From Achromobacter denitrificans NBRC 15125 (GTDB lineage: Bacteria; Pseudomonadota; Gammaproteobacteria; Burkholderiales; Burkholderiaceae_B): DNA of 64,000 nucleotides. Numbering within the stretch: the stretch's first letter is position 1; every line of letters begins with the position of its first letter. The stretch covers positions 1-64,000 of the forward strand of contig NZ_BCTQ01000012.1 of assembly GCF_001571365.1 (NCBI RefSeq). Reading direction: 5' to 3'. Made by a program: the position numbers and the translations under genes. Shown here in pieces: positions 1-64,000 of this stretch. Under the pieces are notes generated by a model that worked only from the letters and a program-made list of their open reading frames with translations, ran no database searches and was not told the DNA's origin.

Positions 1-146
1 TACAAATCTGGCCGCACCGTCGGCGGCCAGCCAACACCAATTACACCCCACTGTGCGCGTGATCATCGAGCTAGTCTCTGATTACCCACACGTTGTGTTT
101 CTTCCAAGATTGGAGCAGTTGCGTTAGCAGCCGCTCAACCAGTTAC
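1..146 (+). other. rRNA spacer upstream of 5S
   Basis: This non-coding stretch leads directly into the 5S rRNA and is most simply the 23S-5S spacer of an rRNA operon whose 16S and 23S genes lie outside the window. I do not recognise the conserved 3' end of 23S rRNA in it, so 23S must end before base 1. The assignment is by position only. Confidence 0.6.
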
Positions 147-260
147 GCCTGACGACCATAGCGAGTTGGTCCCACTCCTTCCCATCCCGAACAGGACAGT
201 GAAACGACTTTGCGCCGATGATAGTGGACGGACGTCTGTGAAAGTAGGTCATCGTCAGGC
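147..260 (+). rRNA. rrf: 5S ribosomal RNA
   Basis: The 5' end (GCCTGACGACC) pairs with the 3' end (GGTCATCGTCAGGC), forming the terminal 5S helix. Between them lie the typical 5S blocks CCCACTCCTTCCCATCCCGAAC and the loop containing GAAACGACTTTGCGCCGATG. The roughly 114-nt length is normal for bacterial 5S. It is the last gene of an rRNA operon transcribed rightwards and is followed at once by an intrinsic terminator. Ends are placed from helix I and may be off by one or two bases. Confidence 0.95.
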
Positions 261-270
261 TTTTATTGCT

Positions 271-304
271 CAAAACCCCACAGGTACACCCTGTGGGGTT
301 TTGT
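271..304 (+). terminator. Intrinsic terminator of the rRNA operon
   Basis: AAAACCCCACAGG, a five-base loop, then CCTGTGGGGTTTT form a long GC-rich stem flanked by A and T runs, starting about 10 bases after the 5S gene. The symmetric A/T flanks would let it work in both directions. Confidence 0.9.
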
Positions 305-349
305 CTTTGGGGCGACGCCTTGCCTGCCAGGGCGCATACCCATCAAAAG

Positions 350-386
350 AAAACCCCTCGCCGGCATTGCCGGCGAGGGGTTTTTG
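350..386. terminator. Second bidirectional terminator between rrf and dctD
   Basis: AAAACCCCTCGCCGGC and GCCGGCGAGGGGTTTTT form a near-perfect stem with a very short loop and T runs on both strands. It lies between the rightward rRNA operon and the leftward dctBD operon and probably stops transcription from both sides. The remaining bases to 476 hold no recognisable gene. Confidence 0.85.
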
Positions 387-476
387 TTTATGCGGCGGCG
401 GAAGATCCGGTATTAATGCGTGCCTGGCCGGTGGAAGCGGGCTGGTGAGCGAGCCGGGCAGCGGCAGCTGACGATC

Positions 477-1886
477 TTACTGGGGCAGGTATTGCTGGCG
501 GTCGATGCCGTGGCGCTGCAGCTTGTCGTAGAAGGTCTTGCGGGGAATGCCCAGGGATTCGAGCGTGGCCTTGAGGTCGCCCCGGTGTGCTTCCAGGGTT
601 TCGCGGATGAGTTGGGCTTCGAAGCGCTCCATGCGCTCCGGCAGGCTCAAGGCGGCGGCGGTGGCCGCCGCCGCGTCGGGTACGGGCGTGTTCAGTACGC
701 CCAGGACCACGCGTTCGGCGAAATGCGCCAGCTCGCGGACGTTGCCGGGCCAATCGTGCGTCATGACATGCTGCTTGATGGCGGCCGGCATTTCGGGGAT
801 GTCGCGCTGGAAACGGCGCGACGCATGGCCGAGATAGTGGGCGAACAGCAGCGGGATGTCTTCGCGGCGCTCGCGCAGCGGAGGAATGCGGATGGTTACC
901 ACGTTGAGCCGGTAGAACAGGTCTTCGCGGAACGTCGCCCGGATGGCGGGGCTGCCCAGGTCTTCCTTGGTGGCCGCGACCACGCGCAGATCCAGGTTGC
1001 GCACGTCATTGCTGCCCAGGGGCGTGATCTGGCGCGATTCGAGCACGCGCAGCAGCTTGACCTGCACGGCCAGCGGCATGCTTTCGATCTCGTCCAGGAA
1101 CAGCGTGCCGCCGCTGGCATGCTCGATGCGTCCGATGCGCTTCTTCTGCGCGCCGGTGAACGCGCCGGCCTCATGGCCGAAGAGTTCGCTTTCGATGACG
1201 CTTTCCGGCAGGGCGCCGCAATTGATCGCGACCAGCGGCCGGTCTCGCCGGCGGCTCAGGCGGTGCAGCGCGGTGGCCACGACTTCCTTGCCCGTTCCGG
1301 TTTCGCCTTCGACCAGCACGTCCACGTCCGCGTCGGCGATGTGGCGCAGGGTCTGCTTGATGCGCTGCATGGCGGGCGTCGTGCCGATGAAGGGCACTTC
1401 GTCCGCTTCGACGGCGAATGCGGCTTCCCGCAGCCGGCGGTTCTCCAGTACCAGGCGGCGCTTTTCCGCGGCGTGGGTGATCGCCGTGATCAGTCGATCG
1501 GCCGCATAGGGCTTGGCCAGGAAGTCGTAGGCGCCGTCGTGCATGCATTGCACCGCCGTGGCGATGTCGCCGTGGCCGGTGATGAGGATGACGGGGATGT
1601 CGGGGTCGATCTCGCGCACGCGCCGGAAGAGCTGCAGGCCGTCGATGTCGGGCATGCGGATATCGCTCACCACCACGCCGTCGAAGGCGCGCGTCAGCGC
1701 CGGCAGCGCGGCGCGGGCGCTGGCGTGGGCATCCACGGAGATGCCGTGCAGCTTGAGCGTCTGGGCGTTGGCGCGCCGCAGTTCGTCGTCGTCGTCGATG
1801 AAGACGGCATGCGGCGGGAGCGGCTGGCGCAGGCCATCGTCGGGCGCGGCCTGTGCCGGGGCTGGGGAATCGGAGGCTCGGGTCAT
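477..1886 (-). CDS. dctD: C4-dicarboxylate response regulator DctD (sigma-54 activator)
   Basis: An NtrC-family activator of 469 residues. The N-terminal receiver has an acidic pocket (DDDD near residue 31) and phospho-acceptor Asp75 in [10 protein letters not shown]. The central AAA+ domain carries Walker A GETGTGKE, the sigma-54 contact motif GAFTGA and Walker [12 protein letters not shown] Fis-type helix-turn-helix lies at the C-terminus ([13 protein letters not shown]). It overlaps the upstream kinase gene by four bases, so the two are co-translated. Known DctD proteins bind tandem sites upstream of dctA and drive sigma-54 RNA polymerase; the dctA upstream region here carries all of those elements. 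Confidence 0.95.
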
Positions 1887-3841
1887 GAGGGGCTCGAAGC
1901 AGTGTCCTGGCCGGGCGCCTTGCGCAAGGTCAGGACGAAAAGGGCGCCGCCGTCGGGCGCCTGGGAATCGGAGGAGGCGCTCGCGGGCGGCGCCACGTTC
2001 AGCTCGCCGCCGAACTCGGCGACGATGTCGCGGCAGATGACGAGGCCCAGCCCCAGTCCTTCCGGCTTGGTCGTATGGAAAGGGGTGAACAGGCGGGCGC
2101 GGGCTTGCGCGGACAGGCCCGGGCCGTTGTCGGCGACCTGGATCCGGATCGTGGCGCCCAGGTCCTGCTGGGTGATGACGATGCGTCCGTCGGTCCGGCC
2201 TTCCAGGGCCTCCAGCGCATTTTGCAGAAGGTTGACCAGCACCTGTTCCAGCCGGATGCGGTTGGCCTGCACGAGGTCGTTCTGCATTTCGGGCGGCCGT
2301 TGCAGCGCGACGCCCTGGCGTCGGGCGCGGGGGCCGACCAGCAGCAGTGCGCCTTCCAGGCAGTCTTTCAGGCTGGTGGGCCCCACCGAGGCGCCGGCCT
2401 TGCGGGAAAACGCGCGAAGCTCGCCAGTGATGTGGCCGATGCGATCGGTCAGGGCGGCGATGGTGCCGAGGTTTTCCCGCGCCGAGCCGTCGTCATGCCG
2501 CCGCAGGAATTCCGCGGCGTTGTCGGCATAGGCGCGTATCGCGGCGACAGGCTGGTTGATCTCGTGCGCGACGCCCGCGGCGACCTGCCCCAGCAGGGCG
2601 AGCTTGCTGGCCTGCACCAGTTCCTCCTGCATGGTGTGCAGGCGCGCGGCGGTGCGCTGGCGTTCGTCCATTTCGTCGACCAGCTGTTCGTTCACCCTGA
2701 GCAGTTGCGACGTGCGTTCGTCGACCAGGGACGTCAGCTGTTCATGGATGGCCGCCTGCTGGTGGGCGCGTTCGCGCTGGCGGTGGCGCCGCAGCAAGAC
2801 GATGCCGATCAGGGCGGCCAGCGCGCTTTGCGCCAGGAGGGCGCCCAATTGCGCATTGGCCGTGGCCTGGTTGATGGCCGCCTGCACCGGCGACAGCAGG
2901 TGCAGCGTCCAGCCGGGGGATTCGACGATGGGCAGCGTCGTGTGCAGGAGGGGCGCGGCGGCCGGGATCTGCGGCAAGGCGGTGTCGGCGCGGACCAGTT
3001 GGCCGGTGCTGACCGCCTGCAACGGTGGCTGGACGGGCAGCGGCTGGAAGCGGGCATCGCCGAATTGCAGGCTGGTGCGCAGGGTCTGGGCCAGCCCGGG
3101 CGGCAGTGGTGCCAGGACGTCGAAGCGCCAGTCGGCGATGCTGCCCAGCAGCACCACGCCATGTTCGTCGGTGACGAAGATGGGCGCGTTGGACTGGCGC
3201 CAGTCCGCTTCCAGTTCGCGGAAGTCCACTTTCAGCACGACCACGCCCAGCATCGCGCCGCCCACGTCGTCGACCCGCCGCGACAGGTACAGGCCGGCCT
3301 CGTGGCTGATGGTGCCCAGCGCGAAATGCTCGGCCGACCCATGAGTGACCGCGCCCTGGAAGTAGGGGCGGAACTGGTAGTCGACGCCGACGAAGGTGGC
3401 GGGTTCCCGCCAGTTGCTGGCGGCGATCGCCCAGCCCTTCTTGTCCAGCACGTAGATCGCGGAGGCGCCGACCCCGCGGCTGAGCGTGTCGAGTTTTTCG
3501 TCCAGGGATTCGATCTGTCCGGGAGCGGGGTTTTGGAGCGCGGCGCGCACGTCGACATCGCGGGTGAGCACGAAAGGCAATGCCCGGAATTTGTCGAGGT
3601 TGTTGCGCAACAAGGCCGCGTTGACCTGGGCGGTGCCGCGCGCCTGCGTCGCGGCATTTTTCAGGGCGCCGTCGCGGGCCCAGAGGGTGGCTGCATGCAG
3701 CACGCCGAAGACGACGCCCACTCCCAGCAGAATCGCCGCCACGCGCCACGGCCAGGCGTGCTTGCGCCGCCGGGGCACGGACAGGGAGGGCGGCTCCCCG
3801 GCCTGGGAGGCGTGGGGCGGAGAAAAGTCGGGGCGGGACAT
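1883..3841 (-). CDS. dctB: C4-dicarboxylate sensor histidine kinase DctB
   Basis: About 652 residues. A first membrane segment lies near residues 31-53, followed by a large periplasmic double-Cache-type sensor domain, a second membrane segment near 330-350, a coiled-coil linker and a HisKA/HATPase core. The phosphorylated His is in [13 protein letters not shown], with the N box ([11 protein letters not shown]), VADNGPGLS and [12 protein letters not shown]. It should sense succinate, fumarate or malate in the periplasm and phosphorylate DctD. An in-frame GTG at 3862 would add seven residues. I prefer the ATG at 3841 because the GTG sits inside a dyad just below a -10-like TATAGAAT (3865-3872). 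Confidence 0.92.
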
Positions 3842-3845
3842 GGCG

Positions 3846-3895
3846 TGTGCGGGTTTTCGCACATTCTATATCGTTTTTGTGTGGAAATTCGCCAT
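3846..3895 (+). promoter_or_regulatory. Candidate tandem DctD upstream activating sites
   Basis: The first site is a perfect dyad, TGTGCG-N6-CGCACA, at 3846-3863. A degenerate copy of the same layout (TGTGTG-N6-CGCCAT) lies at 3878-3895, 32 bp or three helical turns away. They sit 85-135 bp upstream of the -24/-12 promoter of dctA, the usual place for enhancer sites. Tandem DctD sites are known upstream of rhizobial dctA. That these are the DctD sites is inferred. Confidence 0.6.
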
Positions 3896-3940
3896 CCAAC
3901 CAGGGAAAGGGCTGGGGGGGATGGGAAAAAATCGTCGCGT

Positions 3941-3953
3941 TATCAATGGCTTG
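3941..3953 (+). promoter_or_regulatory. IHF binding site in the dctA control region
   Basis: TATCAATGGCTTG matches the IHF consensus WATCAANNNNTTR at every fixed position. It lies between the candidate DctD sites and the sigma-54 promoter, where IHF bending brings the activator to the polymerase in related systems. Confidence 0.65.
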
Positions 3954-3980
3954 CGCCGACATCGCTGGGGCGGACAGGGC

Positions 3981-3996
3981 TGGCACGGCGCTTGCA
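3981..3996 (+). promoter_or_regulatory. Sigma-54 (-24/-12) promoter of dctA
   Basis: TGGCAC-N5-TTGCAT is a full match to the RpoN consensus TGGCAC-N5-TTGC. It lies about 140 bp upstream of the dctA start codon and downstream of an IHF site and paired dyads, so dctA should be transcribed only when DctD is phosphorylated. Confidence 0.9.
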
Positions 3997-4137
3997 TAAG
4001 AAGGAGCAAGCCGCGCGGCGCCTCCACGCGGTGACATGGGCCCGCGGCGATGCCGCGGAGCCATAAAACAGATAACGCCCCGTCGCCCGCCGCGCCCTGT
4101 CGCCCGGAGCAAGGGGCCTTGGTGGGGACAAATCCCA

Positions 4138-5487
4138 ATGATCGACGTGGATCAAGTCGCGCCCGCGCGCAAGCTCAAGTTCTATCAAATCCTTTATGTG
4201 CAGGTGATTTTCGCCATCGTGGTCGGGGTGGCCCTGGGCGCGCTGAAGCCGGAACTCGGCCAACAGATGCAGCCGCTGGGCGACGCCTTCATCAAACTGG
4301 TGAAAATGATCATCGCCCCGGTGATCTTCCTGACCGTGGCCACCGGCATCGCCGCCATGAGCGACCTGAAGAAGGTCGGCCGCGTGGCGGGCAAGGCCAT
4401 GCTGTACTTCCTGATCTTCTCCACGCTGGCGTTGATCGTGGGCATGATCGTCAGCCATATCGTGCAGCCCGGCGCGGGCATGCACATCGATCCCAAGACC
4501 CTGGATGAGAAGGCGGTCTCGGGCTACGTGGCCAAGGCGCACGACTCGACCATCACCGGCTTCCTGATGAACGTGATTCCCACGACCATCTTCAGCCCGT
4601 TCGTGGGCGGCGATATCCTCCAGGTGCTGTTCGTGGCCGTGCTGTTCGGCATCTCGCTCGCCATGGTGGGAGAGCGCGGCAAGCCGATACTGACGTTCAT
4701 GACGGCGCTGGCCCAGCCGATCTTCAAGCTCGTCGCCATCCTGATGAAGGCCGCGCCCATCGGCGCCTTCGGCGCCATGGCATTCACCATCGGCAAGTAC
4801 GGCATCAAGTCCGTCGTCAACCTCGCCATGCTGGTGGGCACCTTCTACGCGACTTCGGTATTGTTCGTGGTCGTCGTGCTGGGCCTGGTTGCCCGCTACA
4901 ACGGCTTCTCCATCCTGAAGCTGGTCCGCTACATCCGCGAGGAACTGCTGCTGGTGCTGGGCACCAGTTCCTCGGAGGCGGCGCTGCCCACCCTGATGCA
5001 GAAGATGGAACGGGCGGGGTGCTCGAAGTCGGTGGTGGGGCTGGTGGTGCCCACCGGCTACTCGTTCAACCTGGACGGCACCAACATCTACATGACGATG
5101 GCGGCGCTGTTCATCGCGCAGGCTTGCGATATCCCGCTATCGCTGGGCGACCAGATTCTGCTGCTGCTCGTCGCGATGCTGAGCTCCAAGGGCGCGGCGG
5201 GCGTGACGGGCGCGGGCTTCATCACCCTGGCCGCCACCCTGTCGGTGGTGCCCTCGGTGCCGGTCGCCGGGATGGCGTTGATCCTGGGCGTGGACCGCTT
5301 CATGTCGGAATGCCGCGCGTTGACCAACCTGGTCGGCAATGCGACGGCGGCCGTGGTCGTCGCCCGCTGGGAAGGCGAGCTGGACACAGCGCAATTGCAC
5401 GCCGCGCTGGAAGGCGAACTTCCTCCGCCGCAACCCGCGGTCGAGGCGCGGCAGCCCGTCCTGGGCCAACCGCTGCAGCAAGGCTGA
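4138..5487 (+). CDS. dctA: C4-dicarboxylate:cation symporter DctA
   Basis: A 449-residue inner-membrane protein of the DAACS/glutamate transporter family that imports succinate, fumarate and malate with protons or sodium. Family signatures are visible: the serine-rich re-entrant loop [11 protein letters not shown], the NLDGTNIYM segment, and [13 protein letters not shown] followed by [18 protein letters not shown]. coli DctA has 428 residues; the extra length is mainly a Pro/Gln-rich tail. The reading frame stays open upstream to 4036, but the ATG at 4138 with GGTGGGG before it is the sensible start. It is divergent from dctBD and lies under a sigma-54 promoter. Confidence 0.96.
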
Positions 5488-5503
5488 GCGCCTTTCCTCA
5501 TTG

Positions 5504-5543
5504 AAAAACCCCCGCGGGCCTGGACGGTCCTCGGGGGTTTTTC
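5504..5543. terminator. Bidirectional terminator between dctA and maf
   Basis: AAAAACCCCCG and CGGGGGTTTTT flank a short GGCC/GGTCC-containing loop region. The hairpin ends three bases before the maf stop codon, so the convergent genes dctA and maf share it. Confidence 0.88.
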
Positions 5544-5545
5544 TA

Positions 5546-6172
5546 TCAGGGCGTCTGGATGCCCGCGGCGCGCAGCAAGCCGGCGGTTTCGAACACGGGC
5601 AGGCCCATCACGCCCGTGTAGCTGCCGGCGATATGGGAGATGAACACGCCCGCCAACCCCTGGATGCCATAGGCGCCGGCCTTGCCGTAAGGCTCGCCGC
5701 TGTCGCAGTAGCGGCCGATTTCGTCGTCGGTCAGTTCGCGCATGCGCACTTCGGTGATGGAAACGGCCTCCAGCAGCTGCTCGCCCGTCCAGACCGCGAC
5801 GGCGGTGCGGACTTCGTGCGCCGAGCCGGAGAGCGCGCGCAGGATCCGGATGGCGTCGTCCCGGTCCGCGGGCTTGCCCAGGACCTGGCCCGCCAGGATG
5901 ACCGTGGTGTCGGCGGCCAGCAGGGGCAGGCGCGGCAGGCCGTGCTCGCGCACCCAGTCGCGGCCGCGCAAGGCCTTGTCGCGCGCGGTGCGCTGGACGT
6001 AGTCGGCGGCGCTTTCGCCCGGATGCTGGGGTTCGTCCTCGCCCGGCGGGGCGGGCACCAGCAGCACTTCGTGGGCGAGGCCGATCTGCGTGAGCAGTTC
6101 GCGCCGGCGGGGGCTGGCCGAAGCGAGATAGAGGCGCGCGGGAGAGGCTTGGAGGTCGGCGGTGTCGGTCAT
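5546..6172 (-). CDS. maf: Maf-family nucleoside triphosphate pyrophosphatase
   Basis: A 208-residue cytoplasmic house-cleaning enzyme that hydrolyses non-canonical or excess nucleoside triphosphates to monophosphates. Visible motifs: SASPRR at residues 18-23 (nucleotide binding), AADTTV with the catalytic Asp, KPADRDDAIRIL, EPYGKAGAYGIQG and SYTGVMGLP. The EPYGKAGAYGIQG form resembles the YhdE branch, which prefers dTTP/UTP, but I infer this from motifs only. It is the last gene of the minus-strand housekeeping operon, 76 bp after rlmH. Confidence 0.92.
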   Translation of the reverse strand: MTDTADLQASPARLYLASASPRRRELLTQIGLAHEVLLVPAPPGEDEPQHPGESAADYVQRTARDKALRGRDWVREHGLPRLPLLAADTTVILAGQVLGKPADRDDAIRILRALSGSAHEVRTAVAVWTGEQLLEAVSITEVRMRELTDDEIGRYCDSGEPYGKAGAYGIQGLAGVFISHIAGSYTGVMGLPVFETAGLLRAAGIQTP

Positions 6173-6211
6173 GCGTCGGCGGGAAGGGAAGAGGCCCGGC
6201 CTGTGGTACGG

Positions 6212-6253
6212 TGCGGCCGGCTAGGTGCGGCCGGCCAGGCGCGGCCGGCTAGG
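6212..6253. repeat. Three 14-bp tandem repeats at the end of rlmH
   Basis: Three adjoining units (6212-6225, 6226-6239, 6240-6253) follow the pattern YGCGGCCGGCYAGG. The third overlaps the TAG stop codon of rlmH. They fill most of the 76-bp gap between rlmH and maf. Confidence 0.8.
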
Positions 6254-6719
6254 CGCGATGGTAGGGATGGTTGGTCATGATGGCCCAGGCGCGGTAGAGC
6301 TGCTCCGCCAGCACCACGCGCACCATGGGGTGCGGGAGCGTCAGCGAGGACAGACGCAGCTGGCCGCTGCAGGATGCTTTCAGTCCGGCGTCCAGGCCGT
6401 CGGGGCCGCCCACGAGAAAGGCGACGTCCTGTCCGCCGGCCCGCCACTGTTCGAGCTTCTGCGACAGGGCCATGGTGGTCAGGTCGCGGCCGCGCTCGTC
6501 CAGCGCCAGGCGCAGCGCGCCGGCGGGCAGGGCGGCTTCGATCCGCTTGGCTTCCGCGGCCATCATTTGCGCCGGGGTTTTGCCGGTGGTGCGGGGTTCG
6601 GGCTTGATTTCACGCAGTTCCAGCGCGCAATCGGCGGGCAGGCGCTTGGCGTAGTCGTCCCAGGCCGTTTGCACCCAGTCCGGCATGCGCGTGCCCACGG
6701 CCACCACGATGAGCTTCAC
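6249..6719 (-). CDS. rlmH: 23S rRNA (pseudouridine1915-N3)-methyltransferase RlmH
   Basis: A 156-residue SPOUT-class methyltransferase; E. coli RlmH has 155. It uses S-adenosylmethionine to methylate pseudouridine 1915 in helix 69 of 23S rRNA in the assembled 70S ribosome. Hallmarks are the N-terminal [13 protein letters not shown], the SAM-binding knot region FLVGGPDGL, and the C-terminal [15 protein letters not shown]. It starts seven bases after the rsfS stop, as in many bacteria where rsfS and rlmH are paired. Confidence 0.97.
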
Positions 6720-6726
6720 GGCGTGC

Positions 6727-7131
6727 TCAGTAATCGGTGCTGTCGTAGGCGCTGTCGCTGACGATGGGCGCCGGCCGGGTCGATTCGGGCAGGAGCTTCA
6801 CGCGCACCGGCTTGCCGCCCCAGATTTCCTCCAGGTTGTAGTACTGGCGGATGGCGGGCTGCATGATGTGCACGACCACGTCGCCGAGGTCGACCACGAC
6901 CCATTCGCCGGTGTCCTCGCCTTCGATGGTGATGCCGGACAGATCGAGCGCGCGTCCGCGGTCGGCCACGCTGGAGGCCAGGGCGCGGGTCTGGCGGTTG
7001 GAGGTGGCGCTTGCAATCACGACGCGATCGAACAGGCTGGTCAGATGCGTGGTGTTGAAAACCTTGATGTCTTGCGCTTTGACGTCTTCGAGGGCGTCGA
7101 TGACGGCGCGTTGGAGTTTTTGTATATCCAT
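6727..7131 (-). CDS. rsfS: Ribosome silencing factor RsfS
   Basis: A 134-residue protein of the Iojap/RsfS family that binds L14 on the large subunit and blocks subunit joining in starvation. Core motifs are [49 protein letters not shown] and [10 protein letters not shown]. The frame remains open upstream to 7452, but family alignment and the ATG at 7131 (MDIQKLQ) fix the start. The C-terminal tail after the core, rich in Ser, Asp and Pro, is longer than in E. coli (105 residues) and may be disordered. Confidence 0.95.
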
Positions 7132-7205
7132 AGCTGTAAATATAACCCGCGCGCGGTCAGCGCAATGCTGGGTCCGTGGCGCATTCCGGCGCCCGGCGGG
7201 TGGGG

Positions 7206-7793
7206 TTATCGATAAAGATGGTGCGCCGCAATATATGCCGTGACGGCCGGATCGAGCAGGCCCTCGGTGGACTCGCCCTGCGCCAGGCGCTGGCGGATCT
7301 GGGAAGCCGAGACGGGCATGGGGGAAAAAGGCAGTTCCTGGAGGTCGCGACCCAGGCTCCGCAGGTGTTCGGCCAGCGCCGGCGGAGCGCTGAGCGCCGT
7401 GCCGGGGCGGGTGGCGACGGCCAGGTCGACTTGGCGTGCGATGTCCTGCCAATCGCGCCAGGTGCAGAAATTCGCCAGCTGGTCGGCGCCGAGCAGCCAG
7501 ACGTAGCGCGCGTCCTGGGGCAGCGCGCGCAGCGTGTCGATGGTGTAGGTAGCGCCGCCGCGATCGATTTCGATCGGGTTGACGGCCAGCCCCGGGTGGC
7601 CGTCGATCGCCAGTTCCAGCATGTCGCGCCGTTGTTGCGCGGTGGCATGCAGCGCGGCGCGCTGCCAGGGATTGGCCGCCGGGATGAGCTGCACTTCGGC
7701 CAGGCCCAGCGCCTGCAGCGCGCTGCGGGCAAGTGCGATGTGCGCGACGTGGACGGGGTCGAAACTGCCGCCCAGGAGCCCGATGCGTTTCAA
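7206..7793 (-). CDS. nadD: Nicotinate-nucleotide adenylyltransferase NadD
   Basis: A 195-residue enzyme that transfers AMP from ATP to nicotinate mononucleotide in NAD synthesis. The nucleotidyltransferase signature is [12 protein letters not shown] near the N-terminus, with [10 protein letters not shown] (the ISSTxIR motif) near the C-terminus and [17 protein letters not shown] in the middle. The likely start is a TTG at 7793 (KRIGLLGG follows), overlapping the hemF stop as TTGA. No ATG is available at the right place; an upstream ATG at 7871 would add 26 residues that do not resemble the family. Confidence 0.93.
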
Positions 7794-8701
7794 GCCCAGT
7801 CCCGCGGGGTCAGGTAGGCGGCCAGTTCCGCTTCGGGCGTGCCGGCTTGCGGCTGCCAGTCGTAGCGCCATTGCGCCAGCGGCGGCATGGATAGCAGGAT
7901 GGATTCGGTGCGCCCGCCGGATTGCAGGCCGAAGAGCGTGCCGCGGTCGAAGACCAGGTTGAACTCGACGTAGCGGCCGCGGCGGTAGGCCTGGAAATCG
8001 CGCTCGCGCTCGCCATAGGGCGTGCCGCGGCGGCGCTCCACGATGGGCAGGTAGCTGTCGAGGAAGGCGTCGCCGACCGAACGGGTCAGGGCGAACGAGG
8101 CGTCGAAGCCGGGGGCGTTCAGGTCGTCGAAGAAGATGCCGCCGATGCCGCGCGTTTCATTGCGGTGCTTCAGGAAGAAATAGTCGTCGCACCAGCGCTT
8201 GTAGCGCGGGTAGTAGTCGGCGCCGTGGCCGGCCAGCGCGTCGCGGCAGACGGTATGGAAATGGCGGGCGTCTTCCTCGAACGGATAGTAGGGGGTCAGG
8301 TCGATGCCGCCGCCGAACCAGAAAACGTCGGCTTCGTCGTGGCCGGGCCGGGCGGCCGCGAGGAACATGCGCACGTTCATGTGCGTGGTGGGCACATAGG
8401 GGTTGCGCGGATGCAGCACCATGGATACGCCCATGGCCTCCCACGAGCGGCCGGAAAGCTCGGGTCGGTGCGCGCTGGCCGACGGCGGCAGCCTGGTGCC
8501 CTGGACGTGGCTGAACAGCACGCCCGCCCGCTCGAACAGTTCGCCGCCTTCCAGCAGCCGCGACAGCCCGCCGCCGCCCTCGGGGCGCACCCATTCATCG
8601 GCGCGGAAGGCGGCGCCTTCCGCATCTTCCAGCGCGCCGACGATGCGGGCCTGCAAGCCGGTGAGGTAATCCCTGACTGCGGAGACGGGCAAGGCTTTCA
8701 T
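7790..8701 (-). CDS. hemF: Oxygen-dependent coproporphyrinogen III oxidase HemF
   Basis: A 303-residue enzyme (E. coli 299) that oxidatively decarboxylates coproporphyrinogen III to protoporphyrinogen IX in heme synthesis, using O2. Conserved blocks are [37 protein letters not shown] and the C-terminal [15 protein letters not shown] and [13 protein letters not shown]. It lies 12 bp after purD and overlaps nadD by four bases, so it is translationally coupled in the housekeeping operon. Its presence fits an aerobic lifestyle. Confidence 0.97.
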
Positions 8702-8713
8702 CGTCGGTTCCGG

Positions 8714-10021
8714 TTAGGCGTTGGACTTGGGCTTCTGCTGCGAGGGCTTGAGCGCGCGCCAGCCGATGTCGCTGCGGTACTGGCGGCCGTCGAAGTGGAT
8801 GCCGTCGATCGCTTCGTACACGCGGTCGCGGGCCATCTTGACCGAGTCGCCCAGCGCCGTGACGCACAGCACTCGGCCGCCGGTGGTCTTGGTTTCGTCG
8901 CCGTCGAGCCGGGTGGCGGCATGGAACACCATGCAGTCCTCGGCGTCGGCCGGCAGGCCGCGGATGACGTCGCCGGTGCGGGGCGTGTTCGGGTAGTTGT
9001 GCGCGGCCAGCACGGCGCCCAGCGCGGTGCGGCGGTCCCAGACGATGTCGGCTTGGTCCAGCGTGCCGTCGACGGCGTGTTCCAGGGCGTCCAGCAGGTC
9101 GCTCTTCACGCGCATCATGATGGGCTGCGTTTCCGGATCGCCCATGCGGCAGTTGAATTCCAGGGTCTTGATCTCGCGGTCGGGATCGTCGCCGGGGGCG
9201 ATCATCAGGCCGGCGTAGAGGAAGCCGGTGTAGGGAAGGCCGTCGCGCGCCATGCCCTGCACGGTCGGCAGGATGATTTCGCGCATGATGCGGTGGTGCA
9301 GTTCGGGGGTGACGATGGGCGCGGGGGAATAGGCGCCCATGCCGCCAGTGTTGGGGCCCTGGTCGCCGTCCTGCAGGCGCTTGTGGTCCTGGCTGGTGGC
9401 CAGCGCCAGCACGTTGCGGCCGTCGCACATGACGATGAAGCTGGCTTCTTCGCCCACCAGGCATTCCTCGATGACGACGCGAGCGCCGGCCTCGCCCATG
9501 GAGCCGTCGCCCAGCATGGCGTCGACGGCGGCGTGCGCCTCTTCCAGCGTGGCGGCGACCACGACGCCCTTGCCCGCGGCCAGGCCGTCGGCCTTGATCA
9601 CGATGGGAGCGCCTTCCTGGTCGATATAGGCATGCGCCTTGGCCGGGTCGGTAAAGGTTTCGTAGCGGGCGGTCGGGATGTTGTGCCGGACCATGAAGGC
9701 CTTGGCATAGTCCTTCGAGCTTTCCAGCTGCGCGGCGGCCTTGGTCGGGCCGAAGATCTTCAGGCCGCGGGCGCGGAACACGTCCACGACGCCGGCGGCC
9801 AGCGGCGCTTCGGGGCCGACGACGGTCAGGGCCACGCCTTCGCGCTGCACGAAATCGGCCAGTTCCTCGGCGTTGGTGAACGGAATGTTCTCCATCTGCT
9901 CGGCTCGTTGCGTGCCGCCATTGCCCGGGGCGACGTACACCTTATGCACGCGCGGGGAGCGGGCCAGCCGCCAGGCGAGGGCATGTTCGCGGCCGCCCGA
10001 GCCAATAACCAGGAGTTTCAT
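8714..10021 (-). CDS. purD: Phosphoribosylamine-glycine ligase PurD
   Basis: A 435-residue ATP-grasp enzyme catalysing the second step of purine synthesis, joining glycine to phosphoribosylamine. The N-terminus MKLLVIGSGGREHAL, then VVGPEAPLAAGVVD, the ATP-grasp loop IKADGLAAGKGVVVA, GPNTGGMGAYSPAP and EFNCRMGDPETQ are all family signatures. The frame extends upstream to 10369 but this ATG, with the sequence AGGAGGAT... located upstream at the yebC-purD junction, fits the family start. A short Lys/Gln-rich tail follows the core. Confidence 0.96.
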   Translation of the reverse strand: MKLLVIGSGGREHALAWRLARSPRVHKVYVAPGNGGTQRAEQMENIPFTNAEELADFVQREGVALTVVGPEAPLAAGVVDVFRARGLKIFGPTKAAAQLESSKDYAKAFMVRHNIPTARYETFTDPAKAHAYIDQEGAPIVIKADGLAAGKGVVVAATLEEAHAAVDAMLGDGSMGEAGARVVIEECLVGEEASFIVMCDGRNVLALATSQDHKRLQDGDQGPNTGGMGAYSPAPIVTPELHHRIMREIILPTVQGMARDGLPYTGFLYAGLMIAPGDDPDREIKTLEFNCRMGDPETQPIMMRVKSDLLDALEHAVDGTLDQADIVWDRRTALGAVLAAHNYPNTPRTGDVIRGLPADAEDCMVFHAATRLDGDETKTTGGRVLCVTALGDSVKMARDRVYEAIDGIHFDGRQYRSDIGWRALKPSQQKPKSNA

Positions 10022-10044
10022 GTTGGGTGATTCTGAAGGAGGAT

Positions 10045-10776
10045 TTACTGCGCTTCGTCGAAAACGACGGTCGTATAGACTTCCTGCACGTCGTCCAGGC
10101 CTTCCAGGGCGTCGAGCAGTTTTTGCATCTTGACGGCGTCTTCGCCGGCCAGTTCGGTTTCGTTCAAGGCTTTCATCACGATGCCGTCGACTTCGGCCTT
10201 CAGGCCGGCGGCGTCGAAGGCGCTGCGCACGGCGGCGTAGTCGGCCGGCGAGCAGACGACTTCGATCACGCCTTCCTCGTCGGTCGTGACGTCTTCGGCG
10301 CCGGCCTCCAGGGCGGCTTCCATGACCTGGTCTTCCGAAGTGCCGGGCGCGAACACGAATTGGCCGCAATGCTTGAACATGAAGGCCACCGAGCCTTCCT
10401 GGCCCAGGTTGCCGCCGTTCTTGGCGAAGGCGTGACGCACTTCGGCCACGGTGCGGGTGCGGTTGTCGGTCATGCAGTCGACGATCACGGCCGCGCCGCC
10501 GATGCCGTAGCCTTCGTAGCGGACTTCCTCGTAGGCGTCGCCGTCGGCGCCGCCCGCGCCACGCTGGATGGCGCGCTGGATGTTGTCCTTGGGCATGTTG
10601 GCGTCGGTGGCCTTGTCCCAGGCCATGCGCAGACGCGGATTGCTGTCGGGGTCGGGGCCGCCGGCGCGCGCCGCCACGGTGATTTCACGAATGATCTTGG
10701 TCCAGAGCTTTCCGCGCTTGGCGTCTTGGCGCCCTTTGCGGTGCTGAATATTGGCCCATTTGCTGTGTCCGGCCAT
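10045..10776 (-). CDS. yebC: YebC/TACO1-family protein
   Basis: A 243-residue member of the YebC/PmpR family, starting with the invariant [14 protein letters not shown]. The family has DNA-binding transcriptional regulators and, in recent work, translation factors that relieve ribosome stalling at proline tracts; which applies here cannot be read from sequence. The three-domain core is complete, with [24 protein letters not shown] and VAFMFKHCG. It is the first gene of the minus-strand operon, divergent from the ATPase gene; the shared 10777-10937 gap should hold promoters for both. Confidence 0.95.
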
Positions 10777-10937
10777 GGCTTCCCAGGATAAATTGTCTGC
10801 AAAAGAAGCATTTTACCGTGACGGCGGGCCGCGCGTCCGGGCAAGACCCGCTTGTGTCGATATTGCCACGCGCACAATCCGCGCGGCAGGCTCTACACTT
10901 GGGCATCCATCTGATTTCCCGGTTCGGAGAGTTGCAC

Positions 10938-12452
10938 ATGCCCACCCCTATCGTCATCGCCAAGAACGCCCGGACGGAGCTGGCGCTGCTGCCCGCGCTG
11001 GCCAACCGGCACGGGTGCATCACGGGGGCCACGGGCACGGGCAAGACCGTGACGCTGCAGGTCCTGGCCGAATCCTTTTCCCGCATCGGCACGCCGGTGT
11101 TCATGGCCGACGTCAAGGGCGACCTGACCGGCATTTCCCAGGCGGGAGCGGCCAGCCCGAAGCTGCTGGAGCGGCTGAAGACCCTGGGCCTGGACGCGCC
11201 GGCCTGGGCGGCCAGCCCCGTCACCCTCTGGGACGTCTTCGGCGAGCAGGGCCTGCCGGTGCGCGCCACCGTGTCCGATATGGGGCCCTTGCTGCTGTCG
11301 CGCATCCTCGAACTGAACGACACGCAGGAAGGGGTGCTGACCCTGGTGTTCAAGGTGGCCGACGACGAAGGCCAGCTGCTGCTGGACCTGAAGGATCTGC
11401 GCGCCATGCTGCAGAACGTCGCCGACCGGGCCGCGGAACTCAAGACCCGCTACGGCAACGTGTCCGCGGCCAGCATCGGCGCCATCCAGCGCGGCCTGCT
11501 GGCCCTGGAGTCCCAGGGCGCGGAGAAGTTCTTCGGCGAACCCATGCTGGACGTGGCCGACCTGATGCGCACGGATGCGCAGGGCCGCGGCATGGTCAAC
11601 GTCCTGGCGGCCGACAAACTCATGCAGGCGCCGCGCCTGTATGCCATTTTCCTGCTCTGGCTGCTGGCGGACCTTTACGAGAAACTGCCCGAGGTCGGCG
11701 ACATGGACCAGCCCAAGCTGGTGTTCTTCTTCGACGAAGCCCATCTGCTGTTCAACGACGCCCCGGCCGCGCTGCTCAACAAGATCGAGCAGGTGGTGCG
11801 GCTGGTTCGGTCCAAGGGGGTGGGCGTCTATTTCGTGACGCAGAATCCGCTGGACATCCCGGACACGGTGCTGGGGCAGCTCGGCAACCGGGTCCAGCAC
11901 GCGCTGCGTGCCTTCACGCCGCGCGACCAGAAGGCGGTCAAGACGGCCGCCCAGACCATGCGGCCCAACCCGGGGCTGGACATCGAGGCCGCCATTACCG
12001 AACTGGGCGTGGGCGAAGCGCTGGTGTCGCTGCTGGATCCCAAGGGCCGGCCCATGCCGACCGAGCGCGCCTTCATCGTGCCGCCGGCGAGCCGGATCGG
12101 CCCCGCCACGGACGCCGAGCGGCAGTCGCTGCGGCAGGGCAGCCCGCTGGCCTCCAAATACGAGACGGCCATCGACCGCGAGTCGGCCTATGAGGTGCTG
12201 GCCGGACGCGCGGCGAAGCCGGCGGCTCCCGCCGGAGCCGGACAGAACGAGTCGGGCCAGGCGCCGGCCGGCGACAGCGGCGGCGGGCTGATGGACAGCC
12301 TGAACGACGTGTTGTTCGGATCGACCGGGCCGCGCGGCGGCAAGCGCGACGGTATCGTCCAGACCATGGCCAAAAGCACCGTCCGATCGATCGCGCGCGA
12401 GCTGACTCGCGGCATATTGGGGTCTTTGCTGGGGTCCAAGGGCCGCCGTTGA
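10938..12452 (+). CDS. HerA/DUF853-family ATPase
   Basis: A 504-residue predicted NTPase of the DUF853 (helicase HerA-like, YjgR) family. Walker A is GATGTGKT at residues 30-37 and Walker B is [13 protein letters not shown]; an arginine-containing sensor region lies in [21 protein letters not shown] low-complexity Ala/Gly/Pro linker (about residues 410-440) separates the ATPase from a basic C-terminal tail ([19 protein letters not shown]). The family's cellular role is not established. The start at 10938 gives [10 protein letters not shown], matching the family; the frame is open further upstream without need. Confidence 0.9.
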
Positions 12453-12624
12453 GGCGGCAACGGCGCCAGCCGCGGCGGGGCGGCAGCCTGTTGCGAGTTG
12501 AAATGGCTAGTTTGTAACGGCAGCTTTTCAGACTTTATCGGTTTGTAAATAATGGGGTTGCGGCTGGGCTGTTTGTGCCTATCATGCCGGGTTACGCATC
12601 CCGAAAGAAACAGAGGACGACGCG
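12453..12624 (+). promoter_or_regulatory. Intergenic control region upstream of the malate/tartrate dehydrogenase
   Basis: This 172-bp AT-richer stretch contains two direct copies of GTTTGTAA at 12510-12517 and 12541-12548, 31 bp (three helical turns) apart, then AT-rich sequence resembling a -10 element (TAAATAAT). The spacing suggests binding half-sites for a regulator, possibly a LysR-type activator as for dmlA in E. coli. No regulator gene is adjacent. Speculative. Confidence 0.35.
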
Positions 12625-13692
12625 GTGACAAAGAAACATAAAATTGCAGTAATCCCTGGGGACGGGATCGGGAAGGAGGTCGTCCCGGAAGGCCTGAAAG
12701 TGCTCGATGCCGTCGCGAAGCGCTTCGGCATCGGCTTCCAGTGGGACCATTTCGATTGGAGCTGCGACTACTACGCCAAGCACGGCAAGATGATGCCGGA
12801 CGACTGGCAGGCGCAGATCGGCCAGCACGAAGCCATTTTCTTCGGCTCGATTGGCTGGCCCGCCACGGTGCCCGACCATGAGGCCCTGTGGGGATCCCTG
12901 TTCAAGTTCCGCCGCGAATTCGACCAGTACATCAATCTGCGCCCGGTGCGCCTGATGCCCGGCGTGCCGTCGCCGCTGAAGGACCGCCAGCCCGGCGAGA
13001 TCGATTTCTTCATCGTGCGCGAGAACACCGAGGGCGAGTACTCCAATAGCGGCGGCCGCCTGTTCGCGGGCACCGAGCGCGAAGTGGTCATCCAGGAAAG
13101 CGTCTTCACCCGCATCGGCGCCGACCGCGTCCTCAAGTTCGCCTTCGAGCTGGCGCAGAAGCGCGGCAAGCACCTGACCGCGGCCACCAAGTCCAACGGC
13201 ATTTCCATTTCGATGCCCTGGTGGGACGAGCGCGTGGCCGACATGGCCGGGAACTATCCCGACGTGCGCTGGGACAAATACCACATCGATATTCTCTGCG
13301 CGCACTTCGTGCAGCATCCCGATTGGTTCGACGTGGTGGTGGCTTCCAACTTGTTCGGCGACATCCTGTCCGATCTGGGCCCGGCATGCACCGGGACGAT
13401 CGGCATCGCGCCGTCGGCCAACCTGAACCCCGAGCGCAAGTTCCCGTCCCTGTTCGAGCCGGTTCACGGTTCGGCGCCGGATATCTATGGCAAAGGCATC
13501 GCCAACCCGATCGGCCAGATCTGGAGCGGCGCGCTGATGCTCGACTTCCTGGGTTACCCCGAGGCATCCGCCGCCGTCGTGAAAGCCATCGAGACGGTAT
13601 TGGCGGAAGGCCCGCGCACCCGGGACATGCAAGGCAATGCCTCGACCGCCGATGTCGGCAACGCGATCGCGTCGCTGATCGAGGGCGGCTAA
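12625..13692 (+). CDS. D-malate / tartrate dehydrogenase (DmlA/TtuC family)
   Basis: A 355-residue NAD-dependent beta-decarboxylating dehydrogenase of the isocitrate/isopropylmalate dehydrogenase superfamily. Visible are IAVIPGDGIGKEVVPEG, the substrate loop IVRENTEGEYSNSGG, DVVVASNLFGDILSDLG (metal-binding Asp residues) and FEPVHGSAPDIYGKG (NAD binding). HFDWSCDYYAKHGKMMP and the absence of LeuB-specific features point to the D-malate/tartrate branch (E. coli DmlA, 361 residues), oxidising D-malate to pyruvate and CO2. The start is GTG with AGAGGA upstream. It may complement dicarboxylate use via DctA, but the genes are not linked. Exact substrate is inferred. Confidence 0.85.
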   Translation: MTKKHKIAVIPGDGIGKEVVPEGLKVLDAVAKRFGIGFQWDHFDWSCDYYAKHGKMMPDDWQAQIGQHEAIFFGSIGWPATVPDHEALWGSLFKFRREFDQYINLRPVRLMPGVPSPLKDRQPGEIDFFIVRENTEGEYSNSGGRLFAGTEREVVIQESVFTRIGADRVLKFAFELAQKRGKHLTAATKSNGISISMPWWDERVADMAGNYPDVRWDKYHIDILCAHFVQHPDWFDVVVASNLFGDILSDLGPACTGTIGIAPSANLNPERKFPSLFEPVHGSAPDIYGKGIANPIGQIWSGALMLDFLGYPEASAAVVKAIETVLAEGPRTRDMQGNASTADVGNAIASLIEGG

Positions 13693-13727
13693 GGGCATTT
13701 CGCCGGTAAGGCCTGTCAGGCTAGTAG

Positions 13728-14687
13728 ATGGAAGATTCAGCTTTTTCCTCCTCCGTCGCCCACGTGGGCGGCGGACGGGCCGATCGTTTTGTGCGCAAGC
13801 TATTCCGCTTGTTGCGATCGCGCACGCAGAGGCACAACCAGCACTTGTGGCCGTTCGTCCGGATCTGGCGCGACCGCTCCGGCGCCATTTGCGGCTTCCG
13901 GGCATTCGGCCGTTCGGTGCCCATTACGCCGTTGGAGCAGGGCTACGATCCCCGCGACGAAACGGTGCATCTCATCTTGAGCGGCCCGTCCGTCGCCGAG
14001 ATTCCCTACGACCGGCTCGACATCCGCTCGGCGATGGGCGTGAACGGCGCCATCGCGCTGGCGCGCAAGTTCGACCTGCCGTTCAAGTACTACTGCATCA
14101 TCGACGAGAATTTCGTCAGGGACCGCATCGACCTGGTGCGGGAAATCGTGTCGCGCGACCTGACGCTGTACGTGGTGCCCCAGGTGCTGCGGTACATCAT
14201 GCAGGGCATCCCGCAGGAATCGATCCGATGCCGCATCTGCATCATCGAATTGATCTCGGAGCGCGCCTACCAGCGCAGCGCCGCGCCGGCCGTGCTCAAG
14301 CGCATGGCGGCGGCCACGCCGGACGTGAAGCTGCTGGACGCCAAGCAGGGGCTGGGATTCAGCTTCGACGCGGCGCTGGGCGTGTTCGACGCCGACACCG
14401 TCGCCTATGCGGCGCTGCAGGTGCTGGTGTCCGGGGGCGCGCGCCACGTGTACGTGCACGGGCTGGACCTGACCTTGCAGAACGGCCTGCGCTTCTACGA
14501 CGAGGGGCCCACCCCCCAGGCCAGCAGGCTGGCGCGCAATTTCTCGCTGTTGATCGAGCCGTCGTTCCGCTTCGCCGCCGCGCAGTGGCGCGCGCGGGGC
14601 GTGTCGGTGTTCAATCTGTCGCCCATCAGCGCCTTGTCGGCGGACATCATCGAACGCCTGGACTGGCAGGCGCTGCTGAAGGAATGA
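13728..14687 (+). CDS. Putative GT42/DUF115-like glycosyltransferase
   Basis: A 319-residue soluble protein I recognise only by fold-level motifs. After a basic N-terminal region (residues 15-60) comes LILSGPSVAEIPYDRL (SGPS at 85-88), resembling the nucleotide-binding GNGPSLKEIDYSRL of Campylobacter Cst sialyltransferases, then MGVNGAIALA. Near the C-terminus TVAYAALQVLVSGGARHVYVHGLDLT resembles the GI/LD segment of the same fold. This suggests a sugar transferase for surface polysaccharide or lipopolysaccharide core. No clear ribosome-binding site precedes the ATG and the gene stands alone, 35 bp after the dehydrogenase. No transmembrane segments. Function uncertain. Confidence 0.6.
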   Translation: MEDSAFSSSVAHVGGGRADRFVRKLFRLLRSRTQRHNQHLWPFVRIWRDRSGAICGFRAFGRSVPITPLEQGYDPRDETVHLILSGPSVAEIPYDRLDIRSAMGVNGAIALARKFDLPFKYYCIIDENFVRDRIDLVREIVSRDLTLYVVPQVLRYIMQGIPQESIRCRICIIELISERAYQRSAAPAVLKRMAAATPDVKLLDAKQGLGFSFDAALGVFDADTVAYAALQVLVSGGARHVYVHGLDLTLQNGLRFYDEGPTPQASRLARNFSLLIEPSFRFAAAQWRARGVSVFNLSPISALSADIIERLDWQALLKE

Positions 14688-14736
14688 TGCCGGCCCCGGG
14701 CCGGGCGCGTTGCGCGCCCGAGGCCCGGACGGCGCG

Positions 14737-16347
14737 TCAGTGCGCGCCGGCGGCCGCTTCGGCGGCCCCGCCGCCGCCAGCCTTGGCCGATTTCGGCCGG
14801 GCGAACCACACCAGACCCGTCAGCGCCAGGAAGATGATCGCGGATGCGTAGAACACGTCTACCGCCGACATGGTGAAGGCCTGGCCGTTGATCATGGCGT
14901 CGACCGTGCTCAAGGCCTGCTGGTGCGACATCCCCACGTTCTGCAGCGTATTCACCGTGTGGTCGAACGCCTGCTGCCCGGGCTTGGCCGCCTCCGTCAG
15001 CTGGGCATGGTGCATGGTGGCGCGGTTTTCCCAGAGCGTGGTGGCGATGGACGTGCCGAACGCCCCGGCCGTCAGGCGCAGGAAGTTCGACAGGCCCGAG
15101 GCGGCCGGGATGCGCCACGGCTCGATGCTGGCTAGGGTGATCGAGGTGAGCGGCACGAAGAAGGCCGCCATGGCCGCGCCCTGGATGATGGTAGGGATCA
15201 TCAGGGTGCGCACGTCGGTCTGGGTGTTGAATCCCGACCGCATGAAGCACACCAGGGCAAAGATCATGAAGGCCACCGTCACGATCTGCCGCGGGTCGCG
15301 CGTGGCCAGCATCTTGCCGACGATGGGCGTGAGCAGGATGGCCAGCAGGCCGACCGGCGCGGTCACCAGGCCCGCGTAGGTGGCCGTGTAGCCCATATTG
15401 CTTTGCAGCCATAGCGGCAGCAGCACCACGTTGCCGAAGAAGACGCCGTAGGCCACCGCCAGCGTCAGCGCGCCGACCGTGAAGTTGCGGATCTTGAACA
15501 GCCGCAGGTCCACCACGGGGTGGGCGTCGGTGAGCTCCCAGATCAGGAAGAAGACGAAGGCCACGAAGGCGGTCGCGGCCAGGGCGATGATGGTGGGGCT
15601 GGCGAACCAGTCCAGCTCCTTGCCCTTGTCCAGCATGATCTGCAGGGCGCCGACCCACACCACCAGCAGCGCCAGGCCGACCTTGTCGATCGGCAGCTTG
15701 CGCGTCACCGACTCCCGGTCGCCGTAGATGCGCCAGCTGATCCAGGCGGCCAGCAGGCCCACCGGGACGTTGATGTAGAAAATCCAGGGCCAGGTGTAGT
15801 TGTCCGAGATCCAGCCGCCCAGCAACGGCCCGGCGACGGGGGCGACCAGCGTGGTCATGGACCAGACCGCCAGCGCCATGCCCGCCTTGGACTTGGGGAA
15901 GCTGGCCAGCATCAGCGCCTGGGACAGGGGAATCATCGGGCCCGCGACCGCGCCTTGCAGCACGCGGAACGCGATCAGGGCTTCCAGCGACGGCGAGAAG
16001 CCGCACAGCCACGAGGCCAGCACGAACAGCAGCGTCGAAATCAGGAACAGGCGCACCTGGCCGAAGCGCTGCGTCAGCCAGCCCGTGAGCGGCACCGTGA
16101 TCGCGTTGGCGACGGCGAAGGACGTGATGACCCAGGTGCCCTGGCTGGTGCTCACGCCCAGGTCGCCCGAGATGGTGGGAATGGACACGTTCGCGATCGA
16201 GGTGTCCAGCACGTTCATGAACACCGCCGTGGACAGCGCGATGGACCCGATGATCCGGGTCGCGCCTTCCAGCGGCGGATGGGCGCCCGGCGGGCGGGCG
16301 GCCTGGGGGGAGGGGCCCGCGTCCGCGGGCTGGGCGGCCGTGCTCAT
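14737..16347 (-). CDS. emrB: DHA2-family drug efflux permease EmrB
   Basis: A 536-residue inner-membrane proton antiporter of the major facilitator superfamily with about 14 predicted helices. Motif LDTSIANVSIPTISGDL in the first helix, WVITSFAVANAI, GWLTQRFGQVR (motif A) and LDKGKELDW are typical of the DHA2/EmrB group. It should pump hydrophobic drugs or uncouplers through a tripartite complex with EmrA and the outer-membrane channel. It overlaps emrA by four bases (ATGA), indicating coupled translation. The C-terminal tail is Gly/Ala-rich. Substrates cannot be read from sequence. Confidence 0.93.
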   Translation of the reverse strand: MSTAAQPADAGPSPQAARPPGAHPPLEGATRIIGSIALSTAVFMNVLDTSIANVSIPTISGDLGVSTSQGTWVITSFAVANAITVPLTGWLTQRFGQVRLFLISTLLFVLASWLCGFSPSLEALIAFRVLQGAVAGPMIPLSQALMLASFPKSKAGMALAVWSMTTLVAPVAGPLLGGWISDNYTWPWIFYINVPVGLLAAWISWRIYGDRESVTRKLPIDKVGLALLVVWVGALQIMLDKGKELDWFASPTIIALAATAFVAFVFFLIWELTDAHPVVDLRLFKIRNFTVGALTLAVAYGVFFGNVVLLPLWLQSNMGYTATYAGLVTAPVGLLAILLTPIVGKMLATRDPRQIVTVAFMIFALVCFMRSGFNTQTDVRTLMIPTIIQGAAMAAFFVPLTSITLASIEPWRIPAASGLSNFLRLTAGAFGTSIATTLWENRATMHHAQLTEAAKPGQQAFDHTVNTLQNVGMSHQQALSTVDAMINGQAFTMSAVDVFYASAIIFLALTGLVWFARPKSAKAGGGGAAEAAAGAH

Positions 16348-17537
16348 GATGCGAGATTGGCCTCGATGATCTTGCCGATCATGGCGTCGACTTCATCGTG
16401 GGCGGGCTCGAAGGCGCGCGTGGACCAGACCGGCTCCTTGCGCTCGGCCTGCGTCAGCGGCTCGCCGTCCTGCTTGCCCACGTCGACTTCCACGTCCATG
16501 GACAGGCCGACTCGCAAGGGGTGCTTTTTCAGGTCCCCGGGATCCAGCGCGATGCGGACCGGCACGCGTTGCACCACCTTGATCCAGTTGCCGGTGGCGT
16601 TCTGCGCGGGCAGCAGGGCGAAGGCGCTGCCGGTGCCGGCGTCCAGCCCGGCGATCGTGCCGTGATAGGTCACCGAGCTGCCGTAGAGGTCGGCCACCAG
16701 CTTGGCCGGCTGGCCGATGCGCATCTTGCGCAGCTGGCCTTCCTTGAAATTGGCTTCCACCCAGACCTGGTCCAGCGGCACGACCGTCATCAGGGCGGAG
16801 CCGGGGGCTACGCGCTGGCCGACCTGCACGCTGCGGCGGGCGATCACGCCGGCGACGGGAGCGGGCAGCACCGTGCGCGACTGCGCCAGCCAGGCATTGC
16901 GCAGGCCGGCGGCCGCCTGCCGCACGTCGGGGTGATCGGCCACCGTGGTGCCCTGGGTCAGCGCCTGGTTGGTCGCCAGCTTGGCGCGCGAGGCCGCCAG
17001 CGCGGCGCGGGCCTGGGCAAGGCCGGATTGGGCGGCCTTGAGCGCGGCCTCGGCGTGCAGGATTTCCTCGCCGCTGACGCCGCCCGACTTGGCCAGCTGC
17101 TGGCGGCGGTTGACGTCGCTCTGCGCGCGGGTCAGTTCGGCCTGGGCGCGCAGGATGTCGGCGTTGCGCAGGTCGACGTCCGCGGCCAGGGCATCGTTCT
17201 GGACATAGATGGTGCGCACCTGGCGGACCGTCTGCGCCAGCTTGGCCTGGGCCTGCTGCAGGGCCACGTCGGTGTCGGCGGGATCCAGGCGCACCAGCGG
17301 CTGGCCGGCGGCGACGGTTTCCGTATCGTCGGCCTCGATGGCGACGACCGTGCCCGGCACCTGGGGCGTGATCTGCACGAGATTGCCGTGCACGTAGGCG
17401 TCGTCGGTGCTTTCGAAGTGGGCGCCGAACAGGACCCACCAGATGCCGTAAGCGATCGCGATGAGGATGAAGGCGCCGGTGGCCAGCAGCAGGAGGCGTT
17501 TGCGGGCGGGGTTGGCGGCGGGGGTAGCAGCGTTCAT
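16344..17537 (-). CDS. emrA: HlyD-family membrane fusion protein EmrA
   Basis: A 397-residue periplasmic adaptor with one N-terminal membrane anchor (about residues 15-37), a biotinyl-lipoyl half (STDDAYVHGNLVQITPQVPG), a long alpha-helical hairpin of heptad-like Gln/Ala-rich repeats (about 95-210), then the second lipoyl half (APVAGVIARRSVQVGQRVAPG) and beta-barrel. This is the EmrA/HlyD layout. It links EmrB to the lipoprotein channel encoded just upstream and lies second in the operon, 22 bp after the channel gene. Confidence 0.94.
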   Translation of the reverse strand: MNAATPAANPARKRLLLLATGAFILIAIAYGIWWVLFGAHFESTDDAYVHGNLVQITPQVPGTVVAIEADDTETVAAGQPLVRLDPADTDVALQQAQAKLAQTVRQVRTIYVQNDALAADVDLRNADILRAQAELTRAQSDVNRRQQLAKSGGVSGEEILHAEAALKAAQSGLAQARAALAASRAKLATNQALTQGTTVADHPDVRQAAAGLRNAWLAQSRTVLPAPVAGVIARRSVQVGQRVAPGSALMTVVPLDQVWVEANFKEGQLRKMRIGQPAKLVADLYGSSVTYHGTIAGLDAGTGSAFALLPAQNATGNWIKVVQRVPVRIALDPGDLKKHPLRVGLSMDVEVDVGKQDGEPLTQAERKEPVWSTRAFEPAHDEVDAMIGKIIEANLAS

Positions 17538-17559
17538 GACGTCTGAATCCGGGGATCGT

Positions 17560-18981
17560 TCAATGGATGGGGTTCGCGGCGGGCTCGGAGCCGGTGGCGG
17601 GGACGTAGCCGCCGCCCAGCGCGTTCGCCAGGCTGGCGTCGAGTTGGTAGGCGCGGATGCGCAGGTCGGTATCCAGGCGGGCCTGGGTGAGCACGCCGGT
17701 CTGCGCGATCAGCACGGAGATGTAGTTGCCCATGCCGGCCTTGTAGCGCTTGACGGCCAGGTCGTAGGCCGCGTCGATCGCTTCGCGGGCCTGGCGTTGC
17801 TCGGCCTTTTCCCGGTCCAGCAGGCGCAGGCCGTCGAGGGCGTCGGCCACCTGGCGCACCGCGTCCAGCACGGTCTGGTTGTAGTCCGAGACCGCGAGGT
17901 CCGCGTCGGCGCGGCGGCCCGCCAGGTTGGCGTTCAGTTCGCCGCCATGGAAGATCGGCAGCGTGATGGCCGGACCGAAGCCCGCCATGCGGGCGTCGGC
18001 GCCCAGCAGGTTGCCGGTGCCCATCGCCTGGAAGCCGGCGAAGGCCACCAGATTCACGTTGGGGTAGAACTCGGCCTTGGCGCTGTCGATGGCATGGCGG
18101 GCGGCTTCGGCGCGCCATTTGGCGGCGGCCACGTCGGGGCGGTGGCCCAGCAGGTCCAGCGGCACGCTGGCGGGCAGGCCGCCGGCGGGCGCGGTCAGGG
18201 CCACCGGCGCCAGCGACTGGCCGCGCTGCGGCCCGGCGCCGGCCAGCGCCGCGACCTGGTTGCGCAATTGCGCGATCGTGGTTTCGGCCTGGGTCAGTTC
18301 CACCTTGCCGGCGGCCAGCGACGATTCCGCCTGCTTGACCTCCACCTGCGTATCCAGCCCGGCCTGATAGCGGCCCTGGGTCAGCGACAGCACTTCGGCG
18401 CGCTGGTCCAGCACGCGCTTGAGCACCTCGCGCTGGGCGAAGGCATTCTGCAGGTTCAGATAGGCGCGCACCGTGGCGCTGGCCAGCAGGTTGCGCGCCG
18501 CCTGCGCGTCGGCCGCCGCGGCCTGCTGCTCCGATACCGCCGACTTCAGGCGCGAACGGTTCTTGCCCCAGAAATCCAGCTCGTAGCTGAAGTCCAGGGC
18601 CAGCCGGTTGTCGCTGACGACGGAACCGCCCAGCGGGGCGGGGTAGATGTAGTCCTTGGAGAGGTGCTCGCGGGTCAATGAATAGTTGGCGTCCACGCGC
18701 GGCAGCAGCGGGGCCCGGGCGGAACTGACCGCGGCGTTGGCCCTGGCCAGGCGGGCCTGGGCCGCGCTCATCGACGGATTGTTCGCCAGCGCTTCATCCA
18801 GCAGCGTGTCGAGCTGCGGATCGCCATAGCGTTGCCACCATTGCGTGGTGGGCCAGGCGGCGTCCTGGCCGGTCAGCCCCAGCTTGGCCGCGTCCAGCGC
18901 CGCCACGGGGTCGGGCCCGGGTTCCATCAGGGCGCAACCGCTCAGGGCCAGCACCAATACGGTAGAAAGAAGGCGTTTCAT
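17560..18981 (-). CDS. NodT/OprM-family outer-membrane efflux lipoprotein
   Basis: A 473-residue outer-membrane channel of the TolC/OprM family. The first residues form a lipoprotein signal with lipobox LSGC and acylated Cys16. Two OEP repeats follow; typical segments are NPSMSAAQARLARANA, LDFSYELDFWGKNRSRL, GHRPDVAAAKWRAEAARHAIDSAKAEFYPNVNL and NLAGRRADADLAV. It is the first gene of the channel-adaptor-pump operon, with ribosome-binding site CAGGA before the ATG. The promoter region carries an operator-like palindrome shared with the MarR gene upstream. Confidence 0.94.
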   Translation of the reverse strand: MKRLLSTVLVLALSGCALMEPGPDPVAALDAAKLGLTGQDAAWPTTQWWQRYGDPQLDTLLDEALANNPSMSAAQARLARANAAVSSARAPLLPRVDANYSLTREHLSKDYIYPAPLGGSVVSDNRLALDFSYELDFWGKNRSRLKSAVSEQQAAAADAQAARNLLASATVRAYLNLQNAFAQREVLKRVLDQRAEVLSLTQGRYQAGLDTQVEVKQAESSLAAGKVELTQAETTIAQLRNQVAALAGAGPQRGQSLAPVALTAPAGGLPASVPLDLLGHRPDVAAAKWRAEAARHAIDSAKAEFYPNVNLVAFAGFQAMGTGNLLGADARMAGFGPAITLPIFHGGELNANLAGRRADADLAVSDYNQTVLDAVRQVADALDGLRLLDREKAEQRQAREAIDAAYDLAVKRYKAGMGNYISVLIAQTGVLTQARLDTDLRIRAYQLDASLANALGGGYVPATGSEPAANPIH

Positions 18982-19018
18982 CCTGACTGTTTGCTGAAAG
19001 TAATTGATTAATCTGTAT

Positions 19019-19035
19019 TTGCCTAGGCAATTATT
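19019..19035 (-). promoter_or_regulatory. Operator-like palindrome at the efflux operon promoter
   Basis: TTGCCTAGGCAA (19019-19030) is a perfect 12-bp palindrome embedded in GCCTAGGCAATTATT. The same GCCTAGNCANTTATT occurs at 19588-19602 before the MarR gene. A -35-like TTGGCA lies just upstream on the minus strand, so binding would block transcription of the efflux operon. Inferred site for the adjacent MarR-family repressor. Confidence 0.65.
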
Positions 19036-19040
19036 ATGCC

Positions 19041-19064
19041 AAATAAAACCCCATTCAATGGGGG
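19041..19064 (-). terminator. Intrinsic terminator of emrR
   Basis: Read on the minus strand, CCCCATTGAATGGGG followed by TTTTATTT forms a compact hairpin and U tract about 25 bases after the MarR gene stop. It separates emrR from the efflux operon, whose own promoter begins immediately after it. Confidence 0.7.
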
Positions 19065-19086
19065 CGGGGCGGTGGCGTAGCGAGCG

Positions 19087-19572
19087 TCAGGCGGAGCCGT
19101 TGGCGAGCATGCGGCGCAGCAAGTGCATGAGTTGGGAGACTTCGTCGGTCGAGAACCCGCGCAGATGGTGATTGAGCGAGCGGGCGATGTTCGCCGGGAT
19201 TTCGCGGGCCTTGGCCTCGCCCAGTTCGGTGAGCTCGATCTTGACCACGCGGCGGTCTTCCTGGCTGCGGCTGCGGCGCAGCAGGCCCTTGGCCTCCAGC
19301 CGGTCCAGCGCGCGGGTCATGGCGCCCGTGTCCATGCCGTTGAGCCGCGCCAGTTCGGCCGGCGTATCGGCGCGGCCCAGGAAGACCATGGCGATGGGGC
19401 GCCATTGCATTGCGGTGAGGTCCAGCGGCGCCATTTCCTGGTCCAGCATCCGGTTCAGGGAGTTGTAGACCTGCTTGATCAGGAAACCGGCGTTGTCCTC
19501 CATCATGCAGCGGGCATCGTTGCGGTAATGGACGGGCGTATCGGGCGTAGAGGGGGGAGGCGCGGCATTCAT
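19087..19572 (-). CDS. emrR: MarR-family repressor of the efflux operon (EmrR-like)
   Basis: A 161-residue winged-helix regulator. The fold is visible: MQWRPIAMVFLGRADTPAELARLNGMDTGAMTRALDRLEAKGLLRRSRSQEDRRVVKIELTE-type segments give the recognition helix and the conserved DRR wing. It lies upstream of and co-directional with the tripartite efflux operon, each with its own promoter, and both promoters share the GCCTAGNCANTTATT element. EmrR-type proteins release DNA on binding phenolic drugs or uncouplers. With the promoter just upstream, transcription would begin at or next to this ATG, so the mRNA may be leaderless; an internal start (MMEDN, residue 23) also lacks a ribosome-binding site. 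Confidence 0.85.
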   Translation of the reverse strand: MNAAPPPSTPDTPVHYRNDARCMMEDNAGFLIKQVYNSLNRMLDQEMAPLDLTAMQWRPIAMVFLGRADTPAELARLNGMDTGAMTRALDRLEAKGLLRRSRSQEDRRVVKIELTELGEAKAREIPANIARSLNHHLRGFSTDEVSQLMHLLRRMLANGSA

Positions 19573-19579
19573 GCGCCGA

Positions 19580-19607
19580 ATTTTACTGCCTAGTCAGTTA
19601 TTGTCAA
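19580..19607 (-). promoter_or_regulatory. emrR promoter with operator in the spacer
   Basis: On the minus strand, -35 TTGACA (19602-19607), a 16-bp spacer, and -10 TAAAAT (19580-19585) form a strong sigma-70 promoter. The spacer contains the GCCTAGTCAGTTATT element (19588-19602) also found at the efflux promoter, so the MarR protein probably represses itself. The -35 overlaps the TGA stop of the preceding transporter gene. Confidence 0.75.
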
Positions 19608-20488
19608 GGCTGTATCTTCGTCGCCGGTTCGGCCGGCGGCTGCTTGCGCAGGCCCGACCAGACGATGGCCGCCACGATCAGGGCGGCGCCCGCCATCATG
19701 CGCGGCGTGGGCTCCTGGCTGAACAGGGCCCAGGCGAAGGCGATGGCGTAGACCGGCTCCAGCGCGATGACCAGCCCGGCGCTGCGGGCGTTGAGGCGGG
19801 TCAGGCTGGAGACGAACAGGTAATGGGACAGGCCCGTGCAGAAAATGCCCAGCAGCGCCAGCCAGAAGAGGTCCAGCGCCGGCAGGGCGGGCAGCTGGCC
19901 GGCGGCGAAGGGCAGCAGCAGGAGGGCGACGATCAGGTTCTGCCAGCACGCCACCTGCATCGGGTCCATGCCCGAGGCCGAACGCCGGTTGCTCAGCGCC
20001 AGCAGCGCGAAGGTCAGGCCCGACAGCAGGCCCCAGGCCAGGCCGATGGTGCCCTGGTCGGCCAGGTCGAAAGAGGGAGTGACGAGCACCAGGCCGGCCG
20101 TCACCAGCCCCAGCAGCAGCCATTCCGCCAGGCGGATGCGCTCGCGGAAGATCAGGCCCTCGAACAGGGTGATGAACGCGGGGAAGCTGGCGAAGCCCAG
20201 GGTCGCGATGGCGATGCCGCCGACCTTGACCGAAATGAAGAACGTAACCCAGTGCCCCGCCAGCAGGGCGCCCGCGATGACCAGCACGAAGAGCTGGGCG
20301 GGCGTCAGGGCGCCCAGCAGGGGCTTGCGGCGCATGCGGGCGAACAGCCCCAGCGAGATTACCGCGAAGACGGCGCGTCCCAGGGTGATCACGGCGGCGC
20401 TGGCCTGGATCAGTTCGCCGAATACGCCGGTCAGTCCGAAAAGTACGGCGGCGATGTGGATGTAGGTCAGGGCGCGATGTCGGGTCAT
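19604..20488 (-). CDS. EamA/DMT-family transporter
   Basis: A 294-residue inner-membrane protein with about ten predicted helices in two EamA repeats of five, the usual layout of drug/metabolite transporters. GHWVTFFISVKVGGIAIATLGFASFPAFITLFEGLIFRE is typical of the first repeat; GLSHYLFVSSLTRLNARSAGLVIALEPVYAI of the second. Substrate unknown; the family exports amino acids and metabolites. An upstream ATG at 20536 would bring the start within 11 bp of the divergent gene; I chose the ATG at 20488 (MTRHRAL). The stop overlaps the emrR -35 box. Confidence 0.88.
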   Translation of the reverse strand: MTRHRALTYIHIAAVLFGLTGVFGELIQASAAVITLGRAVFAVISLGLFARMRRKPLLGALTPAQLFVLVIAGALLAGHWVTFFISVKVGGIAIATLGFASFPAFITLFEGLIFRERIRLAEWLLLGLVTAGLVLVTPSFDLADQGTIGLAWGLLSGLTFALLALSNRRSASGMDPMQVACWQNLIVALLLLPFAAGQLPALPALDLFWLALLGIFCTGLSHYLFVSSLTRLNARSAGLVIALEPVYAIAFAWALFSQEPTPRMMAGAALIVAAIVWSGLRKQPPAEPATKIQP

Positions 20489-20547
20489 GCGAGAAAGGCG
20501 TAGGGCGAAGCGTGCATTTATTTTTGCACTGAACATAAAATCATCGC

Positions 20548-21525
20548 ATGAATCGCTACGCCGGGTTTTTGCCGCAATTCCGTCCGTCCAGCCGCGCGGC
20601 CGGTTTCCTCATGGCGACCTTGGGCGCGATCCTGTTTTCGGCCAAGGCCATCGTGGTCAAGTTCACGTACCGCTATGGCATCGACGCGGTCACGCTCATC
20701 GCCTTTCGCATGCTGTTCGCCATGCCGTTCTTCGCGGCCGTGGCCTGGCACCAGTCCCGCCGCGCCGCGCGCGGCGAAATCGTCACACTGACGCTCAAGG
20801 AGCGCCTGCAGGTCTGCGTGCTGGGGCTGCTGGGCTACTACCTGTCGAGCTTCCTGGACTTCCTGGGGCTGCGCTACGTCACCGCCAGCCTGGAACGGCT
20901 CATTCTCTTCCTGTCGCCCTCGCTCGTGGTGCTGCTGTCGGCCTTCTGGTTCAAGCGCCCGGTCGAGCGCCGCCAATGGATGGCCATGGTGCTGTCCTAC
21001 GCCGGCGTGGTGCTGGTGTTCGCCCACGACCTGTCCTTCGGCGGAGGCGAGGTGCTGTTAGGGTCTTTATTCGTTTTCGGGTCCGCCGCAAGCTATTCTG
21101 TGTACCTGATCTGTTCAGGGGAGCTGATCAAGCGGATCGGCGCGACGCGCCTGGTGGCGTATGCCATGCTGGTGTCCTGCGTGGCCTGCATCATTCAGTT
21201 TTTCGTCGTGCATCCGCCGTCCATGCTCATCCAGCCCGCGGGGGTCTACGGATATTCCGTGATCCACGCCACGCTGAACACGGTGGTGCCGGTATTCATG
21301 CTGATGTGGGCGGTGGCGCTGATCGGCGCGCCCACCGCCTCGCTGCTGGGCATGATAGGGCCGGTGTCGGTGCTGTTTCTTGCTTCATGGTTCCTGCACG
21401 AGCCCATCACGGTGTGGCAGATGGCGGGGACCGCTTTGGTGCTGGCCGGCGTGTTCGCGCTGATGGGGGGCGGGGCCGCGAGGCCGGCGCCCGCCAGGCA
21501 GGGCGAGACGCGGCCGCCTCGTTGA
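20548..21525 (+). CDS. EamA/DMT-family transporter
   Basis: A 325-residue inner-membrane protein with ten predicted helices and a hydrophilic loop after helix 2 (QSRRAARGEIVTLTLKERL). It is divergent from, and only distantly like, the neighbouring DMT gene: GYYLSSFLDFLGLRYVTASLERLILFLSPSLVVLLS is the first-repeat hallmark and LIGAPTASLLGMIGPVSVLFLASWFLHEPIT the second. The C-terminal tail is basic and Pro-rich. It may be read with the quinone oxidoreductase gene 53 bp downstream. Substrate unknown. Confidence 0.88.
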   Translation: MNRYAGFLPQFRPSSRAAGFLMATLGAILFSAKAIVVKFTYRYGIDAVTLIAFRMLFAMPFFAAVAWHQSRRAARGEIVTLTLKERLQVCVLGLLGYYLSSFLDFLGLRYVTASLERLILFLSPSLVVLLSAFWFKRPVERRQWMAMVLSYAGVVLVFAHDLSFGGGEVLLGSLFVFGSAASYSVYLICSGELIKRIGATRLVAYAMLVSCVACIIQFFVVHPPSMLIQPAGVYGYSVIHATLNTVVPVFMLMWAVALIGAPTASLLGMIGPVSVLFLASWFLHEPITVWQMAGTALVLAGVFALMGGGAARPAPARQGETRPPR

Positions 21526-21578
21526 ATCCGCTAGTCCCGTTCAGTTCGCATTATTTCCATAGAAAAAAGGAGGCCAGC

Positions 21579-22568
21579 ATGGCCAGCAATCTCGTCAAGG
21601 CAATTCGTATCGAGCAGCACGGTGGTCCCGAAGTCCTGAAGCTGGTCGAGGTGGAAGTGCCTCCGCCCGCCGCCAATGAAGTCACGATCCAGCAGCACGC
21701 CGCCGGCCTGAATTTCATCGATATCTATTTCCGCACGGGCTTGTATCCCCATCCGCTGCCGCATGGCCTGGGTTTCGAGGGCGCGGGCGTCGTGACCGCC
21801 GTGGGCGCCGACGTCAAGCACCTGAAGAAGGGCGACCGCGTCGCCTACGGCCAGAGCCCGATCGGCGCCTATGCCCAGGCGCGCAACGTGCCGGCCGCAC
21901 AGGTCGTCAAGGTGCCCAAGGGCATCGGCTTCGACGAGGCCGCCGCGCTGATGCTCAAGGGCCTGACGGTGCAATACCTGTTCCGCCAGACCTATCGCCT
22001 GCAGGGCGGTGAGACCATTCTGTTCCACGCCGCCGCCGGCGGGGTGGGCCTGATCGCCTGCCAATGGGCCAAGGCGCTGGGCGTGAAGCTGATCGGCACG
22101 GTCTCCAGCCCCGAGAAGGCCGAGCTGGCCCGCGCCAACGGCGCCTGGGAAACCATCGACTACTCCCGTGAGAACGTGGCCGAGCGCGTGCTCGAACTGA
22201 CCGGCGGCAAGAAGGTGCCGGTGGTGTACGACGGCGTGGGCAAGGACACCTGGGAAACCTCGCTGGACTGCATCGAGCCGCGCGGCCTGATGGTGAGCTT
22301 CGGCAATGCCTCGGGCCCGGTGGCCGGCGTCAACCTGGCGACGCTGAACCAGAAGGGCAGCCTGTACGTGACGCGCCCGTCGTTGGGCGTGCACGTGAAC
22401 ACGCTGGAAAAGCTGCAGGCCGCGTCCGAAGAACTGTTCGACCTGGTCCTGAAGAAGAAGATCAAGGTCCGCATCGACCAGCGCTATCCCCTGGCGCAGG
22501 CCGGCGAGGCGCAGACCGCGCTGGCTTCGCGCAAGACCACCGGCGCCACGGTGCTGATGCTGGACTGA
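21579..22568 (+). CDS. Quinone oxidoreductase (QorA-type, zeta-crystallin family)
   Basis: A 329-residue zinc-free member of the medium-chain dehydrogenase/reductase family, which uses NADPH to reduce quinones by one or two electrons. The catalytic-domain motif AAGLNFIDIYFRTGLYP and cofactor-domain HAAAGGVGLIACQWAKALG are diagnostic, and the zinc-ligand residues of alcohol dehydrogenases are absent. E. coli QorA has 327 residues. A strong ribosome-binding site (AAAGGAGG) precedes the ATG at 21579; the open frame upstream is not coding. Followed by an intrinsic terminator. Confidence 0.92.
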   Translation: MASNLVKAIRIEQHGGPEVLKLVEVEVPPPAANEVTIQQHAAGLNFIDIYFRTGLYPHPLPHGLGFEGAGVVTAVGADVKHLKKGDRVAYGQSPIGAYAQARNVPAAQVVKVPKGIGFDEAAALMLKGLTVQYLFRQTYRLQGGETILFHAAAGGVGLIACQWAKALGVKLIGTVSSPEKAELARANGAWETIDYSRENVAERVLELTGGKKVPVVYDGVGKDTWETSLDCIEPRGLMVSFGNASGPVAGVNLATLNQKGSLYVTRPSLGVHVNTLEKLQAASEELFDLVLKKKIKVRIDQRYPLAQAGEAQTALASRKTTGATVLMLD

Positions 22569-22597
22569 GCGGCGCGAGGCGCGGCGCGCCCCGGAAA

Positions 22598-22653
22598 CGG
22601 GCTGCGCACGGCCCGGCACGAACGCGCAGCCCGCGTCGCGCCGGGTTTTTTTT
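22598..22653 (+). terminator. Terminator after the quinone oxidoreductase gene
   Basis: CGGGCTGCGC (22598-22607) pairs with GCGCAGCCCG (22624-22633), and an alternative stem CCCGGC/GCCGGG ends directly before a run of eight T residues at 22646-22653. Intrinsic termination is likely. Confidence 0.8.
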
Positions 22654-22697
22654 GCCTGGCGCGGCCGTGAGGAGCCTTTTCGCCGCCGGCCTGCCTT

Positions 22698-22837
22698 GGG
22701 CCGCCCCAAGGCGGGCCAGCCCCGCGGGGGGCAGCAAGCATGCGCAGCGTGGGGGCCGGCCCGCCGCCGGGCCGCCCCAAGGCGGGCCAGCCCCCGCGGG
22801 GGGCAGCAAGCATGCGCAGCATGCGCAGCGTGGGGGC
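22698..22837. repeat. Pair of GC-rich intergenic repeats
   Basis: Copy 1 is 22698-22756 and copy 2 is 22769-22837. Both begin GGGCCGCCCCAAGGCGGGCC, contain a CCGCGGGGG palindrome and end with GCAGCAAGCATGCGCAGC then GTGGGGGC. Copy 2 has one extra C and an added ATGCGCAGC unit. The core GGCCGCCCCAAG recurs at 37345 and, reversed, at 33639. No transposase or target duplication is visible. The surrounding 370-bp gap between genes contains nothing else except the terminator and the promoter side of the aldehyde dehydrogenase. Confidence 0.85.
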
Positions 22838-22856
22838 TCACACCCATGCGCAGAAT

Positions 22857-22890
22857 GACAAATCGCCATGCACGGTCCGACAAGCCAGCG
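22857..22890 (+). promoter_or_regulatory. Possible AraC-type direct repeat before the aldehyde dehydrogenase gene
   Basis: GACAAATCGCCA (22857-22868) and GACAAGCCAGCG (22879-22890) are related half-sites 22 bp, about two helical turns, apart and 50-80 bp upstream of the start codon. Such direct repeats are typical of AraC-family activators and a FeaR-like regulator closes this cluster. Weak, position-based inference. Confidence 0.3.
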
Positions 22891-22938
22891 GCGGATGCCG
22901 TTGCTATTCTGGCTCCGACCCTTACGTTGGAGTTCCGA

Positions 22939-24450
22939 ATGCCTGCTGCAAGCGCTTCCCCCGCCGGCCATGCCGGGGCCGACCGCCCGGAACTGGGCGC
23001 CATCCGCGAATCCATGCTCATCGACGGCAAGCCGGTGCGCGAGGGAGAGGGCGAGCCCATCGCCGTGCACGATCCCGCCACCGGCGAGATCATCGCGCAC
23101 CAGCCCGACGCGGGCCCCGCCCAGATCGACCTGGCCGTGCAGGCCGCCCGGCGGGCCTTCGATTCCGGCCCCTGGCGCGACATGCTGCCCGCCGGGCGTG
23201 AACGCCTCTTGTTGAAGCTGGCGGACCTGGTCGAGCAGCACGGCAATGAACTGGCCCGGCTGGAAACGCTGAACAACGGCAAGCTGCTGGGCGTGGCGCA
23301 GGGCCTGGAAGTGGGCTCCGGCGCGCAATGGCTGCGCTACATGGCGGGTTGGGCCACCAAGATCACCGGCGACACCTTGTCGCTGTCCATTCCGTTTCCG
23401 CCCGGCGTGCGCTACAGCGCCCAGACCCTGCCGCAGGCGGTGGGCGTGGTGGGGGCGATCATTCCCTGGAATTTCCCGCTGCTGATGGCGATCTGGAAGA
23501 TCGCGCCGGCCCTGGCGGCCGGCTGCACCGTGGTGCTCAAGCCTGCCGAGGAAACGCCGCTGACCGCGCTGCGCCTGGCCGAGCTGGTGCTGGAGGCGGG
23601 CTTTCCGCCCGGCGTGGTCAACGTCGTGACGGGCCGCGGCGAGACGGCGGGCGCGGCGCTGGTGGCGCATCCTGGCGTCGACAAGATCGCGTTCACCGGC
23701 TCGACCGAGGTGGGCAAGCTGATCGGCCGCGCGGCCATGGACGACATGAAGCGGGTGTCGCTGGAACTGGGCGGCAAGTCTCCCGTGATCATCCTGGACG
23801 ACTGCGACCTCGATCGCGCCGTGCAGGGGGCGGCGGCCGCGATCTTCTTCAACCAGGGGCAGGTGTGCACGGCGGGCTCGCGCCTGTACGTGCAGAAGAC
23901 GCTGTATCCCAAGGTCGTGCAGGGCCTGGCCGACCTGGCCGCCGGCATGAAGCTGGGCTCGGGCTTCGACCCGGCCACGCAGATCGGTCCGCTGGTCTCC
24001 GCCCGCCACCGGCAGCGCGTCATGGACTACATCGGCATCGGGCAGGCCGAGGGCGGGCGCGTCCTGGCCGGCGGCGGCGCGGGCGAGGGGCCGGGCTATT
24101 TCGTGCAGCCCACGGTATTCGCCGATCTGCGGCCGGACGCGCGGATCGCGCGCGAGGAAATCTTCGGGCCCGTCGTCGTGGCCCAGCCCTTCGACACCCT
24201 GGACGACGCCGTGCGGCTGGCCAACGACAGCGCCTTCGGCCTGGGAGCCAGCCTGTGGAGCAACGATCTGGCCCGGGTCCAGCGCCTGATCCCGCGCATC
24301 GATGCCGGAACGGTCTGGGTGAACACGCACAACATGCTCGATCCCAACATGCCTTTCGGCGGGTTCAAGCAATCCGGCATCGGCCGCGAGCACGGCCGCG
24401 CCGTCCTGGACCTGTATCTGGAGAAGAAGTCCGTTTGCATCGCGTACTAG
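22939..24450 (+). CDS. Phenylacetaldehyde-type aldehyde dehydrogenase
   Basis: A 503-residue NAD-dependent aldehyde dehydrogenase. Catalytic Cys310 sits in FFNQGQVCTAGSR and general-base Glu276 in LELGGKSP; PWNFPLLMAIWK and FTGSTEVGK bind cofactor. Length and the C-terminal DPNMPFGGFKQSGIGREHG resemble FeaB-type phenylacetaldehyde dehydrogenases. It lies directly upstream of an aromatic amine dehydrogenase operon, whose product from phenylethylamine or tyramine is an arylacetaldehyde, so it most likely makes phenylacetate or 4-hydroxyphenylacetate. GGAG before the ATG at 22939 sets the start. Substrate is inferred from context. Confidence 0.85.
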   Translation: MPAASASPAGHAGADRPELGAIRESMLIDGKPVREGEGEPIAVHDPATGEIIAHQPDAGPAQIDLAVQAARRAFDSGPWRDMLPAGRERLLLKLADLVEQHGNELARLETLNNGKLLGVAQGLEVGSGAQWLRYMAGWATKITGDTLSLSIPFPPGVRYSAQTLPQAVGVVGAIIPWNFPLLMAIWKIAPALAAGCTVVLKPAEETPLTALRLAELVLEAGFPPGVVNVVTGRGETAGAALVAHPGVDKIAFTGSTEVGKLIGRAAMDDMKRVSLELGGKSPVIILDDCDLDRAVQGAAAAIFFNQGQVCTAGSRLYVQKTLYPKVVQGLADLAAGMKLGSGFDPATQIGPLVSARHRQRVMDYIGIGQAEGGRVLAGGGAGEGPGYFVQPTVFADLRPDARIAREEIFGPVVVAQPFDTLDDAVRLANDSAFGLGASLWSNDLARVQRLIPRIDAGTVWVNTHNMLDPNMPFGGFKQSGIGREHGRAVLDLYLEKKSVCIAY

Positions 24451-24520
24451 AACCGCGGCGGCGCGGACCCAAGCCGGGAGATACCGGCGGCCGCGTCGTC
24501 CCGACACCAAGGGGAAGAGC

Positions 24521-25402
24521 ATGGCAGGGAAGACGGTTTGCCGGAACCGGAGACGCGCGGCGCTGCTGTTGGCATGCGCCGGCGCGACCCAGGCGGCATG
24601 GGCGGGAGACCCCAGCGCGCGCGACTGGATACCCGCGCCGGTCGGCACCAATCTGATCGCGGGGTATATGGCGGGGCTACGCTCGTCGGGGCTGTACTCC
24701 GAGGGCCGGCGGGTCGACGGCGCCTCGGTGGACGTGAACGCGCTGGTGTACCGCCAGATGCACTACCGCGATTTCTACGGCAAGACGGTGCAGCTCGAAT
24801 TCATCGTGCCGATGTACCGGACCTCGCTGGACCTGCCCGGCGCGCCGGGCGACCACCAGACGGGCATCGGCGACGTGACCCTGGGGTCGGCGATCTGGCT
24901 CTACAACAACGAGCAGACCAAGACCTGGTTCGCCTGGGAGCCGTTCATCGTGGCGCCCGTGGGGCGCTACGACGGGTCGCGTCCGGATGTGTCGCCCGGC
25001 AAGAACCGCTGGTCCACCATCCAGGACTTTTCCTTCGTGAAGGGGATAGGCGAATCCACCTACCTCGAAGCCATCGCCGAAGTGGAGATCTACGGCCGCA
25101 ATACCGATTGGTACGGGCAGACGCTGAAGAAGGATCCGTCGTTCCGCTTCTTCGCCCTGGCCTCGACCAACCTGACGCCCGACACCTACACGGGCGTGCG
25201 CTACCGCTACGAGACCGGCGGCCGGGAAACGTCCTCGGGCGAAACCGTGGCCACGAGCGCGCGCAACCACCAACTGGCGGTCGAACTCACGCACCAGATC
25301 AACGACGCCAACCAGATTCAGATGCAGTACATCCACGACCTGAAGGTCGAGAACGGGCCGCGCATGCGTGGCGTGCAGCTGCGCTACGTCTACGCGTTCT
25401 AG
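24521..25402 (+). CDS. Outer-membrane protein of the Phenol_MetA_deg type
   Basis: A 293-residue exported protein. A Sec signal (basic start, LLLACAGATQAAWA, cleavage near residue 28) is followed by alternating beta-strand segments with aromatic girdles and a C-terminal YVYAF, ending in Phe as outer-membrane barrels do. It resembles the 'MetA-pathway of phenol degradation' family, thought to pass or bind aromatic compounds. It lies 31 bp upstream of aauB and in the same direction, so it may admit aromatic amines to the periplasm. The AGGGGAAGAGC before the ATG is a fair ribosome-binding site. Role is inferred. Confidence 0.75.
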   Translation: MAGKTVCRNRRRAALLLACAGATQAAWAGDPSARDWIPAPVGTNLIAGYMAGLRSSGLYSEGRRVDGASVDVNALVYRQMHYRDFYGKTVQLEFIVPMYRTSLDLPGAPGDHQTGIGDVTLGSAIWLYNNEQTKTWFAWEPFIVAPVGRYDGSRPDVSPGKNRWSTIQDFSFVKGIGESTYLEAIAEVEIYGRNTDWYGQTLKKDPSFRFFALASTNLTPDTYTGVRYRYETGGRETSSGETVATSARNHQLAVELTHQINDANQIQMQYIHDLKVENGPRMRGVQLRYVYAF

Positions 25403-25433
25403 GAATTCGGATCATGAGACCAGGAGAATATCG

Positions 25434-26624
25434 ATGAGTGCGCTTCGTGCCAGATCATGCGCATCGCGGGCCGGGCAATGGGCGCTGTGCGCCGCCCTGG
25501 CGGCCACGGCCGGCCTCGCCCGGGCGGACCTGCCCGTGGAGGAGCTCAAGGGCGGCACCCGCCTGCCGCCGGCCACGCCCCACCGGCTGTACGTGATGGA
25601 CGCCGTCTTCAATCACCTGGTGGACAGCCGCGTCAACATCTACGACGGCGACACCATGAAGTTCCTGGGCCTCGTGCCCGCGTCGTTCAACGGCCACATG
25701 ACGGTATCGGCGGACGGCAAGGACATCTACGTGATGACGACCTACTACGAGCGGCTCAACCGCGGCAAGCGGACCGACCTGATCGAAGCCTGGGACGCCG
25801 AGACGCTGACGCCCAAGTACGAGGTGCCGATTCCAAAGAAGCGCGCGCAGGCGCTGAACTACCGCAACTACCTGCAGCAGAGCACCGACGGCGGCTTGTT
25901 GTTCGTGCAGAACGCGACGCCGGCGTCCTCGGTCACGGTGGTGGACCTGAAGGCGCGGCAGTTCACGGACGAAGTCACGGCCGCCGCGGGGTGCTGGAGC
26001 ATCATCGTCCTGCCTTCGCGTCCGCGCAGCTTCGCCAGCATCTGCGGCGACGGCGCGCTGCTGACGGTCGACCTGGACGCGGCCGGCAAGCCCTCGGGGC
26101 AGCAGCGCAGCCAGCCCATGTTCGATCCGGAAAAGGATCCGGTCTTCACCCATACCGAGAACCTCGGCAACACCTTCTATTTCGTTTCCTACAACGGCAA
26201 CGTGTACAGCGCGGACTTCAGCGGGCCGCAGGCCGCCTTTGGCCAGCGCTGGTCCCTGCTGGACGCTTCGGGCAAGGACCAGGGCTGGCGGCCCGGCGGC
26301 TACAACCTGCTGGCCGTGAACCAGGCGACGAAACGACTCTACGTCGGCATGCATCCGGACGGCGCCGAAGGCACGCACAAGACGCCCGCGGCCGAGATCT
26401 GGGTCTACGACCTGGCAACGCACAAGCGGGTGGCGCGCGTGCCGGGCAGGAACGCGCTGTCGATGTCGGTGTCGCAGGACGACCAGCCGCGCCTCTATAC
26501 CCTGGACGGCGGCAACGTGAACATCTACGACGCCGCGCCGGCCGCGCCCGTCCTCATGGGCACGATCGAGGGCGCGGGCGAGACCGCGCTGCAGGTCGAA
26601 CCGCAACCGCGAGGCGCGCGATGA
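25434..26624 (+). CDS. aauB: Aromatic amine dehydrogenase large subunit AauB
   Basis: A 396-residue periplasmic subunit, a seven-bladed beta-propeller of the amine dehydrogenase heavy-chain family. The Sec signal ends near ARA/DLP (about residue 31). Repeated blade motifs include RLYVMDAVFNHLVDSRVNIYDG, FNGHMTVSADGKDIYVMTTYYERLNRGKRTDLIEAWD and the C-terminal RLYVGMHPDGAEGTHKTPAAEIWVYD, the last being a strong family signature. It pairs with the TTQ-bearing small subunit AauA to oxidise aralkylamines to aldehydes and ammonia. CAGGAGAAT precedes the ATG; the stop overlaps aauE by four bases. Confidence 0.92.
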   Translation: MSALRARSCASRAGQWALCAALAATAGLARADLPVEELKGGTRLPPATPHRLYVMDAVFNHLVDSRVNIYDGDTMKFLGLVPASFNGHMTVSADGKDIYVMTTYYERLNRGKRTDLIEAWDAETLTPKYEVPIPKKRAQALNYRNYLQQSTDGGLLFVQNATPASSVTVVDLKARQFTDEVTAAAGCWSIIVLPSRPRSFASICGDGALLTVDLDAAGKPSGQQRSQPMFDPEKDPVFTHTENLGNTFYFVSYNGNVYSADFSGPQAAFGQRWSLLDASGKDQGWRPGGYNLLAVNQATKRLYVGMHPDGAEGTHKTPAAEIWVYDLATHKRVARVPGRNALSMSVSQDDQPRLYTLDGGNVNIYDAAPAAPVLMGTIEGAGETALQVEPQPRGAR

Positions 26625-27163
26625 ACGATCCCGTCCTGCTCTACGCCGCGAGCGCGGCGCTGGCCTGCGTGCTGCTCCTGGGCGCGCTGGAGAAGCTCAG
26701 GGACATGGCCGGGTTCGCCGCGGCCGTGTCGGCCTATCGGCTGCTGCCCGAGGGCTGGAGCCGCGCTTTCGCGTGGACCTACGCCCTGGCCGAAACGGCG
26801 GCCGGCGTCCTGCTGCTGGCGCCGTCGAGCCAGCCGGAGGGCGCGGCGCTGGCCCTGCTGCTGCTGGCGGCGGCCACGGCGGCGCTGGCCTTCAACCTGC
26901 TGCGCGGCCATCGCGACATCGATTGCGGCTGCGGCGGCGCCGGCCGCCGCGGGCAGGGCGCGGGGCTGTCGTGGTGGCTGGTGCTGCGCAATGCGGTCCT
27001 GGCGCTGTGGGCGGCGCCCGCGCTCCTGGCCGTCGCGGACGGCTCGCGCGGCCTGCAATGGGTGGACGCCGCCGCCGTCTTCGGCCTGGCGATGTCGGCC
27101 GTGGGCCTGTACTTCACCGCCAATCACCTCTTGGCCTCGCATCTCAAGCTGCGGAATCTTTGA
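26621..27163 (+). CDS. aauE: AauE/MauE-family membrane maturation protein
   Basis: A 180-residue inner-membrane protein with four or five predicted helices, matching the MauE/DoxX-like family. A conserved cysteine pair sits in DIDCGCGGAG (about residue 105), reminiscent of vitamin-K-epoxide-reductase-like or DsbB-like thiol chemistry. In methylamine and aromatic amine dehydrogenase systems the E protein is needed, together with the D protein, to form the many disulfides of the small subunit. It overlaps aauB by four bases and lies 11 bp before aauD, the usual B-E-D-A order. Confidence 0.88.
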   Translation: MNDPVLLYAASAALACVLLLGALEKLRDMAGFAAAVSAYRLLPEGWSRAFAWTYALAETAAGVLLLAPSSQPEGAALALLLLAAATAALAFNLLRGHRDIDCGCGGAGRRGQGAGLSWWLVLRNAVLALWAAPALLAVADGSRGLQWVDAAAVFGLAMSAVGLYFTANHLLASHLKLRNL

Positions 27164-27174
27164 AGGAGTTTCAC

Positions 27175-27813
27175 ATGGATGCCTTGATCATTTCCAACTT
27201 CCTGCTGTGGGGCGTGGTGCTCTGCCTGGTGCTGGTCATCCTGGCGCTGTCCCGGCAGATCGGCGTGCTGTATGAACGCGTGGCGCCGATGGGCGCGCTG
27301 ACGATGGACAAAGGCCCGGGCGTGGGCGAGCCCGCGCCGCGCTTCGAGCTCGCCGATCTGCTGGGCCGCCGCATCGCGGTGGGCGAACGCGGGCAACACA
27401 GCCAGCTGCTGTTCTTTCTTTCGCCGACCTGCCCGGTCTGCAAGAAGTTGCTGCCCATCCTGAAGTCGGTGGCCAGCACCGAGAGCGCCTGGCTGCGCAT
27501 CGTCCTGGCCAGCGACGGCGAAATGCCGGAGCACCTGGCGTTCTACAAGCAGGCCGGACTCGAACGCTTCCCCTACCTGCTGTCGGCCGAGCTGGGCATG
27601 AAGTTCCAGATCAGCAAGCTTCCCTACGCGGTGCTGATCGACGAAAACGGGACCTTGCGCGCGAAGGGCCTGATCAATTCCCGCGAACAGCTCGAAAGCC
27701 TGTTCACGGCCAAGGAACTGGGCGTGGCGTCGGTGCAGGAATTCCTGGCCGCCGGCACGCTGGAAGAAACCCGGATTTCCCGCAAGGAGAGCGGCAATGC
27801 ACTGGCTGGATAA
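27175..27813 (+). CDS. aauD: AauD/MauD-family periplasmic thiol-disulfide protein
   Basis: A 212-residue protein with one N-terminal membrane anchor (about residues 8-26) and a periplasmic thioredoxin-like domain. The active-site pair is Cys86-Pro-Val-Cys89 in FLSPTCPVCKKLL; the cis-Pro region is KLPYAVLIDENG. MauD homologues are required to form disulfides in the cysteine-rich small subunit of TTQ enzymes; without them the subunit is degraded. A good ribosome-binding site (GAAGGAG) precedes the ATG and the gene overlaps aauA by 17 bases. Confidence 0.93.
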   Translation: MDALIISNFLLWGVVLCLVLVILALSRQIGVLYERVAPMGALTMDKGPGVGEPAPRFELADLLGRRIAVGERGQHSQLLFFLSPTCPVCKKLLPILKSVASTESAWLRIVLASDGEMPEHLAFYKQAGLERFPYLLSAELGMKFQISKLPYAVLIDENGTLRAKGLINSREQLESLFTAKELGVASVQEFLAAGTLEETRISRKESGNALAG

Positions 27814-28312
27814 ACTTGGAGAGCGCGCCACGCGCTCCGTCGCGCACGCCACTTCCCGGCGCAGCGTGCTCAACCGCATCGGCAAGGCGCTGGTCGGAAC
27901 CGCTTTCCTGATGCCGGTGCTGCCCGTGGCCCGCTCGGCGCCGGCCGACGCCAAGAAGCCGCAGATGGACGATACCGCCTGCGACTACTGGCGCTATTGC
28001 GCGGTGGACGGCTTCCTGTGTTCCTGCTGCGGAGGCAGTATGACGTCCTGCCCCCCGGGCACCTCGCCGTCGGCGGTGTCGTGGGTGGGGACCTGCCACA
28101 ATCCGCTGGACGGCAAGGACTACCTCATCAGCTACAACGATTGTTGCGGCAAGGCGGCCTGCGGCAAGTGCATGTGCGCGGCCGCCGAGCGCGAGCGCCC
28201 GGGCTACCAGATGTTCCTGCACAACGACGTGAACTGGTGCATGTCCAACGAATCCTCCATCTTCCATTGCACGACCTCGGTGATCGTGGGCCTGGCCAAG
28301 CCGAAGCCATGA
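27797..28312 (+). CDS. aauA: Aromatic amine dehydrogenase small subunit AauA (TTQ)
   Basis: A 171-residue precursor. The N-terminus has a twin-arginine motif (SRRSVLNRIGKAL, residues 20-32) and a hydrophobic stretch, so the subunit is exported folded. The mature part is packed with cysteines (14 from residue 62 on), for six disulfides as in methylamine dehydrogenase. Trp96 (SAVSWVGTC) and Trp147 (NDVNWCMS) are 51 residues apart, as are the two Trp that crosslink to tryptophan tryptophylquinone in the known enzymes, and Asp115 (YNDCCG), 19 after the first Trp, matches the catalytic base. All chemistry residues are present, so the enzyme should be active. Confidence 0.95.
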   Translation: MHWLDKLGERATRSVAHATSRRSVLNRIGKALVGTAFLMPVLPVARSAPADAKKPQMDDTACDYWRYCAVDGFLCSCCGGSMTSCPPGTSPSAVSWVGTCHNPLDGKDYLISYNDCCGKAACGKCMCAAAERERPGYQMFLHNDVNWCMSNESSIFHCTTSVIVGLAKPKP

Positions 28313-28863
28313 AGCCGGGCATGGGGCGGCCGGGGCGGGGATGGGGGCGGCATTGCGTCGCCGCCATCCTGCTCTGCGCGGCGCGCGCCGCCGCGGGCGA
28401 AGGCGGGGCGGTCCAAACCGCCGCGGCCCAGGCCGGGGCGGACCCGGCGGAGGCGCAGCGATTGCGGCAGGGCGTGCGCGCCGACTACGTCCTGCAGTGC
28501 GCGGGCTGCCATCGCGTGGACGGACGCGGCAGCAGCCGCCACGGCATCCCGGATTTCCGCGACTCGGTCGGCGCGTTCGTGCACATGCCGGCGGGCCGCG
28601 AATACCTGATCCGCGTGCCCGGCGCGGCGCAGTCCCAGCTGAACGACGCGGAGCTCGCAGCCGTGCTGAACTGGGTGCTGGAGGAATTCAGCCCCGCGCA
28701 ACTGCCCGCGGATTTCCGCCCCTACGGCGAGGAAGAGGTCGCCGAGGCGAGGCGGCGCCGCTACGAGGATGTCGTGCCGGTGCGCCACGCGTTGGCGAAG
28801 GCCCTGGCGCAGCGGGGCTTCCCCCTGGCCGAATATTCCTACGGCAGCGACCGAAAACCCTAG
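28309..28863 (+). CDS. Monoheme c-type cytochrome of the aau cluster
   Basis: A 184-residue exported protein with a signal peptide (about residues 1-29) and a single heme motif CAGCH at 64-68. A plausible axial Met lies in VHMPAGREY and the C-terminal helix LNDAELAAVLNWVLEEF matches class I cytochromes c. A charged extension of about 50 residues follows the heme domain. It overlaps aauA by four bases, so it is probably an electron acceptor for the TTQ enzyme, in place of or in addition to azurin. No blue-copper gene is seen nearby. Partner role is inferred. Confidence 0.88.
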   Translation: MKPGMGRPGRGWGRHCVAAILLCAARAAAGEGGAVQTAAAQAGADPAEAQRLRQGVRADYVLQCAGCHRVDGRGSSRHGIPDFRDSVGAFVHMPAGREYLIRVPGAAQSQLNDAELAAVLNWVLEEFSPAQLPADFRPYGEEEVAEARRRRYEDVVPVRHALAKALAQRGFPLAEYSYGSDRKP

Positions 28864-28943
28864 CGGGCCGGCAACTTAGGGGTTGTTACCGATACTCCCT
28901 CCCGTCGGCCGATGCTAGAAAGAGGCAGCATTCCGGAGTCGTC

Positions 28944-29897
28944 ATGTCCCAAACCCTTTTGCGCAGCGCGCCCAGGCATTTCCTGGATTGCGCCAGCTGG
29001 CAGGAAAGTGTCAGCGATACCTTCGTCCCCCTGGAAGTGTCCGCCGTGTTTCCCGCGCGTTTCCGCAATAGCGTGGCGGTGGACTCCCTGGGCTGGATGC
29101 AGGTCAGCGAGCTGCGCAGCAGCGCGCAACGCGTGCGCCGCAGCAAGCTGCAGGCCGACCAGTCCGTGGCGGCGGGCTACAAGGTGACGCTGCAGTTGTC
29201 GGGCCGCAGCGAAATCCGCCAGGCCAGGCGCGGCGCGCTGCTGATGCCCGGCGAATGGGGCATCTACGACACGACCCGTCCGTACGAGGTCGATGTGGAC
29301 GAGGGCGCGCATTTCCTGGTGATGCAAGTGCCGGGCAAGCACGTCGACGCCTGGCAACCGTTCATGCAGAACGCCGTGGCGCGCCGCTTCAGCGCCCGTC
29401 AGGGCTGCGGCCGCATGGCCATGGACTTGCTGCGGGTGGCGCTGAACGAACATGCGCACTTATCGGAGAGCGCGTCGCGCGATGCCGCCAACGCGGTATT
29501 GCAGATGATGGGGCTGGACATCAGCGAACAGGCCGGCGCGCTGGCCGAGCAGGACCAGGCCGAACTGCGGCTGGCGCAATTGCGCCGGGTGCAGCAGCAC
29601 CTCCTCGAAAACCTGCATGACCCGGCCTTGTCGCCCGCCAGCGCGGCCGCGGCCTTCCGGGTGTCGCGGCGCTACCTGTACAACCTCTTCGCGCTGGCCT
29701 CCACCACGCCCGCCGATTTCATCCTCAGCGCGCGGCTGGAACGTTGCCGGGACACGCTGTGCGATGCGGCCCAGGCGGCCCGGCCGATCGGCGACATCGC
29801 CTACCGCTTCGGCTTTTCGGACGCGGCGCGCTTCAGCCACGCGTTCCGCAAGCGCTTCGGCGTGTCGCCCTCCGAATACCGGCGCCAGGAACGCTAG
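28944..29897 (+). CDS. AraC-family regulator, FeaR-like
   Basis: A 317-residue activator. The N-terminal half (to about 190) is the AraC-binding-like/cupin domain of the FeaR group (HFLVMQVPGKHV, GYKVTLQLSGRSEI); the C-terminal 100 residues hold two helix-turn-helix motifs (AAAAFRVSRRYLYNLFA and IGDIAYRFGFSDAARFSHAFRKRFGVSPSEYR). FeaR in E. coli turns on phenylethylamine and tyramine oxidation genes. Placement 80 bp after the aau operon makes control of this cluster likely. CCGGAG precedes the ATG at 28944. The first helix-turn-helix is Ala-rich but intact. Confidence 0.85.
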   Translation: MSQTLLRSAPRHFLDCASWQESVSDTFVPLEVSAVFPARFRNSVAVDSLGWMQVSELRSSAQRVRRSKLQADQSVAAGYKVTLQLSGRSEIRQARRGALLMPGEWGIYDTTRPYEVDVDEGAHFLVMQVPGKHVDAWQPFMQNAVARRFSARQGCGRMAMDLLRVALNEHAHLSESASRDAANAVLQMMGLDISEQAGALAEQDQAELRLAQLRRVQQHLLENLHDPALSPASAAAAFRVSRRYLYNLFALASTTPADFILSARLERCRDTLCDAAQAARPIGDIAYRFGFSDAARFSHAFRKRFGVSPSEYRRQER

Positions 29898-29940
29898 CGC
29901 CCGCGCAGCGCGGCTGGCGCAGCCGGTAGCCCTGCGCGGA

Positions 29941-30615
29941 TCAGAGCGTTTCGTCGTTGATCAGGTCTTCCTTGCCGTAGAACTTCACGCCGATGTGGAT
30001 GCGCTCGCGGCCCTGCGAACGGCGGTGGCGGTTGGTATCGCGCAGCGAATACACGCAACCGCAGTATTCCTGCTGGTAGAAGTTCTCGCGCTTGCTGATT
30101 TCGATCATGCGCGCCGAACCGCCGCCCTTGCGCCAGTTGTAGGTCCAGTAGACCAGGTCGTCGTAGCGCGCCGCGGCGCGCTCGCCGCAGCCGTTGATCT
30201 GGTTCATGTCCTTCCAGCGCGAGATGCCCAGGGAGCTCGTGATGGTGTCGAAGCCATGTTCGTGCGCGTAGAGGGCCGTGCGTTCGAACCGCATGTCGAA
30301 GCAGACCGTGCAGCGCTCGCCGCGTTCGGGCGAGTCTTCCAGGCCCTTGACGCGATCGAACCAGTTGTCCATGTCGTAGTCGGCGTCGATGAACTCGATG
30401 CCGTGCTGTTCGGCGAAGCGGATGTTCTCCTGCTTGCGGATTTCGTACTCTTTGACCGGATGGATGTTCGGGTTGTAGAAGTAAATCGCGTAGTCGATGC
30501 CCGAGGCCGTCATGGCTTCCATGACTTCGCCGGAACAGGGCGCGCAGCACGAATGCAGCAGCACCTTGCTGCGGCCGGCGGGCAGGTCGAGTTGGGGGCG
30601 CACGAGATCGGACAT
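29941..30615 (-). CDS. queH: Epoxyqueuosine reductase QueH
   Basis: A 224-residue iron-sulfur enzyme of the DUF208 family that reduces epoxyqueuosine to queuosine in tRNA, the last step of Q34 synthesis, replacing the unrelated cobalamin enzyme QueG. Cysteine motifs: [12 protein letters not shown] near residue 20, [10 protein letters not shown] near 100 and [12 protein letters not shown] near 185. [16 protein letters not shown] is a strong family block. It follows glnE on the same strand after 88 bp containing a GC hairpin (30675-30693) without a T tract. Confidence 0.93.
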
Positions 30616-30703
30616 AGCTTGCGAACGGAAAATAGCGGAAAACTCCTTATTTTACGACGAGTTGCCGCAAGCGCGGCGGGGCGGCGCCCCGCCCGGGGAC
30701 GGG

Positions 30704-33484
30704 TCACCCCAGCACCGCTGCCCAGAGTTCGTCCACGGCGGCGCGTTCCTGCTGCAATTGCTCGGGCGGCACGCGCGCCTTTTCCACGCCCTGCAGGCGC
30801 AATTGGTGCTGGACGCGACGCAGCGTGCGGTAGGCGTCGCCGGCGCGGGAGGCGAGTTCCGGCGCGATCAGGCCCGCCTCGCCCGCCAGGCGCAGCAGCG
30901 CGATGTTGCCCAGGTTGCGCACCAGCTGCGGATGCGTGCCCGCATGGCTAAGCACCAGGTACTGGGTAACGAACTCCACGTCGACCATGCCGCCCCGGTC
31001 ATGCTTCAGATCGAACATGGGGCTGTTGTTGGGGTGGCCCGCGTTGATTTTCTCCCGCATCGCCAGCACTTCCTCGCGCAGCGCCGCCGCGTCGCGCGGC
31101 AGCACCAGGATGTCCTCGCGGATCCGTTCGAAGCGTTCGCCGATGCCCGCGTCGCCGGCCGCATGGCGCGCCCGGGTCAGCGCCTGGTGCTCCCAGGCCC
31201 AGGCATGCTTGTGCTGGTATTGCTCGAACGCTTCCACGGATACCGCCAACAGGCCGGCGTCGCCGTCCGGCCGCAGGCGCAGGTCCACTTCGTACAGGCG
31301 GCCCGAGGAGGTCATGGTGGATAGCCACGACGTCATGCGCCGGCCCAGCTTGGCATAGACCTCGGCGGCGTCCTCGCGCGGATCGTCGAACAGGAACACC
31401 AGGTCCAGGTCCGAGGCGTAGCCGAGTTCCTTGCCGCCCAGCTTGCCGTAGGCGATGACGGCGAAGCGGGGCGGGGCGCCCTCCTTGCGGTTCACCAGCG
31501 GCCAGGCGCGGCGGATGGTTTCGTTCAGCAGCAGGTCCGCCAGCGCGGACAACTGGTCCGCCAGCTTTTCCACGGTGAGCTCGCCCTCCAGATCCTGCGC
31601 CAGCAACTGGAAGCTGGCCTGGCGCTGCACGTCGCGCATCAGGTTCATCTGCCGCTCGATGTCGGGGTCGCCGTCGGGCAGCCGGCAGGCGTCGAGGTCG
31701 GCGGCCAGCTGGCGCGCGATCTGGGTGAAGTCCAGCGGTTCGAACAGCGTGCGCCAGTCGATCAGGCTGTCCAGCAGCAGGGGATGTTGCGTCAGGTACT
31801 GGGCTGCCCAGGGGCTGGCCGCGACCATGCGGGCCACGCGGGCCAGCGTGTCCGGATACTCGGCCAGCAGGGCCAGGTAGGCGCTGCGCTGCGCGATTTT
31901 TTCGATCAGGTCGAACAGGCGCACGGTGGCGTCCAGCGGCGCCGGCGTCTGGATGGCGGCGCGCAGGGCGGCGGGCAGCAGGGCGTCCATCCGCTTGCGG
32001 CTGCTTTCGGGCAGGCTGCGAATGCGATGGCTGTTGAGCAGCGTTTCAGTGCGGCGCAGCAGGTCCTGCGCCGATTCGCCGAACGCCTGCCGGATCTGTT
32101 CGGCCAGCTCGCAGTTGTCATCGATGTCGTCCAGGCAGGCGGCGGTTTCGGCCGTCCCCGGCGCCGGCGGCTGTTCCTCGGTTTCGCCCATGCCCATGAT
32201 GCGGAACACGTTGCGGAAGGTCTGCGAGACGAACTCGCGGTGCGCGGCCAGCGTGCTTTCGAAGTCCGCGGGGCTCATGCCCATCGCCGCGGCCAGGGCG
32301 GCGCGCTGCACCGGGTCGCCGGGCAGCAGGTGGGTCTGGGCGTCCTCGCGGTATTGCAGCGCGTGCTCGGTGCGGCGCAGGTAGCGATAGGCTTCCTCCA
32401 GGCGGCGCGCGTCTTCCTCGGGCATCAGGCCCGCCACGCGTTCCGCGTGCAGCGCTTCGAGCAGGCCGCGCTTCTGCAGCGCCGGCATGCGGCCGCCGCG
32501 GATCAACTGCGCCACCTGCACCACGAATTCGATCTCGCGGATGCCGCCATCGCCCAGCTTGATGTTGTTCGCGCTGTCGATGCCGCTGCGCGCATGGGCA
32601 CGCCGCTGCCAGTCCTGGCGGATGCGCTCGCGCAAGGCGCGCAGCGCGGCCAGCGCATCGAAATCGAAATACTTGCGGTAGACGAAGGGTACGCGCAGGC
32701 TCTCCAGCTGGCGCGCCTGGGCGGCGCTGTCGCTGCCTTCGAACGCCTGGGCCGGCATCAGCCGCGCCTTGAGCCAGGCGTAGCGTTCCCATTCGCGGCC
32801 CTGGCCGATCAGGTAGTGTTCCAGCGCGTCCAGGCTCCAGGCCAGGGGGCCGGAGTCGCCGTCGGGGCGCAGGCGCAGGTCCGTCCGGAAGACCTGCCCG
32901 TTGGCGTCCACCTCCGACAGCACGGGCATCATCCGCCGCGTCAGGCGGCCGTAGAACTCGTGATGGCTGATGCGGCGCGGGCCGTCGGTCTCGCCTTCCT
33001 CGCCGTACAGCATGATCAGGTCGATGTCTGAGGACACGTTCAGCTCGCATCCGCCGAGCTTGCCCATGCCGACGATCAGCATTTCCTGCGGCTTGCCGGT
33101 GGCGGGGTCGCGCGGCACGCCGTGAACCGCGGCCAGGTCGGCGGCCACGCTGCGGTAGGCGGCTGCCACCGCGGTATCGGCCAGCGCGGTCATGGCGCCC
33201 ACCACTTCCTCCAGCGGCGCCTGGCCCGCCAGGTCGCGCACGATGAGCACATTGAAGACGCGTTCGCGCAATCTGCGCAGCACCATGCGGCAGGCGTCCA
33301 CCGGCAGGACGGCGGGCGCGTCCGGACCGGCCAGCTCGGACTGCCATCCGGCGATGCGGGCGGGCGTGACCGGCTGGAGCACGGCCTGTTCGAGCCAGGC
33401 GGCCAGATCGGGGTGGGCGTCCAGTCGGCGGCGCAGGTGGCCGGACCAGGCGAGGGCGGGGGCGAGCAGGGGAGGCGTGGACAT
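30704..33484 (-). CDS. glnE: Glutamine synthetase adenylyltransferase/adenylyl-removase GlnE
   Basis: A 926-residue bifunctional enzyme (E. coli 946) that adenylylates and deadenylylates glutamine synthetase in response to PII. Both nucleotidyltransferase halves are complete: the N-terminal removase core [18 protein letters not shown] with [16 protein letters not shown], and the C-terminal transferase core [21 protein letters not shown] with [16 protein letters not shown]. The ATG at 33484 ([10 protein letters not shown]) is chosen; the frame stays open 75 bases further into the divergent promoter zone. Divergent from the YhdP-like gene. Confidence 0.96.
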
Positions 33485-33523
33485 GGCGAAAGGGGCGGCG
33501 GAATGGGCGCGTTTCAGGTATAA

Positions 33524-36500
33524 GTGGGGACGATACCGCAAGACAATTCTCCTGCCCACCGATCCGTGTCAGTTTCAAACAAGGCCCCCACACCGGGCCC
33601 GCAATCCGGGCCCGCCGCCCCCAATGGGGGCCGCTCGTCCTGGGGCGGCCCGGCAGCGAGAAAAGCGTGCTGTTGGCTATTCTGGGCCGTGCTGGCCATT
33701 TATGTCGTCGTGGCCGTCGGCGTGCTGGGCGTGCGGTACTGGGTGCTTCCCAGAATAGACCAATGGCGGCCCGAGATAGAAGCCTACGCCGGCCGCGCCC
33801 TGGGCTCGCGGGTCGAGATCGGCGCCATCCAGGCGAACTGGCGAGGCTTGAATCCCCGGCTGGACCTGTCCTCGGTCCAGGTCTACGACGACGAAGTGGC
33901 GCCGGTGCTGACTTTACCGTCCGTGTCCGCGGTGCTGGGCTGGCGCAGCATCCTGGCGCTGGCGCCGACGCTGGTGAGCCTGCAGGTCGAGCGGCCCGAA
34001 ATCACGTTGCGGCGCGACGCGTCCAATCACCTGTGGGTAGCGGGGCAGGACATCGATCTGAACGCCAGCGACCGCGAATCGGACCTGGACCATCCCGCCC
34101 TGCGCTGGCTTGCCGCGCAGCGGGAGCTGCGGATCGGCGACGCCACCATCCGCTGGCAGGATGAATTGCGCCAGGCGCCCGAATTGACGCTTTCCGGCGT
34201 CGACTTCCTGGCGCGCAATGGCGCGCTGTCGCACCGTTTCGTGGTCCGGGCGGCCGCCGGCGACGCGCTGGCGCGCAATGTCGAACTGCGCGGCGAATTC
34301 AACCGCAGTCTATTCGCCGTCAATGCCGCGAATCCCGGCAGCTGGAGCGGCCAGCTGTATGCCCAGGTGGACGATGCGGAACCGCAGGCCTGGGCGCCGT
34401 GGTTCGATCTCCCCCCGGTGGCGGGCCGCATCAGCACGCGCGCCTGGCTGCAACTGGAACGCGGCAAATTCACCGAGCTGACCGCGGACGCCGCGGTCCG
34501 GGGCGCGCGCTGGAGCGCCGCAGCGGACGGCCCCGGTTTCCAGGCCGGCTACGCGCAAGCCCGCATCCACGGCCTGCCCGGCGATTTCGTGCAGCTCGAC
34601 GGCGTGCCGCTGGCGCGCAGTCCGGGCGCCGCCGACGTGTCGGTCAGCGCAAAGGCCGAACGGCTGGCCGTGACGCTGCCGGGCGTGTTCGCGGACCCCA
34701 CGCTCAAGGCGCGCAATATCGCGCTGGACGCCAGCATCAAGGGGCCGGACGCGGAGCACTGGTTCGTGGACGTCGCCCAGCTGCAACTGACCAACGACGA
34801 CATCGACGCGCGCCTCCAGGGCCAGTGGCGGCGCGAAGGCAAGACGGCCGCGGGCAGCGTCGACATGCGCGGCACGATGGTGCGCGGCGCCATGCCCGCC
34901 ATTCACCGCTACCTGCCGCTGGAGGTCAACGCCGACGCGCGCGAATGGCTGGCGACCGGCCTGCCCGCCGGCGAAATGCAATCCGCCGCCATCACGCTCA
35001 AGGGCGACCTGGACGATTTCCCCTACGCCAACCCCGCCTCCCAGGGCGAATTCGTCATCGCGGGCGCCTTTGCCGGCGCCAAGGTCGACTACGCGCCGGC
35101 GCGCGCGCATCGCAAGGGCTGGCCGATGCTGGAGAACCTGTCCGGCAACTTCCGCATCGACAAGGTCAGCCTGGCGCTGGACAGCGCCGGCGGCGCGGTG
35201 GCCCATGTGGGATCGGGCCAGACCGTGACGCTGGGCGCGGTTTCCGCCACCATTCCCAACATGGAGGAGAACTCCGAGTTGCTGCTGACCGGCGACACCT
35301 CGGGGTCGGTGCCGGCCTACCTGGCGCTCGCGGCGAATTCGCCGTTGGGCGAACTGCTGGACGGCGCGCTGGAAGAAGCCCGCGGGACGGGCGACTGGCG
35401 GGTGGGGCTGAAGCTGAAGGTGCCGTTGCTGAACACCGACGACACGCAGGTCCAGGGGCGCATCCAGTTCGCGGACAACAGTTTCACGTTCATGCCGGAA
35501 ATGCCCCTGCTCAGCCAGATGCACGGGGACCTGGAATTTTCGGAGAAGGGCGTCGAGACCAAGGAAATCCGGGCCCAGTTCCTGGGCGGCCCCGCCCGGA
35601 TCTTCGGCCGGCTGACCCAGGGGTCGGACGCGCTGCGTTTCGACGGCACGCTGGCCGGCTCGTCCCTGACTCAGCTGAGCAATACGCCGTCGATGTCGCG
35701 CTTTTCGGGCAAGGCGGCCTACAAGGGCAAGGTGGGCTACCAGCGGGGTGGGGCGGTGGATATCTCAGTCGAATCCGACCTGGTGGGGATGGCGATCGAC
35801 ATGCCCGCCCCGGTGGGCAAGCCGGCCCAGTCGTCGCAACTGCTGAAAGTGCAATGGTCGCCCGCCCAGGATCGGGGCGCGCAGAACCGGCGCTGGCTCA
35901 CCGCCAGCCTGGGGGACGGAATCAACGCGCTGTTCGAGCGCGCGCCGTCCGAGGGCCTGCCGTCCTATTTCACGCGCGGCGCGCTGGGCATCGGCCGCCC
36001 GGCCAGCCTGCCGGAGCGGGGCCTGAGCCTGAACGCCAGCCTGCCGGAACTGGACATGGACGCGTGGGAAAAAGTGTCCGACGGCTTCAGTCCGGCCGCC
36101 GGCAAGGGCGGGGCGAAGGGCAAGACGGCCGCGCGGCCCATGCTGCCCGAACCCGAGCGCATCAGCCTGGCGGCCGAGGTGCTGCGCACCGGCGGCTATA
36201 CCCTGAACGACCTGACCCTCTACGCCACGCGGCCCGGGCCGGCGCAGTGGCGCGTGGACCTGCAGTCCCGCCAGGCCGCGGGCTCGCTGGAATGGCGCGA
36301 GGCCTCGGGGGCCATCGCCGGGCGGATCACGGCGCGCCTGAAACACCTGTCCCTGGGCGGCGAGGGCGACACCAACCAGGCGGACGAGGCCCTCTCGTCC
36401 GGCAACGATCTGTCGGACATCCCCGCGATAGACCTGCAGGCCAAGGAATTCCGGCTGTACGGCAAGAACCTGGGCGAATTGCAGGTGGTGGGCACCAACC

Positions 36501-37309
36501 TGGAGCGCGGCCGCCAATGGCGGCTGGACAAGCTTTCCATCGCCAACGAGGCGGCCTCCCTGAACGCCACCGGCAACTGGCGGCTGGAAGGCGCGGACCG
36601 GGGGCTCACGGTGGACGCGTCGGTGAAGTACGAGGACGTGGGCAAGTTCATGGACCGCATCGGCTTCGAGAAGGTGGTTTCCGGCGGGCAGGGCTCGATG
36701 ACGGGCAAGGCCACCTGGCGCAACCTCCCCTGGACGCACAAGATCGAAGACCTGACGGGCGAAGTCGACGTCAGCCTGGACAAGGGCCGCTTCATGCACG
36801 TGAACTCCCGCACCGCGCGGCTGCTGGAACTGCTGTCCCTGCAATCGCTGCAGCGGCTGGCGCGGCTGGACGTGAACCCGAGCAACCTGCTGCGAGACGG
36901 ATTCCCCTTCGATACCATCCGCGGCCGCGTGAACGTGGCGGGCGGCGTGGCGTCCACCGAAGGCTACAAGATCAATGGGCCCGTGGCCGCCATCGTGCTG
37001 GCGGGGGGCGTCAACATCATCCGCGAACGCTGGGACCTGAAGGCGGTGGTGATTCCCAACCTGGACGCCAGCGGCGCGGCCATGGTGACGGCGCTGGCCG
37101 TCAACCCGCTCATCGGCCTGGGCGCATTCGTGACGCAGTGGCTGCTGAAGCAGCCGCTGGCGCGCGCCATGACCATGGAATACGCCGTGACGGGCAGTTG
37201 GGACGATCCCAAGATCGAGCCGATCGACGCCGCGGGCAAGTCCGTGGCGGACAAGCAGACCAAGCGTCCCGAGACGCCGGGCCGGCTGGAGGACTTTCTG
37301 GGTAATTGA
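33524..37309 (+). CDS. YhdP-family AsmA-like phospholipid transport protein
   Basis: A 1261-residue envelope protein, almost the length of E. coli YhdP (1266), which with TamB and YdbH carries phospholipids to the outer membrane. One membrane anchor ([22 protein letters not shown], about residues 49-70) precedes a long repeat-rich beta region and the C-terminal AsmA-like segment ([41 protein letters not shown]). The start is uncertain: GTG at 33524 with CAGG upstream, or GTG at 33566; there is no ATG. Residues 24-46, before the anchor, are encoded by DNA resembling the GC-rich intergenic repeats of this genome. Confidence 0.88.
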
Positions 37310-37315
37310 GCCGTC

Positions 37316-37439
37316 GGTTTAGTGCCGATCGCGGCAATAAAAACGGCCGCCCCAAGAGCCAGGCCGCGCGGATCCGGCTCCGCCGGTCCGCAGCGGCGCC
37401 CCCCCGGGGGGGGAAGCGCGCAGCGCTTCGGGGGGGGGA
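37316..37439. repeat. Palindromic GC-tract element between yhdP-like gene and rho
   Basis: This convergent gap contains GGCCGCCCCAAG (37345-37356, core shared with the repeats at 22.7 kb), then C7G8 (37399-37413), the dyad AAGCGC-GCA-GCGCTT (37414-37428) and a G9 run (37430-37438) abutting the rho stop codon. It probably folds into stable hairpins for both transcripts; there is no T tract for a classic terminator. Confidence 0.7.
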
Positions 37440-38699
37440 CTACTTCTTTTTCATCATGTCGAAGAATTCGGCATTGGTCTTGGTGGCGCGCATCTTGTCC
37501 AGGATGAACTCCATCGACTGGACTTCGTCCATGTCGTGGATGAACTTGCGGAGCACCCAGACCTTCTGCAGCAGGTCCGGAGCGATCAGCAGCTCTTCGC
37601 GGCGGGTGCCGGACTTGTTCAGGTTGATCGAGGGGTAGACGCGCTTTTCAGCCAGGCGGCGTTCGAGGTGGACTTCGGAGTTGCCGGTGCCCTTGAACTC
37701 TTCATAGATGACTTCGTCCATGCGGCTGCCGGTTTCGATCAGCGCCGTGCCCAGGATGGTCAGCGAACCGCCTTCCTCCAGGTTGCGGGCGGCGCCGAAG
37801 AAGCGCTTGGGGCGCTGCAGGGCGTTGGCGTCCACGCCGCCGGTAAGCACCTTGCCGGAGGCCGGCACCACGGTGTTGTAGGCGCGGGCCAGACGGGTGA
37901 TCGAGTCCAGCAGGATCACGACGTCCTTCTTCATTTCGACCAGGCGCTTGGCCTTCTCGATGACCATTTCCGCGACCTGCACGTGGCGGGTGGCGGGTTC
38001 GTCGAAGGTCGAGGCCACCACTTCGCCGCGCACGGTGCGCTGCATTTCGGTCACTTCCTCGGGGCGTTCGTCGACCAGCAGGACGATCATGACCGCGTCG
38101 GGGTAGTTGGTGGTGATGGCATGCGCGATGTGCTGCATCATCACCGTCTTGCCGGACTTGGGGCTGGCGACGATCAGGCCGCGCTGCCCCATGCCGATGG
38201 GGGCGAAGACGTCGAGAATCCGGCCGGTGAGGTTTTCCTCGCTCTTGATGTCGCGTTCCAGGCGGATCACGCGGTTCGGATGCAGCGGCGTCAGGTTTTC
38301 GAACATGATGCGATGCTTGATCGCTTCGGGCGCCACGCCGTTGACCTTGTCCACCTTCACCAGGGCGAAATAGCGCTCGCCGTCCTTGGGCGTGCGCACT
38401 TCGCCTTCGATCGAGTCGCCGGTATGCAGGTTGAAGCGGCGGATCTGCGACGGCGAGATGTAGATATCGTCCGTGCTGGCCAGGTACGAGGTCTCGGGCG
38501 AGCGCAGGAAGCCGAAGCCGTCGGGCAGGACTTCAAGCACGCCGTCGCCGAAAATCTGCTCGCCCTGCTTGGCGCGCCGTTTCATGATGGCGAACATCAG
38601 TTCCTGCTTGCGCAGGCGGTTGGCGTTCTCGATTTCCAGGCCGGCGGCCATTTCCAGCAGCTGCGAGACGTGCAGCGCCTTCAGTTCGTTGAGGTGCAT
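37440..38699 (-). CDS. rho: Transcription termination factor Rho
   Basis: A 419-residue hexameric RNA-dependent helicase, identical in length to E. coli Rho. The N-terminal domain starts [18 protein letters not shown]; the RNA-binding OSB fold has [32 protein letters not shown]; Walker A is [13 protein letters not shown], Walker [16 protein letters not shown]. The Q/R-loop regions ([36 protein letters not shown]) are complete. It is co-directional with trxA 117 bp upstream, the usual trxA-rho arrangement. Confidence 0.98.
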
Positions 38700-38816
38700 C
38701 GCGGTGAGTGGTGGGGGAAAAGTAAAGGAGGGTTCTGGCGGCGCGCCACGGACGGGCTCGCGCGGTATGGAATGAGCGCCGCCACCAGGGCGGCGCCTTC
38801 GTTCACAGCACGCAGT

Positions 38817-39143
38817 TTACAACGCGCCGTCCAGGAATGCGGTGAGTTGCGACTTCGACAGCGCGCCAACTTTGGTGGCGGCGGCTTGGCCGTCTTTAAA
38901 GAGCATAAGGGTGGGAATGCCACGGATGCCGTACTTGGCGGCGGTGCCCTGGTTTTCGTCCACGTTCAGCTTGGCGATCGTCAGGCGGCCGGCGTATTCG
39001 TTGGCGACCTCTTCCAGGATCGGGGCGATCATCTTGCAGGGGCCGCACCAGGCAGCCCAGTAGTCCACCAGCACCGGCTGGCCGGACTTCAACACATCGG
39101 CATCGAAGCTTGCGTCACTGACGTTCTTGATTTGGTCGCTCAT
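38817..39143 (-). CDS. trxA: Thioredoxin 1
   Basis: A 108-residue cytoplasmic thiol reductant with the active site WCGPC in [18 protein letters not shown] and the cis-Pro loop [14 protein letters not shown]. Length and sequence match classical thioredoxin. It receives electrons from thioredoxin reductase and supplies ribonucleotide reductase and others. Two 24-bp direct repeats lie 84-131 bp upstream, in the probable promoter zone shared with divergent parE. Confidence 0.97.
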
Positions 39144-39226
39144 GATGGTGATTCTCGGTTCGGCAGCAAAGGGCGCGAAAAAAGGGACGCGCCTTGCCGT
39201 TGTTCTTGTTTGTGGAATGGACTAAA

Positions 39227-39274
39227 GCATACCACTGTCAATAACAACAGGCATACCACTGTTAATAACAACAG
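39227..39274 (-). repeat. Tandem 24-bp repeat upstream of trxA
   Basis: Two adjoining copies (39227-39250 and 39251-39274) of GCATACCACTGTYAATAACAACAG differ at one base. Read toward trxA, each contains AACAGTGGTATGC, or GACAGTGGTATGC in the proximal copy, which includes an extended -10-like TGGTATGCT/C. The rest of this 327-bp divergent gap (39144-39470) holds the parE-side elements described separately. Confidence 0.85.
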
Positions 39275-39425
39275 GTTTTGCCGGATTTGTGTAGCATGTT
39301 GCGGCGCAGTTGTTGCGATCCGGGCCATGCGGCCCCGATGCGCCGGCTGTGACTGTCATCATCCTACCGAATTCGGAGGTGGTCAGGTCGTGCGCATCCC
39401 ACCGGGAGCCGCGCAGAACCTGGGC

Positions 39426-39469
39426 TTATCCGTAAAATGTCGGTTTTTTTCCACAGATGTTGGGGATAA
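39426..39469 (+). promoter_or_regulatory. DnaA-box-like cluster before parE
   Basis: TTTTCCACA (39447-39455) matches the DnaA box consensus TTWTNCACA fully. TTATCCGTA (39426-39434) and, on the other strand, TTATCCCCA (39461-39469) are close variants. The last also overlaps the ribosome-binding GGGGATAAC of parE. Whether DnaA binds is untested. Confidence 0.4.
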
Positions 39470-39470
39470 C

Positions 39471-41431
<1,961 letters not shown>

Positions 41432-41432
<1 letters not shown>

Positions 41433-42055
41433 TGGCCGGCTCCGAGTCCGGGCAGGCCCGCATGGACGTCGACCTGACCGCCGACGACTACGCCGACTTC
41501 GCCGCCTACGTGTACAAGCGCCCGGAACTGCGCCGCCGCCGCTACCGCTCGCATCTGCGTTTCGCGATCTTCATGATCGTGGCCCTGCTGGCCTACCTGG
41601 TCTGGCAGACCTGGGACGGCCAGGGCCCGAATTGGGGCCATCTGCTGCCGGTGTATTTCCAGGGGCTGGCGGTGGGGCTGGGCATCCTCGGGGTGCTGGC
41701 GCTGGCCTACGAGTACGTGCTGCCGACGCTCGTGAAGAAGAACACGCGCCGCATGCTGGCCAGGCAGCCCGACGATCTATTCCTCGGGCGGCACCAGCTG
41801 GACTTCGGCCGGGAAGGCATCTCGGATTCCACCGCCTCCGCTTCGGGGCGCATGGACTGGGCCGACGTGCGCCGGGTCGAGGAAACCCCGGACCATCTCT
41901 ACGTCATTCTCGGCACCCTGCAGGGTGTGATCATCCCCAAGCGCGGACAGGACGCCGCCACGCTGGACGCCGTGCGCGGGCAACTGCGCGCGCATGTCGC
42001 CGACACGCAGCTGATGCCGTCCGCGCCCGCCGCTTCGACGAAATTGTCTACCTGA
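41432..42055 (+). CDS. YcxB-like membrane protein
   Basis: A 207-residue protein. Two membrane helices (about residues 42-60 and 73-95) are followed by a cytoplasmic beta-rich domain of the YcxB-like C-terminal type: [39 protein letters not shown], then VIIPKRG. Function of this family is unknown. It sits between parE and parC, overlapping parE by one base and preceding parC by seven, so it is translated with topoisomerase IV. A functional link is not established. Confidence 0.8.
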
Positions 42056-42062
42056 AACCATC

Positions 42063-44387
<2,325 letters not shown>

Positions 44388-44421
44388 CCCCGCGATGCGC
44401 GTCCAGCCGGAGGCCGGCGCG

Positions 44422-45612
44422 ATGGGAGATCCCGGGCGCCTGGCCCAGGTGGACGCGCTGCGCGGCTTCGCGCTGTTCGGCATCCTGGTGGTCAACATCG
44501 GGGTGTTCGCATCGCCGTTCTACGGCGCCGGCGTCCCCGACCCGGTGTATTCGCGGCCCGTGGACCTGGCCGTGGGCTGGCTGATCGCCTGGCTGTTCGA
44601 GACCAAGTTCTACCTGCTGTTCTCGTTCCTGTTCGGCTACAGCTTCACCTTGCAGATGGCGGCGGCCGAACGCGGCGGCGCCGCGTTCACGCCGCGTTTC
44701 CTGCGCCGGCTGGCGGGGCTGGCGGTGCTGGGAGGCGCGCACGCGGTGCTGTTCTACCAGGGCGACATCCTGGTCACCTACGCGTTGCTGGGCCTGGGGC
44801 TGCTGCTGTGCCGGCGCATGGATCCGCGGCGCGCGCTGCGCGTCTCGCTGTGGCTCATCGTGCTGGCCGCCACGCTGTGGGCCGTGCTGGGCGGGCTGGC
44901 GTTCCTGGATCCGCTGCCGGCCGATTACGCGGCCCAGTACCATGCGGACGCGCTATCGGCCATCGAGGCCTACCGCGGCACCATCGGCACCACCATCGCC
45001 CAGCACGTCAAGGAGCTGACCGAGGCCGTCTGGTTCACGGTGCTGTTGGTGCAGGGGCCGTTCGTCTTCGCCATGTTCCTGGCCGGCCTGGCGCTGGGCC
45101 GCCGCCAGGCGCTTGCCGATCCCTGGCGCCAGCCGCGCGCGCTGGGCCTGCTGTGCGCGCTGGGGCTGCTGCCGGGCTTGGCCGGCTCGGCGGTCTATGC
45201 CACTACCGGGCTGCCTTCGGCCGGCTCGGCCTGGGAGTTGCCGGGGTTGGCGGCCGATCTGCTGACCGCGCCGCTGCTCAGCATGTCGTACGCGGCGGCC
45301 TTCCTCCTGGCGCTGCGCACCCGGCCGGGCGCGCGGCTCGGCGCCTGGCTCGCGCCGGCGGGCCGCATGGCGCTGACCAACTACCTGATGCAGTCCGTGG
45401 TCTGCGCCTTTCTCTTCACCGCCTGGGGCCTGCGGCTGTTCGCCACGGTGTCGCCCCTGGCGTGCTTCGTCATCGCGGTGGCCATTTTCGCGGCCCAGCT
45501 GCCGCTGTCCGCCTGGTGGCTGCGGCGGCACGCCTATGGGCCGGTGGAGTGGTTCCTGCGCGCGCTCACCCTCGGCGCATGGCCGGCCTGGCGGCGCGCG
45601 CAACCGGACTGA
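44422..45612 (+). CDS. DUF418 (YeiB-like) membrane protein
   Basis: A 396-residue inner-membrane protein with about nine or ten helices. The N-terminal VDALRGFALFGILVVNI and the C-terminal APAGRMALTNYLMQSVVCAFLFTAWG followed by WLRRHAYGPVEWFLRALT are hallmarks of the DUF418/YeiB family, distantly like acyltransferase membrane domains. Function unknown. I chose the ATG at 44422 because GGAGG lies seven bases upstream; an ATG at 44395, just after parC, would add nine residues. Convergent with the TRAP permease gene. Confidence 0.85.
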   Translation: MGDPGRLAQVDALRGFALFGILVVNIGVFASPFYGAGVPDPVYSRPVDLAVGWLIAWLFETKFYLLFSFLFGYSFTLQMAAAERGGAAFTPRFLRRLAGLAVLGGAHAVLFYQGDILVTYALLGLGLLLCRRMDPRRALRVSLWLIVLAATLWAVLGGLAFLDPLPADYAAQYHADALSAIEAYRGTIGTTIAQHVKELTEAVWFTVLLVQGPFVFAMFLAGLALGRRQALADPWRQPRALGLLCALGLLPGLAGSAVYATTGLPSAGSAWELPGLAADLLTAPLLSMSYAAAFLLALRTRPGARLGAWLAPAGRMALTNYLMQSVVCAFLFTAWGLRLFATVSPLACFVIAVAIFAAQLPLSAWWLRRHAYGPVEWFLRALTLGAWPAWRRAQPD

Positions 45613-45621
45613 TCGGCCGGA

Positions 45622-48240
45622 TCAGGCAGGATTCGCGCGCAGCCGGCCGGCCGGCGCGCCGCCGTCGCGCCGGCCCTGGCGCACCCAGATGCCCGCCAGC
45701 AACAGCAGCGCGGGCAGGTAGACCCAGAAGTCGGACCAACGATGCGGGTTCGGCATTTTCACTTCCACCACGTCCCAGCCCTGTTCCCAGCCGGCGCGCT
45801 GCGCGCGGCTGCCGAAGCGCAGGCCGCCGATCTGCGTCTGGTCGCCCAGGCTCATCAGCGTCAGCCCCGCTTCGGCCATGCGCTTGCGGCCCGCGTCCGG
45901 CGCGTCGGCGCCGGAGGCCAGTTCGGGCAGGGCGACGGCAACGGTCTTGGTCAGTTCGTCGCCTTCCAGGTTGATGCCGCGCAGCACCACGGTCAGGCGG
46001 CCGTTGTCCGGCAGCGCGGCCGCGATGGCCTGCATGTCGGCGGCCGGACGGCTTTCGTGGCGCGGCGCGAAATGGTCCATGAACCAGTCCGGGCGGAACA
46101 GCATGAAGGTCACCAGCAGCAGGACTCCGACTTCGAGCAGCGTGCAGCGCGTGCGGAACCAGCGCATGGTGGCCGCGGCGAAGGTCAGCGAAGCCAGGGT
46201 GGCGCCCGCTACCACCAGCGCCAGTTCCCAGCCGTAGCTGACGTCGATCAGCAGCAGCATGGGGTTGAACACGAACATGAACGGCAGGATGGCCGTGCGC
46301 GCCGCGTAGGTGACGCCCTGGATGCCGGTCTTGATCGGATCCTCGCCCGAGATCGCGGCGGCCGCGAACGTGGCCAGGCCGACCGGCGGCGTGATGTCGG
46401 CCATGATGCCGTAATAGAACACGAACATATGCACGGCGATCAGGGGGATGACCAGCCCGTTCTGCGCGCCCAGTTCCACCACCACCGGCGCCATCAGCGT
46501 GGCCATCAGGATGTAGTTGGCCGTCGTGGGCATGCCCAGCCCCAGGATCAGGCACACCACCGCCGTGAAGATCAGCATGAGCAGCACGTTGCCCATCGAC
46601 ACCAGCTCGACGAAGGCCGTCATGCGCAGGCCCAGGCCGGTCAGGGTGATGGCGCCGACGATCAGCCCCGCGGTGCCGCAGGCGATGGCGATGCCTATCA
46701 TGTTGCGGGCGCCTTCTTCCAGGCCGCCGACGGCGTCGCGCCATCCCTGGCGCCAGGCCGGCCCCGCCGGCTGCTTGCGGAACCAGGCGATCAGCGGGCG
46801 CTGCGTCACCATCTGGAACAGCATCGCCATCGCCGCCCAGAACGCGGACAGGCCCGCCGACAGCTCTTCCACGCTCAGGCACCACACGAGGATGCCGATC
46901 GGGATCAGGAAGTACAGGCCGGCGCGCACGGTGGGCCAGGGCTGCGGCCGCACCGGATGGTTGATGTCGATGTCCTGCGGCAGGTCGGGGTGGCGGGCCG
47001 CGATGCGCAGCAGCCACAGGTAGAGCGCGGCCAGGATGGCCAGCAGCAGCCAGGTGGCCGCGGCGCCCGCCACCGCCTGTATGCCGGTGCCGATGTAGTA
47101 CACGGCGCCCATCACCACCAGCGTGCCGCTGATGCCCATGCCCCATCCCGCCAGCTTCTGCAGCGGCGTGCGCGCGGGCCCGGAGGCCATCATGGGCTGG
47201 ATCCCCAGCTTCAGGGCCTCCAGGTGGACGATGTAGAAGAGGGCGATGTAGGAGATCGCGGCCGGCAGGATCGCGTGGCGGATGATGTCGGTATAGGGGA
47301 TGCCGACGTATTCGATCATCAGGAACGCGGCCGCGCCCATCACCGGCGGCATGATCTGGCCGTTGACCGAGGACGCGGTTTCGATCGCCCCGGCGCGCAC
47401 GCCGCCGTAGCCGGCCTTCTTCATCAGGGGTATCGTGAAGATCCCGCCGGTCACCACGTTGGCCACCGACGAGGCCGATACCAGGCCGTTGACGGCGGAA
47501 GACACCACGGCCACCTTGGCCGGGCCGCCCCGCAGGTGCCCCAGCAGCGCGAACGACACCTGCATCATGTAGTTGCCGGCGCCGCACTTGTCCAGCATGG
47601 AGCCCAGCAGCACGAAGATGAAAATGTAGGACACCGACACGCCCAGCGCCACGCCGTAGACGCCTTCGGTGGTGAGCCACATGTGGGACATCAGGCGTTC
47701 CAGCGACGCGCCCCGGTGGGCCAGCACGTCGGGCAGCCAGGGGCCGGCCAGCGCGTAGGCGACGAACACCAGGCCCAACACCGTCATGGGCAGGCCCAGC
47801 GCGCGGCGCGTCACTTCCAGCAGCAGCGCCAGCCCGATGGCGGCGGTGGCCACGTCCATGGGGGTGGGCTGCCCCGGCCGGCCGGCCAGTTCGTTGTAGA
47901 ACACATAGAGATAGCTTCCGCAGAAGCCGGCCATCAACGCCAGCGCCCAGTCGTACCAGGGCATGCGATCGCGCGCGGACCGCTTGCTGGCCGGATAGGC
48001 CAGGTAGCCCAGGAACATGGCGATGCCCAGGTGCAGGGCGCGCGCCTCGGTGTCGTTGAAAATGCCCCAGTTCAGCGAGAACGGCAGCGGCGACGCGTAC
48101 CAGAGCTGGAAGAGGGACCAGATCAGCGCGCCCGCGGCCAGCGTCGCGCCCGCGACGCCGCGCACGTTGCGGCCTCCGCGGTCGGCATCGGCGACCAGCT
48201 GTTCCAGGTCCGGGGCCGGCGATTGCGGCTCTTTTGTCAT
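45622..48240 (-). CDS. Fused TRAP transporter permease (DctQM type)
   Basis: An 872-residue inner-membrane protein joining the small (4-helix) and large (12-helix) TRAP subunits, the form that pairs with TAXI-type binding proteins. The large part shows GAGNYMMQVSFALLGHLRGGPAKVAVVSSAVNGLVSASSVANVVTGGIFTIPLMKKAGY and GLGMPTTANYILMATLMAPV, diagnostic of TRAP DctM. A periplasmic C-terminal region (about residues 730-830) with a final anchor LPALLLLAGIWV is an addition. The ATG at 48240 has AGGGGA before it; an ATG 27 bases upstream is less likely. It works with the TAXI receptor 141 bp upstream. Confidence 0.92.
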   Translation of the reverse strand: MTKEPQSPAPDLEQLVADADRGGRNVRGVAGATLAAGALIWSLFQLWYASPLPFSLNWGIFNDTEARALHLGIAMFLGYLAYPASKRSARDRMPWYDWALALMAGFCGSYLYVFYNELAGRPGQPTPMDVATAAIGLALLLEVTRRALGLPMTVLGLVFVAYALAGPWLPDVLAHRGASLERLMSHMWLTTEGVYGVALGVSVSYIFIFVLLGSMLDKCGAGNYMMQVSFALLGHLRGGPAKVAVVSSAVNGLVSASSVANVVTGGIFTIPLMKKAGYGGVRAGAIETASSVNGQIMPPVMGAAAFLMIEYVGIPYTDIIRHAILPAAISYIALFYIVHLEALKLGIQPMMASGPARTPLQKLAGWGMGISGTLVVMGAVYYIGTGIQAVAGAAATWLLLAILAALYLWLLRIAARHPDLPQDIDINHPVRPQPWPTVRAGLYFLIPIGILVWCLSVEELSAGLSAFWAAMAMLFQMVTQRPLIAWFRKQPAGPAWRQGWRDAVGGLEEGARNMIGIAIACGTAGLIVGAITLTGLGLRMTAFVELVSMGNVLLMLIFTAVVCLILGLGMPTTANYILMATLMAPVVVELGAQNGLVIPLIAVHMFVFYYGIMADITPPVGLATFAAAAISGEDPIKTGIQGVTYAARTAILPFMFVFNPMLLLIDVSYGWELALVVAGATLASLTFAAATMRWFRTRCTLLEVGVLLLVTFMLFRPDWFMDHFAPRHESRPAADMQAIAAALPDNGRLTVVLRGINLEGDELTKTVAVALPELASGADAPDAGRKRMAEAGLTLMSLGDQTQIGGLRFGSRAQRAGWEQGWDVVEVKMPNPHRWSDFWVYLPALLLLAGIWVRQGRRDGGAPAGRLRANPA

Positions 48241-48258
48241 GAATTTCCCCTGCATGGT

Positions 48259-48313
48259 GCGCGCCACGGAAAGGCGCGCGTTGTGTCCTTGCGCGCGGCT
48301 GCGGCGCGCAAGG
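48259..48313 (-). repeat. Two hairpins between TAXI receptor and permease genes
   Basis: GCGCGCC-ACGGAAA-GGCGCGC (48259-48279) and CCTTGCGCGC-N7-GCGCGCAAGG (48287-48313) form stems of 7 and 10 bp with no T tract. They lie in the 141-bp gap between the binding protein and permease genes. Such structures often stabilise the upstream message so that more binding protein than permease is made. Confidence 0.6.
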
Positions 48314-48381
48314 GGCGGCAGCCGCCGGGACCGCGCGCGGGGCGGGTCCGTCGGGCATGCCGGACTGGCGGTACCGCGGCC

Positions 48382-49386
48382 TTAGAGCAGGCCCTTTTCC
48401 TTGAAGTACTTCTCGGCGCCCGGATGCAGGGGCGCCGACAGGCCGTTCTTCACCATGTCAGCGGCCTTCAGGTTGGCGAAGGCCGGGTGCAGCTTCTTGA
48501 AGTCGTCGAAGTTGTCGAACACGGCCTTGACCACGGTGTAGACGGTGGCGTCGGGCACGTCGGCCGAGGTCACGAAAGTGGCGGTGACGCCGTACGTCTT
48601 GGTCTCGTCCGGGTTGTTCGGATACAGCCCGGCCGGGATCGTGGCGTGGGCGTAGTACGGGTACTTTTCGACTAGTTTGTCCACCGCGGGGCCGGTCAGC
48701 GAGACGAGCTTGGCGCCGCAACTGGTGGTGGGGTCCTGGATGTTGGCGGACGGGTGGCCGACGCCATAGAAGAAGCCGTCGATCTTGCCATCGCACACCG
48801 CGGAGCCGTGCTCGTCCGGACGCAGTTCGGACGCGAGCGAGAAGTCCTTCATCGTCCAACCCATGGTGGCCAGCAGTTCTTCCATCGAGGCGCGGGTGCC
48901 CGAGCCGGGGTTGCCAACGTTGAAGCGCTTGCCCTTCAGGTCTTCGAAGCTCTTGATGTTGGCTTCCTTGCGCGTCACGACGGTGAACGGTTCGGGGTGG
49001 ATCGAGAAGACGGAGCGCAGCTTCGGATAGGGGCCCGCCTGCTTGAACTGGCCTTCGCCGTTGTAGGCGTTGAAGCCGACGTCGGACTGCACGACGCCCA
49101 GGTCCAGCTCGCCGGCCTTGATGGTGTTGGCGTTGAAGACCGAGCCGCCGGTCGATTCGACCGAACAGCGGATGCCGTGATTGGCGCGGTCCTTGTTGAC
49201 GAGGCGGCAGATGGCGCCGCCGGCGGCATAGTAGACGCCGGTGACGCCGCCCGTGCCGATACTGACGAACTTCTGTTGGGCGGCGGCAGGAGCCGGCGCC
49301 GCGGACAGCAATGCCGTGGCCAGGCCCGCGGCTGCGAGCGTCCAGGCATTGCGATGGCCCAAGGGGTGTTTGACGGACGTGGTCAT
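48382..49386 (-). CDS. TAXI-family TRAP solute-binding protein
   Basis: A 334-residue periplasmic receptor with a Sec signal (cleavage near AAAQQ, residue 37). The family motif is [22 protein letters not shown]; further blocks are [30 protein letters not shown] and [23 protein letters not shown]. It should capture a carboxylate-like or amino-acid-like ligand and deliver it to the fused permease. The upstream class III aminotransferase and RpiR-type regulator suggest an amino compound, but the ligand cannot be read from sequence. Cysteines at the mature N-terminal third may form a disulfide. Confidence 0.93.
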
Positions 49387-49545
49387 GCAAACTCCTTTTG
49401 GGGGTTTTCCCCGTGAGATTGCCGGTCTTTGCCGGCGGTTGGCGCATCCCGCGAGCCCGCGGAACGCCCTGTGCGAATCTTCACGCGCCCGCGCGAGGCG
49501 GGCAGGGGCGCGGCGGATTCCCCCCGCCGCGCCGGCAGCCGGCGC

Positions 49546-50886
49546 CTAGGCGCGCGCCTGCTCGATGGCGGCGTCGATGGCGCCGGCCAGGCGTTCGGTC
49601 AATTGGTCCAGTTCATCCTCCGTGACGATGAAGGGCGGCGCGAGCAGCACGTGGTCGCCGTGGCGGCCGTCGATGGTGCCGCCCATCGGATAGACCATCA
49701 GTCCGCGCGCCATGGCCTCGCGCTTGATGCGCGCATGCAGCGACAGCGCCGGATCGAAGGTCTGCTTGCTGGCGCGGTCGCGCACTAGCTCGACGCCCAT
49801 GAACAGGCCTCGGCCGCGGATATCGCCCACGTGCGGATGGGCGCCCAGCGCGTGTTCGAGCCGAGCGCGCAGGCCCGCGCCTTGCTCGCGCACGCGCGCC
49901 AGCAGGCCGTCGCGCCGGATCACGTCCTGCACGGCGAGCGACGCCGCGCAGGCCACCGCATGGCCCAGGTAGGTGTGGCCGTGCTGGAAGAAGCCGCTGC
50001 CTTGCTGCATGGCTCCCACGACGCGCTGCTGCGCCATCACGGCGCCGATGGGCTGATAGCCGCCGCCCAGGCCCTTGGCGATGGTGATCAGATCGGGCGT
50101 CACGCCTTCCTGCTCCACCGCGTACAGCGTGCCGGTGCGGCCCATGCCGCACATCACTTCGTCGGCGATCAGCAGCACGCCATGGCGGTCGCATACCTCG
50201 CGGATGCGCCGGAAGTAGCCGGGCACGGCGGTGACCGCGCCGGCCGTAGCGCCGACCACGGGCTCGGCCACGAAGGCCATGACGGTGCCCGGGCCCAGCC
50301 GTTCGAAGGTCTGCTCCAGTTCGAGGGCCAGGCGCTCGCCGTACTGTTCGGCGCTTTCGCCTTCACGCTGGTCGCGGTACGCATAGCAGGGCGAAACGTG
50401 CTCGACCTCGATCAGCAGCGGCGCGAATTGCGCGCGCCGCCAGGCGTTGCCGCCCACCGCCAGCGCGCCCAGCGTATTGCCGTGGTAGCTCTGCCGGCGC
50501 GCCACGATGTGGCGGCGTTCGGGCTGGCCGATCTCGACGAAGTACTGGCGAGCCATTTTCAGCGCCGCCTCCACGGCCTCCGAGCCGCCCGACACGAAGT
50601 ACGCGTGCGAGATGCCGGCCGGGGCGTCGGCGACCAGGCGGTCGGCCAGCTGCTCGGCCACTTCCGTGGTGAAGAAGCTGGTGTGCGCATAGGCCAGCGC
50701 GTCGATCTGCGCATGCATGGCGGCCTGGATGTCGGGATGGTTGTGGCCCAGGCAGGAAACGGCGGCGCCGCCCGAGCCGTCGAGATATGCGCGGCCGGCG
50801 CTGTCATAGACCCAGGCGCCCTGGCCGCGCACGGCGACAGGGGGCGTCTGGCGTAGGGATCGATGCAGGACGTGGGTTTGGCTCAT
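49546..50886 (-). CDS. Class III pyridoxal-phosphate aminotransferase
   Basis: A 446-residue omega-transaminase-type enzyme. The lysine that binds pyridoxal phosphate is in DLITIAKGLGGGYQPIGAV; the cofactor-binding Asp is in LLIADEVMCGMGRTG; the start of the fold has YLDGSGGAAVSCLGHNHP and FVSGGSEAVEAALKMARQY. The branch includes taurine-, beta-alanine- and polyamine-type transaminases and I cannot fix the donor. It lies between an RpiR regulator (42 bp upstream) and a TAXI-TRAP uptake system (160 bp downstream), which suggests uptake and deamination of one amino compound. Confidence 0.88.
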   Translation of the reverse strand: MSQTHVLHRSLRQTPPVAVRGQGAWVYDSAGRAYLDGSGGAAVSCLGHNHPDIQAAMHAQIDALAYAHTSFFTTEVAEQLADRLVADAPAGISHAYFVSGGSEAVEAALKMARQYFVEIGQPERRHIVARRQSYHGNTLGALAVGGNAWRRAQFAPLLIEVEHVSPCYAYRDQREGESAEQYGERLALELEQTFERLGPGTVMAFVAEPVVGATAGAVTAVPGYFRRIREVCDRHGVLLIADEVMCGMGRTGTLYAVEQEGVTPDLITIAKGLGGGYQPIGAVMAQQRVVGAMQQGSGFFQHGHTYLGHAVACAASLAVQDVIRRDGLLARVREQGAGLRARLEHALGAHPHVGDIRGRGLFMGVELVRDRASKQTFDPALSLHARIKREAMARGLMVYPMGGTIDGRHGDHVLLAPPFIVTEDELDQLTERLAGAIDAAIEQARA

Positions 50887-50928
50887 GAGGCGATTCCACT
50901 GATCAGGAGTTGAAGACGAATCCGGGCG

Positions 50929-51861
50929 TCAGGCCGGCCGGCGGGGCTGGCCGCCGTTCCAGTAAATGTTGTCGGTGAGCAGGCGCTGCTCCACCTCGGT
51001 CAGGCGGTTCAGCACCTCGTCTCCGCCGCGCGCCGTCAGGCGCGCGATCAGGTGTTCGGCCAGGCCCAGCAGGCCGGCGGTGGTATGGAAGAACGAACCG
51101 GGCCCGTGGCGGGCGGGGCGGGCCTGCACCCCGTCGCGATCGGGCGGGGCGAAGCGCAGCGTGTGGCGGGCATCCACGGCCAGTGGCGAGAGCGGGTCGT
51201 CGGTCAGCGCGATGAGCGCGACGCCGCGCTGGGCCGCCTGGCGCGCCAGCTGGACGGTGGCGGTGGGATAGGGCGCCTGCGAAATCACGATCAGCGCGTC
51301 GCTGGCGCCCAGGTTGTCGGCCTGTTCGGCGGGGGCGCCGCCCAGGCCGTCGATCAGCACGCTGTTGCGGCGCACCAGCTGGTAGGCATAGCGCATCTGG
51401 AAGGCGATGCCGAAGGCGGAACGCGTTCCCAGAAAGCCCACCTGGCGGGCTTCCAGCAGGGTCTGCACCGCCGCGTCGAAGGCGGAGGGCGGGTTCAGGG
51501 CGCACACGGAGCCCACGGCCTGCACCTGATATTCGGTCAGTACGTCGTGCCCGGGCGCGGCGGGCTCGCCCGCGGCGGCCTGCAAGGCGGCCGCGCGGTC
51601 GCGCAGCCCCGGCTTGCCCTGTCCGGCCAGCGCCTGCTGGAAGGGCAGGCGGAAATCCTCGTAGCTGGAGAACCCCACGGCCCGCGCCAGCCGCAGCATC
51701 GTGGCGGGCGCGACGCCCAGCGCCTGGGCCTGGCGCCGCATCGACCACAGGCCGACCTCGGCCGGATGCGCCGCGACCCAGCGCGCCGCCCGCTGCAGTT
51801 CCGGGGGCAAGTGTTCCAGCTTTTCCTGGAGGGCGAGGAGCAGGTCCGACGGGAGGGACAT
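50929..51861 (-). CDS. RpiR/MurR-family regulator with SIS domain
   Basis: A 310-residue regulator. The N-terminal helix-turn-helix (LEHLPPELQRAARWVAAHPAEVGLWSMRRQAQALGVAPATMLRLARAVGFSSYEDFRLPFQ) is classic RpiR; the C-terminal half is a SIS fold (GFLGTRSAFGIAFQMRYAYQLV, ALIVISQAPYPTATVQLARQAAQRGVALIALTD). SIS domains normally bind sugar phosphates, but amino-acid-pathway RpiR regulators occur. Start chosen at the ATG 51861; a GTG at 51888 is in frame but lies inside an inverted repeat that looks like an operator. It heads the aminotransferase/TRAP unit. Confidence 0.85.
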   Translation of the reverse strand: MSLPSDLLLALQEKLEHLPPELQRAARWVAAHPAEVGLWSMRRQAQALGVAPATMLRLARAVGFSSYEDFRLPFQQALAGQGKPGLRDRAAALQAAAGEPAAPGHDVLTEYQVQAVGSVCALNPPSAFDAAVQTLLEARQVGFLGTRSAFGIAFQMRYAYQLVRRNSVLIDGLGGAPAEQADNLGASDALIVISQAPYPTATVQLARQAAQRGVALIALTDDPLSPLAVDARHTLRFAPPDRDGVQARPARHGPGSFFHTTAGLLGLAEHLIARLTARGGDEVLNRLTEVEQRLLTDNIYWNGGQPRRPA

Positions 51862-51882
51862 ATCGGGCGGCGATTCTGAAAA

Positions 51883-51924
51883 AAACACATGATAAATCTC
51901 TGTTCAATTAAAAAACATGTGTTT
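51883..51924 (-). promoter_or_regulatory. Inverted repeat before the RpiR-type gene
   Basis: AAACACATG (51883-51891) and CATGTGTTT (51916-51924) are perfect 9-bp inverted arms 33 bp centre to centre, in an AT-rich stretch of otherwise GC-rich DNA. The position, just upstream of the regulator start, suggests autoregulation. No protein-binding data exist for this. Confidence 0.5.
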
Positions 51925-52057
51925 CTTGTAGGGGCTTCCACCTAGGGCCGCGCAGGGGAAATTCCGCTACCGCGCCGGGGCCGCAAGTCCATGAATCTTG
52001 CTGTCATCCGCAGCAAACTCGTATTCATTTATTTACATCGTGCAGGGGGATTTTTGT

Positions 52058-52102
52058 TTGACTCGAATAGATCGTGCGCATATCATTCGTATAGAAATGA
52101 AT
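52058..52102 (+). promoter_or_regulatory. Sigma-70 promoter and dyad of the ectoine operon
   Basis: TTGACT (52058-52063), a 17-bp spacer and TATCAT (52081-52086) form a near-consensus promoter about 40 bp before ectR. An imperfect dyad (ATCATT...AATGAAT, 52082-52102) overlaps the -10 box and probable start point, where EctR-type MarR proteins act as repressors. The rest of the gap (51925-52057) is AT-rich with no gene. Confidence 0.7.
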
Positions 52103-52124
52103 TTGACCGAATCCACTTTTTCCC

Positions 52125-52673
52125 ATGACTGACGCAGCGAAATCCGATCCCACCCAGCAGTACGACCTGCGCATTTTGCGGGCCCTGCGCCGCATTACGC
52201 GCTCGATCGCGCTGCACTCTCGCCAGCTGTCCGCCGTCAGTCATATCACCGCGCCGCAACTGATGTGCCTGCGCACGGTGATCGGCAACGGCCCCATGAC
52301 GGCCACGGCCATCAGCCGCGAGATGCACGTCAGCCCCAGCACCGTGGTGGGCATCCTGGATCGCCTGGAAGACAAGGGCCTGATCCGCCGCGAGCGCGGC
52401 CGTGAAGACCGCCGCATCGTGTTCGTCACGGCCACGGAAGCCGGGCGCGAGCTGGCGCAGGGCGCGCCTTCTCCACTGCAGAAGCATCTTGCCGACGCGC
52501 TCAACGCGCTGCCGGAACTCGAACAGGCCACCATCACGCTGTCCCTGGAGCGCATCGTCGCGCTCATGGAGCAGGATGGCCAGGCCGCCGTCGACACGCA
52601 TGGCGATGTGTCGTCGCCCATCCTTGAAGTGCCCACGGGCGGGGCACCCCCAGAATCGGGAATCGTCGCATGA
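52125..52673 (+). CDS. ectR: MarR-family regulator of ectoine synthesis EctR
   Basis: A 182-residue winged-helix regulator. The core includes [67 protein letters not shown] with the conserved DRR wing. It lies immediately upstream of ectA with a four-base overlap, so unlike many ectR genes it is co-transcribed with the pathway. EctR repressors of other bacteria bind near the ect promoter and respond to salinity by an unknown signal. No clear ribosome-binding site precedes the ATG. The last 35 residues form a low-complexity tail. Confidence 0.85.
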
Positions 52674-53230
52674 AGAAAAACGAACTGGACTACCCAACCC
52701 TCTCAAGTGCCGTGGCGCCGGCGGTCAGCGCGCAGACCCATACCATGCGTCTGCCCGACCGCAAAGACGGCGCCGCCATCCACCGCCTCATTTCCGAGTG
52801 CCCGCCACTCGACCTGAATTCCCTCTACGCGTACCTGCTCCTTGCCGAGCACTTTCGCGACACCTGCGTCCTGGCCGAAAGCTCCGGCGGGCGTATCGAC
52901 GGTTTTATCTCCGCTTATGTGATCCCGACCCGGCCCGACGTCCTGTTCGTCTGGCAGGTCGCGGTGCACACCCGCGCACGCGGCCATCGGTTGGGCCGCG
53001 CCATGCTCCGCGAACTCTTGCGCCGCAAGGGTCTTGAGCATGTCCGCTATCTCGAAACCACGGTGGGGCCTGACAACCAGGCATCGCGTCGCAGTTTCGC
53101 CGGCCTGGCCGGCGAACTGGGCGCCCACGTCTCCGAACAGCCGTTCTTCGACCGGCACCTCTTCGGCGGCGCGGACCATGACGATGAGATGTTGTTGAGG
53201 ATAGGTCCGTTCGCCTTGCCGACCCCTTAG
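52670..53230 (+). CDS. ectA: L-2,4-diaminobutyrate acetyltransferase EctA
   Basis: A 186-residue GNAT-fold enzyme that acetylates the 4-amino group of diaminobutyrate, the second ectoine step. Typical segments are [73 protein letters not shown] (acetyl-CoA loop RGHRLGRAM) and [17 protein letters not shown]. It overlaps ectR by four bases. The 122-bp gap to ectB is long for an operon. Confidence 0.95.
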
Positions 53231-53352
53231 GGGTGGCGCAAGCCCAGCGGTCTTATCGACTACCGGGATGGTTGGCCGATCCGGATGCGCGAAAGCACCC
53301 GGAGGGAGCTGGCCGTCTGTCAACTTATGAGATGAAAGGGAGGATTAATCAT

Positions 53353-54660
53353 ATGGACTTGAAAATCTTTGACCGGATGGAGTCGGAGGTGCGGGGCTAC
53401 ATCCGGTCGTTCCCCGTGATCTTCAGCCAGGCCAGGGGTTCGACGCTGATCGATGAAGACGGCACCGAGTACATCGATTTCTTCAGCGGCGCCGGCACCC
53501 TCAATTACGGCCACAACAATCCTGTTCTCAAGGAAAAGCTGCTGGAGTATGTGCAGTCGGACGGCGTCGTCCATGGCCTGGACATGGCCACCAGCGCGAA
53601 GAAGCGTTTCCTGGAGACGGTGGATCGCGTGCTGCTCAAGCCGCGCAACTGGCAGTACACCCTGCAGTTCACCGGCCCGACGGGAACCAACGCCGTCGAG
53701 GCGGCGCTGAAGATCGCGCGCCAGGTCAAGGGGCGTTCGAACGTCATTTCGTTCACGCACGGATTCCATGGCGTGAGCGGCGGCTCGCTGGCGGTGACCG
53801 CCAACATGAAATTCCGCGAAGCCTCCGGCTATGCGCTGGGCAACACCTCGTTCATGCCCTACGACGGATACTTCGGTCCGGACGTGGACACCATGGCCTA
53901 CCTTGAGCGCATGCTGGAGGACCCCAGCAGCGGCATGGACAAGCCTGCCGCCGTCATCGTGGAGACGGTGCAGGGCGAAGGCGGCGTGAACGTCGCCACC
54001 CTGCGTTGGCTGAAAGAGCTGGAGAAGCTCTGCAAGCGCCACGACATGCTGCTCATCGTGGACGACATCCAGGTCGGCTGCGGCCGGACCGGCACGTTCT
54101 TCAGCTTCGAGGCCGCGGGCATCCGCCCCGACATCATCACCCTGTCGAAGTCGCTGTCCGGTTTCGGCCTGCCGATGTCGCTGGTGCTGATGAAGCCCGA
54201 ACTGGACGTCTGGAAACCGGGCGCCCACAGCGGCACGTTCCGCGGCAACAACCTGGCCTTCGTCACGGCGACGCAGGCGCTGGAAACCTACTGGACCAAT
54301 GCCGCCTTCACCGCCGACATCCAGCGCAAGGAGCGCCAGGTGCGCGACTGGCTGGAGAACCTGGTTCACAGCTATCCCAACGCCGGCCTGTCGGTGCGCG
54401 GCCGCGGCCTGATCCAGGGGCTGGTGTGCAACGCCACGCCCGCCCTGGCCAACCGCATCGCGCAGAACGCCTTCAAGAAGGGCGTGGTGATCGAAACCTC
54501 GGGCGCGCAGGACGAAGTGCTGAAGCTGCTGCCCGCGCTGACGATCGAGGAAGAGCTGCTGGGCAAGGGCCTGGAGGTGATCGAGGCCAGCGTGGCGGAG
54601 GCGCTCGCCGAAGAGGGGCAGTCCGCCCGCATCCTGAAATTTGGAGGAAAACGTCAATGA
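53353..54660 (+). CDS. ectB: Diaminobutyrate-2-oxoglutarate transaminase EctB
   Basis: A 435-residue class III aminotransferase that makes L-2,4-diaminobutyrate from aspartate semialdehyde with glutamate as donor, the first ectoine step. Key blocks are FFSGAGTLNYGHNNP, QFTGPTGTNAVEAALKIAR, VDDIQVGCGRTGTFFSFE and the pyridoxal lysine in ITLSKSLSGFGLPMS. GGGAGG lies eight bases before the ATG at 53353, the start expected from the family; the frame is open further upstream. It overlaps ectC by four bases. Confidence 0.96.
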   Translation: MDLKIFDRMESEVRGYIRSFPVIFSQARGSTLIDEDGTEYIDFFSGAGTLNYGHNNPVLKEKLLEYVQSDGVVHGLDMATSAKKRFLETVDRVLLKPRNWQYTLQFTGPTGTNAVEAALKIARQVKGRSNVISFTHGFHGVSGGSLAVTANMKFREASGYALGNTSFMPYDGYFGPDVDTMAYLERMLEDPSSGMDKPAAVIVETVQGEGGVNVATLRWLKELEKLCKRHDMLLIVDDIQVGCGRTGTFFSFEAAGIRPDIITLSKSLSGFGLPMSLVLMKPELDVWKPGAHSGTFRGNNLAFVTATQALETYWTNAAFTADIQRKERQVRDWLENLVHSYPNAGLSVRGRGLIQGLVCNATPALANRIAQNAFKKGVVIETSGAQDEVLKLLPALTIEEELLGKGLEVIEASVAEALAEEGQSARILKFGGKRQ

Positions 54661-55061
54661 TCGTACGCAATGTCAAAGATGTGATCGGCACCGCCGATGA
54701 GGTCCGCACCGATACCTGGGTCAGCCGCCGCGTGCTGCTGAAGAAGGACGGGATGGGGTTTTCCTTCCACGAAACCACCATCTTCCCGGGCGGCCGCACC
54801 CATATCCACTACAAGAACCATCTTGAAGCGGTGTGGTGCATCGAGGGCGACGGCTCCATCGAAACCATTGCCGACGGCAAGAAATACGACCTGGGACCCG
54901 GCGTGGTCTATGCCCTGAACGAGCATGACGAGCACTGGCTGTGCGGCGGCAAGGAGCCGCTGCGCGTCATCTGCGTCTTCAACCCGCCGCTGACCGGCCA
55001 GGAAGTGCACGACAAGGAAGGCGTCTACGCACTGCCCGAGGCCGAGGCCCAGGTCGCCTGA
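54657..55061 (+). CDS. ectC: L-ectoine synthase EctC
   Basis: A 134-residue cupin enzyme that cyclises N-gamma-acetyl-diaminobutyrate to ectoine with loss of water, using an iron centre. The cupin core is THIHYKNHLEAVWCIEGDG, with the conserved Glu and Tyr/His ligands, and VVYALNEHDEHWLCGGKEPLRVICVFNPPLTGQEVHD is a strong family signature. GGAGGAAAA upstream gives efficient translation; it is the third gene of the biosynthesis series. Confidence 0.97.
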   Translation: MIVRNVKDVIGTADEVRTDTWVSRRVLLKKDGMGFSFHETTIFPGGRTHIHYKNHLEAVWCIEGDGSIETIADGKKYDLGPGVVYALNEHDEHWLCGGKEPLRVICVFNPPLTGQEVHDKEGVYALPEAEAQVA

Positions 55062-55076
55062 TACAAGGAGGTTCGC

Positions 55077-56003
55077 ATGATCTCAGCTGCACAGGATCCG
55101 TACGCCTCGCGTACGGATCGAAGTTCCGCCATCATCGCCCGCCAGGATCCGGTGGTTTACGAGGACGGCAAATACGCCAGCGCCCTGAATGCCGAGCAAG
55201 TCGGGCAGTACGAGCGCGACGGTTTCCTCCTGCTGGAGAACCTGTTCTCCGAAGACGAGATCCGCGCGCTGTCGTCCGAAGTTGAACGCATGACGCGCGA
55301 TCCCTCGATCATCCGCCGGGAAGAGTCCATCACCGAGCCGGGCAGCAATGCCGTGCGCTCCATCTTCATGGTGCACGTGCTCAATCCGATCCTGTCGCGC
55401 CTGGTGCGCGATCCCCGGTTGGTCAACGTGGCGCGCCAGATCCTCGGCTCCGAGGTGTACATCCACCAGTCCCGCGCCAACATGAAGCCCGGCTTCAAGG
55501 GCAAGGAGTTCTACTGGCACTCCGACTTCGAGACCTGGCACGTCGAAGACGGCATGCCCTCGATGCGCGCCCTCAGCTGCTCGGTGCTGCTGACCGACAA
55601 CAACGAGTGCAACGGTCCGCTGATGCTGGTGCCGGGTTCGCACCGGCAGTTCATCTCGTGCGTGGGCGAGACGCCCAACGATCACTACAAGCAGTCGCTG
55701 AAAAAGCAGGAATACGGCGTGCCGGATCCGGTCAGCCTGCAACTGCTGGTGGAGCAGGGCGGTATCCGCTCCATGACGGCCAAGGCCGGTTCGGTGGTGT
55801 TCTTCGACTGCAACACGATGCACGGCTCCAACAGCAACATCTCGCCGTGGCCGCGCGCCAACGTGTTCATGGTCTACAACAGCATGGAGAACACCTTGAG
55901 CCCGCCCAAATACGGGCTCACGCCGCGTCCCGAACACATCGCGACGCGCAAGGGGTTCAAGGCGGTCACGCCGCTGGACACGCTGAAGCTGGTCGGCGGC
56001 TGA
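55077..56003 (+). CDS. ectD: Ectoine 5-hydroxylase EctD
   Basis: A 308-residue non-heme iron, 2-oxoglutarate-dependent dioxygenase that converts ectoine to 5-hydroxyectoine. The diagnostic signature FYWHSDFETWHVEDGMP spans 145-161, with iron ligands His148 and Asp150; the distal His is in CNTMHGSNSN and the 2-oxoglutarate Arg follows in the SPWPRANVF region. CAAGGAGG precedes the ATG. An intrinsic terminator follows, closing the operon. Confidence 0.97.
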   Translation: MISAAQDPYASRTDRSSAIIARQDPVVYEDGKYASALNAEQVGQYERDGFLLLENLFSEDEIRALSSEVERMTRDPSIIRREESITEPGSNAVRSIFMVHVLNPILSRLVRDPRLVNVARQILGSEVYIHQSRANMKPGFKGKEFYWHSDFETWHVEDGMPSMRALSCSVLLTDNNECNGPLMLVPGSHRQFISCVGETPNDHYKQSLKKQEYGVPDPVSLQLLVEQGGIRSMTAKAGSVVFFDCNTMHGSNSNISPWPRANVFMVYNSMENTLSPPKYGLTPRPEHIATRKGFKAVTPLDTLKLVGG

Positions 56004-56017
56004 ACCCGCCGACAGGA

Positions 56018-56049
56018 AACCCGGGCAGCGGATCGCCCGGGTTTTTTTT
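56018..56049 (+). terminator. Terminator of the ectoine operon
   Basis: AACCCGGGC and GCCCGGGTT form a 9-bp stem with an eight-base loop followed by a run of T residues, 15 bp after ectD. Confidence 0.93.
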
Positions 56050-56166
56050 CGCCCGCGGGCCATGCGTAGGGAAAAATGCCCGAGCAAGCCGCCAGCACGG
56101 GAGGCGGGGATCCGTCCCTCCTCTGCTATTCTTGGCGCATCCCGCCATCCTGGAACCCGGTTCGCC

Positions 56167-57039
56167 ATGTCCGCCCGCATCCTCAGCCTGCATATCTACC
56201 CGCTCAAGTCCTGCGCGGGCATCGACCTGAACGAATCCCCCATCGATCGCGCCGGCCTGGCCCACGACCGACGCTGGATGCTGATCGGGGACGACGGGGC
56301 GTTCATGACGCAGCGCCAGTGGCCGGCCATGGCGCTCGTTCGCACGGCGATCACGGCGGATGCCCTGCGCCTGTCCGCGCCCGGCATGCCGGATCTGGAC
56401 GTCGCGCTGGACGGTTCCGGCCTGGAAGGCGGCCCGCAGGACGTCACCGTCTGGAAGGACACGATCGCGGCCCGGCGCGAAAGCGAGGCCGCCGGACGCT
56501 GGTTCTCCGAATTCCTCGGAACGCCGTGCCGCCTGTACAAGGTCGACGCGGCCGCGCGGCGGCCGGCCAAGCTCGACTGGGTCTCGCGCTGGACCGAGTC
56601 GCATCCCGACCTGGCCGACAGTTTTTCGGGCGACCACCATTTCGGCTTCGCCGACGGCTTTCCGCTGCTGGTGGCCAACCAGGCCTCGCTGGACGACCTC
56701 AACGCGCGCCTGCGCGCCAAGGGGGCCGAGCCGGTGCCGATGGACCGCTTCCGACCCAATATCGTGGTGGAGGGCGAATGGGAACCCTTCGAAGAAGACC
56801 ACACCGCGATGATCGTCGCGGCCGGCGTGAAGATGGCGTTCGTCAAGCCCTGCACCCGCTGCTCGATTCCGGACATCGACCAGCGCACCGCCCAGCGCTA
56901 TGAAGAGCCGGGCCGCACGCTGGCGGGCTACCGCAATCTGGAAATCGGGGTGGTATTCGGCCAGAACGCCATTGTCGACGCGCCCGCCGGGGCCCGCCTG
57001 AAAGTGGGCGACGGGGTGGAGATCGAACTGGATTTCTAG
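56167..57039 (+). CDS. MOSC-domain protein (YcbX/mARC-like)
   Basis: A 290-residue molybdenum-cofactor sulfurase C-terminal type protein. The N-terminal MOSC_N barrel reads ILSLHIYPLKSCAGIDLNESPIDRAGLAHDRRWMLI; the MOSC core has RFRPNIVVEGEWEPFEED and the cofactor-ligating Cys in FVKPCTRCSIPDIDQRTA. Relatives (YcbX, mARC) reduce N-hydroxylated compounds using molybdenum cofactor and a separate electron donor. E. coli YcbX carries an extra ferredoxin domain; this one does not, but a ferredoxin-reductase gene lies 0.7 kb downstream. Function inferred. Confidence 0.88.
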   Translation: MSARILSLHIYPLKSCAGIDLNESPIDRAGLAHDRRWMLIGDDGAFMTQRQWPAMALVRTAITADALRLSAPGMPDLDVALDGSGLEGGPQDVTVWKDTIAARRESEAAGRWFSEFLGTPCRLYKVDAAARRPAKLDWVSRWTESHPDLADSFSGDHHFGFADGFPLLVANQASLDDLNARLRAKGAEPVPMDRFRPNIVVEGEWEPFEEDHTAMIVAAGVKMAFVKPCTRCSIPDIDQRTAQRYEEPGRTLAGYRNLEIGVVFGQNAIVDAPAGARLKVGDGVEIELDF

Positions 57040-57314
57040 GCCGCGCCGGCGCGGGCCGCGCTCGGGCCGAAGACAGCTTCAGGCCTGCCAGGCCCGGCAC
57101 GTTCAGGGCGATGCTGCCGATGCCCGCCCACAGCGCTCAGGCGGCGCCCAGGGCAGGGCTTTCATGGCGACCGCCAGCAGCCGGTCGCTGGCAGCGGGCC
57201 GTCCCGCTGCGGCAAAAACTATAGAATACCGGCTTCCAACGGCAAAACCGGGTGCCGGGCATCAACTCTTGCAACACTTCGCGTTCCGGGCCGCGAAACC
57301 AGGATATTCCCATC
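57040..57314 (+). promoter_or_regulatory. Intergenic region upstream of panD
   Basis: The 275-bp gap has GC-rich sequence after the MOSC gene and an AT-rich stretch with a -10-like TATAGAAT near 57222, about 90 bp before panD. I see no gene, RNA or terminator with a clear T tract. Confidence 0.35.
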
Positions 57315-57683
57315 ATGCAACGCATTATGCTGCGGGCAAAGCTGCACCGCGTCACGGTCACCGAAGCCGACCTTCACTACGAAGGGTCTTGTGGCATCGA
57401 CGAAGACCTGCTGGACGCTGCCGGCATGCGCGAGTTCGAACGCATCGAACTCTACAACGTCACCAACGGCGAACGCTTCGACACCTACATCATCAAGGCG
57501 GCCCGCGGCAGCGGCGCCATTTCCTTGAACGGCGCCGCCGCGCGCCGGGCCCAGGTCGGCGATCTGCTGATCATCTGCACCTACGGCCCGATGTCCGAAG
57601 CCGATTCGGCCGCGCACAAGCCGCAGGTCGTGCTGGTGGACGACGCCAACCGCGTCAAGGAAATCCGCAAGTTCCCGGCCTGA
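57315..57683 (+). CDS. panD: Aspartate 1-decarboxylase PanD
   Basis: A 122-residue pro-enzyme that makes beta-alanine for pantothenate and coenzyme A. Self-cleavage at Gly24-Ser25 in HYEGSCGID gives the pyruvoyl cofactor; [68 protein letters not shown] are family signatures. The ATG at 57315 ([12 protein letters not shown]) is the family start; the frame is open 63 bases further upstream. AGGA lies nine bases before. Confidence 0.97.
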
Positions 57684-57747
57684 GGCCGGGCCGAACGCGG
57701 CGCCCGCCTTGCCGGCCGGCGCCGCGTCAACCCTGAACTGTTTCATC

Positions 57748-58794
57748 ATGAGCTTCCAGGTCATCATCCAACCCAGCCAGCATCAATTCCCGGTCGAGCC
57801 CGGCCAGACCGTGCTCGATGCCGCCCTGGCCGCGGGCATCGTCCTGCCTTATAGCTGTCGCAACGGCGCGTGCTCCACCTGCAAGGGCCGCGTGGTTTCC
57901 GGGGAGTTCGATGCCGGGCAGTATCCGGCGCAGATCCTGTCGCCCGAAGAACTGGCCGACGGCTACACGCTGTTCTGCCAGGCCCGTCCGGCTTCCGACA
58001 TGGTGGTCGAGTCCACCGAGGTCCGCCTGGCCGGCGACATCCAGATCCGCAAGCTGCCCTCGCGCGTGCAGACGCTGGAACGCGTGGCGCCGGACGTCAC
58101 GGTGATCAAGCTGCAGCTGCCGGCTTCTGAGCAGTTCCGCTATTACGCCGGGCAGTACATCGAAGTCATCCTGAAGGACGGCCGCCGTCGCAGCTATTCC
58201 ATGGCGGGCGCCCCGCATACCGGCAGCCCCCTCGAACTGCACATCCGCCACATGCCGGGCGGCGTCTTCACCGACCACGTCTTCGGCGCCGGCGAGACGC
58301 AGATGAAAGAGCGCGAGATCCTGCGCCTGGAAGGGCCTTTCGGCTCCTTCTTCCTGCGCGAGGACAGCGACAAGCCCATCGTGCTGCTGGCCAGCGGCAC
58401 GGGCTTCGCGCCGGTCAAGGCGATCGTCGAGCACATGATCCACAACAACATCAATCGTCCCGTCGCGCTCTACTGGGGCGGGCGCCGTCCGCGCGATCTC
58501 TACATGCACGAGCTGGCGCAGTCGTGGGAGGCCCAGCTGCCGGCGTTCCGCTACGTGCCGGTGGTGTCCAACGCCCTCCAGGAAGACGGCTGGACCGGCC
58601 GCACCGGCTTCGTCCACGAGGCCGTCCTGCAGGACATCGCCGACCTGTCCGGCCATCAGGTCTATGCCTGCGGCACGCCGCTGATGGTGGACGCGGCCAG
58701 GCGCGAGTTCAGCAGCCAGAACGGGCTGCCCCCGGAAGAGTTCTACGCGGACGCCTTCACGTCCGAAGCCGACTTGGCGAAAGCCGCGTCCTGA
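57748..58794 (+). CDS. Ferredoxin-type flavin reductase (CDP-6-deoxyglucoseen-reductase-like)
   Basis: A 348-residue electron-transfer protein. An N-terminal [2Fe-2S] domain has CRNGACSTCKGRV and a fourth Cys in LFCQARP; an FAD-binding segment RRSYSMAGAP and an NAD-binding segment LLASGTGFAPVKAIVEH follow, ending in YACGTPLMVDAARREF. This is the AscD/phenol-hydroxylase-reductase architecture. Databases often call such proteins CDP-6-deoxy-delta-3,4-glucoseen reductase, but there are no deoxysugar genes here; the partner oxygenase or reductase is unknown. Followed by an intrinsic terminator. Confidence 0.88.
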   Translation: MSFQVIIQPSQHQFPVEPGQTVLDAALAAGIVLPYSCRNGACSTCKGRVVSGEFDAGQYPAQILSPEELADGYTLFCQARPASDMVVESTEVRLAGDIQIRKLPSRVQTLERVAPDVTVIKLQLPASEQFRYYAGQYIEVILKDGRRRSYSMAGAPHTGSPLELHIRHMPGGVFTDHVFGAGETQMKEREILRLEGPFGSFFLREDSDKPIVLLASGTGFAPVKAIVEHMIHNNINRPVALYWGGRRPRDLYMHELAQSWEAQLPAFRYVPVVSNALQEDGWTGRTGFVHEAVLQDIADLSGHQVYACGTPLMVDAARREFSSQNGLPPEEFYADAFTSEADLAKAAS

Positions 58795-58811
58795 GTAACA
58801 GGGCATGAATG

Positions 58812-58864
58812 AAAGGGGCGGAACGAACGGGCCTGGAAAGGTTTGTGACTTCCGCCCCTTTTTA
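58812..58864 (+). terminator. Terminator after the ferredoxin reductase gene
   Basis: AAAGGGGCGGA pairs with TCCGCCCCTTTTT across a long loop, ending in a T run about 60 bases after the stop codon. Confidence 0.8.
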
Positions 58865-58974
58865 TTCCGTAGGCGCGGCGAAATCGCCGGGGTAAACTGC
58901 CGTGGCAGCAGCTTGCCATGGGTCGCGGACATCGGGTCCGCGGACCGAGCTGGCACGCAAGGAGCAATGCGGGC

Positions 58975-60231
58975 ATGAAAGTAGCGGTATTGGGTGGCGG
59001 CATCATCGGAATCTCCAGCGCCTGGTGGCTGAACCAGGCGGGCCACGACGTCGTGGTCATCGATCGCTGCACCGGTCCCGCGCAGGAAACCAGCCTGGCC
59101 AACGGCGCCCAGATTTCGGTGTCGTATGCCGAGCCCTGGGCCAATCCGCAGGCGCCCTTCAAGCTGCTTAAATGGATGTTCCAGGACAACGCCCCGCTGC
59201 TGTTCCGCCCGCAGCTGGACTGGCGGCAATGGATGTGGGGTCTCGCCTTCCTGCGCGAATGCCTGCCCGGCCGCCTGGCGCCCAATATCCGCGCCATGGT
59301 CCGCATGGCCGAATACAGCCGCGCCACCTTGCGCGGCATGCGCGCCGACCTGGGCATCCAGTACGACCATCTTGAGCGCGGCATCCTGAATTTCTACCGC
59401 GACCAGCACGAATTCGAGAACTCGCAACGCGCCGCCGGCCTGATGCGCGACTTCGGCGTGGAGCGGCGCGTGGTGTCGACCGACGAGGTCATCGCCATCG
59501 AGCCCGCCCTGGCGCCGCATCGCCAGACCATCGTCGGGGGCGACTACACGCCCGAGGACGAAAGCGGCGACGTGCACCTGTTCACGGTGGCCCTGGCCGA
59601 GCACTGCGCCCGCGCCGGCGTCGAGTTCCACTACAACACCCGCGCCACGCGCCTGCTGACCACCGGCGGCACGGTGCAGGGCGTCGAAATCATCGGGCCC
59701 GACGGCCGCTACGGCGCCTTGTCGGCCGATGCCTATGTCGTGGCCATGGGCAGTTTCAGTCCCGGCCTGTTGCGTCCCCTGGGCATCCCCTGCAACGTCT
59801 ACCCGGCCAAGGGCTATTCCGCGACCTTCCCGGTGCTCAAGCCGGACGGCGCGCCCACGGTCAGCCTGACCGACAGCAGCCATAAAGTCGTATTCTCTCG
59901 TTTGGGCGACCGTCTGCGCATGGCGGGCACCGCGGAGCTGTCCGGATATTCCCGCAGCCTGAATACGGGGCGCTGCGAAGCCATGACCCGCCTGGCGCGC
60001 GAACTTTTTCCCGACGCGCTCGATTTCGAGCGCGTCAGCTATTGGTCGGGCTTGCGTCCGTCCACTCCCTCGAACGTGCCCATCATCGGCCGCAGCCGTA
60101 TCCCCAACCTGTACGTCAATACAGGGCACGGTACGCTCGGTTGGACGATGGGCGTTGGCTCGGGCCGGGCATTGGCCGATCTGCTCAGCGGACGGCGGCC
60201 AGAACCGGAATTTCCTTTTCTTGGTCTGTGA
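58975..60231 (+). CDS. dadA: D-amino acid dehydrogenase DadA
   Basis: A 418-residue FAD enzyme of the inner membrane that oxidises D-alanine and other D-amino acids to 2-oxo acids and passes electrons to the respiratory chain. The FAD-binding motif is VLGGGIIGISSAWWLNQAG; ETSLANGAQISVSYAEPWANP and the C-terminal SYWSGLRPSTPSNVPIIGRS and NTGHGTLGWTMGVGSGR are DadA signatures. AAGGAG lies before the ATG at 58975 (MKVAVLGGG), the family start; the frame is open 57 bases further upstream. No alanine racemase gene is adjacent. Confidence 0.95.
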   Translation: MKVAVLGGGIIGISSAWWLNQAGHDVVVIDRCTGPAQETSLANGAQISVSYAEPWANPQAPFKLLKWMFQDNAPLLFRPQLDWRQWMWGLAFLRECLPGRLAPNIRAMVRMAEYSRATLRGMRADLGIQYDHLERGILNFYRDQHEFENSQRAAGLMRDFGVERRVVSTDEVIAIEPALAPHRQTIVGGDYTPEDESGDVHLFTVALAEHCARAGVEFHYNTRATRLLTTGGTVQGVEIIGPDGRYGALSADAYVVAMGSFSPGLLRPLGIPCNVYPAKGYSATFPVLKPDGAPTVSLTDSSHKVVFSRLGDRLRMAGTAELSGYSRSLNTGRCEAMTRLARELFPDALDFERVSYWSGLRPSTPSNVPIIGRSRIPNLYVNTGHGTLGWTMGVGSGRALADLLSGRRPEPEFPFLGL

Positions 60232-60235
60232 ACCT

Positions 60236-61576
60236 ATGAAGAATCTGCAATTGGCGGGCATTGCCCGCGCGATGTTCGCCAACCGGCGCGCATGGGTATT
60301 CGGCGCCGCCATGGCGATGGCCGGAGCGGCCAATGCCGCCGCGGTCGAAATACAGGTCTGGCACACGCTGACCGACGCAAACAAGGCCGAGTTCGAAAAG
60401 CTCGCCAAGCAATACAACAAGGAGCAGGACCAGGTCCGCGTCACGCTGCGCGGCTTCGCCTCGGCCAGCGCGCTGGAACAAGAGGCCGTTTCCGCCGTCA
60501 AGGCCAAGAAGGGCCCGAACCTGCTGCAACTGACCGACAACCATTCGCCCGAAGTCGTGGCCCAGCACAAGGCCGTGCTGCCGATGTACGAATTGCTGGC
60601 CAAGTATCCGATCAAGGACCTGAACTGGTTCGTGCCGGCCACCAGCAGCTTCACGCGCGACAGCAAGGGCCGCCTGCTGGCGTTCCCCTGGATGGCCGAA
60701 GTGCCGGTGATGTTCTACAACACCGCCGCCTACAAGAAGGCCGGCCTGGACCCCAACAAGCCCGCCCGCACCTGGACCGCGCTGCAAGCCGAACTGCTGA
60801 AGCTGCGCGACGTGGCCGACATCGACTGCCCCTACGCTTCCAGCGAGCAGGTCACGGTCCACCTGGAAAACCTGGCGCCGATCAACAACCAGCTGTTCAC
60901 CAGCAACAACAACGGGCTGGACGCCGTCACCAAGAAGTCCGCCGCGCCGGCCATGCAGTTCGACACGCTCTACATGCGCCACATCTCGCTGATGGTGAGC
61001 TGGAAGCGTTCGCTGCTGTTCGTGGCGCACTCGGGCGACAACGCCAGCGACAAGCTGTTCGCCAAGGGCGAATGCGCGGTGCTGACCTCCAATACCGGCG
61101 CCTTCGGCCAGTTCCTCAACACCAAGTCGCTGTCGTTCGGCGTCGCGCCGCTGCCTTACTACGACCAGGTCACCAAGGACGGCGGCAAGCCGTTCGTGAG
61201 CGGTTCGGCGCTGTGGGCGCTCGAAGGCCATCCCCAGGCCGAGGAAAAGGCCACCGCCCAGTTCCTGGCCTGGCTGTCCAAGCCCGTCATCGCCGCCGAA
61301 TGGCACCAGCGCACCGGCTACCTGCCGCTGACGGAAGCCGCCTTCCGCGCTTCGGACGTCTCGTTCTACGACCGCATCCCCGGCGTCCAGGCGCTGATCG
61401 CCTCCATGCGCACGCAGCCGGGCACCAACAGCCGCGGCTTCCGCATGGCCAACTACGAGCGCATCGAGCCCGTGCTGAACCAGCAGCTCAACGAAGCCTT
61501 CGAAGGCAAGGTGCCGCCGGTGGCGGCGCTGAACAACGCCGCTTCGCAGGCGCGCAGCATCGCCGCGCAGCGCTGA
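60236..61576 (+). CDS. Orphan UgpB-like extracellular solute-binding protein
   Basis: A 446-residue periplasmic binding protein of the bacterial family 1 (UgpB-like) with a signal peptide (cleavage near ANAAAV, residue 36). VEIQVWHTLTDANKAEFEKLAKQYNKEQDQ, VLPMYELLAKYPIKDLNWFVPATSSFTRDSKGRLLAFPWMAEVPVMFYNTAAYKKAGL and FVSGSALWALEG are typical of glycerol-3-phosphate binding proteins. No ABC permease or ATPase genes follow, and the gene begins only four bases after dadA, so ligand and partner transporter are unknown. An intrinsic terminator follows. Confidence 0.88.
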   Translation: MKNLQLAGIARAMFANRRAWVFGAAMAMAGAANAAAVEIQVWHTLTDANKAEFEKLAKQYNKEQDQVRVTLRGFASASALEQEAVSAVKAKKGPNLLQLTDNHSPEVVAQHKAVLPMYELLAKYPIKDLNWFVPATSSFTRDSKGRLLAFPWMAEVPVMFYNTAAYKKAGLDPNKPARTWTALQAELLKLRDVADIDCPYASSEQVTVHLENLAPINNQLFTSNNNGLDAVTKKSAAPAMQFDTLYMRHISLMVSWKRSLLFVAHSGDNASDKLFAKGECAVLTSNTGAFGQFLNTKSLSFGVAPLPYYDQVTKDGGKPFVSGSALWALEGHPQAEEKATAQFLAWLSKPVIAAEWHQRTGYLPLTEAAFRASDVSFYDRIPGVQALIASMRTQPGTNSRGFRMANYERIEPVLNQQLNEAFEGKVPPVAALNNAASQARSIAAQR

Positions 61577-61613
61577 TCTCGGCAAGGCAATCCGGCGGCG
61601 CCCGCGCCGCCCG

Positions 61614-61643
61614 GAAACCCGGTCCTCGGACCGGGTTTTTTTT
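61614..61643 (+). terminator. Terminator after the UgpB-like gene
   Basis: AACCCGGTC-CTCG-GACCGGGTT is a 9-bp stem with a tetraloop followed by T residues, about 40 bases after the stop. The following gap to 61768 has no other feature I can name. Confidence 0.9.
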
Positions 61644-61768
61644 CGCCCGGCGAAGGCAGCGGGACCAAAGCATCCATTCGTACATGCCAGTCTGGCGAGG
61701 CCGGGGGCGCTCATCCACCATGCGTGCATGCGCATCGCTTCCGGTGCGCCTTTCGCTCGCGGTGAGGC

Positions 61769-62626
61769 ATGTTTCGACTCTTCTTCATGGCGGCAGGCCT
61801 GTCCTGCCTGGGGGCTTGCACATGGTCCGACAAGGGCGCCGCCGGATCGTCCTGGCAGGCGGCGCGGCCGGCCGCGCAAGGCTTCCGCTTCGACTGGCAG
61901 CTGTCCGGCGATCCCGCCGTGGCGCCCATGCAGGTGTTCGACGACGGCAAGGAAACCTGGCTGCAATTCGCGCCCGGGCAGGCCTTGCCGGCGATCTTCG
62001 GCATCGGCAGCGATGGCGAACGCGCCTTGCCGTATTTCCGGCGCGACCCCTATGTGGTGCTGACGGGCGGATGGAACCGGCTGGCGTTCCGGGGAGGGCG
62101 TTTGTCGGCCCGGGCGCAGCGCCTGCAGGCGCTTGCCGACGCAAGCGTCGAGCGGGCGCCGGACGCGCCGCAACCCCTCGCGCCGCGCAGCTTGCCGGAA
62201 TCCGCCGCCGTTTCGCCAGGCGCCGTTCCCCTGGCCGCGGTCGCGGAGCCGGTCGCCGCCGTGCCGGCCGCGGCTTCGCCAGCCGCCGCCGTTGCGCCCG
62301 GCGCCCCGGATAGCCCGGGCGTCCCGCCCGCGCGCTATCGCGCCGCGCCGCCGGACGCCACCTTGCGGGCCGTGCTGGCGCGCTGGGCTGGCATGGCGGG
62401 GTGGACGTTCCAGCCGCAGCATTGGGCGGTCGACGTCGACATCCCGCTGTCCGCCACGGCGGAATTCTCCGGCGATTTCAAATCGGCCGTGCGCGAGCTG
62501 CTGGGCGCCACCGAACTCGCGGAAAAGCCGCTGCAACCTTGCTTCTACGGCAACAAGGTGCTGCGCGTCGTGCCGCTGGCGCAGTCCTGCACGCGCATGG
62601 CCGCGCCGGGAGGGGCCGCCGCATGA
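61769..62626 (+). CDS. Type IVb pilus lipoprotein with TcpQ-like domain (PilL-like)
   Basis: A 285-residue lipoprotein: the signal has lipobox LGAC with acylated Cys17. The N-terminal half (FDWQLSGDPAVAPMQVFDDGKETWLQFAPGQALPAIF) resembles VirB9/TraK-type outer-membrane assembly domains; an Ala/Pro-rich linker (about 140-195) leads to a C-terminal TcpQ-like domain (LRAVLARWAGMAGWTFQPQHWAVDVDIPL) that in toxin-coregulated pili supports the secretin. It overlaps pilN by four bases. It is the first visible gene of a type IVb pilus cluster. Confidence 0.8.
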   Translation: MFRLFFMAAGLSCLGACTWSDKGAAGSSWQAARPAAQGFRFDWQLSGDPAVAPMQVFDDGKETWLQFAPGQALPAIFGIGSDGERALPYFRRDPYVVLTGGWNRLAFRGGRLSARAQRLQALADASVERAPDAPQPLAPRSLPESAAVSPGAVPLAAVAEPVAAVPAAASPAAAVAPGAPDSPGVPPARYRAAPPDATLRAVLARWAGMAGWTFQPQHWAVDVDIPLSATAEFSGDFKSAVRELLGATELAEKPLQPCFYGNKVLRVVPLAQSCTRMAAPGGAAA

Positions 62627-64000
62627 ACCGCAGACTGCTTGCCTGCGCCGTGGCATCGGGGATGCTGGGCGGATGCTCGATCTCGCAGCAGGCCGCCGAC
62701 CACCGCCGCGCCGCCGTCGAACGGCAGGCCGGCGCCACCGCCCGCCACCAGGCCTTCGCCGATGGCCTGACCGACCGCGCCTCGCGCCTGGCCGCGCAGG
62801 AGGTCGCCATGCCCTGGCTGGCCGGCAAACCTCAGCCGCTGGCGCGTGAAGTGCTGCTGCCTCCCGCCTTGCGGGAAAACGTGAAAACCACGCTGATGCT
62901 GGCCGACGACGCCGATCTGCCCGAGGTCGCGCAGCGCCTGACCGCCGCCACGGGCATCGCCGTGCGCGTGCGGCCGGATGCCTTGCTGCCGCTGGACTTC
63001 TTCCTGCCGCGGCTGGCCGCCAGCGGCGCGCTCGCGATTCCCGCGCCCGCCAGCCTGGAAATCCGCGCGGGCGGGCAGCCGTTGGCCGATCTGCTCGATG
63101 CCCTCGCGGCCCGCTATTCCGTGCATTGGCGCTACGAGCACAACGCGCTGGAGTTCTATCGCACCGAAAGCCGCGTGTTCGACCTGCGCGCGCTCTCGCT
63201 TGCCAGCAAGGTCGACATCCGGCTGGGCCGCTCGGGCAGCGCGGAAGGCGAGGGCTTCGAAAGCGCGTCCAACACCACGCTGTCCGCCGGCGAACACAAT
63301 GCGCTGGCCGTCCTGCGCGCCAACATCATGCCGCTGCTGACCCGTTCCGGCGTCGTGGCCGACGCGGTCGAGGGCGCCACGTCCCTCGTCGTCACGGATA
63401 CTCCGGAAGCGCTGGAGCGCGTCGCCCGCTACCTCGAACGCGAGAACAAGGCGCTGACGCGCCGCGTCCGGCTGGTCTTCGAGGAAATCACCGTCATCGC
63501 CAACGACGCGGTATCGGGCGGCATCGATTGGAGCGCCGTCTATGCCGCGGCCGGCGCCACGGCCCGGCTGGCGCTGCCGGGCGGCGGCGGCGACGGCGTG
63601 CTCGATGCCTCGGTGGGCAAGGGGCCGTTCCGGGGTTCGCAGGCCATCGTCTCCGCGCTCAGCCAGATGGGGGCCGTCGTGCGGCATAGCCGGGTTCCCG
63701 TCCTGACGCTGAACCGCCGGCCCGTCACGCACGCCGTGAGAACCACGTTTTCCTACATCGACCGGGTGCAGAGCACCGCCGTGGCCGGAACCGCGCCGGG
63801 CGGCGCCAATGGCACGCTGCCGGCCGTCTCCATCAGCCAGAAGGAAGAAACGGTCGGCTCGTTCCTGACGCTGCTGCCCGACATCCAGGAAGACGGCCAG
63901 ATCCTGCTCTCGCTCGCCTACGACAACGCGGTCGCGCAGCCCTTGAAAACCATCACCTTCGGCGAGCGCGGCAACCAGGTCCAGGTGCAGCAGATCACGA
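62623..64000 (+). CDS. pilN: Type IVb pilus secretin lipoprotein PilN (partial, cut by window end)
   Basis: The reading frame opens at the ATG 62623 (four-base overlap with the previous gene; GGGAGGGG upstream) and stays open to base 64000, 459 codons, with no stop. The signal has lipobox LGGC at Cys18. The order of parts matches R64-type PilN: N-terminal region, N0/N1-like domain (NVKTTLMLADDADLPEVAQRLTAATGIAVRV), NIMPLLTRSGVVADAVEGATSLVVTDTPEALERVARYLERENKAL, then the secretin core (VFEEITVIANDAVSGGIDWSAVY, VSISQKEETVGSFLTLLPDIQEDGQILLSLAY). It should form the outer-membrane pore for the pilus. The C-terminal end is missing only because of the window edge. Confidence 0.9.
   Translation, partial: MNRRLLACAVASGMLGGCSISQQAADHRRAAVERQAGATARHQAFADGLTDRASRLAAQEVAMPWLAGKPQPLAREVLLPPALRENVKTTLMLADDADLPEVAQRLTAATGIAVRVRPDALLPLDFFLPRLAASGALAIPAPASLEIRAGGQPLADLLDALAARYSVHWRYEHNALEFYRTESRVFDLRALSLASKVDIRLGRSGSAEGEGFESASNTTLSAGEHNALAVLRANIMPLLTRSGVVADAVEGATSLVVTDTPEALERVARYLERENKALTRRVRLVFEEITVIANDAVSGGIDWSAVYAAAGATARLALPGGGGDGVLDASVGKGPFRGSQAIVSALSQMGAVVRHSRVPVLTLNRRPVTHAVRTTFSYIDRVQSTAVAGTAPGGANGTLPAVSISQKEETVGSFLTLLPDIQEDGQILLSLAYDNAVAQPLKTITFGERGNQVQVQQIT

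Follow-up and report, generated by a model that had tools for sequence, protein, structure and literature searches.

A mono-haem cytochrome c lacking the axial methionine as a candidate substitute for MauG in the aromatic amine dehydrogenase operon of Alcaligenaceae

The 64,000-nucleotide stretch of Achromobacter denitrificans NBRC 15125 DNA analyzed here (the window) carries an aau operon for a TTQ-dependent aromatic amine dehydrogenase (AADH). The best overall explanation we can offer, with a probability of about 0.4, is that in this Alcaligenaceae operon TTQ is made without MauG and that a mono-haem cytochrome c, here called type II, substitutes for it. MauG completes TTQ in methylamine dehydrogenase (MADH), and its gene is not part of this operon. 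To our knowledge, how AADH obtains its TTQ has been a question ever since 2001, when the aau genes turned out to have no mauG among them. The near-constant presence of a cytochrome lacking the methionine loop provides a single gene to examine for this role; if it is indeed the maturase, a protein-derived quinone would be built by a one-haem protein.

The first-pass annotation placed an aralkylamine pathway at positions 22939-29897, and it was recovered there in full as a block of eight genes, all on the plus strand. The first gene (22939..24450) encodes an aldehyde dehydrogenase (PF00171, 583 bits) whose score against the StyD model NF045735, 868.4 bits with a cut-off of 850, and 48.9% identity to E. 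coli FeaB across 481 amino acids bear out its description as a phenylacetaldehyde-type partner. It is followed by an outer-membrane protein of the Phenol_MetA_deg family (24521..25402; PF13557, 91.4 bits), which perhaps serves substrate entry, and by aauB for the heavy chain (25434..26624; PF06433, 150 bits). The MauE-like membrane protein gene aauE (26621..27163; PF07291, 93.8 bits) overlaps the end of aauB in an ATGA, and aauD (27175..27813) encodes a MauD thioredoxin-like disulphide protein (TIGR02661, 208.9 bits, cut-off 188.6). The light-chain gene aauA (27797..28312; PF02975, 180.6 bits) is in turn overlapped at an ATGA by the gene of the type II cytochrome (28309..28863), which contains a single CAGCH motif. 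An AraC-family regulator (28944..29897; PF14525, 77.2 bits; PF12833, 70.3 bits) completes the block; the next gene encodes QueH. No tandem repeats and no sigma-70 promoters were found near the operon.

Since the full eight-gene order recurs in 14 of 20 relative loci, chosen from 60 found, the layout is not due to chance. The other six comprise two loci cut at contig ends, three MADH clusters and one divergent second locus without the aldehyde dehydrogenase, outer-membrane and AraC genes. The block is ordinary in Achromobacter and other Alcaligenaceae, and the operon is of a kind already known.

The identification of the enzyme as a TTQ aromatic amine dehydrogenase was confirmed by matches of aauA to the Alcaligenes faecalis AADH light chain (2agl_D, E 1.5e-62) and of aauB to the heavy chain (2h3x_A, E 3.7e-129). 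The light chain scores 214 bits to AADH versus at most 148.5 to MADH, the heavy chain 434 versus at most 130, and both chains fall under the MADH equivalog cut-offs. The TTQ residues Trp96 and Trp147 and the catalytic Asp115, reported intact by the first-pass annotation, indeed line up with two tryptophans and an aspartate in 2agl_D and are invariant across a 13-row alignment; adding 13 to these positions gives beta-Trp109, beta-Trp160 and beta-Asp128 in the numbering of the published enzyme. Judged by these comparisons, AauAB belongs to AADH and not to MADH, and oxidation of aromatic primary amines with TTQ is predicted. From what is known of the families, AauAB would act in the periplasm and convert amines of the phenylethylamine and tyramine type to aldehydes, the StyD/FeaB-type dehydrogenase would oxidize these to arylacetates, and electrons would leave via azurin or a cytochrome. 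The arylacetate could enter a paa pathway encoded elsewhere in the genome, where a paaA homolog fits further phenylacetate breakdown. By analogy with MauE and MauD, AauE and AauD would take care of light-chain folding and disulphides.

Absence of MauG was assessed with the PF03150 family, which covers MauG/CCP proteins and not other dihaem families, in 55 Alcaligenaceae AADH genomes (G033 was left out). Ten of these, all belonging to a set of 54 scanned together, have no match; four of the ten are single-contig. A MauG query reached a best E of 0.005 in the ten genomes, while the same query recovered MauG in two MADH controls. All ten retain the eight genes, both tryptophans and Asp115, from which we infer that TTQ of AADH is completed without MauG. 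The host genome has a single PF03150 match, on another contig, with Met at the site of the MauG tyrosine; this sixth-ligand site is likewise Met and not Tyr in 31 of 31 top-scoring cases from the family's AADH genomes with a PF03150 match. The 80 best of 430 relative loci have no MauG/CCP homolog in their flanking sequence of up to 9 kb, and none of 15 AADH plasmid loci has MauG inside 8 kb. Recombinant AADH was reportedly produced in Paracoccus denitrificans, whose mau plasmid carries MauG, which left room for host help in that maturation. An intact AADH operon in a genome with no MauG/CCP match removes this ambiguity.

PF03150 proteins occur in 19 of 20 AADH genomes outside the host family, and the absence of MauG is therefore shown only for the Alcaligenaceae sample. 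Thirty such frames from outside the family have Tyr (13), Met (14), Phe (2) or Glu (1) at the MauG site. In two loci of one clade, L156 and L170, no type II cytochrome follows aauA; some 9-12 kb further downstream, their contigs carry both a short, divergent relative of this cytochrome and two genes of the MauG/CCP family. Some AADHs might thus be served by enzymes of the MauG kind.

The distribution of the type II cytochrome closely follows that of AADH. Within the host family it was detected in 55 of 56 AADH genomes versus none of 212 others; the one AADH genome without it is a MAG of 57% completeness in which the contig breaks off shortly downstream of aauA. Among plasmids, all 15 AADH-type records have it and no other of 72,556 does (E 1e-5). 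Of 430 loci found in named genomes, the 80 best were considered; in 73 of these the sequence extends far enough, and 71 of the 73 have the cytochrome, a count that leaves aside the partial gene of L145. In the MADH loci read, MauG lies near mauA in nine of nine and the type II cytochrome in none of the nine; nine of 15 MADH plasmids were left out of this reading. A light-chain tree, thinned from 106 rows to 62, places a single change of state between MauG and the cytochrome, with a support of 100/99 for the MADH side. MauG and the type II cytochrome thus mark two branches of TTQ dehydrogenases in the loci read. Co-occurrence inside one operon is also what one expects of any subunit or electron acceptor. 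Literature searched by title and the start of the abstract yielded no paper on the aau cytochrome.

The type II cytochrome has one CXXCH motif and matches Cytochrom_C, not PF03150. Its nearest solved relative by sequence is Thermus thermophilus c552 (1c52, E 2.8e-19). The predicted c552-like model aligns with 1c52 over 111 residues with a Z of 11.1 and an rmsd of 2.6, and since a Z of about 11 is moderate for a small helical protein, the c552 assignment rests on the sequence match. With this motif and predicted fold, it is classified as a c552-type class I cytochrome. The loop of 1c52 that holds the axial Met69 is missing from the type II protein, whose profile match passes over chain residues 50-72 of that structure. 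No conserved Met column is present in 88 type II sequences, versus an axial Met in 45 of 45 sequences of a second kind of aau-linked cytochrome (type I), and the spacing from His to Asn is 50-52 residues in type II versus 67-71 in type I. The alignments show an apparent loss of about 17 residues, including the axial methionine. Because this loop is gone, the haem iron is probably open or weakly ligated, although a missing methionine alone is no proof, and the protein could act like MauG while standing outside the MauG family. Three other candidates were considered and dropped: an invariant Tyr in place of the Met, seen in 17 rows, became Y 27, F 20 and L 3 once 50 rows were compared; a possible hole-hopping Trp that follows the conserved Asn is present in 78 of 88 sequences and is not invariant; and the type I cytochrome is no constant partner, being found in only 33 of 80 loci.

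Taking MauG's place, the type II cytochrome would use O2 or H2O2 at its haem to pull electrons from the pre-TTQ tryptophans. We know of no mono-haem maturase of such kind. That a methionine-less mono-haem cytochrome c became the TTQ maker of the AADH branch, as an unrelated replacement of MauG, is a tentative proposal that we hold at clearly less than even odds; if it is correct, the same cofactor is matured in the two branches by two non-homologous haem proteins.

A reading that we consider somewhat less likely than the overall explanation given at the outset is that the type II cytochrome is a dedicated electron acceptor of AADH, a counterpart of amicyanin, and that something else makes TTQ. 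Every TTQ dehydrogenase needs an acceptor, the c552 fold serves electron transfer, and the gene directly follows the enzyme genes and encodes a protein that looks exported (signal peptide judged by eye). On the other hand, loss of the Met ligand would be odd in a fast carrier, and in 33 of the 80 loci (one of them partial) aauA is directly followed by a different cytochrome, whose Met loop is intact. This type I protein looks more suited to carrying electrons, but its presence varies from locus to locus, whereas type II is retained. Azurin, moreover, is known as the AADH partner in A. faecalis.

A further possibility, which we regard as improbable, is that AADH generates its TTQ spontaneously, or with the help of some general oxidant in the periplasm, so that neither MauG nor the cytochrome is needed. 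The ten AADH genomes without a MauG/CCP match are in line with this, as is the first Trp hydroxylation, thought to be autocatalytic in MADH and LodA/GoxA according to PMC7876137. Against it, the same source assigns a dedicated enzyme to each of the TTQ and CTQ systems compared (MauG, LodB, GoxB, QhpG), and an idle bystander would not be retained, as the cytochrome is, in nearly all AADH loci examined.

The AraC protein probably controls the operon. The first-pass annotation saw in it what looks like the same type of regulator as FeaR, which holds insofar as the FeaR model NF007243 is its best NCBIfam match; yet the score of 162.9 bits lies below the cut-off of 199, little above the 150.7 bits of one further AraC protein encoded in this genome, and identity to E. 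coli FeaR is 25.9%. The aau regulators form a clade of their own (support 100/100; L157 and L160, with regulator matches of only 35 residues, were left out), separate from a clade (100/100) of the FeaRs of E. coli and Klebsiella with a tynA-linked Pseudomonas gene. Forcing the aau regulators into an exclusive clade with these three firm FeaRs costs 23.8 log units and is weakly rejected (p-AU 0.033), while a joint clade is not rejected once two FeaR-annotated plasmid proteins widen the FeaR side to five (p-AU 0.218), in a tree that rests on few FeaR sequences, with relatives drawn from plasmids. A FeaR search at E 1e-50 in 229 genomes of the class gave one match, slightly below the cut-off. Given the sub-cut-off score, low identity and separate clade, these comparisons make it a FeaR-like relative in an aau-only clade rather than an established FeaR, and they support the FeaR reading only in part.

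Aromatic-amine catabolism, an AraC-family regulator and a phenylacetaldehyde dehydrogenase are shared with E. coli feaR-feaB-tynA (L171), which has a copper amine oxidase where a TTQ enzyme is found here. An E. coli-type FeaR/FeaB circuit with the TTQ enzyme in place of TynA would concern regulation and be compatible with any of the readings above. The identity of the dehydrogenase to FeaB (49%), the FeaR model as best match of the regulator and the non-rejection of a joint clade with the wider FeaR-like group speak for such a circuit, as does a genome with no match to a copper amine oxidase anywhere. It is nevertheless unlikely, because the regulator scores below the FeaR cut-off and belongs to another clade and the gene order differs.

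The closest known system is the A. faecalis aau cluster, reportedly described by Chistoserdov in 2001 as orf-1, aauBEDA, orf-2, orf-3, orf-4 and hemE, with no mauFGLMN and with orf-2 encoding a mono-haem cytochrome. The window has the same aauBEDA arrangement, likewise with a mono-haem cytochrome gene next to it; the A. faecalis cluster differs in having hemE, whereas QueH follows the operon here. The A. faecalis AU14 locus (L120) has all eight genes in identical order, with identities of 65% in aauA and 43% in the cytochrome. In the P. denitrificans mau cluster (L243), the two enzyme chains, heavy and light, and MauE/MauD are homologous to those encoded here; unlike the operon in the window, this cluster contains MauF, amicyanin, MauJ and MauG, and no type II cytochrome.

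The eight genes of the operon (22939-29897), all on the plus strand, are followed by a convergent QueH gene. Their contig, C12, is one of 97 in the 6.7 Mb genome. Pfam and NCBIfam assign them, in order, to an aldehyde dehydrogenase (ALDH), a Phenol_MetA_deg outer-membrane protein, the TTQ heavy chain, MauE, MauD, the TTQ light chain, a cytochrome c and an AraC protein. ATGA overlaps join aauB to aauE and aauA to the cytochrome gene, and the start codon of aauA lies within aauD. Both chains match the solved aromatic amine dehydrogenase (AADH) of A. faecalis far better than methylamine dehydrogenase (MADH), and Trp96, Trp147 and Asp115 of aauA align with that enzyme, bearing out the TTQ dehydrogenase operon of the first-pass annotation. 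NCBIfam matches of the two chains are MADH equivalogs with scores below the cut-offs. Public annotation calls the AADH-type light chains of five other loci (L240, L242, L244, L246, L252) "methylamine dehydrogenase light chain". Upstream of the ALDH gene, a GC-rich near-repeated stretch was seen by eye (22697-22855); Tandem Repeats Finder reported no repeat there.

The ALDH shares 48.9% identity with FeaB and scores above the StyD cut-off, in agreement with its naming as a FeaB-like, phenylacetaldehyde-type dehydrogenase. The genome gave no match for a copper amine oxidase; it does have a homologue of paaA, scoring 548 bits against a cut-off of 280. Against the FeaR model, which has a cut-off of 199 bits, the operon's AraC protein scores 162.9 and a second AraC protein encoded in this genome 150.7; over 266 residues, the former shares 25.9% identity with E. 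coli FeaR. In a tree of 37 rows, all 14 aau regulators group in a single clade (100/100), and the FeaRs of E. coli, Klebsiella and tynA-linked Pseudomonas in a separate one (100/100), which two FeaR-annotated plasmid proteins join (99/87). A joint clade of aau regulators with the three FeaRs was rejected (p-AU 0.033). Since a joint clade with all five proteins was not (p-AU 0.218), the aau regulators may share an origin with a wider FeaR-like group. The suggested FeaR-type regulator can thus be kept as FeaR-like but not as FeaR itself.

Of 268 host-family genomes, 59 have a PF02975 match; three of these (G045, G046, G049) carry MADH clusters with MauG near mauA, and the remaining 56 were counted as AADH. 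The operon is ordinary for its group. Among the best 80 of 430 confirmed loci, where the nearest named genomes are Achromobacter, aauD and aauA occur in all 80, aauB and aauE in 78 each. Because the outer-membrane and AraC (>150 bits) genes occur in only 34 and 33 of these 80, the eight-gene form is that of Alcaligenaceae-type loci, with aauBEDA elsewhere having other neighbours; the five mismatches between these two genes are loci cut by contig ends. One aau locus (L151) belongs to a MAG deposited under the name Klebsiella pneumoniae. The light chain encoded there clusters with that of a gammaproteobacterial MAG (L146), so the contig may be mis-binned. Near the AADH-type locus of a Paracoccus sp. 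SMMA_5_TC plasmid (L240) lie a tyrosinase-family gene (11375-12904, minus strand), several cytochromes and a SCO-family gene.

The small cytochromes c encoded after aauA fall into two kinds: type I, with an intact Met loop, and type II, that of the window (28309-28863). Of the best 80 of 430 loci, 73 have over 600 bases of sequence beyond aauA; type II is present in 71 of these, and type I in 33 of the full 80 (one partial). Type II could be the electron acceptor of AADH; a second, ordinary cytochrome is frequent, however, which makes such a role less needed, as does azurin, the known partner of the enzyme in A. faecalis. We propose instead that the type II cytochrome would use O2 or H2O2 to complete TTQ. 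Our literature search, with most subscription journals outside its coverage, found no paper on the role of the aau cytochrome.

In almost every case examined, type II accompanies AADH-type loci and is missing from MADH-type ones. In the host family, its profile (E 1e-8) matched 55 of 56 AADH genomes and none of 212 others, MADH genomes included. The lone exception (G033) is 57% complete, and its contig ends soon after aauA; in two of the 55 (G010, G018) type II is on a different contig and the aauA contig ends there. TTQ light chains occur in 30 of 72,556 plasmid records, 15 annotated mauA and 15 others, which we term AADH-type. Type II (E 1e-5) was found in exactly these 15 AADH-type records; in each of them the 8 kb around the locus contain type II but not MauG (blastp 1e-15). 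In all nine MADH loci read (6 of the 15 MADH plasmids, 3 genomic), MauG lies no more than about 3 kb away and type II is absent. In the light-chain tree (62 rows), MauG rows fall on one side of a branch (100/99), a single change of state.

Two papers describe MauG as the TTQ-completing enzyme used by MADH (PMC7876137, PMC6405878). For the best 80 of 430 AADH loci, blastp (1e-5) over flanking sequence reaching at most 9 kb gave no MauG/CCP homologue. We searched the MauG/CCP family PF03150 genome-wide in 57 TTQ-positive genomes and the window's own, leaving out G033. It was present in 47 of the 57, including three MADH genomes, and the window's genome has one match; with the latter counted, 45 of 55 AADH genomes carry PF03150 and ten do not. 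These ten span five genus codes, are 95-100% complete, include four single-contig genomes (G035, G036, G038, G211), and all retain the full eight-gene set with its TTQ residues. In seven of them a MauG protein query matched nothing at E 0.01, and in the other three its hits were short, some 100 residues long (E 0.005-0.008); two MADH genomes used as controls gave E <1e-220. AADH operons thus occur in genomes without a MauG/CCP match. Where PF03150 is present, the top-scoring CCP has Met at MauG's Tyr site in all 31 genomes examined of the 45. Because 19 of 20 AADH genomes of other families carry PF03150 proteins of mixed type (30 frames: 14 Met, 13 Tyr, 2 Phe, 1 Glu at this site), independence from MauG by absence is shown for the Alcaligenaceae sample only. 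An aau cluster without mau maturation genes has reportedly been described before.

Two MAG loci (L156, L170), grouped at 96/80 in the light-chain tree, have only type I after aauA. Farther along each of their contigs, at 9-12 kb downstream of aauA, a short and divergent relative of type II (24-30 bits) is directly followed by two MauG/CCP-family dihaem genes; the two sets span L232 4211-6914 (minus strand) and L233 10602-13449 (plus strand). If these genes serve AADH, they would be consistent with a reversion to a MauG-like route. A second, divergent TTQ locus of G021 (L058; G021:C1:3746000-3765000, 6905-11841, minus strand) has a light chain 50% identical to aauA and a type II cytochrome scoring 115 bits. 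Next to it lies a multicopper-oxidase-like frame, seen by eye, and a similar locus on a Chimaeribacter arupi plasmid (L246) includes two cytochromes as well as a gene annotated as multicopper oxidase.

A comparison of 88 sequences of type II with 45 of type I shows that the type II cytochrome has lost the Met loop. All 45 type I sequences have the loop Met, and the profile comparison of the two types (probability 99.6) has a gap over this loop. Spacing from the haem His to a conserved Asn is 50-52 residues in type II and 67-71 in type I. The sole Met-rich type II column, position 83, has Met in 33 of 88, and the window has Phe. Since the residues best conserved in type II, haem motif aside, are also common in type I (of 45: Pro81 45, Arg97 33, Asn121 22, Arg148 39, Arg159 44), no new side-chain haem ligand stands out among the conserved positions of the 88. 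The haem iron is probably accessible. The AlphaFold2 model of the window cytochrome is confident (pLDDT 91.8). Thermus c552 is the nearest solved protein by sequence (1c52, E 2.8e-19) and also by fold (1c52, Z 11.1, rmsd 2.6, 111 aligned, 34% identity; 1dt1, Z 11.2); other proteins gave Z 8.3 or less. The profile match with 1c52 breaks at its residues 50-72, the region of the Met loop with Met69.
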